Source: Candidatus Thioglobus sp. (lineage in GTDB: Bacteria > Pseudomonadota > Gammaproteobacteria > PS1 > Pseudothioglobaceae). Taken from it: a stretch of DNA of 64,000 nt. A model generated the notes under the pieces. That model had not been told where the DNA came from, searched no databases, and worked only from the letters and a program-made list of their open reading frames with translations. Of this stretch, positions 1-64,000 are shown piece after piece. The stretch spans positions 1 through 64,000 of the forward strand of contig JAOJBP010000006.1 in the NCBI GenBank assembly GCA_028228555.1, given 5' to 3'. Every line of letters starts with the position of its first letter. The first letter of the stretch is position 1. Position numbers and translations under genes: made by a program.

Positions 1-550
1 TGCTCGTTTTATCTCGATGCTTTCTCGCTGGATTACTGGTATTGAAATCCATCCTGGTGCGATTATTGGCCGTCGATTTTTTATCGATCATGGTATGGGT
101 GTAGTGATTGGTGAAACGGCTGAAATTGGCGATGATGTTACCCTTTATCATGGTGTTACTTTGGGTGGAACTACTTGGAACAAGGGTAAGCGTCATCCAA
201 CTTTAGGTAACAATGTTGTCATTGGTGCTGGCGCTAAAATCTTAGGCCCTATCACTTTAGGTGACCATGTTAAGGTGGGTTCAAATTCTGTTGTGGTTAA
301 GTCCATTGAGGCTGGAAAGACAGTTGCTGGTGTACCAGGGAGAGTTCTTAAAGATAAGACTATTAAGTCAGATAAGTTTGATTCTTACGCAGTAGGCGGT
401 AGTGAAGATGATCCTACTGTTAAAGCGATTAATTCAATTTTGTTGCATTTGCATGATGTAGACTCTCAATTGCATAAAGTTTCTAAAGAATTAAATATTA
501 AAGATCAAAAAGATAGCTCTGTTAACGACTTAGAAATAGAGAGTAAATAA
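1..550 (+). CDS. cysE: Serine O-acetyltransferase, 5'-truncated by window edge
   Basis: Makes O-acetylserine from serine and acetyl-CoA, the committed step of cysteine synthesis in the cytoplasm. The reading frame is already open at base 2, giving ARFIS before the first internal Met at base 17, so the true start lies upstream of the window. The left-handed beta-helix repeats (isoleucine/valine hexapeptides), the IEIHPGA stretch, the IDHG catalytic histidine and the GVTLGGT and AGVPGRV motifs are all visible. The roughly 70-residue C-terminal tail is hydrophilic. It lies 112 bp upstream of iscR; cysteine is the sulfur donor for IscS, so the neighbourhood makes metabolic sense. Identification is firm; only the 5' end is missing. 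Confidence 0.95.
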
Positions 551-570
551 GCTTATTTTTAATGAATTAT

Positions 571-595
571 ATACCTGACTAAAATAGTGTATTTT
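571..595 (+). promoter_or_regulatory. Putative IscR type 1 operator, distal copy
   Basis: The sequence ATACCTGACTAAAATAGT followed by GTATTTT fits the left half and centre of the E. coli IscR type 1 consensus (ATASYYGACTRWWWYAGTCRRSTAT) as remembered. The right half is weaker. It directly abuts a second copy at 596-620. Binding by [2Fe-2S]-IscR is inferred. Confidence 0.65.
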
Positions 596-629
596 TTACT
601 TGACTAAAAAAGTTGGTTAAGTATATAAT
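596..629 (+). promoter_or_regulatory. iscR promoter with overlapping IscR operator
   Basis: A second IscR type 1-like site covers 596-620 (TTACTTGACT, A-rich centre, AGTTGG). The same bases supply a -35 box TTGACT at 600-605, with an 18 bp spacer to TATAAT at 624-629. The operator therefore overlaps the -35, the arrangement expected for IscR autorepression of the isc operon. Confidence 0.75.
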
Positions 630-662
630 GATATTCTGTTTACTTTTATATACGAGACCAAT

Positions 663-1082
663 ATGCAATTAACAACAAAAGGACGTTACGCAGTAACTGC
701 TATGTTAGATTTAGCATCTAATGATACGGGCAAGCCTATTACCCTAGATATTATCTCCCAACGACAAAATATTTCTTTGTCTTATTTAGAACAACTTTTT
801 GCTAAATTGCGTCGTGCAGAATTAGTCAAAAGTGTTCGTGGCCCTGGTGGCGGGTACTTGCTAGACGCTGAAGCTAAAGATATTAATTTAACTCAAATTA
901 TTGAAGCAGTTGATGAAAATATTGATCTACGTCGTTGTAAAGGCATGTCGACTTGTCATAATGGACGTCAGTGTATTTCTCACCAATTATGGTGTGAAGT
1001 AAGCGAACAAATTAGAACTTTCTTGATCGGCAAAACCTTGCAAATGGTGATGGACGATCACAACTTAACTAAAGGATTATAA
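663..1082 (+). CDS. iscR: Iron-sulfur cluster-responsive transcription regulator IscR
   Basis: Rrf2-family regulator that senses Fe-S status by carrying a [2Fe-2S] cluster and represses its own isc operon when loaded. At 139 aa it begins [11 protein letters not shown], typical of the family, with a winged helix-turn-helix over residues 1-65. The cluster ligands Cys92, Cys98, Cys104 and His107 are present at the same numbers as in E. coli. It is first in the isc operon, 4 bp before iscS. Two adjacent operator-like sites precede it and overlap its promoter, so negative feedback is likely. Confidence 0.96.
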
Positions 1083-1086
1083 GATT

Positions 1087-2301
1087 ATGGCAAACCCTAT
1101 TTACATGGATTACTCATCAACTACTCCAGTTGATAAACGTGTTGCAGAAGAAATGATGAAACACTTGACAATGGAAGGTGATTTTGGCAACCCCGCTTCA
1201 AACTCTCATTTTTATGGATGGCAAGCAGATGCTGCAGTTAAAAAAGCTCGTCAGCAGGTTGCAGATTTAATTGGTGCTGATACGAAAGAGATTGTTTGGA
1301 CTTCTGGCGCAACTGAATCAAATAATTTAGCTATTAAAGGTATTGCACATTTTTATCATAAAAATGGCAAACATATCATTACCCTAAAAACAGAACATAA
1401 AGCTGTTTTAGATACTTGTCGTCAGCTTGAGCGTGAAGGCTATGAGGTAGATTATCTTGATCCATTGCCTAATGGCTTATTAGATATCAATGTCTTGAAG
1501 GCTGCTATGCGTGAAGATACAATCTTAGTGTCAATCATGCATGTGAATAATGAAATTGGTGTGATTCAGGATATTGAAACAATTGGTAACTTGTGCCGTG
1601 AAAATAAAACTTTCTTTCACGTTGATGCGGCACAATCTGCAGGAAAAGTTCCAATTAATTTAAAAGAACTTCCTGTTGATTTAATGAGTTTTTCAGCTCA
1701 TAAAATTTATGGTCCAAAGGGTATGGGTGCATTGTATGTGCAGCGTAAACCAAGAATCCGTCTAGAGGCTCAATTGCATGGTGGCGGCCATGAGCGTGGT
1801 ATGCGTTCTGGTACATTAGCAACACACCAAATTGTTGGCATGGGCGAAGCTTTCGCTATTGCTAATGCTGAAATGGCTGATGAATATATAAGATTTGGAG
1901 CGTTGCGTGATCGCTTACTTGCTGGTTTTGATGGCATGGAAGAGGTAGTTATTAATGGTGATATGGATTCTCGTATTCCGGGCAACCTAAATATTAGTTT
2001 TAACTATGTTGAAGGCGAGTCTTTAATGATGGCAATTAACGATATTGCTGTATCTTCAGGGTCTGCTTGTACATCAGCAAGTCTTGAGCCTTCATACGTA
2101 TTACGTGCGTTAGGATTATCAGACGAACTGGCCCACTCATCAATTAGATTTAGTATTGGCCGTTACACTACAGAGCAAGATATAGACAAGGCAATCGACT
2201 TAGTGCGTGAAAAAGTTCAAAAATTACGTGATTTATCACCACTTTGGGATATGTACAAAGACGGTATTGATATTAGTAAAGTTGAATGGGCAGCTCACTA
2301 A
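1087..2301 (+). CDS. iscS: Cysteine desulfurase IscS
   Basis: PLP-dependent homodimeric desulfurase that converts cysteine to alanine and passes persulfide sulfur to IscU, and also to thiolation enzymes such as MnmA, which is encoded later in this window. The protein is 404 aa, the normal length. Schiff-base Lys206 lies in the [10 protein letters not shown] motif, and the mobile-loop active-site Cys328 lies in [10 protein letters not shown]. The start is 4 bp after iscR with an AAAGGA-type ribosome site. The 75 bp gap to iscU holds a strong hairpin. Confidence 0.97.
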
Positions 2302-2319
2302 ATTACTTAAAATATACAA

Positions 2320-2353
2320 GGGTTAGTAATAACTAAAAAGATTACAATAACCC
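2320..2353 (+). other. Bulged 11-bp hairpin between iscS and iscU
   Basis: GGGTTA-GTAAT (2320-2330) pairs with ATTAC-(AA)-TAACCC (2341-2353) around a 10-nt loop: 11 base pairs with a 2-nt bulge. No U-tract follows, so it is a poor terminator. It lies just upstream of the iscU ribosome site (AAAGGAG, 2362-2368). A role in mRNA processing or 3'-end protection within the isc transcript is inferred. Confidence 0.6.
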
Positions 2354-2376
2354 AATAAACATAAAGGAGAAATAAC

Positions 2377-2754
2377 ATGGCATATGGTGAAAAGGTATTA
2401 GATCATTATGAAAATCCTCGCAACGTTGGTGTTCTAGATAAAGATGCAAAAAATGTAGGTACTGGCATGGTCGGTGCACCTGCTTGTGGCGATGTAATGC
2501 GTCTGCAAATTCAGATTAATGATGAAGGTGTCATTGAAGATGCTAAGTTTAAAACTTACGGTTGTGGTTCAGCAATTGCATCTAGCTCGTTATTAACAGA
2601 ATGGGTAAAAGGTAAGACACTAGATGAAGCATCAGAAATTAAGAATACTGATATTGCTGAAGAGCTAGCTCTACCGCCTGTTAAGATACATTGTTCAGTT
2701 CTTGCTGAAGATGCGATTAAGGCTGCGATTAACGATATTAAAAGTAAAGCATAA
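2377..2754 (+). CDS. iscU: Iron-sulfur cluster scaffold protein IscU
   Basis: Scaffold on which [2Fe-2S] and then [4Fe-4S] clusters are assembled from IscS sulfur before HscA/HscB-driven release. The protein is 125 aa and lacks the extra domains of NifU. Conserved Cys37, Asp39, Cys63, His105 and Cys106 are present, as is the HscA recognition motif LPPVK at residues 99-103. A good ribosome site (AAAGGAG) precedes the ATG. It lies between iscS and iscA, the canonical order. Confidence 0.97.
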   Translation: MAYGEKVLDHYENPRNVGVLDKDAKNVGTGMVGAPACGDVMRLQIQINDEGVIEDAKFKTYGCGSAIASSSLLTEWVKGKTLDEASEIKNTDIAEELALPPVKIHCSVLAEDAIKAAINDIKSKA

Positions 2755-2760
2755 CTCGCT

Positions 2761-3084
2761 ATGGCAATAAGCTTAACAGACACTGCTGCCAAGCGTGTTG
2801 TCAATTTTTTAACTAATCGCGGTTCTGGTATTGGTATACGTCTTAGTGTGCAAACGACTGGTTGTTCAGGATTAGGCTATAACATCGAATTTGTTGATAG
2901 CACCAATAATGACGACACAGTGTTTGAAAATAACGGTGTTCAAGTTATTATTGATGCGAAAAGTTTGATCTATCTTGATGGTACTGAAGTTGATTACGTT
3001 AAAGAGGGGTTGAATGAAGGTTTTGAATTTAACAACCCTAATGCTAAAGCCGAATGTGGCTGCGGTGAATCATTTACTGTATAG
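2761..3084 (+). CDS. iscA: A-type iron-sulfur carrier IscA
   Basis: A-type carrier that receives clusters from IscU and delivers them to apoproteins, especially [4Fe-4S] targets. The 107 aa length fits, and the three conserved cysteines Cys35, Cys99 and Cys101 (CGCGESF tail) are present. The start follows the iscU stop by 6 bp. The canonical operon position separates it from ErpA or SufA, which share the fold. Confidence 0.95.
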
Positions 3085-3109
3085 CTAGTAGCATTACCCA
3101 TTAAGACCT

Positions 3110-3625
3110 ATGAAAAACTATTTCGAGTTATTTTCATTAACGCCGAATTTTAATACCGACCTAACCAAGCTTGAATCTGCTTATCAGCAGCAAGTGGCAA
3201 AGTTTCATCCTGATAAATTTGCTATCAGTAGCGATAAAGAGAAGAATCTTGCCCTGCAAAATACTTCTTTAATCAATACAGCTTATGACACATTAAAGTC
3301 GGCATTATTGCGTTCAACTTATCTTCTTGAATTAGAAGGCATTAATGCTTTTGATGAAAAAGATACACAAATGGATGTAAGTTTCTTAATGTCACAAATT
3401 GAGTTAAGAGAAGCGTTAGAGGCAATTGAAGCTGATAAAGATGAACTAGAGCTGGACGAATTTATTGAAAAAATATCCGGCAAGATTAAGAAAAATGTCG
3501 ATAATATTAGTGAAGCGTTTAATTCCACTCAAAACAAAAGTCAAATTAAAAATATGGTCAGAGAGCTAAAATTTTATGAGCAGCTAAATCTTCAAGCGAA
3601 GCAGCTATTGGACGAGTGGATATAG
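3110..3625 (+). CDS. hscB: Fe-S assembly J-domain co-chaperone HscB
   Basis: J-protein partner of HscA that brings IscU to the chaperone and stimulates its ATPase. The protein is 171 aa: an N-terminal J domain with the HPD tripeptide at residues 33-35 (FHPDKF), then a C-terminal helical domain rich in acidic residues that binds IscU. It lies 25 bp after iscA and 3 bp before hscA. Confidence 0.95.
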   Translation: MKNYFELFSLTPNFNTDLTKLESAYQQQVAKFHPDKFAISSDKEKNLALQNTSLINTAYDTLKSALLRSTYLLELEGINAFDEKDTQMDVSFLMSQIELREALEAIEADKDELELDEFIEKISGKIKKNVDNISEAFNSTQNKSQIKNMVRELKFYEQLNLQAKQLLDEWI

Positions 3626-3628
3626 ATA

Positions 3629-5473
3629 ATGGCTTTATTACAAATATCTGAGCCTGGACAATCTAGCGCTCCTCACCAACATAAATTAGCCATTGGTATT
3701 GATCTAGGTACTACAAATTCATTAGTAGCTTCTGTAAAGAGCGGAGTAAGTGTTGTTCTTACTGATGAAAACAATGAATCAATTTTACCTTCTGTTGTAC
3801 ATTGTGGCGAAGACAACAAGCTAACCGTTGGTTGTGAAGCTTGTCCTTATGCGAAAACCGACCCTACTAACACCATTGTCTCTGTTAAGCGTTTTATGGG
3901 ATTAGGATATAAAGAAGTAAAAGAATTTAAAAATTGCCCTTATCAGTTGGTTGAAAATGGCAATAATGTTTTATTTCATACAGCCATGGGTGATTTATCC
4001 GCTGTTGAGATTTCAAGTAGTATTTTATCTGCCTTAAAGCAGCGCGCTGAAGAGTCACTAGGTGGAGAGTTAGTGGGAGCAGTAATTACTGTTCCTGCTT
4101 ATTTTAACGATGCACAGCGTCAAGCCACTAAAGATGCGGCAACCTTGGCTGGACTAAATACGCTTCGCCTACTTAATGAGCCAACAGCTGCTGCAGTGGC
4201 TTATGGCTTAGAGTCTGGTGAAGAGGGCATTCATGCAATTTATGATTTAGGTGGCGGTACTTTTGATATCTCTATCTTGAGCTTTAGCAAGGGTGTTTTT
4301 AAAGTGTTAGCTACTGGTGGTGATTCAACGCTAGGCGGCGATGATTTTGATCAGCTAATTATTGATGACTGCGTTGAAGAAATGGGTATTACTGAGCTCA
4401 CACCAACTCAAATACAAAAAATCAAGCAATTTTCTCGCGTGGCTAAAGAAACTTTAAGTTCTAAGGATTTTGCAGAATTTGATTGCATTGAAGCTCCTTA
4501 TAAAATTACACGAGAAAAATTTGACGAATTATCCACAAAACTTATTAAACGCACCTTGTTGCTTGTTAAGCGCGCGCTTCGTGATGCACAAGTAGATATT
4601 GGTGATGTTAAAGATATTATTATGGTTGGTGGCTCTACCCGTATGCCATTGGTCCGATCAATGGTGAGTGGGTTATTTGATAAGCCAGTACTGTGCACTA
4701 TTAATCCAGATGAAGTTGTTGCCAAAGGTGCCGCTATTCAGGCTAATTTGTTAGCAGGCAATAAGTCAACCGATGAGATGTTATTACTTGATGTATTGCC
4801 ATTGTCGCTAGGACTAGAAACTATGGGCGGACTAGTGGAAAAAGTGGTTCATCGCAACACTTCTATTCCTATTACTCGCGCTCAAGAATTTACAACCTTT
4901 AAAGATGGACAAACTTCCATGAGCATCCATGTTTTACAGGGTGAACGTGAGCTTGTTAAAGACTGTCGATCTCTAGGTAGATTTGATTTAAAAGGAATCC
5001 CACCAATGGTTGCTGGCAACGCTCGCATACGCGTAGAATTCCAAGTAGATGCTGACGGTTTATTATCAGTTAATGCTTCAGAGCAAATATCGGGTGTTAA
5101 AACCGAAGTTGTTATTAAGCCTTCATACGGTCTAACTGATGGTGAGATGGAAAAAATGCTCAAAGATTCTATTCTTTTTGCAAAATCTGATATCCAAGCA
5201 AGACAACTTCATGAAGTACAAGTAGATGCAAGTAGAACGATTGAAGCCATTGAGTCTGCGCTTGATAAAGACCAGGGTATGCTTGATAAGAAAATGCTCA
5301 AAAAAATATTAGAGGCTAAAACTGAATTAGAAGTTGTCGCACTTGACAACGATGAGAAGATTATTAAAAGTAAAATAGACAATCTTGAAAATGTCTGTGG
5401 AAAGTTTGTAGAAATGCGAATGAATACTGCAGTTATGAAAGCCATGAAAGGCCATAATGTCGATGAATTTTAA
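3629..5473 (+). CDS. hscA: Hsp70-type chaperone HscA
   Basis: Specialised Hsp70 that uses ATP to release the assembled cluster from IscU by binding its LPPVK segment. The protein is 614 aa. The N-terminal actin-like ATPase domain carries [10 protein letters not shown] near residue 24 and [11 protein letters not shown] near residue 205. The beta-sandwich substrate domain follows, then a helical lid. Isc operon position and length close to E. coli HscA separate it from DnaK, which is not in this window. Confidence 0.96.
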
Positions 5474-5498
5474 CCCACTAAAAAATTAGGAAATTAAC

Positions 5499-5837
5499 AT
5501 GCCACAAATTATCATCTTACCTCATCATGATTTATGCCCAGAAGGTATCGTTATCGAAGCCAAAGTTGGTGAAACAGTTTGTAACGCTATGCTTGCAAAT
5601 GATGTTGAAATTGAGCATGCTTGTGAGATGTCAAATGCTTGTACAACTTGTCATATTTACGTACGTGAAGGCTTTGATTCACTAGCTGAATCTGATGAAA
5701 TAGAAGATGATATGCTTGATAAAGCATGGGGTTTAGACCCAGATTCGCGACTATCTTGCCAGTCAGTTTTGAGTGATACTGATTTGGTGGTAGAGATTCC
5801 AAAGTATACAATTAATCAAGTCTCTGAAAACCATTAA
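5499..5837 (+). CDS. fdx: ISC-type [2Fe-2S] ferredoxin
   Basis: Adrenodoxin-like ferredoxin that supplies electrons for cluster assembly on IscU. The protein is 112 aa with cluster ligands Cys42, Cys48, Cys51 and Cys87 in the usual C-x5-C-x2-C-x35-C spacing. A clear ribosome site (TTAGGAAA) precedes the ATG. It is the last recognisable isc gene: iscX, which often follows fdx, is absent. The next 130 bp contain no gene. Confidence 0.96.
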   Translation: MPQIIILPHHDLCPEGIVIEAKVGETVCNAMLANDVEIEHACEMSNACTTCHIYVREGFDSLAESDEIEDDMLDKAWGLDPDSRLSCQSVLSDTDLVVEIPKYTINQVSENH

Positions 5838-5967
5838 GCTTCGACTTTCTCATTTTACTTTGTTAGATTTATTTTTTATTTTAGACGTGTAGATATTACT
5901 ATACTCTTTCACTTAAAAACAAATCTGCCTTATAAAATAAAAAACTCCTTATTTAGAATTGTGTTTT

Positions 5968-6390
5968 TTAAAATTTTAGATATTTGGAGGCAAATCCTTC
6001 AGGTGCTTCTTGTACGCCAAATTCGGCAACAACATCCATTGGCTTTTCTTTAGAAATAAGCCACTGTGGTATTGGAGGATTTTCGCTACTACCACAGCTT
6101 TTTCCTAAGTTTTTAGGATGGAATATCTTAACAAAGGTGGGATTTTTCAAATCATCTGCATACACAATTCCGCAATATCGTTCATCGTGTTCCTCATCTA
6201 CAATAGACTTTATTTGTTTAATGCTATCAACAAATTCACCAGTAGCGAGCACCTCAGTTGGTATTGACTTTAATGTGTCATACACAAACCAATCATTTGG
6301 ATTATCAATAAGTACTTGCAGTAATTTATCACAGTCGTCTAATTGCATAATGCCAATAAAACGACCTTTAAATTTTTGAAAATAGTCCAT
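5968..6390 (-). CDS. Uncharacterised 140-aa cytoplasmic protein
   Basis: I do not recognise a family with certainty. The protein has no signal peptide or membrane segment. It is acidic in the middle and ends with a stretch containing KSCGSSENPPIPQWL, which looks conserved-protein-like. The opposite-strand frame over the same bases is Ser/Cys-rich and low complexity, so this strand is preferred. It is convergent with fdx and lies 78 bp downstream of mrp, separated from it by a terminator. The position beside isc and mrp might hint at Fe-S or sulfur metabolism, but that is only context. Confidence 0.7.
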   Translation of the reverse strand: MDYFQKFKGRFIGIMQLDDCDKLLQVLIDNPNDWFVYDTLKSIPTEVLATGEFVDSIKQIKSIVDEEHDERYCGIVYADDLKNPTFVKIFHPKNLGKSCGSSENPPIPQWLISKEKPMDVVAEFGVQEAPEGFASKYLKF

Positions 6391-6393
6391 ACG

Positions 6394-6417
6394 AAAAAAA
6401 AGCCTGATTAAGGCTTT
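6394..6417 (-). terminator. Intrinsic terminator downstream of mrp
   Basis: Read on the minus strand: AAAGCCT, 5-nt loop, AGGCTTT, running into at least seven T residues (6394-6400). It lies after mrp and its 15-bp hairpin and immediately before the 140-aa gene's start, so it separates the two transcripts. Confidence 0.75.
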
Positions 6418-6431
6418 ATAGTTTAATGGCT

Positions 6432-6465
6432 TTTAAGCTGTTTATAAGACTATAAACAGCTTAAA
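6432..6465. other. Perfect 15-bp inverted repeat after mrp
   Basis: TTTAAGCTGTTTATA (6432-6446) and its exact complement (6451-6465) flank a 4-nt AGAC loop, 3 bp beyond the mrp stop codon. There is no T-run directly after it on either strand; a separate conventional terminator lies about 15 bp further along. It may stabilise the mrp mRNA 3' end (inference). Confidence 0.7.
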
Positions 6466-6468
6466 GGC

Positions 6469-7554
6469 TTATTCTTCAATAGTAATACTTGGGAATGAAC
6501 TCATAGCACGATTTTGCTGAGTTAGCTTAGCACTCACTTTTCTAGCAATCTCTTTGTAGATTTCAGAAACTCTGCTATCAGGATTTTTAGCAACCGTTGG
6601 CGTACCTTCGTCCACATCAGTTCTAATGTCCATTTCTAGTGGCAATGCACCTAAGAAGTGAACATCTGCTTCTTTAGCCATTAATTCACCACCACCTGTG
6701 CCGAATATAGCTTCTTCATGGCCACACTTAGAGCAAATGTGTAGTGACATGTTTTCAACAATACCTAGAATTGGAATGTTAACTTTTTCAAACATTTTTA
6801 AACCTTTTCTAGCATCTAACAAGGCAATATCTTGAGGTGTAGTCACAATCACAGAGCCACTAACAGGGATCTTTTGTGATAATGTTAACTGAGTATCACC
6901 TGTACCTGGCGGTAGGTCAATAATCATGTAATCAACACCGCGCCATAATGTATCACGTAGCATTTGCTCTAATGCTTGAGTAACCATAGGGCCACGCCAA
7001 ATCATTGGATTATCTTCATCAACTAAATAACCAATCGACATACTCTGCATACCATGACCAAGAATTGGCAACAGTTTACCTTCGGCAGATGTGTCTGGCT
7101 TAAGCTTACTAACACCAAGCATTCTTGGCTGTGAAGGACCATAAATATCAGCATCTAAAATAGCAACTTTCGCACCTTCTGCTTGCAAAGCTAATGCAAG
7201 ATTAACCGAAGTTGTAGATTTACCAACACCACCCTTGCCCGAAGCAACAGCAATAATGTTTTTGACTTCTGAAAGAATTGCAACGCCTTTTTGGGTTGAG
7301 TACTTAACGATTTTAGTGTCAACAGTAACACTAACATTGTTAATACCATTTTCAGCTAAAACATCTGTAATTTGCTTGCTTAGCTCATCATGATAACCTT
7401 TAGCTGGGTAGTTTAGTTCAATCGTGATTTCAACTTTATCACCATCAATATTGATGTTGTTAATTGCATTCGAAGAGAAAATGTCTTGCTCGGTATATTT
7501 GTCAACAACACTGCTTAAAATGCTATTAATGTTATCAATGGTTAAATCTGCCAT
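6469..7554 (-). CDS. mrp: Mrp/ApbC-type iron-sulfur carrier ATPase
   Basis: P-loop NTPase that binds and transfers Fe-S clusters to apoproteins in the cytoplasm. The protein is 361 aa: an N-terminal MIP18/DUF59 domain (about residues 1-85), then a deviant Walker A GKGGVGKS at 106-113. Cluster-binding CxxC is at Cys274 and Cys277 (ICSKCGHE). It is divergent from metG, a pairing common in gammaproteobacteria, with 83 bp of shared promoter region. It fits functionally with the nearby isc operon. Confidence 0.94.
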   Translation of the reverse strand: MADLTIDNINSILSSVVDKYTEQDIFSSNAINNINIDGDKVEITIELNYPAKGYHDELSKQITDVLAENGINNVSVTVDTKIVKYSTQKGVAILSEVKNIIAVASGKGGVGKSTTSVNLALALQAEGAKVAILDADIYGPSQPRMLGVSKLKPDTSAEGKLLPILGHGMQSMSIGYLVDEDNPMIWRGPMVTQALEQMLRDTLWRGVDYMIIDLPPGTGDTQLTLSQKIPVSGSVIVTTPQDIALLDARKGLKMFEKVNIPILGIVENMSLHICSKCGHEEAIFGTGGGELMAKEADVHFLGALPLEMDIRTDVDEGTPTVAKNPDSRVSEIYKEIARKVSAKLTQQNRAMSSFPSITIEE

Positions 7555-7637
7555 ATTAGTGCGCCTGATTAAGTAAAATGATGCTATTTTATCGTATTAA
7601 CGATATCACACAACCTTAATATTAATAAGCTTATCTT

Positions 7638-9641
7638 ATGAATTCAAGAAAAATTTTAGTTACCTCTGCACTACCTTATGCCAATGGTGAAATTCACCTT
7701 GGTCATCTACTTGAATATATCCAAACTGACATCTGGGTTCGCTTTCAAAAAATGATGGGTCATGAGTGTCATTATGTCTGTGCAGATGATGCACATGGCA
7801 CACCAATTATGCTTAAAGCAAATGAGCTAGGTATTACCCCTGAGGAATTAATTAAAGGCGTAAGCGAGCGTCATCAAGCAGATTTTAAAGAATTTTCAAT
7901 TGGCTTTAGTCAGTATCATTCAACGCATAGTGAGGAGAATAAAGAGATCTCAGCTGGCATTTACAATAAACTAAATGATGGCGGCTTTATTAAAACACGT
8001 ACCATTTCTCAAGCGTTTGATCCTGAGAAAAAGATGTTCTTGCCAGATCGTTTTATTCGTGGTGAATGCCCTAAGTGTGGCGCAAAAGATCAGTATGGCG
8101 ACAATTGCGAGGAGTGCGGCGCAACTTATGCTCCGACAGAACTTATTAATGCCAAATCAGCTGTCTCAGGCGCAACACCTATTACTAAAGATTCAGAACA
8201 TTATTTCTTTGACCTTCCGCAGTTTGAAGATCAGCTTAAAGCTTGGACAGAGGCAGGGCACTTACAAACAGAAGTAAGCAATAAGCTTGCAGAATGGTTT
8301 GAGCAAGGCCTGCAACAATGGGATATTTCTCGCGATGCGCCGTACTTTGGTTTTCAAATTCCGGGCGTGGAGAATAAATATTTCTATGTATGGCTAGATG
8401 CACCAATTGGCTATATGGCTAGCTTTAAAAAGCTGTGTAATGAAAAAGGCTTGGATTTTGATGAATATTTCAACAAAGATTCTAAAACTGAGTTGTATCA
8501 TTTCATTGGCAAAGATATTGTCTATTTTCATGCCCTGTTTTGGCCAGCGACCCTTATGGGATCAAACTATCGCACACCAACAGCGATTTATGCGCACGGA
8601 TTCTTAACCGTTAATGGTCAGAAAATGAGTAAATCTCGTGGTACGTTTATTCAAGCAAGAACTTATTTAGAAAGCCTTAATCCTGAGTGCTTGCGTTATT
8701 ATTACGCTTACAAACTCTCAGCTAAGATTGATGATATTGATCTTAATCTTCAAGACTTTAAGCAACGCGTAAATTCTGATTTAGTTGGTAAAGTGGTTAA
8801 TATTGCTTCTCGATGCTCAGGGTTTATTGTCAAAAAGTTTGATAAAACTCTATCTGCTTATTCGATCGAGCCAGAGCTTTACAATGAATTTGTTAGCCAG
8901 GGTGAGGTAATTGCAAAGCTATATGAAGCCCGCAATTACAATCAAGCAATGCGCGAGATTATGAAACTGGCTGATAAAGCCAATCAATATATTGACGAGC
9001 ACAAGCCTTGGCAATTAATCAAAGAAGAAGGTAGCGAGGCGCAGGTTCATGACGTCACCTCACTTGCGCTAAATTTATTTAGAGTTCTGATGACATACCT
9101 AAAGCCAGTTTTGCCTGATATGGCCGAACAAGCTGAAGATTTTTTAAATGTTGATGCACTTAATTGGAGCGATATTAAGCACCCATTAACTAAGCACAAA
9201 ATCAATAGATTTAAGCCATTGATGTCACGCATCGAGGATGAGCAGATTGAGCAAGTAATTGAAGCCTCAAAACAAACAATCATTCAACAAGAGCCAGAGC
9301 AAAAAGAGGATGACAATATGATTAGCATTGATGATTTTACGAAAATAGATTTACGCATTGCCAAGATTTTAAAGGCCGAGCATGTTAAAGGCGCTGACAA
9401 ATTATTACAGCTAACCCTTGATATTGGTGAAGAAAAAACTCGTAATGTATTTGCCGGCATTAAAGCGCACTATAAGCCAGAGGATTTAGAGGGTCGTTTT
9501 ACCGTTATGGTAGCTAATTTGGCACCAAGACAAATGAAATTTGGCCTTTCTGAGGGTATGGTTCTAGCTGCGGGTGATGGTAAGTCATTACACATTTTAT
9601 CGCCAGATTCTGGCGCTAAAGCTGGTATGAAAATTAGCTAA
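7638..9641 (+). CDS. metG: Methionyl-tRNA synthetase
   Basis: Class I synthetase charging tRNA-Met. The protein is 667 aa, full length, including the C-terminal dimerisation/tRNA-binding domain (from about residue 565, beginning near [15 protein letters not shown]). HIGH-like HLGH is at residues 20-23, and the KMSKS loop is near residue 330 (QKMSKSRGT). The zinc-knuckle CPKC...CEEC lies around residues 145-160. It is followed by a long gene-free stretch and tRNA-Ser. Confidence 0.97.
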
Positions 9642-9834
9642 AAATTTAGCAAATTTTGAAAATACCCTTTTTTTGTCGAAATTTACATAAATTATGGGTA
9701 AAAATACCTGTTTAGGCCCGATATTACCCTGTTTTCGGTAATATTTTGACCAAAAAGCAACATCCTTACAAAATTTTACAAATTCCGTAAATGAGCAGTT
9801 TTCAGGCTATATTAAAGTAAAATATTCTTTTTAT
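9642..9834. other. Gene-free spacer with weak hairpin and repeated ATACC motifs
   Basis: No open frame of note. It contains a perfect 8-bp inverted repeat (ATATTACC 9721-9728 / GGTAATAT 9737-9744) followed by TTTTG, which may be the metG terminator. It also holds three loosely similar AATACC/ATTACC-T-rich words near 9661, 9703 and 9723. Together with the tRNA this makes the longest protein-free stretch in the window (9642-10021). Confidence 0.5.
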
Positions 9835-9922
9835 GGAGAGATGTCAGAGTGGTTTATTTTGCTCGCTTGGAAAGCGGGTGTACGGCAACGTACCGAGGGT
9901 TCGAATCCCTCTCTCTCCACCA
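9835..9922 (+). tRNA. tRNA-Ser (anticodon GGA), CCA encoded
   Basis: Type II cloverleaf. Acceptor GGAGAGA (9835-9841) pairs with TCTCTCC (9912-9918). The anticodon stem CTCGC/GCGGG encloses loop TTGGAAA, giving GGA, which reads UCC and UCU. A long variable arm GTACG/CGTAC is present, and the T-arm is GAGGG-TTCGAAT-CCCTC. The 3' CCA is genomic (9920-9922). The discriminator base before CCA is A, whereas bacterial serine tRNAs usually carry G. Confidence 0.95.
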
Positions 9923-10021
9923 AATTACTTATTGTTTTAACTTCACTTCAGACATTTATGTATTTATAAATGTCTTGAAGAATATCAAAAACTATACTCG
10001 ATTGTTATCGCAAAGGAAAAT

Positions 10022-11941
10022 ATGAATCTCACGCCAAATTTCAAACCTAAAAATATTGTGCAATCTATTGAAAGTCTTGCACAAAAAGGACTTAAGGTTG
10101 TCGCACAAGCCCAGAAGGGGGTTGATTGGGATGATGTCATCACTGCTACAGATGATTTTGAGTGTGAACTAGGCAGATTAACCAGTGTTAACTCTCATTT
10201 AAATGCTGTTATGTTTACGGATGAGTTTAATGAGCAGTACGAGCAAACTTTACCCATTATTACTAATTTTTATTCAGATATTTCTAGCAATAAAGCACTA
10301 TATACGGCTTACAAGAATCTTAAGAATACCAACCTAAATAAACAACAGCAGTATATTTTGCAAGAATCTATTGATGGATTTGAACTTTCTGGTGTGGGTT
10401 TAGAAGGGGAGGTATCTGATCGATTTAAGGCCATTAAAGAGCTCTTAAGTATTCTTAGTAATACTTTTTCAAAGCATGTATTAAAGTCTACCAATGAATG
10501 GAAAAAGACAGTTACCCTAGATATGTTAAAAGGTTATTCAGAGGTTGAACTGGCCAAAATTCAAACTGACGAGGGTTATGAGCTAAATTTACAAGTTCCT
10601 GTGTATATGGATGTGATGACTTATCTTGATAATCGTGAGTTGCGTGAAGAGGTTTATAGGGCATATGTGTCGCGTGCTTCTGAATTGGGCATTACATCAA
10701 GTGATTATGACAATAAATCCGTTATGGATGAAATCCTGACGCTAAGACAGGAAATGGCCAGCATTTTAGGGTTTGAGAATTATGCACAGCTTTCGATTGA
10801 ATCAAAAATGGTGGAAAGTGTTGAACAGATTATTGATTTTTTAATGAATTTGGTTAAATGCTCAAAGTCACAAGCGAAAGCAGAACTTGATGAGCTAACT
10901 AAGTTTGCAGGGATTGAACTCCAGCCTTGGGATTTAGGCTTTTATAGTGAGCAACTAAAAGAGCAAAAGTTTGGCTTTAAAAAGTCAGATCTTACGCCAT
11001 ATTTTCCAGAGAAAAAAGTACTAGAAGGTTTGTTTTTAACGATTGAACGCTTGTATCAAGTGAGCGTTACATCAATCAATGAAACGACGTATCATCCAGA
11101 TGTACAAGTATTAGAAATAAAAAAACAAGGTCAATTAATTGGTAAGATCTATTTAGATTTATATGCCAGAGAAGATAAACGCGGTGGTGCTTGGATGGCA
11201 GATTATCAACCTTTGACAAAGGCTGATAAGCCGATTGCATTTGTAGTATGTAATCTTAATTCGCCAAGTAAAGGCAAGCCAGCATTATTTGAATTTGATG
11301 AAATAGTAACCATTTTTCATGAGTTTGGTCATGCATTACATCATGTATTGACGAAGGTGGAATATCCTTGCGCAGCAGGTATTTCTGGCGTTCCTTGGGA
11401 TGGGGTCGAATTACCTAGCCAATATATGGAATTCTTTTGCTATGAGAAAGATGTAATTAAGCAAATGTCTGAACATATTGATACGAAAAAACCTTTGCCT
11501 GATGAGTTATACAGCAAGCTGATTGACTCTAAAAATTTCCAATCTGCAATGGGTATGTTGCGTCAATGTGAGTTCTCACTATGGGATTTGAAAACACATC
11601 TTGGTGCGGGCGATACTTACGAAGTTTTAAAAGAGGTACGTAAGCAAACAGCGATTATTCCAGCTATAGATGAAAATAGATTTTTAAATACCTTTGGGCA
11701 TATTTTTTCGGGCGGCTATGCGGCTGGCTACTTTAGCTATAAATGGGCTGAGGTTTTAGCAGCAGACGCATATTATTATGTGCAAGAAAATGGTGGTATC
11801 GGTTCTCGAGCATCTCTTGATTTCTTGCATAATATCTTAGAGAAGGGTGGAAGCCAGGACTTTATGGTTAGTTATGAAGCTTTTAGAGGTAAAAAACCAG
11901 AGATTAATGCTCTGTTACAATCAAATGGCATTGCGACTTAG
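10022..11941 (+). CDS. prlC: Oligopeptidase A (M3 family zinc metallopeptidase)
   Basis: Cytoplasmic peptidase degrading short peptides, including cleaved signal peptides. The protein is 639 aa, slightly shorter than E. coli OpdA. The zinc-binding HEFGH motif is near residue 433 with downstream Glu in the expected helix, and the family signature GYAAGYFSYKW is near the C-terminus. The start is preceded by AAAGGAAA. A 36 bp gap leads to a small membrane protein gene that probably shares the transcript. Confidence 0.93.
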   Translation: MNLTPNFKPKNIVQSIESLAQKGLKVVAQAQKGVDWDDVITATDDFECELGRLTSVNSHLNAVMFTDEFNEQYEQTLPIITNFYSDISSNKALYTAYKNLKNTNLNKQQQYILQESIDGFELSGVGLEGEVSDRFKAIKELLSILSNTFSKHVLKSTNEWKKTVTLDMLKGYSEVELAKIQTDEGYELNLQVPVYMDVMTYLDNRELREEVYRAYVSRASELGITSSDYDNKSVMDEILTLRQEMASILGFENYAQLSIESKMVESVEQIIDFLMNLVKCSKSQAKAELDELTKFAGIELQPWDLGFYSEQLKEQKFGFKKSDLTPYFPEKKVLEGLFLTIERLYQVSVTSINETTYHPDVQVLEIKKQGQLIGKIYLDLYAREDKRGGAWMADYQPLTKADKPIAFVVCNLNSPSKGKPALFEFDEIVTIFHEFGHALHHVLTKVEYPCAAGISGVPWDGVELPSQYMEFFCYEKDVIKQMSEHIDTKKPLPDELYSKLIDSKNFQSAMGMLRQCEFSLWDLKTHLGAGDTYEVLKEVRKQTAIIPAIDENRFLNTFGHIFSGGYAAGYFSYKWAEVLAADAYYYVQENGGIGSRASLDFLHNILEKGGSQDFMVSYEAFRGKKPEINALLQSNGIAT

Positions 11942-11977
11942 GTACAATGTTTTTTTATTTAATTTTAGGAGTGAGCA

Positions 11978-12193
11978 ATGATTAAGTTTATTTTAAGCGT
12001 TATTATTATTTTGGCATTAATTGGTGGCGCAGTTCAGTTTGTTTCTACCGCAGAAAGTTGGGCGCTTGTTGTTAACAAAGAAACTGTTTTGAGCAGTGTT
12101 CAAAATGGCGCTATGGTTATTGTTGAATTTATTCAAGAGTTAGTTGCTGATGCAGACCAAATTAAAGGTGTAGATCTTACAGTTGGTAAGTAA
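11978..12193 (+). CDS. Small single-span membrane protein, unknown function
   Basis: 71 aa with an N-terminal hydrophobic helix (residues 3-22, FILSVIIILALIGGAVQF) and a mildly acidic C-terminal part with a second amphipathic segment (MVIVEFIQELV). TTTAGGAGTG precedes the ATG at good distance, and a terminator follows immediately, so it looks like a real, expressed gene co-transcribed with prlC. No family recognised; function unknown. Confidence 0.7.
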   Translation: MIKFILSVIIILALIGGAVQFVSTAESWALVVNKETVLSSVQNGAMVIVEFIQELVADADQIKGVDLTVGK

Positions 12194-12213
12194 TCTTTAA
12201 AGTCTGTTAGTAA

Positions 12214-12244
12214 AAATGCCCAACTAGATGTTGGGCATTTTTTT
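12214..12244 (+). terminator. Strong, probably bidirectional terminator
   Basis: AAATGCCCAAC (12214-12224) and GTTGGGCATTT (12230-12240) form an 11-bp stem with a 5-nt loop, followed by T residues; A residues on the 5' side allow function on the minus strand too. It separates convergent genes (small membrane protein and fabF). Confidence 0.9.
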
Positions 12245-13481
12245 ATATTTTTGAAAGTAAGATACTGCCGTTGGTTCCGCCAAATCCAAAGGAATTGGAT
12301 ATGGCATGCTCAATTGGCATTTGTCTTGCCTCATTGGCGCAATAATCTAGGTCGCAATTTTCATCTTGGTTGAAAATGTTAATAGTTGGTGGCACAACTT
12401 GATCTTGAATGGCTAAAGCGGTAAAAATAGCTTCAATGCCGCCTGCTGCTCCGAGTAAGTGTCCAGTCATGGATTTGGTAGAGCTCATAACTAAATTATA
12501 AGCGTGATCACCCAAAGCTAATTTAGCTGCATCTGTTTCTGCTTGATCTCCAGCAGGAGTAGAAGTACCATGTGCATTGATGTAGTCAATTTCATCGGCA
12601 TTGACGCTTGCATTTCTCATGGCATTTTTCATACAGCGCGCTGCACCTTCACCACCTTTTGAGGGTAATGTCATATGATAGGCATCACCACTCATACCAT
12701 ATCCAGTAACTTCAGCATAAATTTTAGCGCCACGTGCTTTAGCATGCTCATATTCTTCAAGAACTACAACACCTGCGCCATCACCAAGAACAAATCCATC
12801 ACGATCTTTATCCCAAGGGCGAGAGGCGGTTGCTGGATCATCGTTGCGAGTTGATAGAGCGCGTGCTGCAGCAAAACCACCTAAACCACAATTAGTAGTT
12901 GACATTTCAGCACCACCAGCGATCATTACATCAGCATCGCCATATTCTATTAAGCGCGATGCATCTCCAATATTATGTGTACCTGTTGTACAAGCGGTAA
13001 CAATCGCAAAATTTGGACCTTTAAGACCATATTTAATAGATAAGTTACCAGAAATCATATTGATGATAGAAGAGGGGACAAAGAAAGGAGAGATGCGTCT
13101 AGCGCCCTTTTCTCTGAAGAGGTCGACAGTATTTTCAATAGTGCCTATGCCACCAATACCGGCACCAATGGCTATACCGATACGCTCAGAGTTTTCTTCT
13201 GTAACTTCAATGCCACAATCTTCAAAGGCTTGAATGCCAGCAGCCATACCATAATGAATAAAAGTATCCATTTTTTTGGCTTCTTTAGGCGTTAGATAAT
13301 CAGAAATTTCAAAATTCTTAACAGAGCCACCAAATTTTACTGACTGGCCTTCGGTGTCAATATTTGTCAAAGGGTTGATACCAGATTTTCCTGCTAAGAT
13401 ATTTTTCCAAGATTCTTCAACCGTATTCCCAACAGGAGACACAATACCCATACCAGTAATTACAACTCTTCTTTTGTTCAT
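12243..13481 (-). CDS. fabF: 3-oxoacyl-ACP synthase II
   Basis: Condensing enzyme elongating acyl-ACP with malonyl-ACP in type II fatty acid synthesis. The protein is 412 aa. The Cys-His-His triad is Cys164 (TACTTGTH), His304 (NAHGTSTP) and His341 ([11 protein letters not shown]). It lies 79 bp downstream of acpP, with an imperfect attenuator-like terminator between them, the usual arrangement giving more ACP than FabF. Confidence 0.96.
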
Positions 13482-13505
13482 AATATAACTTTTTTAAAAA
13501 TAAAA

Positions 13506-13536
13506 AAGGCGCTTTCTTCTTAGAAGTAAGCGCCTT
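13506..13536 (-). terminator. Terminator/attenuator between acpP and fabF
   Basis: On the minus strand AAGGCGCTT pairs with AAGCGCCTT across an internal region that can extend the stem, followed by a T-run (complement of 13502-13507). Likely partial, lowering fabF expression relative to acpP. Confidence 0.75.
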
Positions 13537-13560
13537 GTTGTTTAGCAAGCTAAACGGAAA

Positions 13561-13788
13561 TTACAAATTGTTGTTAACGTAATCAATTGCTTGCTGAACC
13601 GTTGTAATGTTTTCTGCCTGATCATCAGGAATCTCACAGTCAAACTCCTCTTCAAGAGACATTACTAATTCAACAGTATCTAGAGAGTCTGCACCTAAAT
13701 CATCAATAAATGAGGCGTTGTTATCAATATCACCACTTACGTCTAATTGTTCAGATACAACTTTTTTAACTCTTTCTTCGATGCTCAT
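13561..13788 (-). CDS. acpP: Acyl carrier protein
   Basis: Small acidic carrier (75 aa) that holds growing fatty acyl chains on a phosphopantetheine arm attached at Ser35 in the [10 protein letters not shown] motif. The normal ACP length, very acidic composition and position just upstream of fabF make this the fatty-acid ACP. A ribosome site (AGGAAA) precedes the ATG. An AT-rich promoter region lies between it and queC. Confidence 0.97.
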
Positions 13789-13873
13789 TTGTAATTTCCT
13801 GTTTTGGTTTAATTAAGTTATTATTTTATCGATTATTGACTATAAAACAAGGCTAAATTGTAAAAAAAATGAA

Positions 13874-14560
13874 TTAGGTTTGATAGCGAGTTGGGTCGGC
13901 TATTTTTGCTTCTTGAAAGCCTAGTTTTCGATATTCACAAGCATCACAAACCCCGCAAGCTTCTCCCTTTGCGTTAGCTTGATAACAAGTGGTGGTGTTA
14001 GCATAATCAATGCCTAATGCTACTCCTTGCTGAATAATCTGAGCTTTGTTAAGATTTATTAAAGGGGTTTGTATGTTAATTTTTTGCCCTTCAACACCTT
14101 GCTTAGTAGCAAGGTTTGCCATAGTTTCAAAAGCATCAATGTACTCTTGTCTGCAATCTGGATAACCAGAATAGTCTAATGCATTGACACCAATGAAGAT
14201 ATTTTGACAATCAAGCACTTCAGCCCAAGCAAGTGCATACGATAAGAGAATAGTATTTCGTGCTGGTACATAAGTAATTGGTATTTCATCACTTTTTACA
14301 AAATCAGGCACATCAATGCTTTCATCTGTTAAAGCAGAGCCACCAATATCTGATAAAGATATCTTCATAACTCGATGCTCTGATGCGTTAAATTCTTTAG
14401 CGATTCTAGCAGCAGCGTCTAATTCTGATTTTTGTTTTTGACCATAGTCAAAGCTTAGTGCGAAGCAATTATAGCCATGAGATTTTGCAATAGCGAGTGT
14501 TGTAGTGGAGTCAAGCCCACCAGATAAAAGTATGACAGCTTTTTTTTTGGTATTAGACAT
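13874..14560 (-). CDS. queC: 7-cyano-7-deazaguanine (preQ0) synthase
   Basis: ATP-dependent enzyme of queuosine synthesis converting 7-carboxy-7-deazaguanine to preQ0. The PP-loop SGGLDS is at residues 13-18 counted from the ATG. A zinc site of clustered cysteines lies near the C-terminus ([17 protein letters not shown]). I choose the ATG at 14560 (MSNTKKK) over an in-frame TTG six bases upstream; the ATG overlaps the parE stop by 8 bp, implying coupling. The product is 228 aa. Confidence 0.94.
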
Positions 14561-16436
14561 TAGCAAGATTACCTTTTTCTTCTAGCCACTTCTTACGATC
14601 ACTGGCGCGTTTTTTACTAAGTAGCATGTCCATAGTTTGCTCAACTTGCAATGGATTGTCCAATGTTAGCTGGATAAGACGCCTGGTATCAGGCAGCATG
14701 GTTGTTTCTCTTAACTGTGAAGGGTTCATTTCACCCAGCCCCTTGAAACGCTGTACTTGAATTTTGACACGCTTATTCTCTTGTTCAATCTTACGAATAA
14801 TTGCGTCACGTTCGCCATCATCCAAAGCATAGTAGACTTGCTTACCTGCATCGACACGATATAAAGGCGGCATGGCAACATAAATGTGACCTTCTTTAAC
14901 CAATTTAGGAAAATGCTTAACAAATAATGTGCAAATGAGCGTGGCAATATGAGCGCCATCAGAGTCAGCATCAGCCAAGATGCAGATTTTTCCATATCTA
15001 AGATTTGATAAATCTTGACAATTAGGCTCCAGACCAATAGCAACACTAATATCATGAATTTCATTACTAGATAAAACTTGGTCAGAATCAACTTCCCAAG
15101 TGTTTAGTATTTTACCTCTGAGTGGCAAGATGGCTTGATACTCTTTATCTCGAGCTTGTTTAGCAGAACCGCCAGCTGAATCACCTTCCACTAAGAATAC
15201 TTCAGTTTGGGTTAAATCGGTGCTGGTGCAGTCAGAGAGTTTTCCAGGAAGGGCGGGACCACTAACAATCTTTTTACGAATAATTTTCTTGTTAGTCTTA
15301 AGGCGTGTTTGAGCATTTAAGATTGCCAATTGAGCAATTTGTTCAGCAACATCGGTATGCTTGTTAAGCCACAAACTAAAGGCATCTTTAGCAACATTAG
15401 CTACAAAAGCTGCACACTCTCTAGAAGAAAGTCTTTCTTTAGTTTGACCTGAAAACTGAGGATCTAAAATTTTTATTGAAAGCACGTAAGCAATTCTTTG
15501 CCAAACATCATCTGGAGTCAGTTTAATGTTTTTTGGAATTAGATCTCTAAATTCACAAAACTCTTTAAGTGCATCTGTTAAACCTGAGCGCAATCCATTA
15601 ACATGAGTACCACCATTGATAGTAGGGATGAGGTTGACATAGCTTTCTGCAACGACATTGGTATTGTATTGGGTCCATGCAAGTGAGCAGTTGAGCTGTT
15701 GTTCCTCAGAAGTAAAATCTACCACAAAAGGTTTTTCTGGTAAGTTATCAAGCCCATCTAAAGCCATTGCAAGATAGTCTTTTAAACCTTCTTGATACAT
15801 CCATTTATCAGTTGTATCATCAATTTCATTATAAAAATTGACCTCTAATCCAGGGCACAAAACAGCTTTTGAGCGTAAATTATGACGCAGTTTAGAAGCT
15901 GAAAATTTGACCATATCAAAAAACTGGGCATCTGGTGTAAATTTAACCTTAGTACCTGTATTTCGCTTTCCAACTGTTGCAATAACTTCTAACTCAGTTT
16001 TTTTAGACCCACTTGCAAAGCTAATATAATGCTCTTTAGCATCACGTTTAATCCAAATCTCAACCAAAGTTGATAGGGCGTTAACCACTGAAATACCCAC
16101 ACCATGTAAGCCACCAGAAAACTGATAAGAATCATTTGAAAACTTACCACCAGCGTGTAATTTAGTCAAAATCACTTCTACACCTGATTGACCTTCACCT
16201 GCATGAATATCAACAGGCATTCCTCGACCATTGTCTTCGACAGAAAGAGAGCCGTCTTTGTAAAGAACAACGCTAATTTTATTTGCATGACCCGCAACCG
16301 CTTCATCAACACTATTATCAATCACTTCTTGAGCTAGATGATTTGGTCGCTCAGTTTCGGTGTACATACCCGGTCGTTTTCTAACAGGTTCTAATCCTGT
16401 TAAAACCTCGATCGAGGAGGAATTATAATCACTCAT
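14553..16436 (-). CDS. parE: DNA topoisomerase IV subunit B
   Basis: ATPase subunit of topoisomerase IV, which decatenates daughter chromosomes. A GHKL ATPase domain is at the N-terminus ([29 protein letters not shown]) and a TOPRIM domain is central ([24 protein letters not shown]). Length and the [11 protein letters not shown] segment match ParE rather than GyrB. The start is set at ATG 16436 (MSDYNSSS), aligning with E. coli ParE; a TTG 15 bp upstream is less likely. The product is 627 aa. It overlaps queC. parC is not in the window. Confidence 0.95.
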
Positions 16437-16476
16437 ATTGTAGTTACCCAAGGATATATTTGCTAAGTATCATACC

Positions 16477-16505
16477 AAAAAAAAGCCCCAAAAAATGGGG
16501 CTTTT
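16477..16505 (-). terminator. Terminator downstream of groEL
   Basis: AAAAGCCCC (16481-16489) and GGGGCTTTT (16497-16505) form a 9-bp stem; on the minus strand it is followed by a T-run. It ends the groES-groEL transcript before parE. Confidence 0.9.
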
Positions 16506-16526
16506 ATCAGCTTTAAAAAATGATTG

Positions 16527-18454
<1,928 letters not shown>

Positions 18455-18503
18455 TTTTTTCTCCTAGTAAATAATAAATGATTAGGTAATTCTACCTTTC
18501 AAA

Positions 18504-18533
18504 CTATGTAGTGTTGTTTTTTGGCTTATCAAG
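18504..18533 (-). promoter_or_regulatory. Possible sigma-32-like promoter of groESL
   Basis: On the minus strand CTTGATA (complement of 18527-18533) is followed after 15 bp by CTACATAG (complement of 18504-18511). This partly fits the heat-shock pattern CTTGAAA/CCCCATNT. The -10 match is weak, so it is tentative. Confidence 0.4.
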
Positions 18534-18601
18534 TCTTTAGATGTAATAATATAATTTAATAATTAAATAACTTCTTTAAAAAAAATTAAATAAAGTAATT
18601 C

Positions 18602-19453
18602 CTAAGAAAATACAATCGTTTTATTATTACAAACTAACACCCGATCTTCTAAGTGGTATTTCAAGCCTTTAGCGAGTGTAATTTTTTCAACGTCTTGGCC
18701 CATTTTTTTCATATCATCAGCACTATCTGCATGATCGACACGAACAACATCTTGCTCAATAATCGGGCCTTCATCTAAATCAGCTGTCACATAATGACAA
18801 GTAGCACCAATTAGTTTTACACCTCGTCCAGCAGCACGCTCATAAGGATTGGCGCCAACAAATGATGGCAAAAATGAATGATGAATATTAATAATTTTGC
18901 CACTATATTCAACACACATCTCTTCTGGAATGATTTGCATATAACGTGCAAGAACAATAACATCTGGATTAAAACTATCGACCATTTTCATCATTTTGTT
19001 CATGTCAGCCTCTTTTGTGTCTTGACTGATACTGACTTTTTTAAACGCCACATCATACCAACTGGCAAGTTTAGATAATCTGTTATGATTGGATAAAACA
19101 CCAACAATTTCGCCTTCAAGTTCGTTTTCATGGCCTCGATGCAAAAGATCTGCCACACAATGTGATGCCTTAGACCCCATAACCAATATACGTTTAAGCT
19201 GCGCTGCATCACTAAGCTGCCACACCATATTACACTGATCAGCTAAAACTGAAAATGCATTTCTAAAGTCATCCAAAGAACAAGAAATAGAGTTTGACTC
19301 AATCTCAATACGCATAAAGAAATGCTGGTTTTGCTCATCTAAATGATGGTGCGCCTCTTTAATATTGCCGTTATATTCAAGAATAAACTGACTTACAATA
19401 GCCACCAATCCATGAGTGTCTGGGCAAGAAATCAATAATCGATAAACGCTCAT
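18602..19453 (-). CDS. purU: Formyltetrahydrofolate deformylase
   Basis: Hydrolyses 10-formyl-THF to formate and THF, balancing one-carbon pools and feeding purine synthesis. The protein is 283 aa: an N-terminal ACT domain (residues about 4-85, starting with SCPDTHGLVA), then a formyltransferase-like catalytic domain with HHSFLPSFVGANPY. It overlaps the argJ stop by 4 bp, so the two are co-transcribed. Confidence 0.94.
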   Translation of the reverse strand: MSVYRLLISCPDTHGLVAIVSQFILEYNGNIKEAHHHLDEQNQHFFMRIEIESNSISCSLDDFRNAFSVLADQCNMVWQLSDAAQLKRILVMGSKASHCVADLLHRGHENELEGEIVGVLSNHNRLSKLASWYDVAFKKVSISQDTKEADMNKMMKMVDSFNPDVIVLARYMQIIPEEMCVEYSGKIINIHHSFLPSFVGANPYERAAGRGVKLIGATCHYVTADLDEGPIIEQDVVRVDHADSADDMKKMGQDVEKITLAKGLKYHLEDRVLVCNNKTIVFS

Positions 19454-20634
19454 GTACGATACTCTGCATTAATCTTTATATAATCATAAGAAAAATCAGT
19501 AGTCCAAACGCTTTCTTGTATATTACTATTACCAATTTCAATGGTAATTACAATATCTGTCTTTTGCATTTGCGCACTACCCAATGCTTCTGTATAAGCA
19601 GGATCTGGTTCACCTAATTTAACGATACTCACCTGATTCAAATAGATGTTAATATCTTCAATGTTTAGCTGTTTAATGTTCGCCCTACCAACCGCTGCCA
19701 AAATTCGACCCCAGTTTGCATCGCTTGCAAATAAGGCTGTTTTAACCAACGGAGAGTGGGCCACTGTATAAGCCACTTCTAAACAATCTTCATTACTCGA
19801 TCCGCCTTTAACGCGTATCTCAACAAATTTAGTTGCCCCTTCACCATCTTTAATAATTTGATGCGCTAAAGATTTAGTCACTTCATAAAGTGCACTTTGA
19901 AATTCCTCTTTGCAATCAGCAAGATTAACATCACTTGCTCCTGTTGCACTGAGCGTACAAGCATCATTCGTAGAGGTGTCGCCATCAACGGTAATTCGAT
20001 TAAAAGACTGATTAGTCGCCTGGGTTAAACAAGCTTGCAACTGATTTTGAGTCGCCTTAATATCAGTAAAAACGAAACTTAGCATAGTGGCCATATTAGG
20101 ACGGATCATGCCTGAACCTTTAGCAATGCCACTAATAGTAACCGTTTGCCCAGCCACATCGAATGTCTTGGAATGAGTTTTTTCTAATAAATCTGTGGTT
20201 AGTATGCCTTTGGCCACCTTATCCATAGCGTCTTCTGATAACTGGGCAGCCACACTTGGAATGCCTACTTCAAACTTGGATAAATCAAGCTGCTGGCCAA
20301 TCACACCCGTTGAAAAAGGCAATACTTGTTCTGTTTTAATATTTAGCTCATTAGCTAATAGCTCACACGTGTTAAGCGTATTTTCCAAACCTTGCACACC
20401 CGTACCCGCATTCGCATTGCCACTATTAATTAAAAAGGCTAATGGAGATTGCTGTAAGTGATTTTTGGCGACCAATACGGGAGCAGCACAAAATACATTT
20501 TGCGTAAATACTGCTGCTGTTGCAGAGCCTTTGGTAAGTGAGACAATGGATAAATCCAAGGCGTCATTATTTTTAATATGCGCATTAATTGCACCGAAAA
20601 TTACGCCCTTGACCTTTAATAATGCTTGACTCAT
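19450..20634 (-). CDS. argJ: Bifunctional ornithine acetyltransferase/N-acetylglutamate synthase
   Basis: Recycles the acetyl group in arginine biosynthesis (acetylornithine plus glutamate to ornithine plus acetylglutamate). The protein is 394 aa. The precursor autocleaves before Thr183 in the MATMLSF motif, giving alpha and beta chains; GSGMIRPNM just before it is intact. First gene of an argJ-purU pair; upstream lies the terminator of the iron transporter operon. Confidence 0.95.
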   Translation of the reverse strand: MSQALLKVKGVIFGAINAHIKNNDALDLSIVSLTKGSATAAVFTQNVFCAAPVLVAKNHLQQSPLAFLINSGNANAGTGVQGLENTLNTCELLANELNIKTEQVLPFSTGVIGQQLDLSKFEVGIPSVAAQLSEDAMDKVAKGILTTDLLEKTHSKTFDVAGQTVTISGIAKGSGMIRPNMATMLSFVFTDIKATQNQLQACLTQATNQSFNRITVDGDTSTNDACTLSATGASDVNLADCKEEFQSALYEVTKSLAHQIIKDGEGATKFVEIRVKGGSSNEDCLEVAYTVAHSPLVKTALFASDANWGRILAAVGRANIKQLNIEDINIYLNQVSIVKLGEPDPAYTEALGSAQMQKTDIVITIEIGNSNIQESVWTTDFSYDYIKINAEYRT

Positions 20635-20640
20635 GATCGA

Positions 20641-20664
20641 AAAAAAATCCTTAATAATTAAGGG
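20641..20664 (-). terminator. Terminator of the iron transporter operon
   Basis: CCTTAAT-A-ATTAAGG (20649-20663) is followed on the minus strand by eight T residues (complement of the A-run at 20641-20647 and before). The loop is tight, but the T-run is good. It lies between fbpB and argJ. Confidence 0.7.
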
Positions 20665-20676
20665 TATTTTACTGAC

Positions 20677-22284
20677 TTACGAAGTTTTTGAAGATTTTTT
20701 ATCCAGATATTGAAAAACACTCATAAGAATTGCGCCAAACACAACCATAATAAGTGCCGGAACAGCGGCGCGCTCATATAAACCTTCAGCACTGAGCTCA
20801 TAAACTTGAATAGCCAATGTATCCCAGCCAAATGGACGCAGCAAATACGTAGCCGGTAACTCTTTCATCACATCAACAGCTACTAACAAACCTCCTGCCA
20901 GAATCCCCGGCGTCATCATCGGCAGATATACTTGCCAAATAAGCCTTGGACGCGACGCCCCTAAAAGCCTTGCACTTTGAGTAAACACAGGTTTAATTTG
21001 CTGAGCTGATGCATCAATCGAACTATAAGCAATGGCCATAAATCGAGACACATAAGCAAAAATCAACAAAGCAATAGATCCAAAAATAAGATGATTAACG
21101 CTCTCACCACCCAGCTGGATATTAATCTCCGATATTTGATTAACACCATACAACAGCCCAACTGCCATTACTGAGCCGGGCAGAGCGTAGCCCAATGTTG
21201 CTAATCGAATCACACTTTGAAGCCAAATATTGCCTCGCTTGCATCCTCCAGGGAGCGCTAATATTGTAGCAATCGCAACAGTTATTAACACAGCAGAGAG
21301 GGTTAAAATAGAAGTTGAGGCTATCAAATCAAGGTATTTAGAGCTCCATTCTTCACCAATCGATGACCAGCCCCAAATTAATAGCTGCAACATTGGCATG
21401 GTAAAAGACAGCATAAATATGCTAAAAACAAAAAAACTAATCAACCAGGCAGCAACACCTCTTGCTTGATAAGGTTTTTTATTGAGTATATCTGCTGAAT
21501 AATATTTAGCTTGACCGCGCGCTTTTTTCTCAAAATAAATAAAGAAGAATGCCACCAAGACTAATAATGATGCCAACTGCGCCGCAACCTCAATTGAGCG
21601 AAAATCAACCCAAGCAGAATAAATAGCGGTTGTAAATGTGTCATAATTAAACAAACTCACAACGCCAAAATCAGCCAAGGTTTCCATCAGCGTTACTAGT
21701 AGTCCTGCTGCTACTGCTGGCCTAGCCAATGGCAAAGAAATTTTAAAGAAAACTCGAATAGGCCCCGCACCGAGCAATTGCCCTGCCTCAATCATGTTGA
21801 TTTTTTGGCGCTTGAATGATGCCCTAGTCATCATATAAACATAGGGGTAAAACACCAAGACAAACGTTAATATAATGGCCCATGAGCCAGCACGAATATC
21901 AAACCCTGGCAAGCCTAAAGCTTCGCGCATCCAAACTTGAGCATAGCCTGAATAGTCAAACACACCCAAATATACAAAAGCCAAAACATAAGCAGGAATA
22001 GCAAAAGGCAAAAACAGTGCCCATTCTAACCAACGCCTGCCTGGAAACTCAACCATCACCACCAAATAAGCTAATATCGTACCTAGCAATGTTACACCAA
22101 CACCAACACCTAGCAACAAAATAATGGTTGAGCTGATTAAATTTGGCAATAAATTTTGTGAAAAATGCGGCCAAAGCTCCTGTTCAGGCAAAGCCCAAGA
22201 AAATGCCACCACAAAAATTGGCATTGCCACTACTAAAGCTAGCAGGCTAATCCAAATTTTTGAGCTAAGACAGTATTTTTTCAA
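20677..22284 (-). CDS. fbpB: Ferric iron ABC transporter permease (two fused MetI-type domains)
   Basis: Inner-membrane permease for Fe3+ uptake, partner of the periplasmic FbpA and ATPase FbpC encoded upstream. The protein is 535 aa with about 12 hydrophobic segments arranged as two homologous permease units. Each carries an EAA-like cytoplasmic loop (EAGQLLGAGPIRVFFKI near residue 180; QSARLLGASRPRLIWQV in the second half). This fused form is typical of FbpB/ThiP-type permeases. It is last in the operon, 84 bp after fbpA with a weak terminator in between. Iron specificity is inferred from FbpA and the Fur boxes. Confidence 0.9.
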   Translation of the reverse strand: MKKYCLSSKIWISLLALVVAMPIFVVAFSWALPEQELWPHFSQNLLPNLISSTIILLLGVGVGVTLLGTILAYLVVMVEFPGRRWLEWALFLPFAIPAYVLAFVYLGVFDYSGYAQVWMREALGLPGFDIRAGSWAIILTFVLVFYPYVYMMTRASFKRQKINMIEAGQLLGAGPIRVFFKISLPLARPAVAAGLLVTLMETLADFGVVSLFNYDTFTTAIYSAWVDFRSIEVAAQLASLLVLVAFFFIYFEKKARGQAKYYSADILNKKPYQARGVAAWLISFFVFSIFMLSFTMPMLQLLIWGWSSIGEEWSSKYLDLIASTSILTLSAVLITVAIATILALPGGCKRGNIWLQSVIRLATLGYALPGSVMAVGLLYGVNQISEINIQLGGESVNHLIFGSIALLIFAYVSRFMAIAYSSIDASAQQIKPVFTQSARLLGASRPRLIWQVYLPMMTPGILAGGLLVAVDVMKELPATYLLRPFGWDTLAIQVYELSAEGLYERAAVPALIMVVFGAILMSVFQYLDKKSSKTS

Positions 22285-22316
22285 AATTTTTCTCTTGTTT
22301 TTTTAATTTAATACTA

Positions 22317-22350
22317 AACAAAAAACCAAACATCTAGCCTAGGTTTTGTT
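22317..22350 (-). terminator. Weak terminator/attenuator between fbpA and fbpB
   Basis: GGTT-containing arm 22342-22350 and AACC-containing arm 22317-22327 pair with one irregularity around a 14-nt loop, with T-rich sequence downstream on the minus strand. Possibly reduces permease expression relative to the binding protein. Confidence 0.4.
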
Positions 22351-22368
22351 GTTCAGCTTAGTCTTAGT

Positions 22369-23388
22369 TTATCGATAGCCTTTGATCTGCATCAACTTAA
22401 CCGCTTCAGACTGCAAAATACCTGCTTGCGATAAATTCATGTTATCTTGTTTAAAAGCTCCCCAAGTGGACACCACCTCATCTGCTGCAATATTTTGATT
22501 AGCTGGATATTCTTTATTCAAAGAGCCATAAATCGCTTGCGCCTTTACAGATGACAACCATTCTAACAACTGTATAGCACCAGCTGTATTAGATGCATGC
22601 TTAGTCACGCCTGCACCAGAGACATTAACATGTACACCTGTTGTATCTTGATTAGCCCAAAATAGCTTGAGTGGCGCTTCCGGATTTTTCTCAATTAGAT
22701 CGCCAAAGTAATATGTATTGACCAGTCCAACATCACATTGGCCTGCCAAAATAGCATTCATGACATGCGAATCTTTAGCATTCGGCGTAGCACTCAAATT
22801 ATTCACCCAGCCACTAACAATCTCACCCGCTTTTTCCTTGCCGTGGTGGTAAATAACAGAAGCCACTAACGATTTGGTATAAACTTTTTTACTCGTTCTC
22901 AAACATAAGCGCCCATTCCACTTTTCACTAGCAAGATCTTCATAGCTTGACAATGTTTCAGGATCAACACGATCTGTTGAGTAAACAATCGTACGTGCAC
23001 GAACTGACAAACCTGTCCATAATCCTTGTGGGTCTCTCAAATACGCTTGAATATTATTTTTTAAAGTGTCAGTTTGAACACCTTGAAATAAATCTTGTGA
23101 GCCTGCATACCAAAGATTACCCGCGTCAACTGTCATAAACATATCCGCTGGCGTATTGGCACCTTCAAGTTTCAAACGCTCAATCAAGGCACCGCCCTCG
23201 CCTGTTAGATAATCGACCTTGATGCCTGTATCTTTTGTAAAGGCTTGGAATAATGGCTTAATTAAATGTTCTTTTCTAGCACTATAGACAGTGACTGAAT
23301 CATCACTTGCTGCTTGCACTGCTGATATACTTGACACTAATACCACTGATAGCATAATAGCTGATGAAACCCATTTCCTAATATTCAT
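22369..23388 (-). CDS. fbpA: Periplasmic ferric iron-binding protein
   Basis: Solute-binding component capturing Fe3+ in the periplasm. The protein is 339 aa with a cleavable signal peptide (hydrophobic residues about 9-24, cleavage after AVQA). It begins the mature chain with SVTVYSARKEH, typical of FbpA/FutA proteins. The tandem iron-ligating tyrosines are visible in NTYYFGDL. A Fur box lies immediately upstream, overlapping the fbpC stop, so this gene may be transcribed separately. Confidence 0.92.
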   Translation of the reverse strand: MNIRKWVSSAIMLSVVLVSSISAVQAASDDSVTVYSARKEHLIKPLFQAFTKDTGIKVDYLTGEGGALIERLKLEGANTPADMFMTVDAGNLWYAGSQDLFQGVQTDTLKNNIQAYLRDPQGLWTGLSVRARTIVYSTDRVDPETLSSYEDLASEKWNGRLCLRTSKKVYTKSLVASVIYHHGKEKAGEIVSGWVNNLSATPNAKDSHVMNAILAGQCDVGLVNTYYFGDLIEKNPEAPLKLFWANQDTTGVHVNVSGAGVTKHASNTAGAIQLLEWLSSVKAQAIYGSLNKEYPANQNIAADEVVSTWGAFKQDNMNLSQAGILQSEAVKLMQIKGYR

Positions 23389-23416
23389 TTTACTTTTTCT
23401 CCTGATTTTTTAAAAA

Positions 23417-23431
23417 AAATAATGATTATCA
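23417..23431 (-). promoter_or_regulatory. Putative Fur box between fbpC and fbpA
   Basis: AAATAAT-G-ATTATCA fits the 7-1-7 Fur pattern (TGATAAT-N-ATTATCA), with a perfect right half. It overlaps the fbpC stop codon (23429-23431) and lies about 30 bp upstream of fbpA, suggesting iron-dependent control of a second promoter. Confidence 0.65.
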
Positions 23432-24079
23432 CTTAACAGTCAAGCGCTTATCCTGGATTTTTCCGACTTTATCGGCAAGGGCGTTGGCTTCATTAATATC
23501 ATGTGTCACCAAAATCGAGGTTGTATTAGTTTGTTTAAGAATATGACGCACTTGCGCCACAAGTTGATCACGATGGATTTTGTCTAAGCTAGAGAAAGGT
23601 TCATCCATTAATAAGATTTTAGGCGCTGGTGCAAGTGCTCTAACCAGAGAAACTCTCTGCTGCTCTCCGCCTGATAATTGGTGTGGATATTTTTTCTCAA
23701 TCCCTTTTAAACCAATCATATCTAGCAGTTCTGTAACTCGCTGTTTTTGTTCAGATCTAGATAGATGATGAATGCCAAAGCTAATGTTTTTTTCAACGTT
23801 CATATGTGGAAATAGCACATAATCTTGAAACACCATACCTACCTCTCGATGCTCTGGCTCTGTTAGATGAGTACCATTTTTTGATAATAGTACACCATTC
23901 AACTCAACCTCTCCCTGAGCCCCTTCATCAAGCCCTGCTATAAATCTAAGTATTGAGCTCTTACCACTACCACTATCACCTAATAGTGCAAAAATTTCAC
24001 CTTGCTTAAGGTTTAAATTAAAGTTATTTAAGACTTTATTATTTTGATAAATTACTGATAAATCTTTAACTGCTAACAT
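23429..24079 (-). CDS. fbpC: Ferric iron ABC transporter ATPase, short form
   Basis: Energises Fe3+ import. Walker A GDSGSGKS is at residues 34-41, with signature LSGGEQQRVSLVRAL and Walker B ILLMDEPFSSLD. At 216 aa it stops right after the nucleotide-binding domain and lacks the roughly 130-residue C-terminal regulatory (TOBE/RBD) part of classical FbpC. The stop is clean and no frameshift is seen. It is first in the operon, behind a Fur box; this order differs from the usual A-B-C. Confidence 0.9.
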   Translation of the reverse strand: MLAVKDLSVIYQNNKVLNNFNLNLKQGEIFALLGDSGSGKSSILRFIAGLDEGAQGEVELNGVLLSKNGTHLTEPEHREVGMVFQDYVLFPHMNVEKNISFGIHHLSRSEQKQRVTELLDMIGLKGIEKKYPHQLSGGEQQRVSLVRALAPAPKILLMDEPFSSLDKIHRDQLVAQVRHILKQTNTTSILVTHDINEANALADKVGKIQDKRLTVK

Positions 24080-24098
24080 TTAATAATGCAAATACTAA

Positions 24099-24113
24099 TA
24101 AGAATGATTATCA
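24099..24113 (-). promoter_or_regulatory. Putative Fur box upstream of fbpC
   Basis: TAAGAAT-G-ATTATCA, 20 bp upstream of the fbpC ATG, fits the Fur 7-1-7 inverted repeat with a perfect ATTATCA half. Fur itself is encoded at 38520-38927. The surrounding 24080-24235 region has no other gene and carries the divergent promoter for the CDF exporter. Confidence 0.7.
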
Positions 24114-24235
24114 ATATTATATAAGATTATCCTAATAGAATTAGATTATTTATGTTGATTTACTATAAGTACATATTAATAGATATATGTCATAAAATAA
24201 AGACTTAAAGATTAGCTAATAGAATTCGTATATAA

Positions 24236-25375
24236 ATGAACAAACAAGATAGAAGAAAAGCCAGTCAAAAAGTAACCTTAGTTGGTGCTATTATTGATCT
24301 CGCATTAGGTATCTTTAAAGTTATAGCTGGCGTACTAGGTAATTCTGGCGCTTTAATTGCAGATGGTATTCACTCATTTTCAGACTTATTATCTGATGGT
24401 GTTGTGCTTTATGCTTCAAAACATTCAGCTGAAGAGGCGGATGATGAGCATCCATATGGCCATGAAAGATTCGAAACTGTTGCAACTTTAGGGTTAGCCA
24501 TTATTCTGGCTATTATAGGCGTTGGTATTATTTATGATGCTTTTGAGAGATTATTTAATCCCAGTGAGCTTTCACATAGCACCTTACTACTAAGTGTAGC
24601 TGCTTTATCAATTTTTTCTAAAGAAGCTTTATATTGGTATACCTTAAAAGTTGCCAGTACTTATAAGTCTAGCATGCTTAAAGCCAATGCATGGCATCAT
24701 CGCTCAGATGCCCTATCTTCAGTAGTTGTCTTTATTGGAATTTTGGGCAGCCTTAATGGTTATCTATTTTTAGATGGTGTTGCAGCTGTTGTGGTTGGAT
24801 TCATGATTATTTATATAGCTTGGGAGTTAGGACTAGGTGCAACTAAAGAGCTAGTGGATTCTTCGATTGATGCTGATAAAGTTAAACAACTGCGAGACTC
24901 TATTGGTCGGATTAGTGGTGTTAATAATGTACATTCACTTCGTACTCGCAAAATTGGGCATACAATATCTTGCGATGTGCATGTTCAAGTTGACCCATAC
25001 CTAAGCGTGAGTGAAGGACATATTATCAGCGTAAGTGTTGAACGCGTTGCTAAAGAATGCCTAGAAAATCTTAACGATGTAACTGTTCATATCGACCCTG
25101 AAGATGATGAAACTGTTGCACCTTATGAAGCGCTTCCAGAGCGAGCTGAAGCATTGGGAATTTTAACAAAAGCTTTGTTTAATAATAAATGTGATGGTGA
25201 AATTGAGCGAATCCAATTACACTACCTAGACAGCAGAATTCACGTAGATTTTTACTTACCATTAAGCTGTCTAGATTCTGGACAAAGTGGTGATGAAATT
25301 CTCGCAAAGCTTCATAAAACAGTCGACCCTCTAGAAGGGTTTGGAAAAATTAAGGTCTACTTTAGTAGATACTAA
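24236..25375 (+). CDS. Cation diffusion facilitator (CDF) metal exporter
   Basis: Proton-driven efflux of divalent metal from the cytoplasm. The protein is 379 aa: six-helix membrane domain, then a cytoplasmic ferredoxin-like domain with metal ligands (HVQVD, VHIDPED) and an extra C-terminal extension of about 90 residues that looks like a second copy of the fold. The transport site has HxxxD in helix 2 (His46, Asp50) and HxxxD in helix 5 (His154, Asp158), unlike the DxxxD of FieF, so zinc is a reasonable guess but manganese or iron is possible. It is divergent from the Fur-boxed iron operon, and its end overlaps ruvC tail-to-tail by 4 bp. Confidence 0.88.
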   Translation: MNKQDRRKASQKVTLVGAIIDLALGIFKVIAGVLGNSGALIADGIHSFSDLLSDGVVLYASKHSAEEADDEHPYGHERFETVATLGLAIILAIIGVGIIYDAFERLFNPSELSHSTLLLSVAALSIFSKEALYWYTLKVASTYKSSMLKANAWHHRSDALSSVVVFIGILGSLNGYLFLDGVAAVVVGFMIIYIAWELGLGATKELVDSSIDADKVKQLRDSIGRISGVNNVHSLRTRKIGHTISCDVHVQVDPYLSVSEGHIISVSVERVAKECLENLNDVTVHIDPEDDETVAPYEALPERAEALGILTKALFNNKCDGEIERIQLHYLDSRIHVDFYLPLSCLDSGQSGDEILAKLHKTVDPLEGFGKIKVYFSRY

Positions 25376-25842
25376 AGACAATGATAAGCATGGCATATTG
25401 CCCCAGCTAATGCATCAGCTGCATCTTCCTGGGGTGCCTTGTTAAGCTTTAAAGCATCACATACCATATAAGAAACCTGATCTTTGGCAGCATGCCCTTT
25501 ACCAACAACTGCCTTTTTAATTTGATTGGGGCTATATTCAACCATAGCAATGCCATTCATTCCCGCAGCAGAAATAATCGCACCTCTAGCATGGCCTAGT
25601 TTAATCGCAGCATCAGGGTTTGGCCTATCGGGGCGCATAAATGCACGCTCAATAACAACCACGTCAGGTTGATATTTTTTAACCAATTGATCAATTTCTA
25701 AAAAGATTGTGGTGATGCGATCTGTCAATTCACCCTTGGTACGAATACAACCACTAGCAACATAGCTAAATTTAAGCTTTTGAGCTTCAATTAAACCAAA
25801 TCCTGTAATTCTTGAACCAGGGTCAATCCCTAAAATTTTCAT
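25372..25842 (-). CDS. ruvC: Holliday junction resolvase RuvC
   Basis: Endonuclease resolving Holliday junctions with RuvAB. I set the start at ATG 25842 (MKILGIDPGS). The longer open frame would run into the divergent thioredoxin gene, and its first 48 codons look non-coding. The product is 156 aa, a little short. Catalytic acidic residues are Asp7, Glu65, Asp140 and Asp143. ruvB is 8 kb away, and ruvA is not in the window. Confidence 0.95.
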   Translation of the reverse strand: MKILGIDPGSRITGFGLIEAQKLKFSYVASGCIRTKGELTDRITTIFLEIDQLVKKYQPDVVVIERAFMRPDRPNPDAAIKLGHARGAIISAAGMNGIAMVEYSPNQIKKAVVGKGHAAKDQVSYMVCDALKLNKAPQEDAADALAGAICHAYHCL

Positions 25843-25942
25843 AATGGGTATTGTATAGAGTTGATAAAAATTAAGCAATATAAACATACATATAAGGCAT
25901 TTATGATATACTTTAAATTTATAAATTAAACAAGGATAGACT

Positions 25943-26299
25943 ATGGCAGTATTGGAGCTAAACAAAGACAACTTTGACGAAACCATTCAAAATAACGAAC
26001 TAGTTATCTTAGATTTTTGGGCACCCTGGTGTGGTCCTTGTAAATCATTTGCACCAACTTATGAAGCCATGAGTGAAAAAATTGATGGTGTAACATTTGC
26101 CAAAATTAACACCGAAGATGAGCAAGATTTAGCCGGTAAATTCCAAATTCGCTCTATTCCAACTTTGATGATTTTCAGAGATCAAATCGCCATTTTTTCG
26201 CAACCAGGTGCAATGGCAGAATCAGATCTTGAAACAGTATTAAATAAAGCTAAAGAATTAGATATGGATATCGTACGAAAAGAGATTGAGGAGCAGTAA
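25943..26299 (+). CDS. Thioredoxin-family protein
   Basis: Cytoplasmic disulfide reductase fold. The protein is 118 aa with active site WCGPC at residues 29-33 and the cis-proline SIPT motif. The C-terminal 10 residues (DIVRKEIEEQ) extend beyond classic TrxA, and the region before the cis-Pro differs from E. coli TrxA, so it may be a thioredoxin paralogue rather than the main one. Ribosome site AAGGATAG. Convergent with the ArsC-like gene. Confidence 0.9.
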   Translation: MAVLELNKDNFDETIQNNELVILDFWAPWCGPCKSFAPTYEAMSEKIDGVTFAKINTEDEQDLAGKFQIRSIPTLMIFRDQIAIFSQPGAMAESDLETVLNKAKELDMDIVRKEIEEQ

Positions 26300-26307
26300 G
26301 CTAAAAG

Positions 26308-26637
26308 TTAGCTCAAGTCTGAATAACTTTTTTCACTAAACCCAACCCTAAAATTAGCACCTGTTACTAAAACAGGTCGTTTTATAAGCGTTGGGTTTTT
26401 TAACGTCAGCTCTATAGTGATGTTCGTTTTTTGTTCATCAGTAAAATTTCTATAGGTAGTTGAACGCTTGTTAATAAGCTTATCCCAGCCAATTGCGTCG
26501 ACAAAACTTTGCAAAATACTTTTATCAATAGGTTGATCACGAAAATCAATAAATTCGAATTCAATATTATTGTTACTTAAAAATTGCCTAGCTTTTTTAA
26601 CAGTATCGCAATTTTTAATACCATACATTTTGATCAT
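26308..26637 (-). CDS. ArsC/Spx-family (YffB-like) reductase
   Basis: Thioredoxin-fold protein of the arsenate reductase-like family. The protein is 109 aa with Cys10 in IKNCDTV and the RPVLV segment shared by ArsC, Spx and YffB proteins. The motif NCDTVKKA and small size favour YffB, whose physiological role is unclear (glutathione-dependent thiol reductase suggested). It lacks context for arsenic resistance. It ends a long minus-strand operon. Confidence 0.88.
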   Translation of the reverse strand: MIKMYGIKNCDTVKKARQFLSNNNIEFEFIDFRDQPIDKSILQSFVDAIGWDKLINKRSTTYRNFTDEQKTNITIELTLKNPTLIKRPVLVTGANFRVGFSEKSYSDLS

Positions 26638-26645
26638 TGATATAC

Positions 26646-27269
26646 CTACTGATTAGAAAATTCAAGAATCTCTTTATGCTCATCATCTACAATAATGCGT
26701 AAGCCTTTCTGAGGATAGTGCCAATAGGTCACTCCTGGATAAGCAAGTTCAGTGCTATCTGGCTTTCCAAATAAATTTAACATTGCCTCTTGACTGAGGT
26801 TAGTCTTAGGAACGAAGCTTAGAGATTTAATTTGATAACGAGACATTAGCGCCTCACCAGTTGTTATAAAGGTGGTTTTCTTAACCCCTGAAGGCATTAA
26901 CATCGACTGATCTATATACTCTCTAAGTACTTCAATGCGTTGATCGTTTAATGCAAGATTTACAATAATATTAGCACCAATACCGCCGACCTTAGTACTT
27001 GGAAAATACACTTCCAATTCAGGCTCTATGTTTTCCTGCTCAAATAATGACGCTTCAATTTCTATTCCAAAATAACGGGCTGCATCAATCAACTCACTAT
27101 GCTCCATGGTGAGCTCAAAAACAACTGTTTTTCCCTGTTTATTAATATAACTTTGCCAGGGCATAGCCTGATTTTTTGGCATTTCAATATTACGCGTTAA
27201 TAAAAATATTAATAAAAATACTAGAATAGATCCCAATAAAGTATAGGCAACTATATATCTTTCTTTCAT
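26646..27269 (-). CDS. Membrane-anchored periplasmic protein, unknown
   Basis: 207 aa. One hydrophobic helix (residues about 7-25) precedes a long soluble part predicted to face the periplasm. I recognise no domain. The C-terminal region (LFGKPDSTELAYPGVTYWHY) recalls the small alpha/beta folds of BamE/SmpA-like proteins (a glycine-Pro turn and an aromatic YWHY strand), but this is only an impression. It overlaps the preceding PGPGW-type gene by 4 bp, so it is translationally coupled. Confidence 0.75.
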   Translation of the reverse strand: MKERYIVAYTLLGSILVFLLIFLLTRNIEMPKNQAMPWQSYINKQGKTVVFELTMEHSELIDAARYFGIEIEASLFEQENIEPELEVYFPSTKVGGIGANIIVNLALNDQRIEVLREYIDQSMLMPSGVKKTTFITTGEALMSRYQIKSLSFVPKTNLSQEAMLNLFGKPDSTELAYPGVTYWHYPQKGLRIIVDDEHKEILEFSNQ

Positions 27270-27676
27270 CTATTAAAGGGGGGTTTTCCAGCTTTATGAC
27301 GCAGCCAATTTAGAGTTTTATAAGTTGGGGTGTGGCTAATAAATTTTAACTCTAATTCACGTTTTCCTGGAAATTCCAATAAAAATAATCCAAGCAAAAT
27401 TGAAATAACACCTTGGCCTGGGGTCACCAACATAATAATGCCAGCTAACACTAATAAAACACCTATGACTGTGGTGACAATAAATTTAACAAAACCCCAA
27501 ACTGATTTAATTTCTATAGCGTTTTTAGGTTTTGATGAGAAATAATCAACTGGCATAAGGCCCAATAAATATGGCGTTAACAGAAGCGTCAACACAAAAA
27601 TAGCTGCAGAAATAACACCAATCATTATGAATAATTCTTCGTATTGATCTAAGTATTGAATTATCGTATCTAGCAT
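27266..27676 (-). CDS. PGPGW-type small transmembrane protein
   Basis: 136 aa with about three hydrophobic helices. The central VTPGQGVISILLG motif followed by FPGKRELE resembles the putative transmembrane PGPGW family. Function unknown; inner membrane. It overlaps dtd at its start by 7 bp and the next gene by 4 bp, inside the long minus-strand operon. Confidence 0.78.
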   Translation of the reverse strand: MLDTIIQYLDQYEELFIMIGVISAAIFVLTLLLTPYLLGLMPVDYFSSKPKNAIEIKSVWGFVKFIVTTVIGVLLVLAGIIMLVTPGQGVISILLGLFLLEFPGKRELELKFISHTPTYKTLNWLRHKAGKPPFNR

Positions 27677-28107
27677 GATAATAAAAAAGTTACTGGCCCA
27701 TCGTTAGTCAAAGACACTTGCATATCGGCACCAAATATGCCACTTTGTACTTTTGGATACTGTTGTGAAATATTCGACAAAAAATATTCATAAAGTTTTT
27801 TAGCTTCTACAGGTTTTTTTGCAGTTGAAAATCCTGGTCTAGTGCCTGAGCTTGTATCTGCCGCCAAGGTAAACTGTGAAACAAGTAAAAGGCTGCCATC
27901 AATATCTTTAACTGATAAATTCATTTTTTCATCAGTGTCATAGAACACTCGATAAGACAATATCTTTTTAATCATCTTATACATTTGAACCTGTTCATCG
28001 TTTTTTTCAATTCCAAGAAATACCAGTAAGCCTTGGCTAATTTCGCCTGTAATTTGACCATCAACTTCAACTTTAGCACGAGAGACACGTTGAATTAAGG
28101 CTTTCAT
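27670..28107 (-). CDS. dtd: D-aminoacyl-tRNA deacylase
   Basis: Hydrolyses D-aminoacyl-tRNAs (and Gly-tRNA-Ala), protecting translation from wrong chirality. The protein is 145 aa with the conserved SQFTLAADTSSGTRPGF segment and the C-terminal NDGPVTF motif (Gly-cisPro). The start MKALIQRVSRAKVEV is textbook. It is coupled to glyS (6 bp gap), a fitting neighbour because DTD also acts on misplaced glycine. Confidence 0.96.
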   Translation of the reverse strand: MKALIQRVSRAKVEVDGQITGEISQGLLVFLGIEKNDEQVQMYKMIKKILSYRVFYDTDEKMNLSVKDIDGSLLLVSQFTLAADTSSGTRPGFSTAKKPVEAKKLYEYFLSNISQQYPKVQSGIFGADMQVSLTNDGPVTFLLSC

Positions 28108-28113
28108 TGGAAA

Positions 28114-30153
28114 TTAAGCACTAAGATGCGATACATCTGCAACAGATAAGAATAAGCTTCTAACCCAATTAATTAAATTAAGACGCGCTTGTTTTAATTC
28201 AGCTACATCACTGTTAACCATGACTTGATCAAAGAAATTATCAATACTGGCTTTAAGAGAGATAAGCTCATTCATACTAGCTGCATAATCTTTAGAGTTT
28301 GATAACTGATCAGACACAGATTGGGTTGCAGCAAATAAAGCTTTTTCAGCATCTTCAACCAGTACCGAAACATCTACCTCAATTGATAAATTATTCTGAT
28401 CTTTGAGCATATTGGCAATTCGTTTATTTGCCTCAATTAGACTGTTTGAAGCTTTATCTTGAGTAAAAATATTTAATGCCTCAACACGAAGGTGGAAATC
28501 ATATGGAGATTCTGGCTCAACTGCTAATACTGCTTCAAAAGCTTTAGCGCTGACTTGTTTATCCTTGTAATAGGCACGCAAACGATCCATCATGAATGTA
28601 TAAATGGCTGATGAACAGTGCGTATCTACGTCTGATGAATGCGCAGATAATGAATTCTCAATTAATGTTTTAAGATTTAAATCAAGTTTACTTTCTACCA
28701 TGATTCTTAATAAACCCAGAGCCATTCTACGTAATGCGTATGGATCTTTAGAACCTGTCGGTCCTTGGCCAATACCGTAAATACCAGTGATAGTATCAAG
28801 TTTATCGGCAATGGCGACTACCAAGCCTTCTTGAGTTGAAGGTAGTATATCACCGGCAAATCTAGGATGATAATGCTCACTAATCGCTACTGAAACAGTT
28901 AAGCTTTCACCATCATTCTTGGCATAGTAGCCACCCATCACTCCTTGGAGATCAGCAAACTCACCTACCATTTCTGATACTAAATCTGACTTACATAATA
29001 ATCCTGCTCTTTTAGCATTCACCACATTAGCGCCAATCATTGTCGCAATAGAACCTGATAACATTTCAATACGTTTGGCTTTATCTCCCATTGATCCTAA
29101 TGACTTCATAAATAATACGCGATCTAGTTTTTCAAGGCGAGATTCAAGTGTTTGACGCTTATCTTGTTCCCAAAAAAACTCTGAATCTGCCAATCTTGGA
29201 CGAATAACACGCTCATTGCCACCAACAATAACACTGACATCGCTAGATTCAATATTAGCAACCGAGATAAAGCTTGGTAATAATTTATCATTGTCATCAA
29301 GCATATGAAAATATTTTTGATGAGATTTCATGGCTGAGATAAGAGCTTCTTCTGGTACCGCCAAAAATGACTCACTAAAGCCTCCTGAAAAAGCTCGCGG
29401 ATACTCAACTAAGGCACAAACTTCACTCAAAAGCGCTTCATCAATCACTGCTGTGGCTTCGTTATCATTTGCTATTTGAATCACCTGCTGTCGAATCGTT
29501 TGCTTACGTGTATCAAAATCTACTTCAATTTTCGCCTGTTCCATCATAATTTGGCGGTAATTTTTAGCCTGATCAATAGTTAATGTTTTTGGACCAGTGA
29601 AGCGTAAGCCGCGTGTGATATTTGTTGCGCTCAGACCCATAATATTTGCCTTTATCACATCTGCACCCAAAAGCATGATCAGCCAATGTGTTGGGCGTAC
29701 AAATTGTGTATCAGAACTACCCCAGCGCATTGGTTTGGCAATGGGTATGTTTTTAATGGACTTATCAACAACCTTTTCAAGCAATGTTTTAGTTTCTAAG
29801 CCCTGCTGCTCTTTAGTAAAGAAATAATAATCTGACTTTCCAAACGCCTTCTTCTTAAGCTCAGATACCGATACACCACAAGACTTTGCAAAGCCTGAGA
29901 CGGCTTGATCTGGTGCAGAAACCGAAGGACCTTTGCGCTCAATTATTTGATCTTCTTGCTGACACTGAAGATCGTGCACTAGCACCGCTAAACGACGCGG
30001 GGTAGCAAATGACTCAACTTTTAAATAGTTTAGTTTTAATTCAGCTAGTTCTTTAATTATATTATCTGTCAATGCTTTTGAAAGCTTTGGAAGTAATTTA
30101 GGTGGCAACTCTTCTGTGCCTAGTTCTAGTAAAAAGTCTTGTGTATTCATCAT
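28114..30153 (-). CDS. glyS: Glycyl-tRNA synthetase beta subunit
   Basis: Beta subunit of the bacterial alpha2-beta2 glycyl-tRNA synthetase, carrying tRNA recognition and HD-like domains. The protein is 679 aa, starting [18 protein letters not shown], with the RHPRF-like and KDPYALRR regions near the middle. The alpha subunit glyQ is not adjacent; it is on the other strand at 45.2 kb. glyS sits between minC and dtd. Confidence 0.96.
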
Positions 30154-30161
30154 AATAAATT

Positions 30162-30875
30162 TTAAATAATTTGGAATCGAAGTTGACCATTGAATAAATC
30201 AATCATCACTGAACGTGCATATAACTTGGTTGGCACTACATCAAACTTCTTATATACGCCAGCAATTGAAACCAGTTCAGCATTAAATGACTGCACGAAG
30301 ATGGTTGATTTTTCATCTCCCTGAATACCGGCAAATAAACTACCTTGAACTTCCTTATAAGCAGAAATGGAACCAAATGACATTACATCAGCACCTGCTT
30401 TAACTTTAGCTAATAATACTAAATCCCTATCTTGTGAAATAACTTGCTGGAACGAATAAACCTTATTGGTTACAATCTTTGGCGCTTGATAAGTTTTATC
30501 TTGATGAGGATTTGACACACTTGATGCTGACTGTTTAACTGCTTGAGTTTTAATTTTAACCTTACTACTGGGTGACAATGATTTTCCAAACACAGCCAAG
30601 CCAGAAAATTTTGCAAAATCAATTAACTCTTGCTTGAGTGATCGAATACCAACCGCTACCATTTCATTTTGAGCAAGAATTTCGATCAAAACTGCAAGTT
30701 CATTAGCTTGGAAATTTTTATACTCAATTTCTAAAATAACAGGTGCATGTTGGAATTGTGCCTTATTACTACTTGCTAGCGCAGTGATTTCATCCATCAA
30801 GGTGTCTGTATTATTAGTTAAAACTCTTAAGGTGTAAAGTGCCTCTGTTTGAGTAATAACTTCAATTTTATTCAA
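30162..30875 (-). CDS. minC: Septum site-determining protein MinC
   Basis: Inhibitor of FtsZ assembly away from midcell. The protein is 237 aa: an N-terminal MinC-N domain (about 1-100), a charged linker, and a C-terminal beta-helix domain with [21 protein letters not shown] and [10 protein letters not shown] as in E. coli. No minD or minE is in the window, unlike the usual minCDE cluster. The start overlaps the preceding ParS/MbcA-domain gene by 4 bp. Confidence 0.92.
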
Positions 30876-31288
30876 CTACGCCACCCCTGGGTACAATCCA
30901 GAAAATTCCACACGCGATTCATGCCTGTATCACCACTCAACATCAGCTCTAATGGGCTTTTGTGTTTGAATTTCTTCACACTACGTTTAAGCCAAACACT
31001 GGCATATTCTTTATTAGTTGGGAATGTAGTGCCTAATGATTCATCGATACCTAAAATCATTCTAGTACGGGTCACCATAGCGTCATTAAATTCAAACGAT
31101 TTATCACCACGACGATACATGTATAGGTGTCTAGGCTTAATGATTTCTTCAAGGCCTAAAATAATCAATTGGTCAGAATCTTCCAATTTCCAATTTTCTA
31201 AAATCTGAGAGAGCTGAGAAGTTAATTGATTTTTTTCATTATCACTTAGATTGATAATATCTTGCTTTGGGGAAGTATTCTTGTTCAT
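30872..31288 (-). CDS. ParS/MbcA/Xre antitoxin-like (DUF2384) domain protein
   Basis: 138 aa. The C-terminal half (residues about 85-136, with SPLELMLSGDTGMNRVWNFL) matches the pattern of the MbcA/ParS/Xre toxin-binding domain, in which a xxPLELL segment is followed by a V.xxL helix. The N-terminal part is helical and charged and may be the Xre-like portion. No RES or other toxin gene is adjacent. Instead it is tightly coupled to tolA (1 bp overlap) and minC (4 bp overlap), so a role in the cell envelope or division is possible but unproven. Confidence 0.72.
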   Translation of the reverse strand: MNKNTSPKQDIINLSDNEKNQLTSQLSQILENWKLEDSDQLIILGLEEIIKPRHLYMYRRGDKSFEFNDAMVTRTRMILGIDESLGTTFPTNKEYASVWLKRSVKKFKHKSPLELMLSGDTGMNRVWNFLDCTQGWRS

Positions 31289-32214
31289 TAATTTACTCTA
31301 AAATGGAATAATATTTCACGATCATATACGCTTTTATCGGGTGCAGGTGGAAGTGGAGAGGCCTTATAAACCGCTCTTTCAATGGCATCTTTAAAGGCTT
31401 TCGCTTTAGCACCATTAGTTACATTACACGACTGCAAATTAACACTTTGCACTTTACCGTTTAAATCTTGTAATATGTAGACATCACAACCCCAGTTATC
31501 TTTTGCACCTTGATAGCGCCATTGCTCTTTAACTCTTGAGGCAATTTGGTTAATATAGTTAGCTTTTAGCTCATTTAAAATATCTTCTTGAGCAAATTCT
31601 CTTTCTTGATCCTCCTCAGCCTGAATTTCTTTCTTTAAAGAACGGGTGTCTTGTTCTTTTTCAAACTTATTAGCCTCTACTTTTCTTAATTTTTCAATTT
31701 TTTGTTTTTCTTGTTCTGCTGCTTTTGCTTTTTTCTCAGCTAACTTTTTACGTGCTTCAGCTTTATTGGCCTGCTCTTCTGCCAACCGCTTCTCTTTCAA
31801 TGCTAATTTCTTCTTTTGTTCAGCTACTTTTCTACTTTTTTCAGCTTGAGCTTCAGCCAACTTTTCTTTTTTTGTTTTCGCTTTTAATTTTTTCAAACGC
31901 TGCTGCTCTTTATAGCGTTCATTTTCAACACGTTTTTCAGCACGTTTAAGATCTTCTAAGCGCTTTTCTCGCTTTTGCTTAACATTAATCAGTCGCTGTT
32001 TTTCTTTCTTAATCTCAGTTAGGTCAACTGTAACGGCTTTAGGCACTGCCTTAGATGACTTAGGTGTCGTTTTAGGAATCTCCCAGCGCTGAACACTAGA
32101 AAACACTAAACCAACAACTAAAGCAAGATGCAAAGCAATGGCTGTCCAAAATGCGATAGGATGCTTATTGGCAATTTTAGGTAGTTTGATATTTTTAATC
32201 CAATCAGCTTTCAT
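31288..32214 (-). CDS. tolA: Tol-Pal system protein TolA
   Basis: Inner-membrane protein that spans the periplasm and couples TolQR to Pal-TolB for outer-membrane constriction. The protein is 308 aa: a single N-terminal membrane helix (about 20-41), a long Lys/Glu/Ala coiled coil (about 60-215), then a C-terminal TolA/TonB-like domain with the Cys pair in NWGCDVY and LQSCNV. It follows tolR directly with shared stop/start bases. tolB and pal, normally next, are replaced here by the ParS-domain gene and minC. Confidence 0.92.
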   Translation of the reverse strand: MKADWIKNIKLPKIANKHPIAFWTAIALHLALVVGLVFSSVQRWEIPKTTPKSSKAVPKAVTVDLTEIKKEKQRLINVKQKREKRLEDLKRAEKRVENERYKEQQRLKKLKAKTKKEKLAEAQAEKSRKVAEQKKKLALKEKRLAEEQANKAEARKKLAEKKAKAAEQEKQKIEKLRKVEANKFEKEQDTRSLKKEIQAEEDQEREFAQEDILNELKANYINQIASRVKEQWRYQGAKDNWGCDVYILQDLNGKVQSVNLQSCNVTNGAKAKAFKDAIERAVYKASPLPPAPDKSVYDREILFHFRVN

Positions 32215-32666
32215 TATTTTGCATCGCCAGATTCAGTCACAATACCAACCTTATCCACGCCATTTTTTTGTAAAAAAGACATCAGTGAAACAACTGATCC
32301 ATAATCCACACTTGCATCCCCTCGAACAAAAACCTTCATGCTTGGATAGATCTCTAAGCGTGCGCTAACTCGTCCAGCGATGATACCTAATGGGAGTTTT
32401 TCACCTTTGGACACATCAGAGTCATCTTCATCCAATGAATTGATAAAGTACTCGCCCTCTTTGTTAATGGTGATAATGGTTGGTTGCTGTTCAGAAAAGT
32501 CCACCATTTTGGCGTCAGCCGTTGGTAAATCCACTTCAATACCTTGCTCAATAATGGGCGTTGTCATCATAAATATGACTAACAAAACTAGCATGACGTC
32601 AATATACGGAACAATGTTAATATGACCATCAACACTAGGTCTGCGACGTTGTGGCAATCCTATCAT
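32214..32666 (-). CDS. tolR: Tol-Pal system protein TolR
   Basis: ExbD/TolR-family component of the proton-driven Tol motor. The protein is 150 aa with a short cytoplasmic N-terminus and one membrane helix (about 19-42) containing the essential Asp in PYIDVMLVLL, then a periplasmic domain. It lies 9 bp after tolQ and overlaps tolA by one base. Confidence 0.94.
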   Translation of the reverse strand: MIGLPQRRRPSVDGHINIVPYIDVMLVLLVIFMMTTPIIEQGIEVDLPTADAKMVDFSEQQPTIITINKEGEYFINSLDEDDSDVSKGEKLPLGIIAGRVSARLEIYPSMKVFVRGDASVDYGSVVSLMSFLQKNGVDKVGIVTESGDAK

Positions 32667-32675
32667 AGCTTAACG

Positions 32676-33344
32676 TTACTTTTGTCGTTGAAAACTAACA
32701 AATAACTCTTCAACAAAGGCGGTGTATTTGTTTTGAATTTCGCCCACTTGAGTAATTAGACGGTTATAAGCAATGGTGGCAGGAATTGCTGCAAATAGAC
32801 CAAATGCAGTCGCAATTAACGCCTCAGCAATACCAGGTGCAACAATTGAAATAGTTGCCTGCTTAACAGAGGCCAATCCAATAAACGAATGCATAATACC
32901 CCAAACCGTACCAAATAAGCCGATATAAGGACTCGATGATGCAATCATAGCTAGCACACTTAATCCATGGTCTAGACGATCTACTTCATTGTTAACAGCT
33001 GTATTCATTGAACGATACGCGCGCTCTGAATTAATTACTAAGGCTTGATTAGAAGTCGATGTTGTATGAGTAAATTCTCCATAACCTGCGCCAAAAATAT
33101 GCTCCATTGGCGAACGATTAGACACTTGATCTGGAATTTGTCCATGTAGTATTGACAGATCCGTGTCTGCCAAAAAATTATTATGAAAACTCTTGATATC
33201 TTTGCTAGCATCCATTAAAGTTTTTTTCTTAGACATGATAACTGTCCAAGAATAAATACTCATTAACACTAAAACAAACATAATCACTTGCACAACAAAA
33301 CCTGCACTGATAATTAAGCTAAAAATTGATAAACTACTGTCCAT
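32676..33344 (-). CDS. tolQ: Tol-Pal system protein TolQ
   Basis: ExbB/TolQ/MotA-type proton channel of the Tol system. The protein is 222 aa with three membrane helices; the conserved GLFGTVWGIMHSF helix and the AEALIATAFGLFAAIPA helix are visible. The start overlaps ybgC by 11 bp. The ybgC-tolQ-tolR-tolA order is canonical. Confidence 0.95.
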   Translation of the reverse strand: MDSSLSIFSLIISAGFVVQVIMFVLVLMSIYSWTVIMSKKKTLMDASKDIKSFHNNFLADTDLSILHGQIPDQVSNRSPMEHIFGAGYGEFTHTTSTSNQALVINSERAYRSMNTAVNNEVDRLDHGLSVLAMIASSSPYIGLFGTVWGIMHSFIGLASVKQATISIVAPGIAEALIATAFGLFAAIPATIAYNRLITQVGEIQNKYTAFVEELFVSFQRQK

Positions 33345-33735
33345 TTATTTTCTCCAGAATGTCGCTTGGAATGGCACATGCCTTAAACTTTTTCGCATCC
33401 AAACAAGCAACGGTAACTTGTGCCTCAAATAATACCTTATTTTGCTTAAGATCCGTTATTTTCTGAGAAAAAATCAAACTTGCATGGCGAGATTTTTCTA
33501 CTTGAGTGTAAACCACCAACATATCATTAAATCTGGCAGGTAGAAGATACTCAGCTTTAAGTGATCTAACTACAAAGATAACCCCTTGGCTTTCAATCAG
33601 CTGATCTTGTTCAAAGCCCATATCGCGCAAAAACTCGCTACGCCCACGCTCAATAAACTTTAAATAATTGGCATAATAAACCACGCCGCCGCTATCTGTA
33701 TCTTCGTAATAAACCCTAATATTTAAAAGACTCAA
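33334..33735 (-). CDS. ybgC: Acyl-CoA thioesterase YbgC
   Basis: Hotdog-fold thioesterase of the Tol-Pal locus, linked to phospholipid metabolism at the inner membrane. The protein is 133 aa with the catalytic [15 protein letters not shown] segment at residues 11-25. It overlaps tolQ downstream and the ruvB stop upstream (4 bp). Confidence 0.94.
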
Positions 33736-34754
33736 AATAAATCTTGATGATTAGATGGCTTAGCAAGTCCTAAATGTTCATAGGTTAGATTTGTGGCGCT
33801 TCGACCTCTAGGTGTTCGCTGAATAAATCCTTGTTGAATTAAATAAGGTTCAACCATATCTTCTAAGGTGCCTCGCTCCTCACCAATAGCAGTAGCTAAT
33901 GTGTCCAGTCCAACTGGACCTCCAGAGAATTTATTGGTCATAATGGACAAATAGTCACGATCAAGCTGCTCAAGTCCTGCTTCATCCACCCTGAGTATAC
34001 TTAATGCCTCACACGCGATTTCTTTATGAATAATGCCGTCAGTTTTTACATCAGCAAAATCACGCACTCGGCGCAATAATCGATTGGCAATTCGCGGGGT
34101 TCCACGAGAGCGTTTGGCAATTTCATGCGCCCCGCTTGGTTCGATTTCAATGTTTAAAATTTTTGCTGAACGCTCTATAATAACTTGCAAGTCTTTATTA
34201 TTATAAAACTCTAAGCGCTGAATAATACCAAAACGATCACGAAGTGGTGATGTCAGCATACCTGCTCTAGTGGTTGCACCAATCAAAGTAAACGGTGGCA
34301 GGTCCAATTGAACTGAATGAGCGGCTACACCCTCGCCCACCATAATATCCAATTTAAAATCTTCTAAAGCTGGGTATAGAATCTCTTCAACGACAGGATT
34401 TAGACGGTGGATTTCATCAATGAATAAAACGTCATAAGGGTCTAATTTTGTCAAAATAGCAGCTAAATCACCTGAACGCTCTAAAACAGGCCCAGAAGTC
34501 TGTTTCATGCCAGCGCCCATTTGGTTAGCAATCACGTTAGCCAAGGTTGTTTTTCCTAGACCAGGTGGTCCATAAATCAAACAATGATCAAGTGCGTCTT
34601 CGCGTTTTTTGGCAGCTTCAATAAAGAGTGACATCTGAGATTTAACATCATCTTGGCCAATATACTCAGATAGACTATCTGGACGCACTGAAGCAATAAC
34701 AATATCTTCGTTACCTTGATCTTCACCACCTACTAAAGAATCTTCTTCAATCAT
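33732..34754 (-). CDS. ruvB: Holliday junction branch migration ATPase RuvB
   Basis: Hexameric AAA+ motor that drives branch migration with RuvA. The protein is 340 aa. Walker A GPPGLGKT is at 62-69, Walker B is FIDEIHRL, sensor 1 is GATTR, and a C-terminal winged helix ends with RTPRGR. Neither ruvA nor ruvC is adjacent (ruvC is at 25.4 kb). No LexA box was noticed upstream. Confidence 0.97.
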
Positions 34755-34776
34755 ACTAATTTAATAAATTTTTAAG

Positions 34777-35286
34777 TTATTTTAACTGATTAACTTCTTG
34801 TAACAATAGTTTGATTTTGATTGGCTTATCTTGATGTTGCAATATAATCATCTTGGCAACACTTGCGCCTTCATATGGCATGAATTTATTAATCTCAACT
34901 TGCCATTCATCATTTATATCTGATCGATGTTCAAATATGATACTAGGCAAGGTATTAAGTGGAAAATACCAGCCTAACTCTTGCTCCATCCATTGTTGAA
35001 GCTTTAACGGTGTTTGGACATGATCTACTAGCAAGCCTTGCGCAGTTGAACCAAGAGTAACTTCGCCCAATCCTAGCGCACCCACCAACACCATTTCGAA
35101 TTCTTCATCGATAAATTTAATATCAAAACTAATACTTTGATGGCTATCATTTGCCAAAATACTCGCTCTACCTTTAGCGAACCATGCATTTGGAATGGCG
35201 CCTGGCGCATTGTATTTAGTCTGAGTATTAAGCGTTTCACATCCTTGCAGAAACAAAAAAACGCAGCATGTTAAGAGTAACTTCAT
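34777..35286 (-). CDS. lolB: Outer-membrane lipoprotein receptor LolB
   Basis: Accepts lipoproteins from LolA and inserts them into the outer membrane. The protein is 169 aa with a lipoprotein signal peptide and lipobox FLQGC (Cys15). The beta-rich body, with VGALGLGEVTLGST, fits LolB. Sequence conservation is modest, but the position divergent from hemA-prfA is the canonical lolB locus. Confidence 0.85.
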   Translation of the reverse strand: MKLLLTCCVFLFLQGCETLNTQTKYNAPGAIPNAWFAKGRASILANDSHQSISFDIKFIDEEFEMVLVGALGLGEVTLGSTAQGLLVDHVQTPLKLQQWMEQELGWYFPLNTLPSIIFEHRSDINDEWQVEINKFMPYEGASVAKMIILQHQDKPIKIKLLLQEVNQLK

Positions 35287-35382
35287 AGGGTGGGTATTCT
35301 AACATTGGTCTTATAATAGCGAACGCCTAAAAATTACCACTTAGGTATAATTATGTGCTTATTGAGTTTGTTATTTAAGTTT

Positions 35383-36633
35383 ATGTCACGCATTGCTATT
35401 TTAAGTGTTAATCATGCACAGGCGCCAGTTTCGGTGCGTGAACGTGTTGCTTTTGCGCCTAATCATTTAAGTAGTGAATTGCAAAAATTAGTGGACACTC
35501 CAGGGGTTCAGGCATGTGTTATTTTGTCTACCTGCAATCGCTCTGAAATTTATGCGGTTATCGATGCTGACAATCCTCAGGAAATACTGAGTCAATATTT
35601 AGCTGACACACACAAAATCTCTAGGCAAGAAATAGATTCTTATTTGGTTTATTTTGAAAATAATGCTGCCTTAGAGCACATTTGTAATGTGGCTTGTGGA
35701 TTAGACTCTTTAGTATTAGGAGAGCCTCAAATATTAGGTCAACTAAAAGATGCTTATCATATAGCCAAGCAAGCAAAAACTCTAGATAAAAAACTAGAAA
35801 AACTATTTCAACATGCTTTTTCAACAGCAAAAAAAGTACGCACTGATACTCAAATTGGATCTTCGCCAGTCTCTATTGCCTATTGCGCTGTCAAACTTAG
35901 TGAAAAAATCTTTACAGATTTATCAGAACAAACAGTTTTATTAATCGGTGCAGGGGAGATGATAGAACTATGTGCCCAACATTTGAGCCAAAAAGGTATT
36001 AAAAATATCATTGTTGCCAATAGAACACTTGAAAATGCACAAAAAATTGCTTCACTTTACAATGCACAATCTATTAGCTTAAAGCAGTTTTCATCTGTCA
36101 TTCATCAAGCTGATATCATCATTTCATCAACAGCTGCCTCTGTTCCTGTTATTGGAAAAGGACTTATTGAAAGTGCTCTAAAATTACGCAAACATAAGCC
36201 TATGTTCATGCTTGATATTGCCGTTCCAAGAGATATTGAACCTGAAGTTGGTCAATTAGATGATGTATATCTCTACACTATTGATGATCTTGAGCAAGTG
36301 GTAAGTGACAACATTGATTCACGCGAAAAAGAAAAGGTATTAGCTCAAGAAATTATCATTAAACAAACTCAAGTTTTTAACAAATGGCTGTCTGTTTTAC
36401 CTAATGAGCAACTGATACAAAGTTATCGTAGTAACGTTAATAAAATTAAAGAAGATGCATTAGAAGATGCTATAAAAAGTCTTAATAATGGCGGTGCTAG
36501 TGAGCAAATTATAAAAAAATTGGCAGACCAATTAACCAATAAAATACTTCATACCACCTTTAAAAACATTAAGCAAACCCCTCATAAAGGATTATCCCAA
36601 TGTGAAGGCTGCATACCCAATATTAAAAAATAA
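35383..36633 (+). CDS. hemA: Glutamyl-tRNA reductase
   Basis: First enzyme of the C5 haem pathway, reducing Glu-tRNA to glutamate-1-semialdehyde with NADPH. Active-site Cys51 lies in STCNRSE, with [15 protein letters not shown] and the NADPH-binding [14 protein letters not shown] choose ATG 35383 ([11 protein letters not shown], 416 aa), which aligns with E. coli; a start 30 bp upstream is possible. The C-terminus ends with [10 protein letters not shown], a small extra CxxC. It overlaps prfA by one base. Confidence 0.94.
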
Positions 36634-37724
36634 TGAATGAATCTATTCTTGCTAAATTAGAACAAATGTCCATGCGCCTTGAAGAAGTTGGTGCCATGTT
36701 GAGTGATCCAAGTATTGCTAGCGATATTAAAAGATTTAGAGAGCTATCTATTGAACATTCTCAGCTTACGCCTGTCAATGAGCAGTACCAAGAGCATCTC
36801 ACCACTGTTCAAAATCTTGAAGATGCAAAGATGATGCTTGAAGAAGATGATGCTGATATCAAGGCAATGGCTAAAGAAGAAATTAACGACGCTAAAGACA
36901 ATCTAGAGCGTTTAGACCTTGAGTTAAAAAAATCCTTATTACCCAAAGATCCAAATGATTCTCGCAATATTATTCTGGAAATTCGAGCGGGTACAGGTGG
37001 CGATGAGGCTTCAATTTTTTCAGGGGATTTATTTAGAATGTATTCACGTTACTGTGAAAAACAAAAATGGCAGATAGAAACTCTCAGTGCAAATATTGGT
37101 GATCATGGTGGCTATAAAGAGATTATCGCCCGTATCAGTGGTGTTGACGTTTATTCCAAGCTTAAGTTTGAATCAGGCGCACATCGAGTTCAACGTGTTC
37201 CAGAAACTGAAAGCCAAGGTCGTGTCCACACTTCTGCCTGCACAGTTGCAGTTATGCCAGAAGTAGAGAATATTGAAGATATCGATATCAACATGGGTGA
37301 TGTTCGTGTTGACACATTTAGGGCAAGTGGTGCAGGTGGACAGCATGTTAATAAAACTGACTCGGCTGTTCGTGTCACCCATATTCCAACAGGGACAGTA
37401 GTTGAATGTCAAGATGGACGCTCACAACACAAAAACAAAGCTCAAGCAATGTCAGTTCTTGCGTCAAGAATTTTAGATGCTCAGCAACAGGTTCAACAAA
37501 AAGAACAGGCAACTGCTCGCAAAGAACTAGTTGGAAGTGGCGATCGATCACAAAGAATTCGTACTTATAACTACCCTCAAGGGCGCATCACTGATCATAG
37601 AATCAATCTGACTCTGTATAAATTATCTGAAATTATAGAAGGTGATTTAGAATCTATTATTGAGCCACTGATTGTTGAGCAACAAACTAATCAATTAACA
37701 GAACTTAACGACGCTCTAGCTTGA
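36633..37724 (+). CDS. prfA: Peptide chain release factor 1
   Basis: Terminates translation at UAA and UAG. The protein is 363 aa. The GGQ motif is at residues 235-237 ([12 protein letters not shown]), and the expected PxT-type recognition loop precedes it (VPETESQGR). It is coupled to hemA. prmC, which commonly follows, is not here; instead znuB is convergent, with 9 bp of tail overlap. Confidence 0.96.
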
Positions 37725-38504
37725 TTTCTTAGGAAATAATTGTGATAAGGTAAATAGCACACCTAGTGCAATAACAATCGTTGGGCCTGTCGCTAAATCA
37801 TAAAATACAGAAGCACTCAATCCCATTATCACAGCCACAATAGAAATACCGATCGACTGAATTACCATACTTAATGGCGAGTCAGCAAAAACTCTTGCGA
37901 CTGCTGGTGGAATAATCAGTAAAGAAGTGATTAACAAAACGCCCACAATTTGCACAGAAATTGATACAGTTAAGGCGATCATCAACATAAATAATAATTG
38001 ATAAAAGGTTCGGTTTAAACCCTGAGAAACAGCTAACTCTTCATTTAGCGTTAATAATAGTAATTTTTGCCAAAAAACAACCAGTAGGCTAATAACAATA
38101 ATAAGTACAGCATAAATCCAAACAATATCTTGATCATCAATTGACAAAACATCACCAAATAATAACGCAAAATAATCTGTATTTTCTCCGCCCACAATAC
38201 CCAAAATAACAATACCAAGAGATAGCGCAAGGTGAGAGAATATGCCTAAAATAGCATCACTAGATAGTACTTTTTTTTGCTGCAAAATAACAATCAAACC
38301 TGCAAATATGACGCCAACAATTACTAATCCTGCATGCATGCCTAAACCACTAGCCAAGCCAAGGGAAACGCCCAATAAGGCAGAATGTGAGATAGATTCA
38401 GAGAAATAACTCATGCGCTTCCAAATAACAAAGCAGCCAAGAGATCCAGCAATAATAGAGATACCAAGTGCCGCTATGAGCGCTCTTAAAATAAAATCTT
38501 CCAT
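37716..38504 (-). CDS. znuB: Zinc ABC transporter permease
   Basis: ABC-3 family inner-membrane permease for high-affinity zinc import. The protein is 262 aa with about eight membrane segments and the family motif [12 protein letters not shown] near residue 40. ZnuA and ZnuC partners are not in the window. It lies 15 bp downstream of a Fur-family gene, so iron- or zinc-responsive regulation may be coupled; manganese transport by the same family cannot be excluded. Confidence 0.88.
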
Positions 38505-38519
38505 AATTAAATTATCTTA

Positions 38520-38927
38520 TTATTGACAGTCTTGACACAAGCCATATAAATATAAACAATGATCGGTTAACTGAAAGCCATGTTTGGTGGCTATGTCATG
38601 CTGATGTTGCTCAATGACTTCATCATTAAATTCATCAATTTTTCCGCATTTAACGCATACCAAATGATCATGATGCTCCGTATTGGATAACTCATAAACA
38701 CTTTGACCATTATCAAAATTCAGCTTATGAATCATGTCTGCCTCTTCAAACTGGGTGAGCACTCGATAGATAGTTGCCACACCGACTTCCTCACCCTGCA
38801 TGATTAATGCACGATAAATATCTTCAGCACTCATATGGTGATTTTCACTTTTTTCTAAAATCTCCAGAATCTTAAGTCTTGGTAATGTAACTTTAAGACC
38901 TGCAGTTTTTAAATCTTGGGCGTCCAT
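38520..38927 (-). CDS. fur: Ferric uptake regulator Fur
   Basis: Iron-sensing repressor. The protein is 135 aa: an N-terminal winged helix beginning LKTAGLKVTLPRLKIL, very close to E. coli Fur. The HHDH metal site is at 85-88, with Cys91/Cys94 and a second C-x2-C (Cys131, Cys134) as structural zinc ligands. Zur is the alternative because znuB follows, but the sequence and its place divergent from bamE argue for Fur. Likely regulates the iron transporter at 20.7-24.1 kb. Confidence 0.93.
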   Translation of the reverse strand: MDAQDLKTAGLKVTLPRLKILEILEKSENHHMSAEDIYRALIMQGEEVGVATIYRVLTQFEEADMIHKLNFDNGQSVYELSNTEHHDHLVCVKCGKIDEFNDEVIEQHQHDIATKHGFQLTDHCLYLYGLCQDCQ

Positions 38928-38990
38928 ATTCGAATCCTTGAGGTAAAATCAGAAAATTATTTCTTAATCATTTTAATCAATTAATTACAA

Positions 38991-39782
38991 ATGAACAAAC
39001 TAACTTTAGTTGCATTCTCATTCTCATTACCATTTTTGTCTGCTTGCACTCCTTCTATGCCGACATTACCGGACATGCCAAACCTTTTGCCGGATATGTC
39101 GCTACCAACCCTGTACAAAGATGACGTTCAGCAAGGTTCTGTCTTAACAAGATTTAAGATTAACCAGCTTAGAGTTGGTATGTCAAAAGCACAAGTGCAA
39201 GACCTGATTGGCTCTCCAAGTATTATTGACCCCTTCCATAGTAATCAATGGGATTATATTAACCATACAACACGACATGAGCTAGACGATATTCATTATC
39301 GTCTAGCTCTAAAATTTACCCAGGAAAAATTAGCAACCATCGACTCTTCAGGCATCGTTAGTCTAGCTAAGATGACCGATAAAGAAAAAGCACTTGAAGA
39401 GAAATACCTTGTTGAGGAAAAAGCAAAAATAGAGGCTGAAAAACAAGCAAAAATTAAAGCAGAGAAATTAAAGAAAGCTCAAGCAGATAAACGCATAAAA
39501 GATGAGAAGTTAGCTGCTGAAAGGTTAGCTATTGCCAACGCTCAAGAAGCTAAACGAATTGAAGATGAGAAATTAGCTACAGAGAAAGCACAAGCTCAAG
39601 TAAAGGCTGCAGCAAAGGCAGAGGCAGAGGCATTAAAGAATAATACCAAACTAGAGCAAGCTAAACAGCAAGAGACTGAAGCTCCAAAGGTTATTAAAAC
39701 ACAACAGCCAAAGCAAGAAGCGCTGATCAAAAAAGAGCAGCAGCCTAACAAGACGCCTTGGTATAAATTCTGGTTGGATTAA
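38991..39782 (+). CDS. bamE: BamE-like outer-membrane lipoprotein with long coiled-coil extension
   Basis: Lipoprotein of the beta-barrel assembly machine. The lipobox is LSAC (Cys19), followed by the SmpA/BamE domain (residues about 40-126) with INQLRVGMSKAQVQDLIGSP and DPFHSNQWDYI. Typical BamE ends here at around 110-130 aa; this one continues to 263 aa. The extra part is a Lys/Glu/Ala-rich coiled coil (about 128-226, with the near-repeat DEKLAAER/DEKLATEK), then a Pro/Gln linker and a PWYKFWLD tail. Divergent from fur, 6 bp before ccmA. Confidence 0.9.
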   Translation: MNKLTLVAFSFSLPFLSACTPSMPTLPDMPNLLPDMSLPTLYKDDVQQGSVLTRFKINQLRVGMSKAQVQDLIGSPSIIDPFHSNQWDYINHTTRHELDDIHYRLALKFTQEKLATIDSSGIVSLAKMTDKEKALEEKYLVEEKAKIEAEKQAKIKAEKLKKAQADKRIKDEKLAAERLAIANAQEAKRIEDEKLATEKAQAQVKAAAKAEAEALKNNTKLEQAKQQETEAPKVIKTQQPKQEALIKKEQQPNKTPWYKFWLD

Positions 39783-39788
39783 TTAATC

Positions 39789-40391
39789 GTGTCATCTCTT
39801 GTTGTTAATAATCTTGAGTGTCAAAGAGGATACAGCCAGATTTTTCACAATCTTTCTTTTCAAGTTAACGCCAAAGAAGTTCTTAGAATTACAGGTACAA
39901 ATGGCAGTGGAAAGACCTCACTTTTAAAAATATTAGCAGGTATCAGCATTCAAGAGCAAGGCGATGTAAAGTTAGATGAACACCCTGTTAAAAGTGACGA
40001 ATATCAGCAAGAAGTTTTCTATTTAGGCCATCAATCAGCACTCAGTGCTGAGCTAACTAGCCTTGAAAATCTTGAATTTTTAAGTGCTTTAAATCACCCC
40101 ATTGACCAGTCCCTTCTTATTAAAGCATTAGATGACGTTGGTCTTAAAGGTTATGCAGATGAAACTTGCGCCAATCTTTCTGCTGGTCAAAAACGACGTG
40201 TTATTCTAGCCAGTTTATTTATCTCTAAATCTAAGGTTTGGCTACTTGATGAACCTTTTACTGCGCTGGACCCAAAAGGAGTTGAAATTGTTGAAAATAT
40301 AATTTCGCAACATTGTGCGAATGGCGGGCTATGCTTATTCACCACGCATCAAGATTCAGCACTACCTAATCAACGCGTTATTTCGTTATGA
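39789..40391 (+). CDS. ccmA: Cytochrome c maturation haem exporter ATPase CcmA
   Basis: ATPase that works with CcmB to release holo-CcmE during cytochrome c biogenesis. The protein is 200 aa. Walker A GTNGSGKT is at 36-43; LSAGQKRRVILASL signature; Walker B VWLLDEPFTALD. It starts with GTG at 39789. It overlaps ccmB by the ATGA type (4 bp). The remaining ccm genes are not adjacent. Confidence 0.93.
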   Translation: MSSLVVNNLECQRGYSQIFHNLSFQVNAKEVLRITGTNGSGKTSLLKILAGISIQEQGDVKLDEHPVKSDEYQQEVFYLGHQSALSAELTSLENLEFLSALNHPIDQSLLIKALDDVGLKGYADETCANLSAGQKRRVILASLFISKSKVWLLDEPFTALDPKGVEIVENIISQHCANGGLCLFTTHQDSALPNQRVISL

Positions 40392-41053
40392 ACATCTACC
40401 TACAAACTTTAAGCCGAGATTTGCGCATAGCCATTAGAAATCCTTCTAGCATTCTAAACCCTTTGTTATTTTTTATTATATCTGTCTCACTTTTTCCGTT
40501 AGCCATAAGTCCAGAAGCAGCAACGTTATCTCAAATTGCTGCTGGCATTATTTGGGTTGCTAGTATGTTGGCCGTACTTCTATCTCTAAACACTTTATTT
40601 CATAACGATTTTGAAAATGGCGTCTTAGAACAAATGATCGCATCACATCAATCATTGCCACTACTCATACTTTCAAAGATTACCGCTCATTGGCTCTTAA
40701 CTGGTATTCCAATTATTTTGCTATCGCCTTTTTTAGGTGTGCTTTTATTTTTAGACAATGAGAGTGTTAAAGTATTAATGATCACCTTATTACTCGCCAC
40801 ACCAAGTTTAAGCCTCATTGGTAGTATTGGCGCTTCTTTAATTGTTGGTGTTAAGAATTCAGGCATGCTGTTATCTTTACTTATTTTGCCACTTTATATT
40901 CCTATTTTAATATTTGCTTCAAGTGCAGTCTCCCAAGCGCAATTTGGCCTGGATATTAGTTCTCAGCTGTATTTCCTGGCCCTATTTCTAGTGCTCAGTT
41001 TAATGAGCGCGCCCTTTGTGAGTGCCGTCGCCTTAAAAATAAGTTTAGAATAA
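40388..41053 (+). CDS. ccmB: Cytochrome c maturation membrane protein CcmB
   Basis: Membrane partner of CcmA. The protein is 221 aa with six hydrophobic segments, starting MNIYLQTLSRDLRIAIRNP, with the FHNDFENGVLEQM motif typical of CcmB. It is followed not by ccmC but by the metK leader, so the ccm system is split. Confidence 0.93.
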   Translation: MNIYLQTLSRDLRIAIRNPSSILNPLLFFIISVSLFPLAISPEAATLSQIAAGIIWVASMLAVLLSLNTLFHNDFENGVLEQMIASHQSLPLLILSKITAHWLLTGIPIILLSPFLGVLLFLDNESVKVLMITLLLATPSLSLIGSIGASLIVGVKNSGMLLSLLILPLYIPILIFASSAVSQAQFGLDISSQLYFLALFLVLSLMSAPFVSAVALKISLE

Positions 41054-41068
41054 AGCTTTTTTATTTGT

Positions 41069-41147
41069 TATAATGTTTTCATACACGCTGATTTGTCCCG
41101 ATTGCTAGCGTTACTACCCAGAGTAGTTAAATTAAGCTAAAGCAGGT
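41069..41147 (+). promoter_or_regulatory. metK promoter -10 and SAM-II-like riboswitch aptamer
   Basis: A -10 TATAAT lies at 41069-41074. Downstream, CGCTGATTTG...CCCGATTGCTAGCG (41086-41110) forms the P1 stem and loop of SAM-II riboswitches: compare CGCUGAUUU and UUGCAAGCG in the known metX aptamer, quoted from memory. An inserted hairpin CTAC/GTAG (41113-41126) follows. AAGCTAAAGCAGG (41134-41146) then matches the 3' pseudoknot strand AGCUAAA...GG. The expected response is SAM binding, pseudoknot closure and metK off. Confidence 0.75.
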
Positions 41148-41160
41148 GTTTTTCTTCATT

Positions 41161-41188
41161 AAAAAACCCTTCTTGATAAGGGTTTTTT
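41161..41188 (+). terminator. metK leader terminator (riboswitch expression platform)
   Basis: AAAAAACCCTT (41161-41171) pairs with AAGGGTTTTTT (41178-41188), an 11-bp stem ending in a T-run only 21 bp before the metK ATG. An alternative pairing of the upstream GGTGTTTTT (41145-41153) with the AAAAAACC arm could act as an antiterminator and would use the aptamer's last G residues. Confidence 0.85.
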
Positions 41189-41209
41189 AATGTTCATATG
41201 GAGAACAAA

Positions 41210-42343
41210 ATGATATTTACTTCTGAATCTGTTTCGGCAGGACATCCCGATAAAGTTTGCGATCAAATTTCTGATGCTATTTTAGATGCAGCACTCACGC
41301 AAGACAAAAATTCACGCGTTGCTGTGGAAACTCTAGTCAAAGATAACCATGTTGTTTTAGCGGGTGAAATCACCACAGGTGCTGACATTGATTACGAAAA
41401 AATCGTACGTGATACAATTATTGGTATTGGCTACGACAAAGAAGAGTATGGTTTTAATGGTCATACTTGTGACCTTATCAATCTGTTAGGCGAACAATCT
41501 CAAGATATCGCCATGGGCGTTGATGAATCATCAGATCATGAGCAAGGTGCTGGTGATCAAGGCTTAATGTTTGGTTATGCTTGTAATGCGACTGACGTTT
41601 ATATGCCGGCGCCAGTGTTATATGCACATCGCTTAGTTGCTAAACAAGCTGAGTTGATGAAAAATGGCCAACTACCTTGGTTACGTCCCGATGCAAAATC
41701 ACAAGTCTCTTGTATTTATAAAGATCATAAAATCGTTGGTATTGATGCGGTAGTTCTATCAACTCAACACGATGCAGATATCTCTCTTGATGATTTACGT
41801 GAAGCAATTTTAGAAGAAGTTATTAAGCCAGTTCTTCCTAGTGAATGGCTAAGTAACTCAACCAAATTTCATATCAATCCAACGGGTAATTTTGTCATTG
41901 GTGGCCCTGTAGGAGATGCAGGTTTAACGGGTCGAAAGATTATTGTTGATACTTACGGCGGCATGGCTCGTCATGGTGGTGGTGCTTTTTCTGGAAAAGA
42001 TCCATCAAAAGTTGACCGCTCTGCTGCTTATGCAACCCGCTATGTTGCTAAAAACATTGTGGCAGCTGGATTAGCTGAACGTTGTGAAGTTCAGGTTTCT
42101 TACGCCATTGGTGTTGCTGAGCCCACTTCAATTAGTGTTGAAACTTTTGGTACAGGTAAAATTTCTAATGATGCTATTGAAACACTCGTTCGAGAACACT
42201 TTGACTTACGCCCTAAAGGTCTAATCGCTATGCTTGACCTTAAGCGTCCTATTTACCAAAAGACAGCAAGTTATGGTCATTTTGGTCGTACGGAAGATGA
42301 TATTACCTGGGAAAAAACTGACCGGACTCACTTGTTGAAATAG
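41210..42343 (+). CDS. metK: S-adenosylmethionine synthetase
   Basis: Makes SAM from methionine and ATP. The start is set at ATG 41210 ([15 protein letters not shown]), because GGAG at 41200-41203 is spaced correctly for it. An upstream in-frame ATG at 41198 would place that site inside the coding region and has only the terminator hairpin before it. The product is 377 aa. [25 protein letters not shown] and [19 protein letters not shown] motifs are intact. Controlled by the SAM-II-like leader; ahcY follows. Confidence 0.96.
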
Positions 42344-42364
42344 TTTTTAACACATAAGATTTGG

Positions 42365-42448
42365 TATAATAACCAAACTGCCAAGGAGCGTTGCGTTGAA
42401 TTTTTTTTTCAATCAGGCTTGGTGATCTTCATAATCAAACGACGCTCA
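42365..42448 (+). promoter_or_regulatory. ahcY promoter and S-adenosylhomocysteine (SAH) riboswitch
   Basis: The -10 TATAAT is at 42365-42370. The leader then reads CCAAGGAGCGTTGCG (42381-42395), a T-rich hairpin loop, CAGGCTTGG (42414-42422) and AAACGACGCTCA (42437-42448). These match the SAH riboswitch core (GAGGAGCGCUGC, CAGGCUCG, AAACGGCGCUCA, from memory). GAGCGT pairs with ACGCTC, and CCAAG pairs with CTTGG as the pseudoknot. This class normally turns genes on when SAH accumulates. Confidence 0.92.
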
Positions 42449-42475
42449 TTTTTTAAATTTCCTAAAGGAGAAAAA

Positions 42476-43846
42476 ATGAGCAACTCAACAATTAAAAACA
42501 ACGACTTTAAAGTCGCCGATATGTCGTTAGCCGATTATGGACGTAAAGAAGTAGAAATGGCTGAAGCAGAAATGCCTGCTTTAATGACATTACGCGATAA
42601 ATATCGTGACGAACAACCACTAAAAGATGCTCGCATCTTAGGTTGTATTCATATGACTATTCAAACAGCAGTTCTTATGGAAACCTTGGTTGACCTGGGT
42701 GCACAAGTGCGCTGGTCAAGTTGCAATATCTTTTCAACTCAAGATCATGCAGCAGCAGCAATGGTTGCTGCGGATATTCCAACATTCGCCTGGAAGGGTG
42801 AAACTGAAGAAGAATTCCTATGGTGTATTGAGCAAACTATTTTAGAAAATGGTAAGCCTTGGAATGCAAACATGGTACTTGATGATGGTGGTGATCTAAC
42901 TCAGATGTTGCATGAAAAATACCCAGCTATGCTAAATGACATTCACGGTATTAGTGAAGAAACTACTACGGGCGTTCACCGTCTACTTGAGATGATGGAG
43001 CTAGGCACACTAAAGGTACCAGCTATTAATGTTAACGATTCTGTCACTAAAGCAAAAAATGACAACAAGTACGGCTGTCGTCATTCACTTAATGATGCTA
43101 TTAAGCGTGGTACTGACATGCTAATGTCTGGCAAAAAAGCATTGGTTATTGGTTATGGCGATGTGGGTAAAGGCTCTGCACAATCGTTACGTCAAGAAGG
43201 CATGATTGTTAAAATTTCTGAAATTGATCCAATCTGTGCCATGCAAGCTTGTATGGATGGCTTCGAGATCGTTTCACCTTATATCGATGGTATTAATACC
43301 GGAAAAACTGAGAATATCAATAAATTATTATTATCAACCACTGATCTTATTGTCACCACCACTGGCAACATGAATGTTTGTGATAGCGCTATGCTACAAA
43401 CTATCAAAGAAGGTTCTGTAGTATGCAATATTGGCCATTTTGACAATGAAATCGATACTCAATTTATGCGTGATAATTGGCGTTGGGACGAGGTAAAACC
43501 TCAGGTTCATCGTGTTTATCGTAGTGATGATAAAAATGATTACCTAATCTTATTATCTGAAGGTCGCTTGGTCAACTTAGGCAACGCTACAGGACACCCA
43601 AGTCGTATTATGGATGGCTCATTTGCTAACCAAGTATTGGCACAAATGCACTTATTTGACGCAAAATTTGCAACTAGAGGTGGCGATATCTACGTAGAGG
43701 TTCTTCCTAAGAAACTTGATGAAGAAGTGGCCGCTGGCATGGTTGGTGGTTTTGGTGGTGTGTTAACAACACTGACAGACGCACAAGCAAGTTATATTAA
43801 GGTTAATAAGGAAGGCCCATTCAAGCCAGAATCTTATAAATACTAG
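42476..43846 (+). CDS. ahcY: S-adenosylhomocysteine hydrolase
   Basis: NAD-dependent enzyme splitting SAH to adenosine and homocysteine, relieving inhibition of methyltransferases. The start is ATG 42476 ([10 protein letters not shown]) with AAAGGAG just before it; a longer reading to 42419 would begin inside the riboswitch. The product is 456 aa. The NAD-binding [10 protein letters not shown] motif, the [12 protein letters not shown] substrate region and C-terminal FKPESYKY are present. Immediately downstream of metK. Confidence 0.97.
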
Positions 43847-43870
43847 ATTCAACCTTTAGTAAAATAAAAG

Positions 43871-43894
43871 TGCGACCTTTAGGTCGCATTTTTT
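43871..43894 (+). terminator. Terminator downstream of ahcY
   Basis: TGCGACC (43871-43877), TTTA loop, GGTCGCA (43882-43888), then six T residues. Clear rho-independent terminator closing the metK-ahcY unit. Confidence 0.92.
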
Positions 43895-44069
43895 ATGCCA
43901 TTTTGATTATTTGCCAAATTTATACATAAATAATAAAAAAAACCTAAAAAAGACCATAAAATAGAGAAAATATCTTAAAAAAGACTTATAAATAGCACTT
44001 TTTATCTCTTTTTAGGTGTTTTTTAAGATAAATTATCAGTATTTTCATTTTTTCTTAAATAAATTAATC
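43895..44069 (+). other. AT-rich leader with two interleaved inverted repeats
   Basis: No gene. TATCTTAAAAAA (43971-43982) is exactly complementary to TTTTTTAAGATA (44019-44030). A second pair, CCTAAAAAAGA near 43943-43953 and TCTTTTTAGG near 44006-44016, interleaves with the first. Either could form alone, or both as a pseudoknot. The leader precedes the HIT-superfamily gene; function unknown, and simple AT-richness makes chance pairing easier. Confidence 0.45.
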
Positions 44070-45053
44070 ATGATAGATCCATTATTTACCAGCAACACTC
44101 AATTTGAACAAAATTTCTATCAGAGCTTAGACGCCATGCTCAAGCATAATGAACCTGGCGTATTTATTTTGGTATTGGCTAATGCTTTGGCTGATGAAAA
44201 ACTATGGCGCCAACTCAAGCCAAAGTTATCTGAAAAGTTCGAACAGCTTAAAGCTAAAAAAATAGCAGGATCAGCTGATGATATTGCAGTTTTTGATCAG
44301 CTAAAAAAAATAGATTTTGCCGAGCTTGATATTATTAAATACAAGCAGATTGGTGGGTTTGAATTGCAATACAACCCGCTTCGGGCTTTGCGTCCTCAGC
44401 GAATGTCAAATGCTAAAACCAAAGGTATAAGTGAAGGTTTTAATGAGAGTGGCTTTCACTTTAATAAAGATTTCTTACAAAAAGAGTTGTTTTTTAAAGG
44501 TCAGCTTTTCTCTAAAGACATCTCACTTTTTTATAATAAATTTCCCTTTGCAAAATACCATGGTCTTGTCGTTGTTGAGGCAGATAAAAATCATCCGCAA
44601 CTTCTCACCCTGCAGCTTCATCAATTTGCTTGGATGATGGCAAGTGCTATTGGGCTTAATATTAAAGGTTTTACTTTGGCATACAATTCTTATGGCGCCT
44701 ATGCTTCGGTGAATCATTTTCACCTGCAATGTTTTATTCGAGAAAACCCACTACCCATTGAAAATGATGAAAAATATCCTTTGATCAGCCATTGGTTTAA
44801 TTCAATGGGTGATGCTTGGGAGTTTATTGAAAGTTTGCATCGTGATGAACAACCTTATCATCTAATTTATCGAGATCAAGCTGTTTTATGTGTGGTTCGC
44901 CAGCGTCAGGATGATTATAAACATGAAAGCTGGACATCTGGCTATGCGTGGTATGAAGCATGTGGTGGCATTAACACAGCTACTTTAAATGACTATGATC
45001 ACCTAACAGAAAATGAACTTAAAGCAGAATTACTTAAACTTAAAATAACCTAG
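44070..45053 (+). CDS. HIT-superfamily nucleotide phosphorylase/transferase-like protein
   Basis: Start taken at ATG 44070 (MIDPLFTSN), 327 aa; the upstream 18 codons are low-complexity. Residues 157-170 (NKFPFAKYHGLVVV) and 206-220 (NSYGAYASVNHFHLQ) show the NKFPF...H and HxHxQ pattern (His216, His218, Gln220) of the GalT branch of HIT proteins. The NSxGAxAxxNHxHxQ form resembles plant VTC2 GDP-L-galactose phosphorylase and animal GDPGP1. The substrate is likely a nucleotide sugar or dinucleotide, but this is inference. Stands alone between terminator and glyQ. Confidence 0.72.
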   Translation: MIDPLFTSNTQFEQNFYQSLDAMLKHNEPGVFILVLANALADEKLWRQLKPKLSEKFEQLKAKKIAGSADDIAVFDQLKKIDFAELDIIKYKQIGGFELQYNPLRALRPQRMSNAKTKGISEGFNESGFHFNKDFLQKELFFKGQLFSKDISLFYNKFPFAKYHGLVVVEADKNHPQLLTLQLHQFAWMMASAIGLNIKGFTLAYNSYGAYASVNHFHLQCFIRENPLPIENDEKYPLISHWFNSMGDAWEFIESLHRDEQPYHLIYRDQAVLCVVRQRQDDYKHESWTSGYAWYEACGGINTATLNDYDHLTENELKAELLKLKIT

Positions 45054-45173
45054 TTTAGTTTTTTAGTATTTCACAATCCCTATCAAGGTTTATCTATTGA
45101 TAAAAGCCCAATCTAATAGCGCTTGATGCGGTAAAATTTTTGTAATTTTTAGACTAATTTCAACCGACTTATT

Positions 45174-46073
45174 ATGTCAATTTCAGATTTAGATGCAAGC
45201 GCATCGTTTCAAAATTTAATCTTAAAACTACAAACTTTTTGGGCCTCAAAAGGCTGTACATTATTACAACCTTTTGATATGGAGATGGGCGCAGGCACCT
45301 TCCATCCGGCTACTTTTTTAAGAGCTGTTGGTCCGGAACCTTGGAAAGCGGCTTATGTGCAACCTTCGCGCCGCCCTACTGATGGACGTTATGGTGAAAA
45401 TCCAAATCGTCTTCAGCATTATTACCAATTTCAAGTTATTCTTAAACCGTCTCCTAAAGATATTCAAGATTTGTATTTAGAATCTTTAAGTGAGATTGGT
45501 ATTGATTTAAGTAAGCATGATGTGCGTTTTGTTGAAGACAATTGGGAATCTCCAACATTGGGCGCTTGGGGTTTAGGCTGGGAGATTTGGCTGAACGGCA
45601 TGGAAGTTTCTCAATTTACTTATTTTCAACAAGTCGGCGGTCTAGCTTGCAAGCCAGTATCTGGTGAGCTAACTTATGGCTTGGAGCGTCTTGCTATGTA
45701 TCTCCAGGGTGTTGACAGCGTATTTGATTTGGTTTGGACTGAGGGCGTTAGTTATGGTGATGTTTTCCATCAGAATGAAGTTGAGCAATCGACTTATAAT
45801 TTTGAAATTGCTGATACCGATGTATTATTTAAGCAATTTGACGAAGCAGAATCAATGAACGAACTACTCATCGAAAAAGCTCTACCCTACCCAGCTTATG
45901 AGCAAGTGATGAAAGCCTCTCATTTATTTAACTTGCTTGATGCACGTCACGCTATTAGTGTGACAGACCGTGCAAGATTTATTCGCAGGGTGCGTGCTAT
46001 GAGTCAAAAGGTAGCGCAAACTTACTTTGATTCACGAAAAGCTTTAGGCTTTCCAATGGTTCAAGACTCTTAA
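45174..46073 (+). CDS. glyQ: Glycyl-tRNA synthetase alpha subunit
   Basis: Catalytic class II subunit for glycine activation. The protein is 299 aa with [13 protein letters not shown] near residue 40 and [20 protein letters not shown] near 65, the family hallmarks. Its partner glyS is 15 kb away on the opposite strand (28.1-30.2 kb), whereas most bacteria keep glyQS adjacent. The 120 bp upstream shows no T-box. Confidence 0.97.
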
Positions 46074-46079
46074 ACCTTA

Positions 46080-46652
46080 ATGCAGATTTTTTCTAGAATT
46101 TACCAAAAAACTCTGGACTGGGCGCAAAGTAAGTTTGCCATTTATTGGCTATCGATTATTAGCTTTTTGGAATCTTCAATTCTTCCTTATCCACCACCTG
46201 ATGTTTTATTAGCGCCAATGGCACTAAGACGCCCTAACAAAGCTTATCAATTTGCTTTGATTACAACCCTATTTTCAGTTTTGGGTGGTCTTGCTGGGTA
46301 TTTGTTGGGCGATGTGTTGCTTGACTTTTTACTAACTGCTGAGCTAATCAAGCCAGATGCCATTACATCAGTTAAAGGATTTTTTGATCAATATGGTATT
46401 TGGGTTGTCGGTGTAGCGGCTTTTAGCCCCATTCCTTATAAATTGGCCACCATTACTGCTGGCAGTATGGCGATGGCACTATTGCCTTTTATTTTGATTT
46501 CGTTACTCGCTAGAGGAGCGCGTTATTATTTAATAGCTGGCCTGGTTAAAGCTTACGGAAGTCAATGTGATCAGTGGTTACAAAAATACATTGATCGTTT
46601 AGGTTATGGTTTAATTGTTATTGTTATTTTTGGAGCTTGGTATGCTAGTTAA
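46080..46652 (+). CDS. DedA/YqaA-family (VTT domain) inner-membrane protein
   Basis: 190 aa with about five hydrophobic segments. FLESSILPYPPPDVLLAPMAL near residue 28 and FSPIPYKLATITAGSMAM near residue 115 are the paired re-entrant motifs of the DedA/VTT superfamily, YqaA branch. DedA proteins flip or scramble lipids; the specific role here is unknown. It lies 6 bp after glyQ and overlaps the next lipoprotein gene by 11 bp. Confidence 0.86.
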   Translation: MQIFSRIYQKTLDWAQSKFAIYWLSIISFLESSILPYPPPDVLLAPMALRRPNKAYQFALITTLFSVLGGLAGYLLGDVLLDFLLTAELIKPDAITSVKGFFDQYGIWVVGVAAFSPIPYKLATITAGSMAMALLPFILISLLARGARYYLIAGLVKAYGSQCDQWLQKYIDRLGYGLIVIVIFGAWYAS

Positions 46653-47208
46653 ATGGTTAAGCGTTATTTTGTTAGTATCACTCAGTGGGTGTTATTCCTC
46701 AGCACCTAAGCAGACTGTTATTGTTGTTGAAAAATCTAGTCATTTAGAAAACATTAATCAACAAAACTCTCAAGTTGAACGCCCAACCAAGAAAACCAAA
46801 AGGGCGACAGATGAATACGCCTCAAAAACTCCACAAAATAAACCTCAACAGGCGAATAAAAAACAGCTTAATAAATGGCAAATTCCAGTTAATGCTAGTG
46901 TGAGCAAAGCCTTTTCTAAAAATCATCAAGGCTTAACTTTTAACACGCAAGCAGAACAAGAGATTCACGCCATTCGTGAGGGCAAGGTTATCTATATTGG
47001 TAATAAAATGAAAAGCCATGGCACTATGGTTGTTATTCGCCACCCATTAGGGTTTTATAGCACTTACACCCAAAGCCAATCTTTGAGAGTTGCTGTTGGC
47101 GATAAAATTAAGAAAAATCAAGTCATTGCCAGCACTAATGGTCATCCGTTTTATTTTGAAATGAAAAAATTCAAACAAACGATTAATCCACTCAAATACT
47201 TAAAATAA
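46642..47208 (+). CDS. NlpD/EnvC-like lipoprotein with degenerate LytM domain
   Basis: Start ATG 46642 (MLVKWLSVILLVSLSGC), 188 aa. The lipobox is LSGC, followed by a Gln/Lys-rich linker, then a C-terminal LytM/M23-like fold (from about residue 75). The zinc ligands are missing: the HxxxD position reads GLTFNTQ, and the HxH position reads FYFEM. This matches NlpD-type amidase activators, which bind but do not cleave peptidoglycan. No LysM domain is visible. Overlaps the YqaA-type gene. Confidence 0.82.
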   Translation: MLVKWLSVILLVSLSGCYSSAPKQTVIVVEKSSHLENINQQNSQVERPTKKTKRATDEYASKTPQNKPQQANKKQLNKWQIPVNASVSKAFSKNHQGLTFNTQAEQEIHAIREGKVIYIGNKMKSHGTMVVIRHPLGFYSTYTQSQSLRVAVGDKIKKNQVIASTNGHPFYFEMKKFKQTINPLKYLK

Positions 47209-47225
47209 ACGCTAAAATATTAATT

Positions 47226-48263
47226 ATGAATGATTACTTACAAAATATGTCGCCCAATCAAGTTATTGGTATTTTACTTATTGTAGCGATGATTGCACAT
47301 GTGGCTCTTGGCTTCATTTTAAAACAGGTCGGTAAGCACACAAGTAAAACCAAAAACCAGCTTGATGATCATCTGGTTAAGTCAGTTTCTACTCCTTTAA
47401 AAACCTTAATTTGGTTTGGTTGGCTCTACTTTTCTATTGTGGCTTTCGAAGGGCAAATCGAGGTACTAACTTCAGTGATTGGATATATTAATATCACGCC
47501 AATCTTTATTGTTACCTGGGGTGTGGTTCGCATGATTTCTGGCATCGAGACTTACCTAGTTGAAGAAGATAATAATGTCGATAACGACTCAGTGAGATTG
47601 TTTTCAAGATTGATCAAAATTTTAATTGTTACCGCTATTTTATTAGGCATTGCTCAATTTTTAGGTTTTTCAATTTCAAGCTTACTAACATTTGGTGGTG
47701 TTGGTGGTATTGTGATGGGTTTTGCTGCCAAGGATATGCTAAGCAATATTTTTGGAGGACTTATGATTCAAATGGATAAGCCTTTTTCTACAGGCGACTG
47801 GATTCGCTCCACGCAATTTGAAGGTACCGTTGAAAAAATTGGCTGGCGCATGACACGTATTCGCACTTTTAGCCTAAATCCAGTCTATATTCCTAACTCA
47901 ATTTTTGCCTCAATCCCTATTGAAACTCCTTCGCGTATGACTAATCGTCGAATCAATGAAGTGGTTGGTATTCGCTATGATGATATCAAGCAAATGCCAC
48001 TGATTGTTGCAGAAGTTGAAAGTATGCTTAAAGCGCATAAAAGCATTAGTCAAACTCAGTCTCTACGTGTGTTTTTTAATTATTTCAACGCTTCCTCTAT
48101 TGATTTTAATATCTACGCCTTTACCAACACAACCAGTAAAGATGAATACCAAAAAATTAAGCAAGAAATCTTACTGACTGTGGCAAGTATTATTGAATCT
48201 CATAATGCTGAGATCGCCTTCCCAACGCAAACATTGCATGTCCAGAATAGCTCTGCACCTTAG
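47226..48263 (+). CDS. MscS-family mechanosensitive channel
   Basis: Inner-membrane channel relieving hypo-osmotic stress. The protein is 345 aa: four or five hydrophobic helices, with the pore helix GFSISSLLTFGGVGGIVMGFAAKD near residue 150. The cytoplasmic beta domain follows (FSTGDWIRSTQFEGTVEKIGWRMT) and then an alpha/beta domain. The size is between MscS and YnaI/YbdG types. It lies 17 bp after the LytM-like gene and 15 bp before miaB. Confidence 0.9.
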   Translation: MNDYLQNMSPNQVIGILLIVAMIAHVALGFILKQVGKHTSKTKNQLDDHLVKSVSTPLKTLIWFGWLYFSIVAFEGQIEVLTSVIGYINITPIFIVTWGVVRMISGIETYLVEEDNNVDNDSVRLFSRLIKILIVTAILLGIAQFLGFSISSLLTFGGVGGIVMGFAAKDMLSNIFGGLMIQMDKPFSTGDWIRSTQFEGTVEKIGWRMTRIRTFSLNPVYIPNSIFASIPIETPSRMTNRRINEVVGIRYDDIKQMPLIVAEVESMLKAHKSISQTQSLRVFFNYFNASSIDFNIYAFTNTTSKDEYQKIKQEILLTVASIIESHNAEIAFPTQTLHVQNSSAP

Positions 48264-48278
48264 TAGTAAAATTTTATT

Positions 48279-49598
48279 ATGAACAAATTACACATTCGCA
48301 CCTTCGGATGCCAAATGAATGAGTACGACTCAGACCAAATGGTTAACGTGCTGAAACACTCACACAATTTAGAATTAACCGATAAAGCAGAAGATGCAGA
48401 TGTATTGCTACTTAATACTTGCTCTATCCGTGAAAAAGCTCAAGAAAAATTATTTCATCAATTAGGTCGCTGGAGAAAACTCAAAGTTAGTAATCCTAAT
48501 TTAGTGATTGGTGTGGGTGGTTGTGTTGCTTCACAAGAAGGAGAGTTAATCCTTAAACGAGCGCCTTATGTTGATATTATCTTTGGCCCTCAGACTTTGC
48601 ATCGCCTACCAACAATGCTTAATGAGGTATTGGGTGACAAAAAAACCAGTATCGACATCTCTTTTCCGGAAATTGAAAAATTTGATCACCTACCCGAGCC
48701 TAAGTCAGATGGTGTTAGTGCATTTGTTTCTATCATGGAAGGTTGTAGTAAGTATTGTACCTTTTGCGTGGTTCCTTATACGCGCGGAGAAGAGGTTTCT
48801 CGTCCCTTTAATGACGTCATTAAGGAAGTAGAAATACTGTCCAAACAAGGTGTTCGTGAGGTTAATTTATTGGGTCAAAATGTTAATGCTTATCAGGGAT
48901 TAATGGATGATGGAGAATTGGCTGATTTGGCATTTTTGATTAATATTGTCGCACAAATTGACGGCATTGATCGTATTCGTTACACCACTTCCCATCCAGT
49001 TGAGTTTTCAGATTCTCTTATTGAAGCTTACGCCGAAGTGCCTGAGCTGGTTTCACATCTACATCTACCTATTCAAAGTGGTTCTGACAAAATTTTAGGA
49101 TTGATGAAGCGTGGCCATATGGCTATTGAATACAAATCGAAAATTCGAAAATTACGAAAAATTCGGCCTGATATTTCCATTTCTAGCGATTTCATTATTG
49201 GCTTTCCAGGTGAAAATGATCAAGACTTTGAAGACACCATGACGCTCATCAACGATATTGGTTTTGACAAATCTTTTAGCTTTATCTATTCTGCTAGACC
49301 TGGAACGCCTGCAGGTAGCTTCGTTGATGATGTTGATATGCAGGTAAAAAAAGATCGACTAGCACGCGTGCAAAAAACTATTGATGAGTCAACCGAAGTT
49401 ATTTCTAAATCTATGGTTGGTAGTGTGCAAAAAATATTAGTAGAAAACAAGGCTAAAAAAAGTGATGGTATGTTCGGTCGCACCGAAAATATGCGAAATA
49501 CACATTTTGCAGGCGATGAATCGCTTATTGGTCAAATTGTTAATGTTAAGATCACCGCTGCTCGCGGCAATTCTTTAGTAGGTAAGCTTGTTAGTTAG
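48279..49598 (+). CDS. miaB: tRNA-2-methylthio-N6-dimethylallyladenosine synthase
   Basis: Radical-SAM methylthiotransferase modifying A37 of tRNAs. The protein is 439 aa: an N-terminal UPF0004 domain with three cysteines ([21 protein letters not shown]), and radical-SAM Cys156, Cys160 and Cys163 in [11 protein letters not shown]-terminal TRAM domain ends near GNSLVGKL. It needs two Fe-S clusters, linking it to isc. Its tail overlaps the convergent 152-aa gene by 8 bp. Confidence 0.96.
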
Positions 49599-50049
49599 CC
49601 TTGTGCGTCTCGAATGGGAATGAAATACGCCAAATAGTTTGCCCTTCTTGAATCCTAACATGCGCCAACCAATGCATAGTATCAAGCATACATAGTGATA
49701 AAAAACCCTTTCCCGTATACTTTTCATCATCTATTTTATTGAGCAGGTAAGAAGGCAAATGATGATCAATCTCAATGCCTTCAAAACTAACCGATATTTC
49801 ATCTGCATCCAAGCCGTGCGTTAATACACTTAGTGATAGAGCTTGAGTGGTAGGAATGCCTCGTGGTGTAATACTAAACTCAATGCTTTTATCATTATCT
49901 AAGCTTACCATGCAGATTGATTTTGATATTTGACACTTTGCCACTTGAATATCATGGGTAACAGAGCGTTCACCAATCCATTGATATAGATAACCACCAA
50001 CAATAAGCAAACTTGCCAAAACGGCCAGAAGGGTATTTTTATTCTTCAA
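49591..50049 (-). CDS. Membrane-anchored periplasmic protein in copper cluster, unknown
   Basis: 152 aa. One N-terminal helix (about 7-23) and a beta-rich soluble domain with cysteines in [10 protein letters not shown] and [11 protein letters not shown]. No family recognised. The start overlaps the SCO gene by 11 bp, so it is coupled to copper delivery; the spaced Cys, Met and His residues might bind metal, but nothing in the sequence proves it. Confidence 0.75.
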
Positions 50050-50728
50050 AAGCTTTGATTAATAATTCGATATCATTAGCCATGTCACTCGCCTTATGTG
50101 GTGTTGGAAAGCCGGCTAAAACTTGCCCATCAGGACTCATTAAATAGACTCTAGCCGTATGATTAATCACATAGCCCTTATCTATCGCATCCTTAGGTAA
50201 TGGCTCATGCTTTTTAAGCGTTCTTGGCTTGCCCGCTTCATCATAAACCACGCGCTCGTAATACGCACCTAAATCCTTAACCAATTGATCAATTTGTTGG
50301 GTATCGCCCGATACACCGATAAAGGCTTTATCAAAATGAGAAACATAGGTTTTTAACACCTTGGGTGTATCTCTTAGAGGGTCAAATGTAATGGCAACGA
50401 CTTTAGGAATAATACCTGAGCGCTTATTTTCAAGCTGAGCTTTCAACATGGCCATATTGGCCAGCTCTGTTGGGCAGACATCTGGACAATGAGTATAGAT
50501 AAACAATACCAACGACCAATCACCCATAAGACTGTTGTTATTAAACACATCGCCATTATGATCACTCAAAGAGAATGTAGATAATGGCCTTTGTGGGTTA
50601 TACATGATTTGTGCTGAGGCTAATTTAGCATTTAAACTTCTATAATCCTTGCTACCATTTAAAGAATAAAGTACTGCAGCAATCAACAAGATAGCCGCGC
50701 CAATAACCATAAAAAACTTGGCGCTCAT
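50039..50728 (-). CDS. SCO1/SenC-family copper chaperone
   Basis: Thioredoxin-fold protein that inserts copper into the CuA site of cytochrome c oxidase, acting in the periplasm while anchored by an N-terminal helix (about 5-22). The protein is 229 aa. The copper site comprises Cys81 and Cys85 (YTHCPDVCPTE) and His190 (VINHTARVYL). Between PCuAC and the 152-aa gene; the PCuAC stop adjoins its upstream side. Strong family match. Confidence 0.93.
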   Translation of the reverse strand: MSAKFFMVIGAAILLIAAVLYSLNGSKDYRSLNAKLASAQIMYNPQRPLSTFSLSDHNGDVFNNNSLMGDWSLVLFIYTHCPDVCPTELANMAMLKAQLENKRSGIIPKVVAITFDPLRDTPKVLKTYVSHFDKAFIGVSGDTQQIDQLVKDLGAYYERVVYDEAGKPRTLKKHEPLPKDAIDKGYVINHTARVYLMSPDGQVLAGFPTPHKASDMANDIELLIKAFEE

Positions 50729-51223
50729 TTAATGCATCGAATGATGTTTCATCATCATTCTACCTTTTCTAACTGAAGCTTTAATTGTATGAGTACTGCC
50801 ATTATCAAACTTAAGATTCACGCTAACCTGCTCATCCTCACTTGGCACTTTCTCTGGCCCAATTAACATAATATGCCAGCTACCAGGTTTTAAGTGTAGC
50901 TCACCTTGTGCAAGGATTGGCATAAATGCCTGTTTAACCATTTTCATAACACCATGGCTATCAATTGTTCTGTGCAGCTCAATGCGCTTATAGCCCTTAG
51001 CATCGGCAGAAATCAGCCTAAGCTCCTGATCAGTATTATTACTAATACTCATAAACAAGCCTAACGCAGGTGCATTAATAGGTGCTGAACGAATCCAGGG
51101 GTCTGTAATGGTGATTTGATGATTTACATGATTGTTTTGTTGTGCGTGAGATGCGGCATTTGTCGTTGTTATACTGACGAATGCTACTAACATAAATAGT
51201 ATTTTTATAATATTGTTTAACAT
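50729..51223 (-). CDS. PCuAC-family periplasmic copper chaperone
   Basis: Binds Cu(I) and delivers it to CuA centres together with SCO. The protein is 164 aa with a signal peptide (hydrophobic about 5-20, cleavage near TNA-A). The family motif H-x10-M-x21-H-x-M is complete: His84, Met95, His117, Met119. The His/Met-rich tail (MMMKHHSMH) gives extra ligands. First gene of the SCO unit after a 69-bp gap. Confidence 0.93.
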   Translation of the reverse strand: MLNNIIKILFMLVAFVSITTTNAASHAQQNNHVNHQITITDPWIRSAPINAPALGLFMSISNNTDQELRLISADAKGYKRIELHRTIDSHGVMKMVKQAFMPILAQGELHLKPGSWHIMLIGPEKVPSEDEQVSVNLKFDNGSTHTIKASVRKGRMMMKHHSMH

Positions 51224-51292
51224 GGTTTTATCCTTTTAACTGTATAGTATTTATCCCACTATCAATCATCAGTAGGATTGTAAAAATTTCTA

Positions 51293-51673
51293 TTAGCTAA
51301 AAAAAGGTGGTGCGCGAATGGCAAAAGATTGAAATAAATCGCTTAACTGGGTATTTTTTTGAATCGCTGAAGTGTCAATTACACCCTCATCAAACCTTTT
51401 ATTAACGCTCTCAGTATTTGGGCTTATAACATCTAGCGAGCTCAAAGCCAATAAACAAATTGGGCAATTTAAATTATCGGCGTGTTGTGGCGTATTATCG
51501 TCCCCAATCCAAACTTGCTGATAGCCTTGTATTGTGCAAACAACAGCAAACTTTCCATTTCCCTGTGACTCTGAAATTAACGCTGAAGCTGCTGGAGATA
51601 ATAGCTGAAATAGCATGACTAATATTGTCATATGAATAGCGTATAGGGATTTATTGCCCATCATTAAACGCAT
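51293..51673 (-). CDS. DUF2946-like small protein of the copper cluster
   Basis: 126 aa with a hydrophobic N-terminus (about 13-31), a NCPICLLA motif (Cys70, Cys73), an additional Cys46, and the RAPPFFS ending typical of DUF2946 proteins, which often sit beside copper genes. Function unknown; probably periplasmic or membrane-associated. Two further in-frame ATGs follow the first within five codons, so the start is uncertain by a few residues. Divergent from phoH. Confidence 0.75.
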   Translation of the reverse strand: MRLMMGNKSLYAIHMTILVMLFQLLSPAASALISESQGNGKFAVVCTIQGYQQVWIGDDNTPQHADNLNCPICLLALSSLDVISPNTESVNKRFDEGVIDTSAIQKNTQLSDLFQSFAIRAPPFFS

Positions 51674-51785
51674 ATTTATCTATTTCCCTTGCTATGTATA
51701 TAAATCATTTTATCATAACGTATTTTTAAATTCTAATAAGACAACTGTTTTTATTGTTGCCAGCAAAAATGCTAAAATATATTTT

Positions 51786-52703
51786 ATGCATATTACTCTA
51801 GAAATTGATAATTCTGAACAACTGGCTGATGTTTGCGGCTCGTTTGATCGAAACATACAAACCATTGCAAAAAGTCTTGATGTTGAAATTAACAACAAAG
51901 GCGGAGAGTTTGTTATTCATGGCGATAACAAACACTTAGCTGCTCGAATTTTGCAAGATTTAAGTATGCTCAGTAAAACTCAATCTATTGGTGTACATGA
52001 CGTAGAAATGAGCATTAAAGCCTACACTGATGACGATATATCCAGTGAATCGGTTAACATTAAAACTAAGCGAAAATTTATTCATGTGCGTTCAAAAAAT
52101 CAACAACATTACGTTAAAGCCATTAAGGAGAAAGATTGCACTTTTGGCATTGGACCTGCAGGCACAGGAAAAACTTATCTGGCGGTTGCACGCGCGGTTG
52201 AAGCACTTGAATGTTCAGATGTAAGACGCATCGTATTGGTTCGTCCTGCTGTTGAAGCAGGTGAAAAACTTGGTTTTTTACCTGGAGATCTAACCGAAAA
52301 AATTGATCCTTACTTACGTCCAATTTACGACGCTTTGTATGAAATGATTGGCTTTGATAAGGTTAATAAGCTTTTGGATAAAAATACTATTGAAGTGGCG
52401 CCTTTGGCCTTTATGCGCGGACGCACGCTAAACGAAGCCTTTATCATTTTAGATGAAGCTCAAAATACCACAACCGAACAAATGAAGATGTTTTTAACTC
52501 GTATGGGTTTTGGCTCCAAAATGGTTATTACAGGCGACGTTACTCAAATTGATCTTGCTCGACCTAATCAATCAGGCTTACTTCATGCTATGAAGGTTTT
52601 AGAAAGCGAACCTAGAATTTCTTTTTGTCATTTTCACTCAAGAGATGTAGTTCGACACAAATTAGTACAGCGTATTGTTCAGGCTTACGAAATCTTTGAA
52701 TAA
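51786..52703 (+). CDS. phoH: PhoH-family ATPase (YbeZ type)
   Basis: Cytoplasmic P-loop ATPase linked to RNA and ribosome metabolism with the RNase YbeY. Start ATG 51786 (MHITLEIDN), 305 aa; the 44 codons upstream in the same frame are AT-rich filler reaching into the divergent promoter. Walker A GPAGTGKT is at 123-130, with FIILDEAQNT as Walker B. ybeY is not adjacent; mnmA follows with a coupled start. Confidence 0.93.
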   Translation: MHITLEIDNSEQLADVCGSFDRNIQTIAKSLDVEINNKGGEFVIHGDNKHLAARILQDLSMLSKTQSIGVHDVEMSIKAYTDDDISSESVNIKTKRKFIHVRSKNQQHYVKAIKEKDCTFGIGPAGTGKTYLAVARAVEALECSDVRRIVLVRPAVEAGEKLGFLPGDLTEKIDPYLRPIYDALYEMIGFDKVNKLLDKNTIEVAPLAFMRGRTLNEAFIILDEAQNTTTEQMKMFLTRMGFGSKMVITGDVTQIDLARPNQSGLLHAMKVLESEPRISFCHFHSRDVVRHKLVQRIVQAYEIFE

Positions 52704-53781
52704 GCCTGAAAAAATTATTGTTGGTCTATCGGGTGGTGTTGACTCATCTGTTGCAACGCAAATGCTATTAGAGCAAGGCTATGAGGTAGAAGCCTTGTTT
52801 ATGAAAAACTGGGATGAAGATGACAAAGATGGTCATTGTACTGCTGAGCAAGACTTATCAGATGCACAAAAAGTAGCTAACAAACTAGGTGTTAAACTTC
52901 ATAGTATTAATTTTTCAGCTGATTATTGGGATGATGTTTTTGAGCATTTTTTACAAGAGCATAAAAAAGGTCGAACGCCCAATCCTGATGTTCTGTGCAA
53001 TCAAAAAATAAAATTTAAAGTTTTTCTTGAGCATGCCCTATCACTAGGTGCTGATAAGATAGCTACTGGACACTACGCCAGAATTACTCATGAAAATGAC
53101 AGCTACCAGTTAAAAACAGGACTGGATGATAATAAAGATCAGAGTTACTTCTTGCATCTTTTAAATCAAAAGCAACTAAGTAAAAGTTTATTTCCATTGG
53201 GTGCGATTAGTAAAACTGAAGTTCGTGAATTAGCTAGAAAACATGGCTTAATTACTGCTGATAAAAAAGACTCAACTGGCATTTGTTTTATTGGGGAGCG
53301 TAATTTTTCTGAATTTTTACAAACTTATCTACCTAAACGACAAGGAAATATTGTTGATGAGCAGGGAAAGTTTATCAAACATCATCAGGGCTTGGCTTTT
53401 TATACTATTGGCCAAAGAAAAGGTCTGGAAATTGGGGGTGGCTTTAGCGATTCACCTGCGCCTTGGTTTGTAGCCGATAAACGTATTGACTCTAATGAAA
53501 TTTTGGTAGTCCAAGGTGACCACAAGCTTTTGTATCACAACACCCTTACCACTTCGAATTTACATTGGATCGATATTCAACCAGAGGTACCTTTTAATTG
53601 TATGGCAAAAATTCGATACCGACAAGACTCACAAGAATGCAATGTTGTTAAGGATGGCAATTCAATTAAAGTTATTTTTAAAAATCCACAAAGAGCAATC
53701 ACGCCAGGGCAATCTATTGTTTTTTATCAAGAAGATATCTGTTTAGGTGGCGGAATTATTGAGAAAAGAAGCAATGAATAA
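52696..53781 (+). CDS. mnmA: tRNA-specific 2-thiouridylase MnmA
   Basis: Forms 2-thiouridine at U34 of Lys, Glu and Gln tRNAs with sulfur relayed from IscS. The best start is TTG 52696, overlapping the phoH stop by 8 bp (TTGAATAA); another TTG lies 21 bp upstream and no ATG is available. The product is 361 aa. PP-loop SGGVDSS is at 12-18; catalytic Cys101 (VLCNQKIKF) and Cys197 (STGICFIGE). The mnmA-hflD order is as in E. coli. Confidence 0.95.
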   Translation: MNKPEKIIVGLSGGVDSSVATQMLLEQGYEVEALFMKNWDEDDKDGHCTAEQDLSDAQKVANKLGVKLHSINFSADYWDDVFEHFLQEHKKGRTPNPDVLCNQKIKFKVFLEHALSLGADKIATGHYARITHENDSYQLKTGLDDNKDQSYFLHLLNQKQLSKSLFPLGAISKTEVRELARKHGLITADKKDSTGICFIGERNFSEFLQTYLPKRQGNIVDEQGKFIKHHQGLAFYTIGQRKGLEIGGGFSDSPAPWFVADKRIDSNEILVVQGDHKLLYHNTLTTSNLHWIDIQPEVPFNCMAKIRYRQDSQECNVVKDGNSIKVIFKNPQRAITPGQSIVFYQEDICLGGGIIEKRSNE

Positions 53782-54415
53782 ATTAGAAAACCAAACCTTA
53801 GCCTTAGCGGGAATCTTACAAAGTGCTGCACTCGTTGATCAACTCGCTTCAAAGGGTATTTGTCATAGTGAATGCTCTAGTGCAAGCTTAAGCAGTATTG
53901 TTAATACAAGTTCAAATGTAATTGATATCTTTGACTCTAAAGCTGAGCTATCTGTTGGTATGTCAACTTTAAAAGCTGTACTTAGTCAAAAGACTAAGTC
54001 TATACAAACTATTACTTTTTACGCTTTATCACTCATCAATCTTGAGAAGAAATTAATGAAAAATCCAGGTTTATTAGATACAATTACAACTGAGATTAAT
54101 ACCTTTAATAAACAAACATTCTTTGAAATCACTCATGCTAACTCAATTGCACGCCTAGGTGAGCTATACAAATCTACCTTAGGTGGGTTAAATCCAAGAA
54201 TTATGGTTAAAGGTGAGCAGCTATATTTATCTAACAATCGCACTGCTAATCATATTCGAGCATTGCTTTTATCTGGAATACGAGCAGCATCTCTTTGGAA
54301 ATCCCAAGGTGGAAAGACCTGGCATTTATTCATTTATAAACGCAAAATATTAAAGGCAATAGAGGCAATAGAAAAACCTGGTGGCCCATCAGAAAACCTG
54401 GCACAGTCCCAGTAA
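53774..54415 (+). CDS. hflD: HflD-like high-frequency lysogenisation protein
   Basis: Peripheral inner-membrane protein known in E. coli for binding lambda CII; its normal cell role is unclear. Start ATG 53774 (MNKLENQTLALAGILQSA), 213 aa, overlapping the mnmA stop by 8 bp. All-helical, with conserved NPRIMVKGEQ and RALLLSGIRAA segments. purB, the usual next gene, is absent; rpsT follows with its own promoter. Confidence 0.92.
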   Translation: MNKLENQTLALAGILQSAALVDQLASKGICHSECSSASLSSIVNTSSNVIDIFDSKAELSVGMSTLKAVLSQKTKSIQTITFYALSLINLEKKLMKNPGLLDTITTEINTFNKQTFFEITHANSIARLGELYKSTLGGLNPRIMVKGEQLYLSNNRTANHIRALLLSGIRAASLWKSQGGKTWHLFIYKRKILKAIEAIEKPGGPSENLAQSQ

Positions 54416-54433
54416 TTTAATTTTCAATTTCAC

Positions 54434-54462
54434 TAGACTTTTGCTCACTAAGACTTTATAAT
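54434..54462 (+). promoter_or_regulatory. rpsT promoter
   Basis: TAGACT (54434-54439), 17 bp spacer, TATAAT (54457-54462), about 35 bp upstream of the rpsT ATG. Good sigma-70 spacing. Confidence 0.65.
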
Positions 54463-54496
54463 TACGCCTTTAAATATTTAACTATTATATAACACG

Positions 54497-54757
54497 ATGG
54501 CTAATTCAGCAGGTTCTAAAAAACGCGCAAGACAAGCAACTAAACGCAATAAGCACAATTCTCAAATTCGTGCTAAAGTTCGTACTTTCATCAAGAAAGT
54601 ATCTTACGCATTAGATGCTGGCAATAAGGAAGAAGCACAGGGTGGTTTTGCTGCTATGCAAAAAATGATTGATCAATCAGTCAGTAAAGGTCTTATGCAT
54701 AAGAACCAAGCTGCTAGAAAGAAAGCTCGTATTAATGCACAAATCAAAGCTCTGTAA
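54497..54757 (+). CDS. rpsT: 30S ribosomal protein S20
   Basis: Small-subunit protein binding 16S rRNA. The protein is 86 aa, highly basic, starting MANSAGSKKRARQATKRN and ending NAQIKAL, as expected. Monocistronic between its own promoter and a terminator. The last codons plus the downstream hairpin are duplicated, in diverged form, ahead of the smr gene at 60.7 kb. Confidence 0.97.
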   Translation: MANSAGSKKRARQATKRNKHNSQIRAKVRTFIKKVSYALDAGNKEEAQGGFAAMQKMIDQSVSKGLMHKNQAARKKARINAQIKAL

Positions 54758-54840
54758 ATAATAATTTAACATTGCTATAATAAAGCCCTCAAATGAGGGC
54801 TTTTTTAATACGTAAACGAAAATGATTAATGATAATGCTA
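54743..54840 (+). repeat. Copy 1 of a duplicated rpsT-tail/leader segment
   Basis: From the ATCAAAGC of the last rpsT codons through the hairpin to the MINDN start of the following small gene, this segment aligns with 60726-60822. The shared blocks are ATCAAAGCTYTGTAAA, TTAACATTGCTATAAT, the hairpin, TTTAAT and ATGATYAAYGAYAAYG. A promoter-like TGTAA/TATAAT pair (18 bp spacer) is in both copies. Confidence 0.8.
54782..54806 (+). terminator. rpsT terminator
   Basis: AAAGCCCTC (54782-54790), AAAT loop, GAGGGCTTT (54795-54803), followed by T residues. Strong intrinsic terminator; its shape is conserved in the duplicate at 60767-60784 with paired base changes. Confidence 0.92.
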
Positions 54841-55061
54841 AATCGAGTAATCGGCTCAATCCAGAAAAACTATTACTCACCAAATGGACTGCGTTAAATC
54901 CAAAAAACAAAGAGCTTCACTTTATTGTCACTAAGCTATTGCGTGATGATAATGATAAAATTATTAGCTGTAATCTTGAAGCGGTAATCAATAAAAATAG
55001 TTATGAAATCGACTGGCGAGACCTCAAAGACTCATCAATTTGGAAAACTGACTGGAATTAA
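54822..55061 (+). CDS. Small Trp-rich protein (TIGR02450-like)
   Basis: 79 aa with LNPEKLLLTKWTALNPKNKE near the N-terminus and later WRDL, SIWKTDW: the composition and order match a small tryptophan-rich family of unknown function. It starts 16 bp after the rpsT terminator. The opposite-strand frame here is a by-product. Cytoplasmic, no membrane segment. Confidence 0.85.
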   Translation: MINDNAKSSNRLNPEKLLLTKWTALNPKNKELHFIVTKLLRDDNDKIISCNLEAVINKNSYEIDWRDLKDSSIWKTDWN

Positions 55062-55080
55062 ATATCAGTCAGTTTTCCGC

Positions 55081-55944
55081 TCATCGATTTTCTTTTAGCT
55101 CCGTAAAAATCTGAATATAGTCATCTGCCTTGTTGTTGAAATGCTGTTTTTGATCCGGTGTAGCAATATGTATTAACTTTACAGTCAGCAAACCTATTGC
55201 CTGTATATTTTTATTACGTATATCGGCTAATGTATTAATTCGCTTGACATTAAACTGATTAAAAAAGATATTTAGATTGTCTGATTTAACTTCAATAGTA
55301 TCTTCAGCTTTTAAAATCTCTTGGATATTTTCCTGCCAATACTTTCTTAGTTGTAGCCTCAGATATGCACTGCTATAAATTGTAGTTGCAGATCTTTGTA
55401 TCTCATTTTTTTGCTGTTTAGTTAAATCTCCTAACCAGTTTTCAAAATTATCTAGCAATCTCTCTTTATTTTCTTCAGTAATCTCATACTTATCTAGCTC
55501 AACATTTTCCTTATAAAATTTATCATTCTTTTTATCAATATTTACAAACAATTCCTCAAGCTGAGTATTATTAAGTAATGGCAATAAAGTTACCATCTCT
55601 TCATTTAATTTTTTAACTAATAGCTGCCAAAAAGTCTCTATAGTTTCAATAGAATGAGAGACTTGCTCTTTGGTTAGATGAGAGCCAAAGTCGCGCTTAA
55701 GCCCTCTTAATAAGTTAGCATATTGTATGAGTTGGGTGTCACGATGCCAGGTTATGAGACTCAGAGTTTGTTGATCTACACGCTTTTCTAAAATACCATC
55801 CAGCGACACCATGCCTTCAACATAAGATGGGATGATATATCCAAGATTATTGTAGGTAAATTTAAAGGTGCAAGCGCTAGTAAATATTATGAAAGAAGCT
55901 ATAAAAATAAATTTTGAATAAGATTTAATCAAAATTAACTTCAT
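55081..55944 (-). CDS. DUF6279-family lipoprotein
   Basis: 287 aa. Lipoprotein signal with lipobox TSAC (Cys25), then a helical periplasmic domain. The opening YNNLGYIIPSYVEGMVSLDG and the WHRDTQLIQYANLL segment fit DUF6279, a family often carried with LitR/photolyase-type clusters (from memory). Last gene of the leftward operon, 1 bp after folE. Function unknown. Confidence 0.8.
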   Translation of the reverse strand: MKLILIKSYSKFIFIASFIIFTSACTFKFTYNNLGYIIPSYVEGMVSLDGILEKRVDQQTLSLITWHRDTQLIQYANLLRGLKRDFGSHLTKEQVSHSIETIETFWQLLVKKLNEEMVTLLPLLNNTQLEELFVNIDKKNDKFYKENVELDKYEITEENKERLLDNFENWLGDLTKQQKNEIQRSATTIYSSAYLRLQLRKYWQENIQEILKAEDTIEVKSDNLNIFFNQFNVKRINTLADIRNKNIQAIGLLTVKLIHIATPDQKQHFNNKADDYIQIFTELKENR

Positions 55945-55945
55945 T

Positions 55946-56626
55946 TCATTTGCATTCTATTCGAGCAAGTGACATAAATTCATTACGTGTTATTGGATCT
56001 TTTTTAAATGAGCCGCCTAGTTTGCTTGTTACAGTGCTAGAACCAATATCTTCAACTCCGCGAGACTTGACACAAAAATGCTGCGCATCTATTAAAACTG
56101 CAATATGTTCTGTTTGCAATATATAAGAAAGTGTATGCCAAATTTGTTCTGTAAGACGCTCCTGAATTTGTGGTCTTTTACAAAAGTATTCCACTATACG
56201 ATTCATTTTCGATAACCCTAGTACCTTTTCATGTGGAATATAACCAACAGTAGCAAGCCCATCAATTACAACAAAATGATGCTCACAATTAGATTGTGCA
56301 TTAATGCCACGCTCCACAACCATTTCATCGTACTTCATTTTATTCAATACCGCTGTGCATTTTGGAAATGCCTTATAGTCTAAACCCCAAAATATTTCAT
56401 CAACATACATCTTTGCAACCCTTTTAGGTGTGTCGATTAAACTATCATCTGTTAAATCTAGACCTAATGTTTTCATTATGTTTTTGAAATCAGACTCAAT
56501 GCTATCGATTTTCTCAGTTCTTGAAAGGTCCATTTCTTCAATAGGTGTCTCAACGCCCTGCTTGACAAGATGCTTATGTATTTCTAAACCAAGAGATGGA
56601 TCTGTTTTTGTCTTGTTATATGACAT
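55946..56626 (-). CDS. folE: GTP cyclohydrolase I
   Basis: Converts GTP to dihydroneopterin triphosphate for folate, and for queuosine (queC is in this window). The protein is 226 aa. Zinc/catalytic residues Cys114, His116 and His117 (QSNCEHHF) and His183, Cys185 (AQHFCVKSRG) are intact. Its place behind a B12-type regulator suggests an inducible copy, perhaps supplying the folate antenna used by photolyases, while another folE may exist elsewhere. Confidence 0.94.
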   Translation of the reverse strand: MSYNKTKTDPSLGLEIHKHLVKQGVETPIEEMDLSRTEKIDSIESDFKNIMKTLGLDLTDDSLIDTPKRVAKMYVDEIFWGLDYKAFPKCTAVLNKMKYDEMVVERGINAQSNCEHHFVVIDGLATVGYIPHEKVLGLSKMNRIVEYFCKRPQIQERLTEQIWHTLSYILQTEHIAVLIDAQHFCVKSRGVEDIGSSTVTSKLGGSFKKDPITRNEFMSLARIECK

Positions 56627-56646
56627 ATTTAATTTGAAGTAAAGAG

Positions 56647-57198
56647 TTAAAGCTTTACTTTTTTTAGCTCCTTCTTAATTTCACTAATAACTTGCTCATC
56701 CATCGGATCGATTGAGCTTCTGTAACTCTTAACAAACTGACCATCGCTATCTATCAAGTACTTATGAAAATTCCATTGTGGATAAGCACCTGAAACCTCC
56801 GCCAGTTTTTTATACAATGGATCAGCATTTTGCTCAGTTACTCGCGTCTTACTAAACATTGGGAAATCAACACCATAAGTCATCTCACAAAAAGTCTTAA
56901 TTTCTTTTTCATTACCAGGCTCCTGGTATCCAAAATCATTTGATGGAAAGCCTAACACTAATAACCCACTTTCCTTGTATTGTGTATAAAGCTTCTCAAG
57001 TGAATCGTATTGCTCTGTATAAGCACATCTGCTAGCTGTATTAACTACAAGCAGAACCTTTCCTTGGTATTCTTTACACAGATTAACCTGCTCATTTTTA
57101 TTTAAAGTTTTGACATTTAAATCAAGCAACTCCGAACATACTTTTGCATTCACTTGTAAATTGAATAACAAAACTGCCGCTAATATAATAATTTTCAT
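56647..57198 (-). CDS. Secreted glutathione peroxidase-like thiol peroxidase
   Basis: Reduces peroxides, probably with thioredoxin rather than glutathione. The protein is 183 aa with a signal peptide (about 1-18, LQVNA cleavage), so periplasmic. Peroxidatic Cys58 lies in NTASRCAYTEQY; the Trp-Asn pair is in QWNFHKYL. The segment that is normally FPCNQF reads FPSNDF here, so both the second Cys and the catalytic Gln are replaced. Between litR and folE. Confidence 0.86.
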   Translation of the reverse strand: MKIIILAAVLLFNLQVNAKVCSELLDLNVKTLNKNEQVNLCKEYQGKVLLVVNTASRCAYTEQYDSLEKLYTQYKESGLLVLGFPSNDFGYQEPGNEKEIKTFCEMTYGVDFPMFSKTRVTEQNADPLYKKLAEVSGAYPQWNFHKYLIDSDGQFVKSYRSSIDPMDEQVISEIKKELKKVKL

Positions 57199-57229
57199 TT
57201 ATGCCTCTTGGTTGGTTAAAATCATCCGC

Positions 57230-58093
57230 TTAAAACGGCATTTGATCGAAAGAAGTAAACTTGTTAATACCAGATGGTAAGTTACGTATACGTTTTACAC
57301 CCTCACCTCCAGTCCATAAAACTACATTTTTGGGAATAGAGTCGCGCAATTCAACTAAATGATTATGAATATTTTTATACTGATAAGCACCACTGAATGT
57401 TATTCCTAATATATCAACATTGAGTCTATCAACCGCCAAAATAATTTGGTCCATTGGTACTTCTCCACCAAGATTGATGACATTAACACCACGATCTGAT
57501 AGCAAGGCAGAGAGCATTAACAAGCCAAGCGTATGCTCTTCACCAGGTAAGGTTGCAAGCAAAACACAAGGCTTAGTTGAAATTTTCTGTGATGATGAAA
57601 TCTTATTATTAAGAAAGCGTGTTAACACTTCAGATAGCATTTTTTCTTCAAAAATTTGTAATTGCCCTTTTGCCCAGCGCTCACCAACGGTCTGTAATAA
57701 TGGCGTAATAGTCTGTGTAATAAAAGTTTGCATATCTTGTTGCTGATAAACTTTAGATAGCGCTTCTTCCAGTGCATTAGCATCGCTAGTTTGCAAGATA
57801 TTCAACAAACCCTCTATTGAATCACTGATTGATGAAGATGGATAGAGATTTGCCTCCAATAACTCAAGAGCAGTATCATTTAAGGCTACAACCTTTCCAG
57901 GTCGAAAACCTTGATCAAGTAAGCGACGAATACATTGAAGGCGGCGTAACTGACCTTCAGAATAAATACGCTCACCCTTATCATTACGAATTGGTTTCGG
58001 AAAGCCGTAACGGCGTTCCCAGATACGTAATGTATCACGGGCTATTCCACTATCACGCTCAACGGTACCAATAGGTAAAAACTTAAAACTCAT
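57230..58093 (-). CDS. MerR-family regulator with B12-binding domain (LitR/CarH-like)
   Basis: 287 aa: a MerR winged helix (residues about 5-75, RIWERRYGFPKPIRND), a helical bundle (about 85-165), then a cobalamin-binding domain with E-x-H-x2-G at 185-190 (EEHTLG) and LGGEVP at 208-213. CarH/LitR proteins use this build as adenosylcobalamin light sensors. The helical bundle keeps Trp140 and Glu150 but has Ala141 and Lys151 where CarH has His (Wx9EH, by recollection). Heads the leftward operon; divergent from the CIA30 operon. Confidence 0.88.
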   Translation of the reverse strand: MSFKFLPIGTVERDSGIARDTLRIWERRYGFPKPIRNDKGERIYSEGQLRRLQCIRRLLDQGFRPGKVVALNDTALELLEANLYPSSSISDSIEGLLNILQTSDANALEEALSKVYQQQDMQTFITQTITPLLQTVGERWAKGQLQIFEEKMLSEVLTRFLNNKISSSQKISTKPCVLLATLPGEEHTLGLLMLSALLSDRGVNVINLGGEVPMDQIILAVDRLNVDILGITFSGAYQYKNIHNHLVELRDSIPKNVVLWTGGEGVKRIRNLPSGINKFTSFDQMPF

Positions 58094-58127
58094 AAATTAA
58101 CTATGACTTATATTAACAATTGAGCGA

Positions 58128-58174
58128 ATTATAATACTATTTGTCCTAGACAAAAATAAAAATATCCATATAAT
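58128..58174. promoter_or_regulatory. Divergent promoters with palindromic operator candidate
   Basis: The palindrome TTTGTC-CTA-GACAAA (58140-58154) lies between a leftward -10 (TATAAT complement of 58128-58133) and a rightward -10 TATAAT (58169-58174), overlapping plausible -35 regions on both sides. A second inverted repeat, TATCCAT/ATGGATA, spans about 58164-58188. These are natural binding sites for the adjacent MerR-type regulator (inference). The rest of 58094-58235 is AT-rich with no gene. Confidence 0.6.
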
Positions 58175-58235
58175 AAGTACATGGATAACTAAATTTAGAT
58201 AGATAACACTAACTTGCAAAATAAAACTATTATTT

Positions 58236-58865
58236 ATGATATTACAAATATTTACCCGAAGTCTTCAACTATCTAAATTGATAAAGAGACTTCTACTGAG
58301 TATCATAATTCTCGCTAGTTGGATAAACAGTAATGCAATCGCTAAAGACATGAACCTTGCCGTTATAGACAACCGAAATAATAATAATCTAACTTCTACC
58401 CTTGGAACTAAATGGCAATTGGTAACGGATGCCATTATGGGTGGACTTTCTCAAGGACAATTATCTTTAGATGTATACAAAGATAAGAATTGTTTGCGTA
58501 TGCGTGGAAATGTAACAACAGAAAATAATGGAGGATTTGTTCAGATAGCACTACCCTTGTCTAAAAACAACACTTTTGACGCTTCAGACTATTCTGGTGT
58601 TGAAATAGAAGTTGCCGGCAATAGTGAAATTTACAACATACACTTTAGAACAGATGAATTATGGTTTCCATGGCAGTCATATCGCTCTAGTTTTAAAGCA
58701 GAAAGTGACTGGAAAAAATATCGTATTCCTTTTAAAGAGTTAGATAAATATAAAACTTTTCATGAATTCTCTCAGGGCAAAATTAAACGCATTGGTCTGG
58801 TTGCAATAGGGCGTGAATTCCAAGCAGACCTATGTTTAGCCGATATAAGGTTTTACAATGAATAA
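58236..58865 (+). CDS. CIA30-family (NDUFAF1-like) protein
   Basis: 209 aa. An N-terminal signal or membrane segment (about 18-34, LLLSIIILASWINSNAIAKD) precedes a beta-sandwich CIA30 domain. DAIMGGLSQGQLSL, GGFVQIALPL and YSGVEIEVAG are the signature strands. In mitochondria CIA30 assists complex I assembly; bacterial copies in light/stress clusters have no proven role. First gene of the rightward operon; overlaps the SDR by 8 bp. Confidence 0.88.
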   Translation: MILQIFTRSLQLSKLIKRLLLSIIILASWINSNAIAKDMNLAVIDNRNNNNLTSTLGTKWQLVTDAIMGGLSQGQLSLDVYKDKNCLRMRGNVTTENNGGFVQIALPLSKNNTFDASDYSGVEIEVAGNSEIYNIHFRTDELWFPWQSYRSSFKAESDWKKYRIPFKELDKYKTFHEFSQGKIKRIGLVAIGREFQADLCLADIRFYNE

Positions 58866-59607
58866 CTCCGTAGCTATTGTTATTGGTGCTGGAAGTAGTA
58901 TCGGCGGCGCAATGATTGAGCAGTGGCAAAAAGATAGTGCTATTGGTCAAGTTATTGCTATTAGTAGAAATCAAACTTCTAGCAAAGCAAAAATACTCTC
59001 TTCATCTGTTCACAATATACAATGCGATTATAGCGAAGCATCAATTTTCAAAGCCTGTGAGATGATCAAGCTACTAATGGAGAAAAACCAGTTAGGAACA
59101 ATAAGCCGTATTTGTATTTGCAATGGTGTTTTACATAATGACTCTATTTGGCCAGAAAAACGCATAGAAGAGCTAAATATTAGTAGCCTTTTGGAGGTTT
59201 TCACAATTAATAGTGTCGTTCCTATTCTCTGGTTAAAGTCACTTATTGAACTGGTTAAATCCAAAAATAATTGTATTATTACAGTATTTAACGCAAGGAT
59301 TGGAAGTATCGGAGATAACCGTTCTGGTGGGTGGTATAGCTATCGCGCATCAAAAGCGGCGCTAAATATGCTTTTAAAAACTGCTGCTATCGAATATGCC
59401 AGGCGAGCTAAAAATGTAAAACTTATCTCCTTTCATCCTGGTACTACCGATACAGAATTAACTAAGCCCTTTCAAGGTTCAGTAAAAAAAGAAAAATTAT
59501 TTACACCTGAGTTTGTCGCAGAGCATCTTGTAAAAATTATGAACCAACAAGATATAGATGGTAAATTATCTTTTATTGACTGGGAGAATAAAGCCATTGT
59601 TTGGTAA
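58858..59607 (+). CDS. Short-chain dehydrogenase/reductase
   Basis: NAD(P)-dependent oxidoreductase, 249 aa. Nucleotide motif GAGSSIGG at 10-17; catalytic Tyr162 and Lys166 in YRASK. C-terminal LSFIDWENKAIVW. Substrate unknown; such SDRs recur in LitR-type clusters next to DUF3429 and flavin reductase genes. Coupled to both neighbours. Confidence 0.9.
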   Translation: MNNSVAIVIGAGSSIGGAMIEQWQKDSAIGQVIAISRNQTSSKAKILSSSVHNIQCDYSEASIFKACEMIKLLMEKNQLGTISRICICNGVLHNDSIWPEKRIEELNISSLLEVFTINSVVPILWLKSLIELVKSKNNCIITVFNARIGSIGDNRSGGWYSYRASKAALNMLLKTAAIEYARRAKNVKLISFHPGTTDTELTKPFQGSVKKEKLFTPEFVAEHLVKIMNQQDIDGKLSFIDWENKAIVW

Positions 59608-60034
59608 TGAACAAGTGGCAAAAAAACTTGGTTATTCCGGTCTAATTCCGTTTATTGTATTTACGATTGGTAGTTGGGTGCAATTACCAATCGTATCTAA
59701 TAGCCCCTATATTCTAGTCACTTATGCAGCCGTAATATTATCTTTTATGGGTGCAATTCATTGGGGTATCGCTATGTCTAGCCCTAAGCAAGGCAATTCT
59801 CAATATTTTATTGTTAGTGTTATTCCTGCACTAATTGCATGGGTGTCTCTTCTAATGTCTGAAGATTATGCAATCATCCTTTTAATAATCGGTTTTATTG
59901 CCCTGATCATGTATGATCGGGCTGTAGAAAAATTAGTAAAATTTCCTTCTTGGTATCTACCTATGAGAAAAAGATTAACGACTGTCGTCATCCTATGCTT
60001 ATCTATGACACAACTATCATTCTTGATACTTTAA
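59597..60034 (+). CDS. DUF3429-family membrane protein
   Basis: Start at TTG 59597, placed 10 bp after GGGAG (59582-59586) and overlapping the SDR stop; GTG 59615 is an alternative. About 145 aa with five hydrophobic segments, the FMGAIHWGIAM motif and a YDRAVEKLVKFPSWYLPMR tail characteristic of DUF3429. Inner membrane, function unknown. Confidence 0.82.
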   Translation: MFGNEQVAKKLGYSGLIPFIVFTIGSWVQLPIVSNSPYILVTYAAVILSFMGAIHWGIAMSSPKQGNSQYFIVSVIPALIAWVSLLMSEDYAIILLIIGFIALIMYDRAVEKLVKFPSWYLPMRKRLTTVVILCLSMTQLSFLIL

Positions 60035-60046
60035 ATTGGACCATTT

Positions 60047-60691
60047 ATGCAGTTAAAAACAGAACAGATTGAAGCCTTAGATGATCGATATCGAGCATTA
60101 TTTATAAATGCATTAAGTGGCTTCAAAAGCGCCAATATGATTGCTAGCTGCGATCTAAAAAAAAATACTAATATTGCCATCTTCACTTCTGTTTTTCATA
60201 TCGGCTCAAATCCGCCATTGTTAGGCATGATATCTCGACCACATTCAGTTTCCAGGGATACCTTAGAAAATATACTACAGACTCAACATTACACAATCAA
60301 TCATGTTAATGATTCAATCTGCGAAAAAGCGCATCAAACATCAGCTCGATATGATAAAAAAACATCGGAATTTAAAGCAACAGGTTTAAATGAAGAATGG
60401 CATGATAACTTCCCCGCACCTTTTGTAAAGGAAAGTCGAATTCAGCTAGGTATGAAACTAAGAGAACATCATCAACTAACAGCTAATAATACCATTATGA
60501 TTATTGGTGAGATAACTCATATAAACATCAAAGATGATATCGTTCATCAGGATGGATATATCGATATAGAGAAAGCTGGCAGTGTTACAGTAAGTAGTCT
60601 TGATAGTTATCATCGTACTGAACTCATTACCCAGCTAAGCTATGCTAAACCAGAAAGTCCATCTAAACAAATTACTAATCGTAAGAAATAA
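60047..60691 (+). CDS. Flavin reductase-like FMN-binding protein
   Basis: 214 aa. Split-barrel flavin reductase fold with ALSGFKSANMIASCD near the N-terminus and IGSNPPLLGMISRP as the flavin-binding loop. Likely binds FMN and supplies reduced flavin or reduces a small substrate. Last gene of the rightward operon, 12 bp after the DUF3429 gene. Confidence 0.87.
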   Translation: MQLKTEQIEALDDRYRALFINALSGFKSANMIASCDLKKNTNIAIFTSVFHIGSNPPLLGMISRPHSVSRDTLENILQTQHYTINHVNDSICEKAHQTSARYDKKTSEFKATGLNEEWHDNFPAPFVKESRIQLGMKLREHHQLTANNTIMIIGEITHINIKDDIVHQDGYIDIEKAGSVTVSSLDSYHRTELITQLSYAKPESPSKQITNRKK

Positions 60692-60725
60692 CTAGTCATT
60701 GGAAAAAATACATCTTAAGGTGTCG

Positions 60726-60822
60726 ATCAAAGCTTTGTAAACAGCTAGTTAACATTGCTATAATTAAACTCTTATTTAAGGGTTCTTTAATGCATAAAAA
60801 AATATGATCAACGACAACGACA
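60726..60822 (+). repeat. Copy 2 of the rpsT-tail/leader segment, ahead of smr
   Basis: Begins ATCAAAGCTTTGTAA, i.e. the last rpsT codons I-K-A-L-stop with no rpsT gene before them, then TTAACATTGCTATAAT. Next comes a hairpin AACTCTT/AAGGGTT (60767-60784, ATTT loop) and the MINDND start of smr. The hairpin differs from copy 1 by base changes that keep pairing. TTGTAA (60735-60740) and TATAAT (60759-60764) may be the smr promoter. Confidence 0.8.
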
Positions 60823-61286
60823 AACAGCTGTTTAGAGATAGTGTTGATGCTAGTATACCTATCGATAAAGATGGGGCAAACCCAAAAAATAATCAAGTCA
60901 AAAAAGCTGCATTCACAGCCTATAGCTATATCATCGAAGCCAGATTGGATGGATCGCAAACTGTAGCCCATGCCAAAAACGGTTTATCGCCAAAAATTAT
61001 TAAAAAAATGAAGCGCGGCGATATTGACTATGCACCCACATTAGATCTCCATGGATTTACGACTGTTGAAGCCTGTGAAGCTATGAGTGAGTTCATGCAT
61101 CATTATCAGCATGAAAATTTTATTCATATCATTCATGGCAAGGGCTATAACTCTGAAAATGGCATGAGTATTTTAAAAACCCAAGTTGTAAGCTTTTTAA
61201 GCCAGCACCCTCAAGTATTGGCATTTAACTCTTGCCCTGACAAAGATGGTGGCACTGGTGCAATCTTCGCCCTACTTAAACAATAA
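60804..61286 (+). CDS. Smr-domain protein
   Basis: 160 aa. The C-terminal Smr domain (from about residue 78) has the DLHG motif at 81-84 and HGKG at 111-114, plus GGTGAIFALL at the end. Smr proteins are nucleases or RNA-binding factors; SmrA and SmrB differ in the N-terminal extension, and this resembles the short SmrA/YdaL type. The first codons (MINDND) belong to the segment duplicated from the rpsT region. Followed 3 bp later by xseA. Confidence 0.88.
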   Translation: MINDNDKQLFRDSVDASIPIDKDGANPKNNQVKKAAFTAYSYIIEARLDGSQTVAHAKNGLSPKIIKKMKRGDIDYAPTLDLHGFTTVEACEAMSEFMHHYQHENFIHIIHGKGYNSENGMSILKTQVVSFLSQHPQVLAFNSCPDKDGGTGAIFALLKQ

Positions 61287-61289
61287 ATT

Positions 61290-62690
61290 ATGTTTAATTT
61301 AGATGAAATCTATAGTGTCTCTAGCTTTTTATCACTGTGCAATAAAACGGTTGAAGATAATATTCCTACTTGTTGGTTACAAGGGGAGATTTCTAACTTA
61401 GCACGCCCTGCTTCTGGCCATTGGTATTTCTCATTAAAGGATAATAAAGCTCAAGTTCGCTGCGCCCTGTTTCGTCTTAATCAGAGAAATATTAAATTTA
61501 CGCCTGAAAATGGCATGGAAATCTTAGTGCGCGCTGCGCCAACTCTTTATGAAGCACGAGGAGATTTTCAGCTAATTGTTCAACAAATTGAGCCAGTGGG
61601 TGTTGGTAATCTTAATCTAGCCTTTGAGCAATTAAAAAACAAGCTTGCTGAAGAGGGTCTATTTGATCAGTCTCACAAAAAAAAACTACCTACTCAAATC
61701 AATACTATTGGTGTTATTTCTTCATCGACCGGCGCGGTTATTCAAGATATTATTAGAGTATTAAATAAGCGCTATCCTTTTGCTGACGTTTTATTATTTG
61801 ATAGCATCGTTCAAGGCCAAGGTGCATTTGAAAAAATTAGTCGAGCCATTATTGCAGCTGATAATTCTCAACGCTGTGATGTATTAATTGTTGCTCGTGG
61901 CGGTGGATCGCTAGAAGATCTATGGGCCTTTAATGAGGAGTCATTAGCACGTATTATTTACAACACTAAAACTCCAATTATTAGCGCAATTGGCCATGAA
62001 ACGGACACCACTATTTCTGATTTTGTAGCTGATATTCGCGCTCCAACGCCTAGTGCTGCAGCTATGTTGGCAACGCCGGATAAATTGGAGATACTTTCTC
62101 GTGTGGCAAAATTATCAACACAATTACATCACCAAGTTCTTCAAAATAAACAGCGTAAACAAGCTTATCTTAATCAGCTTAAGCTTAGAATAATCACGCC
62201 TGATAGGCAATTAAATTATTTATCGCAACAACTTGATTATTTATCACATCGACTAAGTGGATCTATAGCTAGTGTTATTGATACTCAAGAGCATAAATTA
62301 ACGACATTGCTTTCTAACTTAAAACAACATTCACCTAGCGTGAGAATTAAGCATTCTATTGCTATTAGTCAGTTGTCAGCTAACCAGCTACATCGACAAA
62401 TTAACCAGGTCGTTCATGATAGTAAACAAACTTTAATCCAATTAAACAGTCGACTAAAAATCGCGACATCACAAATTGTTAAGCAACAGCAAAATCAACT
62501 GGCAAGTCATGCCAATGCACTAGGACACTTATCACCACTCAGCACTCTGTCTAGAGGTTATAGTATTACTACAGGCATCAAAAGCCAAGTATTGACGTCA
62601 ATTACTCATACCCAATCAGGGCAAACTATTAAAACACGCCTAAGTGATGGTGTTATTCATTCCAAGGTGGAAAAAATTGAAAAAAATTAA
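61290..62690 (+). CDS. xseA: Exodeoxyribonuclease VII large subunit
   Basis: Single-strand DNA exonuclease subunit. The protein is 466 aa: an N-terminal OB domain (GEISNLARPASGHWYFSLKD), a catalytic core with GVISSSTGAVIQDI, VARGGGSLEDLWAFN and GHETDTTISDFVAD, then a long coiled coil and C-terminal barb. xseB is not adjacent. The M23 gene start is overlapped by 14 bp. Confidence 0.96.
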   Translation: MFNLDEIYSVSSFLSLCNKTVEDNIPTCWLQGEISNLARPASGHWYFSLKDNKAQVRCALFRLNQRNIKFTPENGMEILVRAAPTLYEARGDFQLIVQQIEPVGVGNLNLAFEQLKNKLAEEGLFDQSHKKKLPTQINTIGVISSSTGAVIQDIIRVLNKRYPFADVLLFDSIVQGQGAFEKISRAIIAADNSQRCDVLIVARGGGSLEDLWAFNEESLARIIYNTKTPIISAIGHETDTTISDFVADIRAPTPSAAAMLATPDKLEILSRVAKLSTQLHHQVLQNKQRKQAYLNQLKLRIITPDRQLNYLSQQLDYLSHRLSGSIASVIDTQEHKLTTLLSNLKQHSPSVRIKHSIAISQLSANQLHRQINQVVHDSKQTLIQLNSRLKIATSQIVKQQQNQLASHANALGHLSPLSTLSRGYSITTGIKSQVLTSITHTQSGQTIKTRLSDGVIHSKVEKIEKN

Positions 62691-63501
62691 ATTCTTATTA
62701 CTCTTACTTTTACCATTAAGTGTTTTGGCGAATCTTGATGTCAAGCATATGCCCATACCAGGGGGAATAGCAGTGGTTGATTTCTATACTAACCATTCCA
62801 ACCCAAAAGCTTTTTATAGCCAAGTTCCAGTCTATATTCAGCAAATAAATAAAACTCATTGGCAAGCATTAGTCGGCATTCCTTTATTGTCTACAATAGG
62901 AGAAAAAAAAGTGACTATTAAGGATTTTTCTACACGACATATTGCCTTTGGAGTAACTGAACATGATTATAAAAAACAGTATATTACCCTGAAAGGAAAA
63001 AACAAAAAATATGTTAATCCAAATCTATTACACATGGATAGAATTAACCGAGAGCGTCCGATTCTTTCCAAAGCGCGTAAAACTTTCTCCAATATAACCA
63101 ACAAACATGTTAAATTTATTCGGCCTGTATCAGGTGTCACTACAAGTCCTTTTGGATTTAAACGCTTTTATAATGGTCAACCTAGGCGCCCCCATACAGG
63201 ACTAGATTATGCGGGAGGCATTGGTACAGAAATTAAAGCTTCTGGAGGGGGTAAAGTTATTATTAGTGATGAATTTTTCTTTAACGGTAATACCGTCTTT
63301 ATTGATCATGGTCAGGGCCTGATTAGCGTTTATATTCATATGAATAAACGCCTAGTAGTACCTGGTCAGATTTTAAATCAAGGCGACATTATCGGGACTA
63401 TAGGTCAAACAGGTAGAGCCACGGGCCCTCATCTACATTTTGGAATCTACCTTAACCAAACTGTTGTCAATCCTAACTTATTAATTAATCATGAAATCTA
63501 A
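62677..63501 (+). CDS. Secreted M23 family peptidoglycan endopeptidase
   Basis: Cleaves peptide crosslinks in the cell wall. Start TTG 62677 (MKKIKFLLLLLLP), just after AAGGTGG and giving a textbook signal peptide ending near VLA-N; 274 aa. Zinc ligands His173 and Asp177 (PHTGLDYAGG) and the HLH motif His252/His254 (GPHLHFG) are intact, so it is probably active, unlike the degenerate LytM protein at 46.6 kb. Overlaps xseA and the RDD gene (11 bp). Confidence 0.9.
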   Translation: MKKIKFLLLLLLPLSVLANLDVKHMPIPGGIAVVDFYTNHSNPKAFYSQVPVYIQQINKTHWQALVGIPLLSTIGEKKVTIKDFSTRHIAFGVTEHDYKKQYITLKGKNKKYVNPNLLHMDRINRERPILSKARKTFSNITNKHVKFIRPVSGVTTSPFGFKRFYNGQPRRPHTGLDYAGGIGTEIKASGGGKVIISDEFFFNGNTVFIDHGQGLISVYIHMNKRLVVPGQILNQGDIIGTIGQTGRATGPHLHFGIYLNQTVVNPNLLINHEI

Positions 63502-63901
63502 TGTCTCATTGTTGCGCCGACTTGGTGCTATGTTTTACGACACTTGCCTAACTTTTTCTTTAGTCTTTTTTATTGGAATGGTTGTCAATGTATTATTTGG
63601 TGATATGGGAGATGCTTTTTTCTATTTAATCACTCTACCCAGTGTTTATTTATATTTCACCATGTCATGGGTTAAAGGGCGTCAAACTGTCGGAATGAAA
63701 GCTTGGAAATTTCAAGTTATACAAAATAATCAATCCTCCCATGAATGGAAAAGTATCACCCATCAACAAGCATTCTTTCGCTTCATTTTAAGCTTTATAT
63801 CGTTTTTATCACTTGGATCTGGGTTTATTTATCAGGTATTTAACCGAAATAATTTGGCTTGGCATGATCAAATTTCTCATACTTTATTGATGAAAAATTG
63901 A
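63491..63901 (+). CDS. RDD-family membrane protein
   Basis: 136 aa with about three hydrophobic helices. The opening SLLRRLGAMFYD carries the Arg and Asp of the RDD motif, and GRQTVGMKAWKFQV is the conserved loop before the last helices. Transport of small solutes has been suggested for some members; role here unknown. Coupled to the M23 gene. Confidence 0.88.
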   Translation: MKSNVSLLRRLGAMFYDTCLTFSLVFFIGMVVNVLFGDMGDAFFYLITLPSVYLYFTMSWVKGRQTVGMKAWKFQVIQNNQSSHEWKSITHQQAFFRFILSFISFLSLGSGFIYQVFNRNNLAWHDQISHTLLMKN

Positions 63902-63930
63902 CTTACATCAATAAAGTAAAAAAAATTTAT

Positions 63931-63938
63931 GCTATAAT
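63931..63938 (+). promoter_or_regulatory. Extended -10 promoter for next gene
   Basis: TGC-TATAAT (63930-63938) is an extended -10 element in an AT-rich stretch, about 30 bp upstream of the ATG at 63968. No good -35 is seen. Confidence 0.5.
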
Positions 63939-63967
63939 ATTTTTAATTGTTTCATCAAGGTAAAGGC

Positions 63968-64000
63968 ATGAGCTCTTCAGCAGAAAATAGCAGTTTAAGA
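63968..64000 (+). CDS. Start of an unidentified gene, cut by window end
   Basis: ATG at 63968 with AAGG upstream (ribosome site) and an extended -10 promoter. Only 11 codons (MSSSAENSSLR) are inside the window, too few to identify. The frame is open to the edge. Confidence 0.5.
   Translation, partial: MSSSAENSSLR

Follow-up and report, generated by a model that had tools for sequence, protein, structure and literature searches.

The window, a 64,000-nt stretch of a Candidatus Thioglobus sp. contig (JAOJBP010000006.1, positions 1 to 64,000), contains the methionine adenosyltransferase gene metK on its forward strand. The leader of metK comprises a promoter element, an aptamer with an inserted hairpin, an intrinsic terminator and a Shine-Dalgarno sequence, and a second RNA element precedes the downstream gene ahcY (Table 1).

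Table 1. Features of the metK leader and its surroundings in the window
Feature	Position	Strand	Description
-10 box TATAAT	41069-41074	+	Predicted transcription start ~41081-41083, at the 5' edge of the aptamer
Aptamer P1 and loop	41085-41111	+	P1 is 41085-41089 with 41107-41111; nearly invariant in 43 distinct aptamers
Third strand UUU	41092-41094	+	Inside the P1 loop region
P2 5' strand UUGCU	41102-41106	+	
Inserted hairpin P3	41113-41127	+	41113-41117 with 41123-41127
Aptamer 3' strand AAGCTAAAGCAGG (= AAGCUAAAGCAGG)	41134-41146	+	
P2 3' strand	41135-41137, 41139-41140	+	Bulged U41138 in between; then A41141
P2a GG	41145-41146	+	Partners C41098/C41099
Antiterminator 5' strand (aptamer 3' strand and GGUGUUUUU)	41140-41153	+	With 41162-41174, -9.2 kcal/mol
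Switching strand S	41147-41154	+	Complementary to the metK Shine-Dalgarno 41200-41207, -7.3 kcal/mol
Intrinsic terminator hairpin	41157-41192	+	Perfect 15 bp, -16.3 kcal/mol; U run 41183-41188
metK Shine-Dalgarno GGAGAACA	41200-41207	+	From the sequence
metK, methionine adenosyltransferase	41210-42343	+	NCBIfam TIGR01034, 595 bits
SAH riboswitch before ahcY	42377-42454	+	Rfam RF01057, 45.5 bits, above gathering score; ahcY TIGR00936

The start codon of metK is probably ATG 41210, which is the metK start of the family, and not the in-frame ATG 41198, which overlaps the Shine-Dalgarno sequence. The mechanical open reading frame starts at ATG 41198. Most relatives have kept the GGAGAA motif 5' of their start codon. 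metK lies downstream of the leader in all 66 distinct leaders that are long enough to check, and two leaders are cut by contig ends.

An exact TATAAT is located 4-13 nt upstream of 67 of the 68 leaders, and the hexamer is found in all 68 at no more than one mismatch, compared with ~26 in shuffles. This position indicates that the RNA should begin at P1. A scan of the window for two-hexamer sigma-70 promoters, which demands a near-consensus -35 box, returned no site. MetJ was absent from all 40 family genomes searched and was found in the E. coli control.

Aptamer structure of the metK leader

The three SAM-II-like core words and the extra hairpin described in the earlier note were confirmed in the window, where the words occur in order at 41086-41146. 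The leader stretch as a whole folds better than its shuffled versions (z -2.96). In the model, P1, P2, P2a and P3 are combined into an H-type pseudoknot with an inserted hairpin, and 95.8% of the cells are paired across 43 distinct sequences, compared with 90.7 +/- 0.4% in shuffled and 14-51% in slid alignments. P1 and P2 are each paired in 99.5% of the cells and P2a in 92%. P3 is paired in 91.5% of the cells, and every one of its six helix pairs has changed on both sides among relatives. Over the whole structure, both-side changes occur in 64 cells, compared with 23 +/- 7 in shuffles (0/500). The covariation sits in P3, whereas P1 and P2 hardly vary and rest on conservation and analogy.

The GAUUU word (GATTT in DNA) and the 3' word AGCTAAAG/AGCUAAAG are the same in 68 of 68 leaders, and AAGCUAAAG of the aptamer 3' strand is invariant among the 43 distinct aptamers. 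The topology and the putative SAM contacts resemble those of the SAM-V crystal structure (PMC6061858). The equivalents of the SAM-contacting nucleotides in that structure, as aligned by eye, are the UUU third strand, A18/U19/U20/G21, the bulged U47 and A48-A50, and all of them are invariant.

Collectively, the metK leader is very likely a SAM-sensing gene-OFF riboswitch with a SAM-II/SAM-V fold, in which P3 accompanies the H-type pseudoknot. The comparative evidence thus supports, as the best reading, the earlier proposal that metK is preceded by a SAM-II-like riboswitch acting through a terminator platform. Conservation, covariation in P3 and between strand S and the Shine-Dalgarno sequence, antiterminator complementarity and the gene context are seen in the sequences; SAM as the ligand, repression as the outcome and the kinetics of switching are predictions.

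Terminator, antiterminator and Shine-Dalgarno pairing

The perfect terminator noted earlier was borne out as a 15-bp hairpin. A consensus terminator scanner returned none in the window; the U run forms part of the 3' arm of the extended stem. A terminator with a dG of -4 or lower is present in 51 of the 65 leaders examined. The loop region of each of these 51 contains CUU or GUUUU, complementary to AAAG of the aptamer strand, and this loop sequence is needed for pairing with the aptamer and not for termination itself.

The terminator segment AAAAAACC is the pairing partner of GGUGUUUUU (41145-41153). This alternative pairing through the G residues of the pseudoknot had been proposed in the earlier note and is present, but it contains one G.A mismatch and extends into the aptamer. 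Closure of P2a would use G41145 and G41146 of the antiterminator strand. In 14 non-redundant leaders, the antiterminator has a mean energy of -9.7, compared with -5.2 +/- 0.5 for shuffled partners (0/200). No significant covariation was observed between the antiterminator and the terminator arm in the non-redundant leaders (native versus swapped, p ~0.13). The antiterminator is therefore a conserved complementarity and not a covariation. When the full leader was folded, the terminator (-16.3) was favoured over the antiterminator (-9.2), which is not the minimum-energy state at equilibrium. Because equilibrium prefers the terminator, the model needs co-transcriptional kinetics.

The on/off scheme of the note was incomplete, since the strand that carries the alternative pairing also pairs with the Shine-Dalgarno sequence of metK. 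The native set of S:Shine-Dalgarno partners was matched by 1 of 5000 partner permutations in 51 leaders and by 4 of 5000 in 14 non-redundant leaders. In one fixed register, 78.2% of the cells are paired, compared with 73.8 +/- 1.2% in shuffles (1/2000), and both-side changes number 30, compared with 21 +/- 3 (8/2000). Slid registers pair less, at 44-64% compared with 78%. The register test covered 45 distinct pairs, with the window and its nearest relative outside the anchor of the script. Covariation between S and the Shine-Dalgarno sequence has moderate support, as permutation does not fully remove relatedness. The Shine-Dalgarno sequence is, on average, paired at 0.89 when the aptamer strands are blocked, as a proxy for the SAM-bound state, and at 0.70 when the antiterminator is imposed. 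The difference is modest but in the expected direction in 50 of 57 leaders.

Eight of the analysed leaders (L049, L052, L053, L063, L071, L088, L102 and L104) have no plausible terminator. They retain an antiterminator-like pairing (mean -10.2), and Shine-Dalgarno pairing is higher in the bound proxy in all eight. In L052, AAGCUAAAG/CUUUAGCUU is accompanied by UUUUCCUUU, which faces AAAAAGGA. The terminator-less relatives read as a shift to what would be purely translational control.

In the proposed mechanism, transcription would start at the aptamer. At low SAM, the aptamer 3' strand and GGUGUUUUU would pair with the terminator's 5' arm and loop; polymerase would then read through and the Shine-Dalgarno sequence would stay open. 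When SAM is bound, the 3' strand, including GG 41145-41146, would be locked in the pseudoknot, the terminator would form and transcription would stop before metK. In transcripts that pass the terminator, the released strand S would pair with the Shine-Dalgarno sequence and block translation. We consider this added translational layer slightly better than an even bet. A broader reading is evenly balanced in our judgement. It describes the element as a clade-specific intermediate between SAM-II and SAM-V, in which one strand with three partners (pseudoknot, terminator arm and Shine-Dalgarno sequence) would give coherent control of transcription and translation and would become purely translational where the terminator has been lost within the family.

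The main competing explanation is that the same riboswitch acts on transcription only and that the S:Shine-Dalgarno complementarity is a by-product of a pyrimidine-rich S pairing with the A-rich terminator arm. We judge it a serious contender at somewhat under even chances. Permuted partners already reach -7.6 to -8.1 kcal/mol, composition explains most of the paired cells, as the shuffles indicate, and the helix with the Shine-Dalgarno sequence is likewise seen when the full length is folded without constraints. However, a by-product does not readily account for the advantage of native over permuted partners, for the excess of both-side changes in a single register, or for the terminator-less relatives, in which the former terminator arm faces the Shine-Dalgarno sequence.

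Control at both levels by one aptamer has been predicted before, for dual platforms (PMC2258182) and for the Sinorhizobium SAM-II element of metA (PMC9373788). In those systems, the terminator itself encloses the ribosome site, or control of translation is exerted from a distance, whereas in the metK element one strand has the terminator arm and the Shine-Dalgarno sequence as mutually exclusive partners. The region between the terminator and the Shine-Dalgarno sequence contains an extra hairpin (GGACUGCAAUACAAAGCAGUC) in L010 and long inserts in L046, L050 and L093.

Relationship to the SAM-II and SAM-V classes

The search against Rfam SAM models that the earlier note had proposed went against its reading. 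No SAM model qualified at the gathering threshold in the window, and the sole recognisable SAM family was RF01726 (SAM-II long loop), which scored 15.6 bits (cut-off 44). Neither RF00521 nor RF01826 was listed in the window at permissive E-values. Because the window missed the threshold, relatives were examined. No Rfam SAM model reached its gathering score at the metK site in any family member searched; RF00521 gave no match there, and RF01826 (SAM-V) did not list the site for the window or any of 60 family genomes. The best family score for RF01726 was 27.9 bits (E 4.4e-4) in L028, in a full-length alignment with a matching core and one insertion at P3. Rfam probably fails to detect the element because of the P3 hairpin insertion and the short P1 of this clade-specific variant. 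Weak Rfam matches to STnc370, PK-HAV and Phe_leader were attributed to chance; most such matches fall on the terminator hairpin.

The element shares with SAM-II (RF00521, SAM_alpha; RF01726) the core GAUUUG..GAUUGC..GCUAAAGCAG in the same order, with conserved ligand-site nucleotides and a pseudoknot of P1 and P2. It also sits 5' of a methionine/SAM gene with a terminator, and SAM-II elements are mostly transcriptional platforms. It differs from SAM-II in the covarying P3 between P1 and the P2 3' strand, the 5-bp P1, the family-wide score below gathering and metK as the target throughout the family. The absence of P3 separates SAM-II from SAM-V (PMC6061858), and the metK element has P3, with compensatory changes. 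Sequence and full-length alignment would place the element with SAM-II long loop, and architecture with SAM-V. Since it falls below the Rfam cut-offs of both, it is filed in neither class; it is regarded as a SAM-II/SAM-V-fold variant that very probably operates in the same way as these classes. The element bridges the two classes and bears on how they relate, and it indicates that Rfam models miss hairpin-insertion variants.

A true SAM-V riboswitch is an improbable identity for the element. The H-type pseudoknot with P1, P2 and P3, the UUU third strand, the bulged U and the short, 2-bp P2a are common to both (PMC6061858). However, SAM-V is translational, with a Shine-Dalgarno sequence that adjoins the aptamer, whereas that of metK is located 54 nt downstream of P2a with the terminator in between. 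RF01826 misses the metK site yet finds separate elements in two genomes of the same family (44.7 and 43 bits; G013 and G054). These have AUUGUG/CACUAAAAAGG cores, unlike the metK core, which matches SAM-II long loop, and an adjoining Shine-Dalgarno sequence.

We give very little credence to a SAM-II-like fold with a changed ligand, such as SAH or a polyamine. Variant aptamers with altered ligands are known (PMC10853860), and the family carries a distinct subtype; however, the SAM-contact positions are all unchanged, metK is a usual target of SAM riboswitches and a separate SAH riboswitch is found ~1.25 kb downstream. Equally slim are the prospects of a fixed attenuator or protein-bound leader that does not respond to a ligand. 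The terminator alone could act constitutively, but a pseudoknot core invariant across the family and a compensating P3 are unexpected of a plain attenuator.

Distribution of the element and other SAM-cycle RNAs

Of the 59 other family members searched, 53 retain the leader, one of them (G055) over the terminator only; none of 35 genomes sampled elsewhere in the class has it. The exact gapped core pattern was found in 53 records among 84,980 species, with one match per record. All are of SUP05/Thioglobus type or uncultured (gamma)proteobacterial, and the names include Candidatus Thioglobus, Ruthia/Ruthturnera, Vesicomyosocius, Thiodubiliella, Bathymodiolus thiotrophic symbionts and the SUP05 cluster. 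This distribution indicates that the motif in the window is not due to chance. A covariance model built from the 43 distinct aptamers matched 74 of 83 genomes of the order, once each and all in one family, Thioglobaceae/SUP05. The host genome contains one copy of the element.

In 369 genomes of the class, matches of the covariance model outside the family are weak (27-29 bits). Five of them are real SAM-II-like RNAs that share the core: metZ/metY-like genes follow three of these, metN follows one and metK another. One exceeds the RF00521 cut-off (36.4 bits), and a terminator containing GCUUUAG comes after the RNA in the metZ-like and metK cases. P3 is not present in any of the five, and the family variant therefore looks like SAM-II plus a hairpin. 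The metK case, L126 from another gammaproteobacterial family (27.6 bits with model R1), has the same core and a terminator whose GCUUUAG is complementary to CUAAAGC of the aptamer, but it lacks P3. A match in L122 (28.8 bits) was rejected as chance, with two mispaired positions in P1 and no recognisable methionine gene in the next open reading frame.

The host and target, which had seemed less usual for SAM-II in the earlier note, are thus not a stray case but a trait of the whole Thioglobaceae family; SAM-II is already on record in gammaproteobacteria (PMC2258182, PMC2704228), and L126 also precedes metK. No earlier report of a family-wide metK variant with P3 was found in the openly readable articles searched, and an earlier description may exist. 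The near-universal switch at metK fills a regulatory gap in Thioglobaceae/SUP05, which have no detectable MetJ or above-threshold SAM-II. This family of abundant marine sulfur oxidisers, some of which are obligate symbionts of clams and mussels and have reduced genomes, would offer a natural series from termination to translation control.

metK and ahcY have adjacent but separate switches, predicted to sense SAM and SAH, respectively, in the same SAM cycle. The SAH riboswitch occurs in 45 of 60 family genomes, mostly ~1.25 kb from the metK leader, and was undetected in five genomes of genus g2 (G029, G033, G037, G041 and G049) that keep the metK switch. In the window, ahcY is followed by a 345-aa open reading frame (44016-45053), a 327-aa part of which has no NCBIfam or Pfam match.

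The SAM-V elements elsewhere in G013 and G054 are located at L108 612-679, L109 587-655, L110 1987-2052 and L111 1932-1999; two are above the cut-off and the others score 26-37 bits. They precede a homocysteine S-methyltransferase gene, a metY-like gene and a gene for a 169-aa protein without a Pfam or PHROG match. L112 (G020:C31) contains a SAM-V-like RNA just below the cut-off (39.4 bits), and another SAM-V-like RNA lies 0.9 kb beyond it. The first of the two L112 RNAs precedes a gene for an HD-domain phosphohydrolase (PF13328), which also matches the phage family phrog_990.
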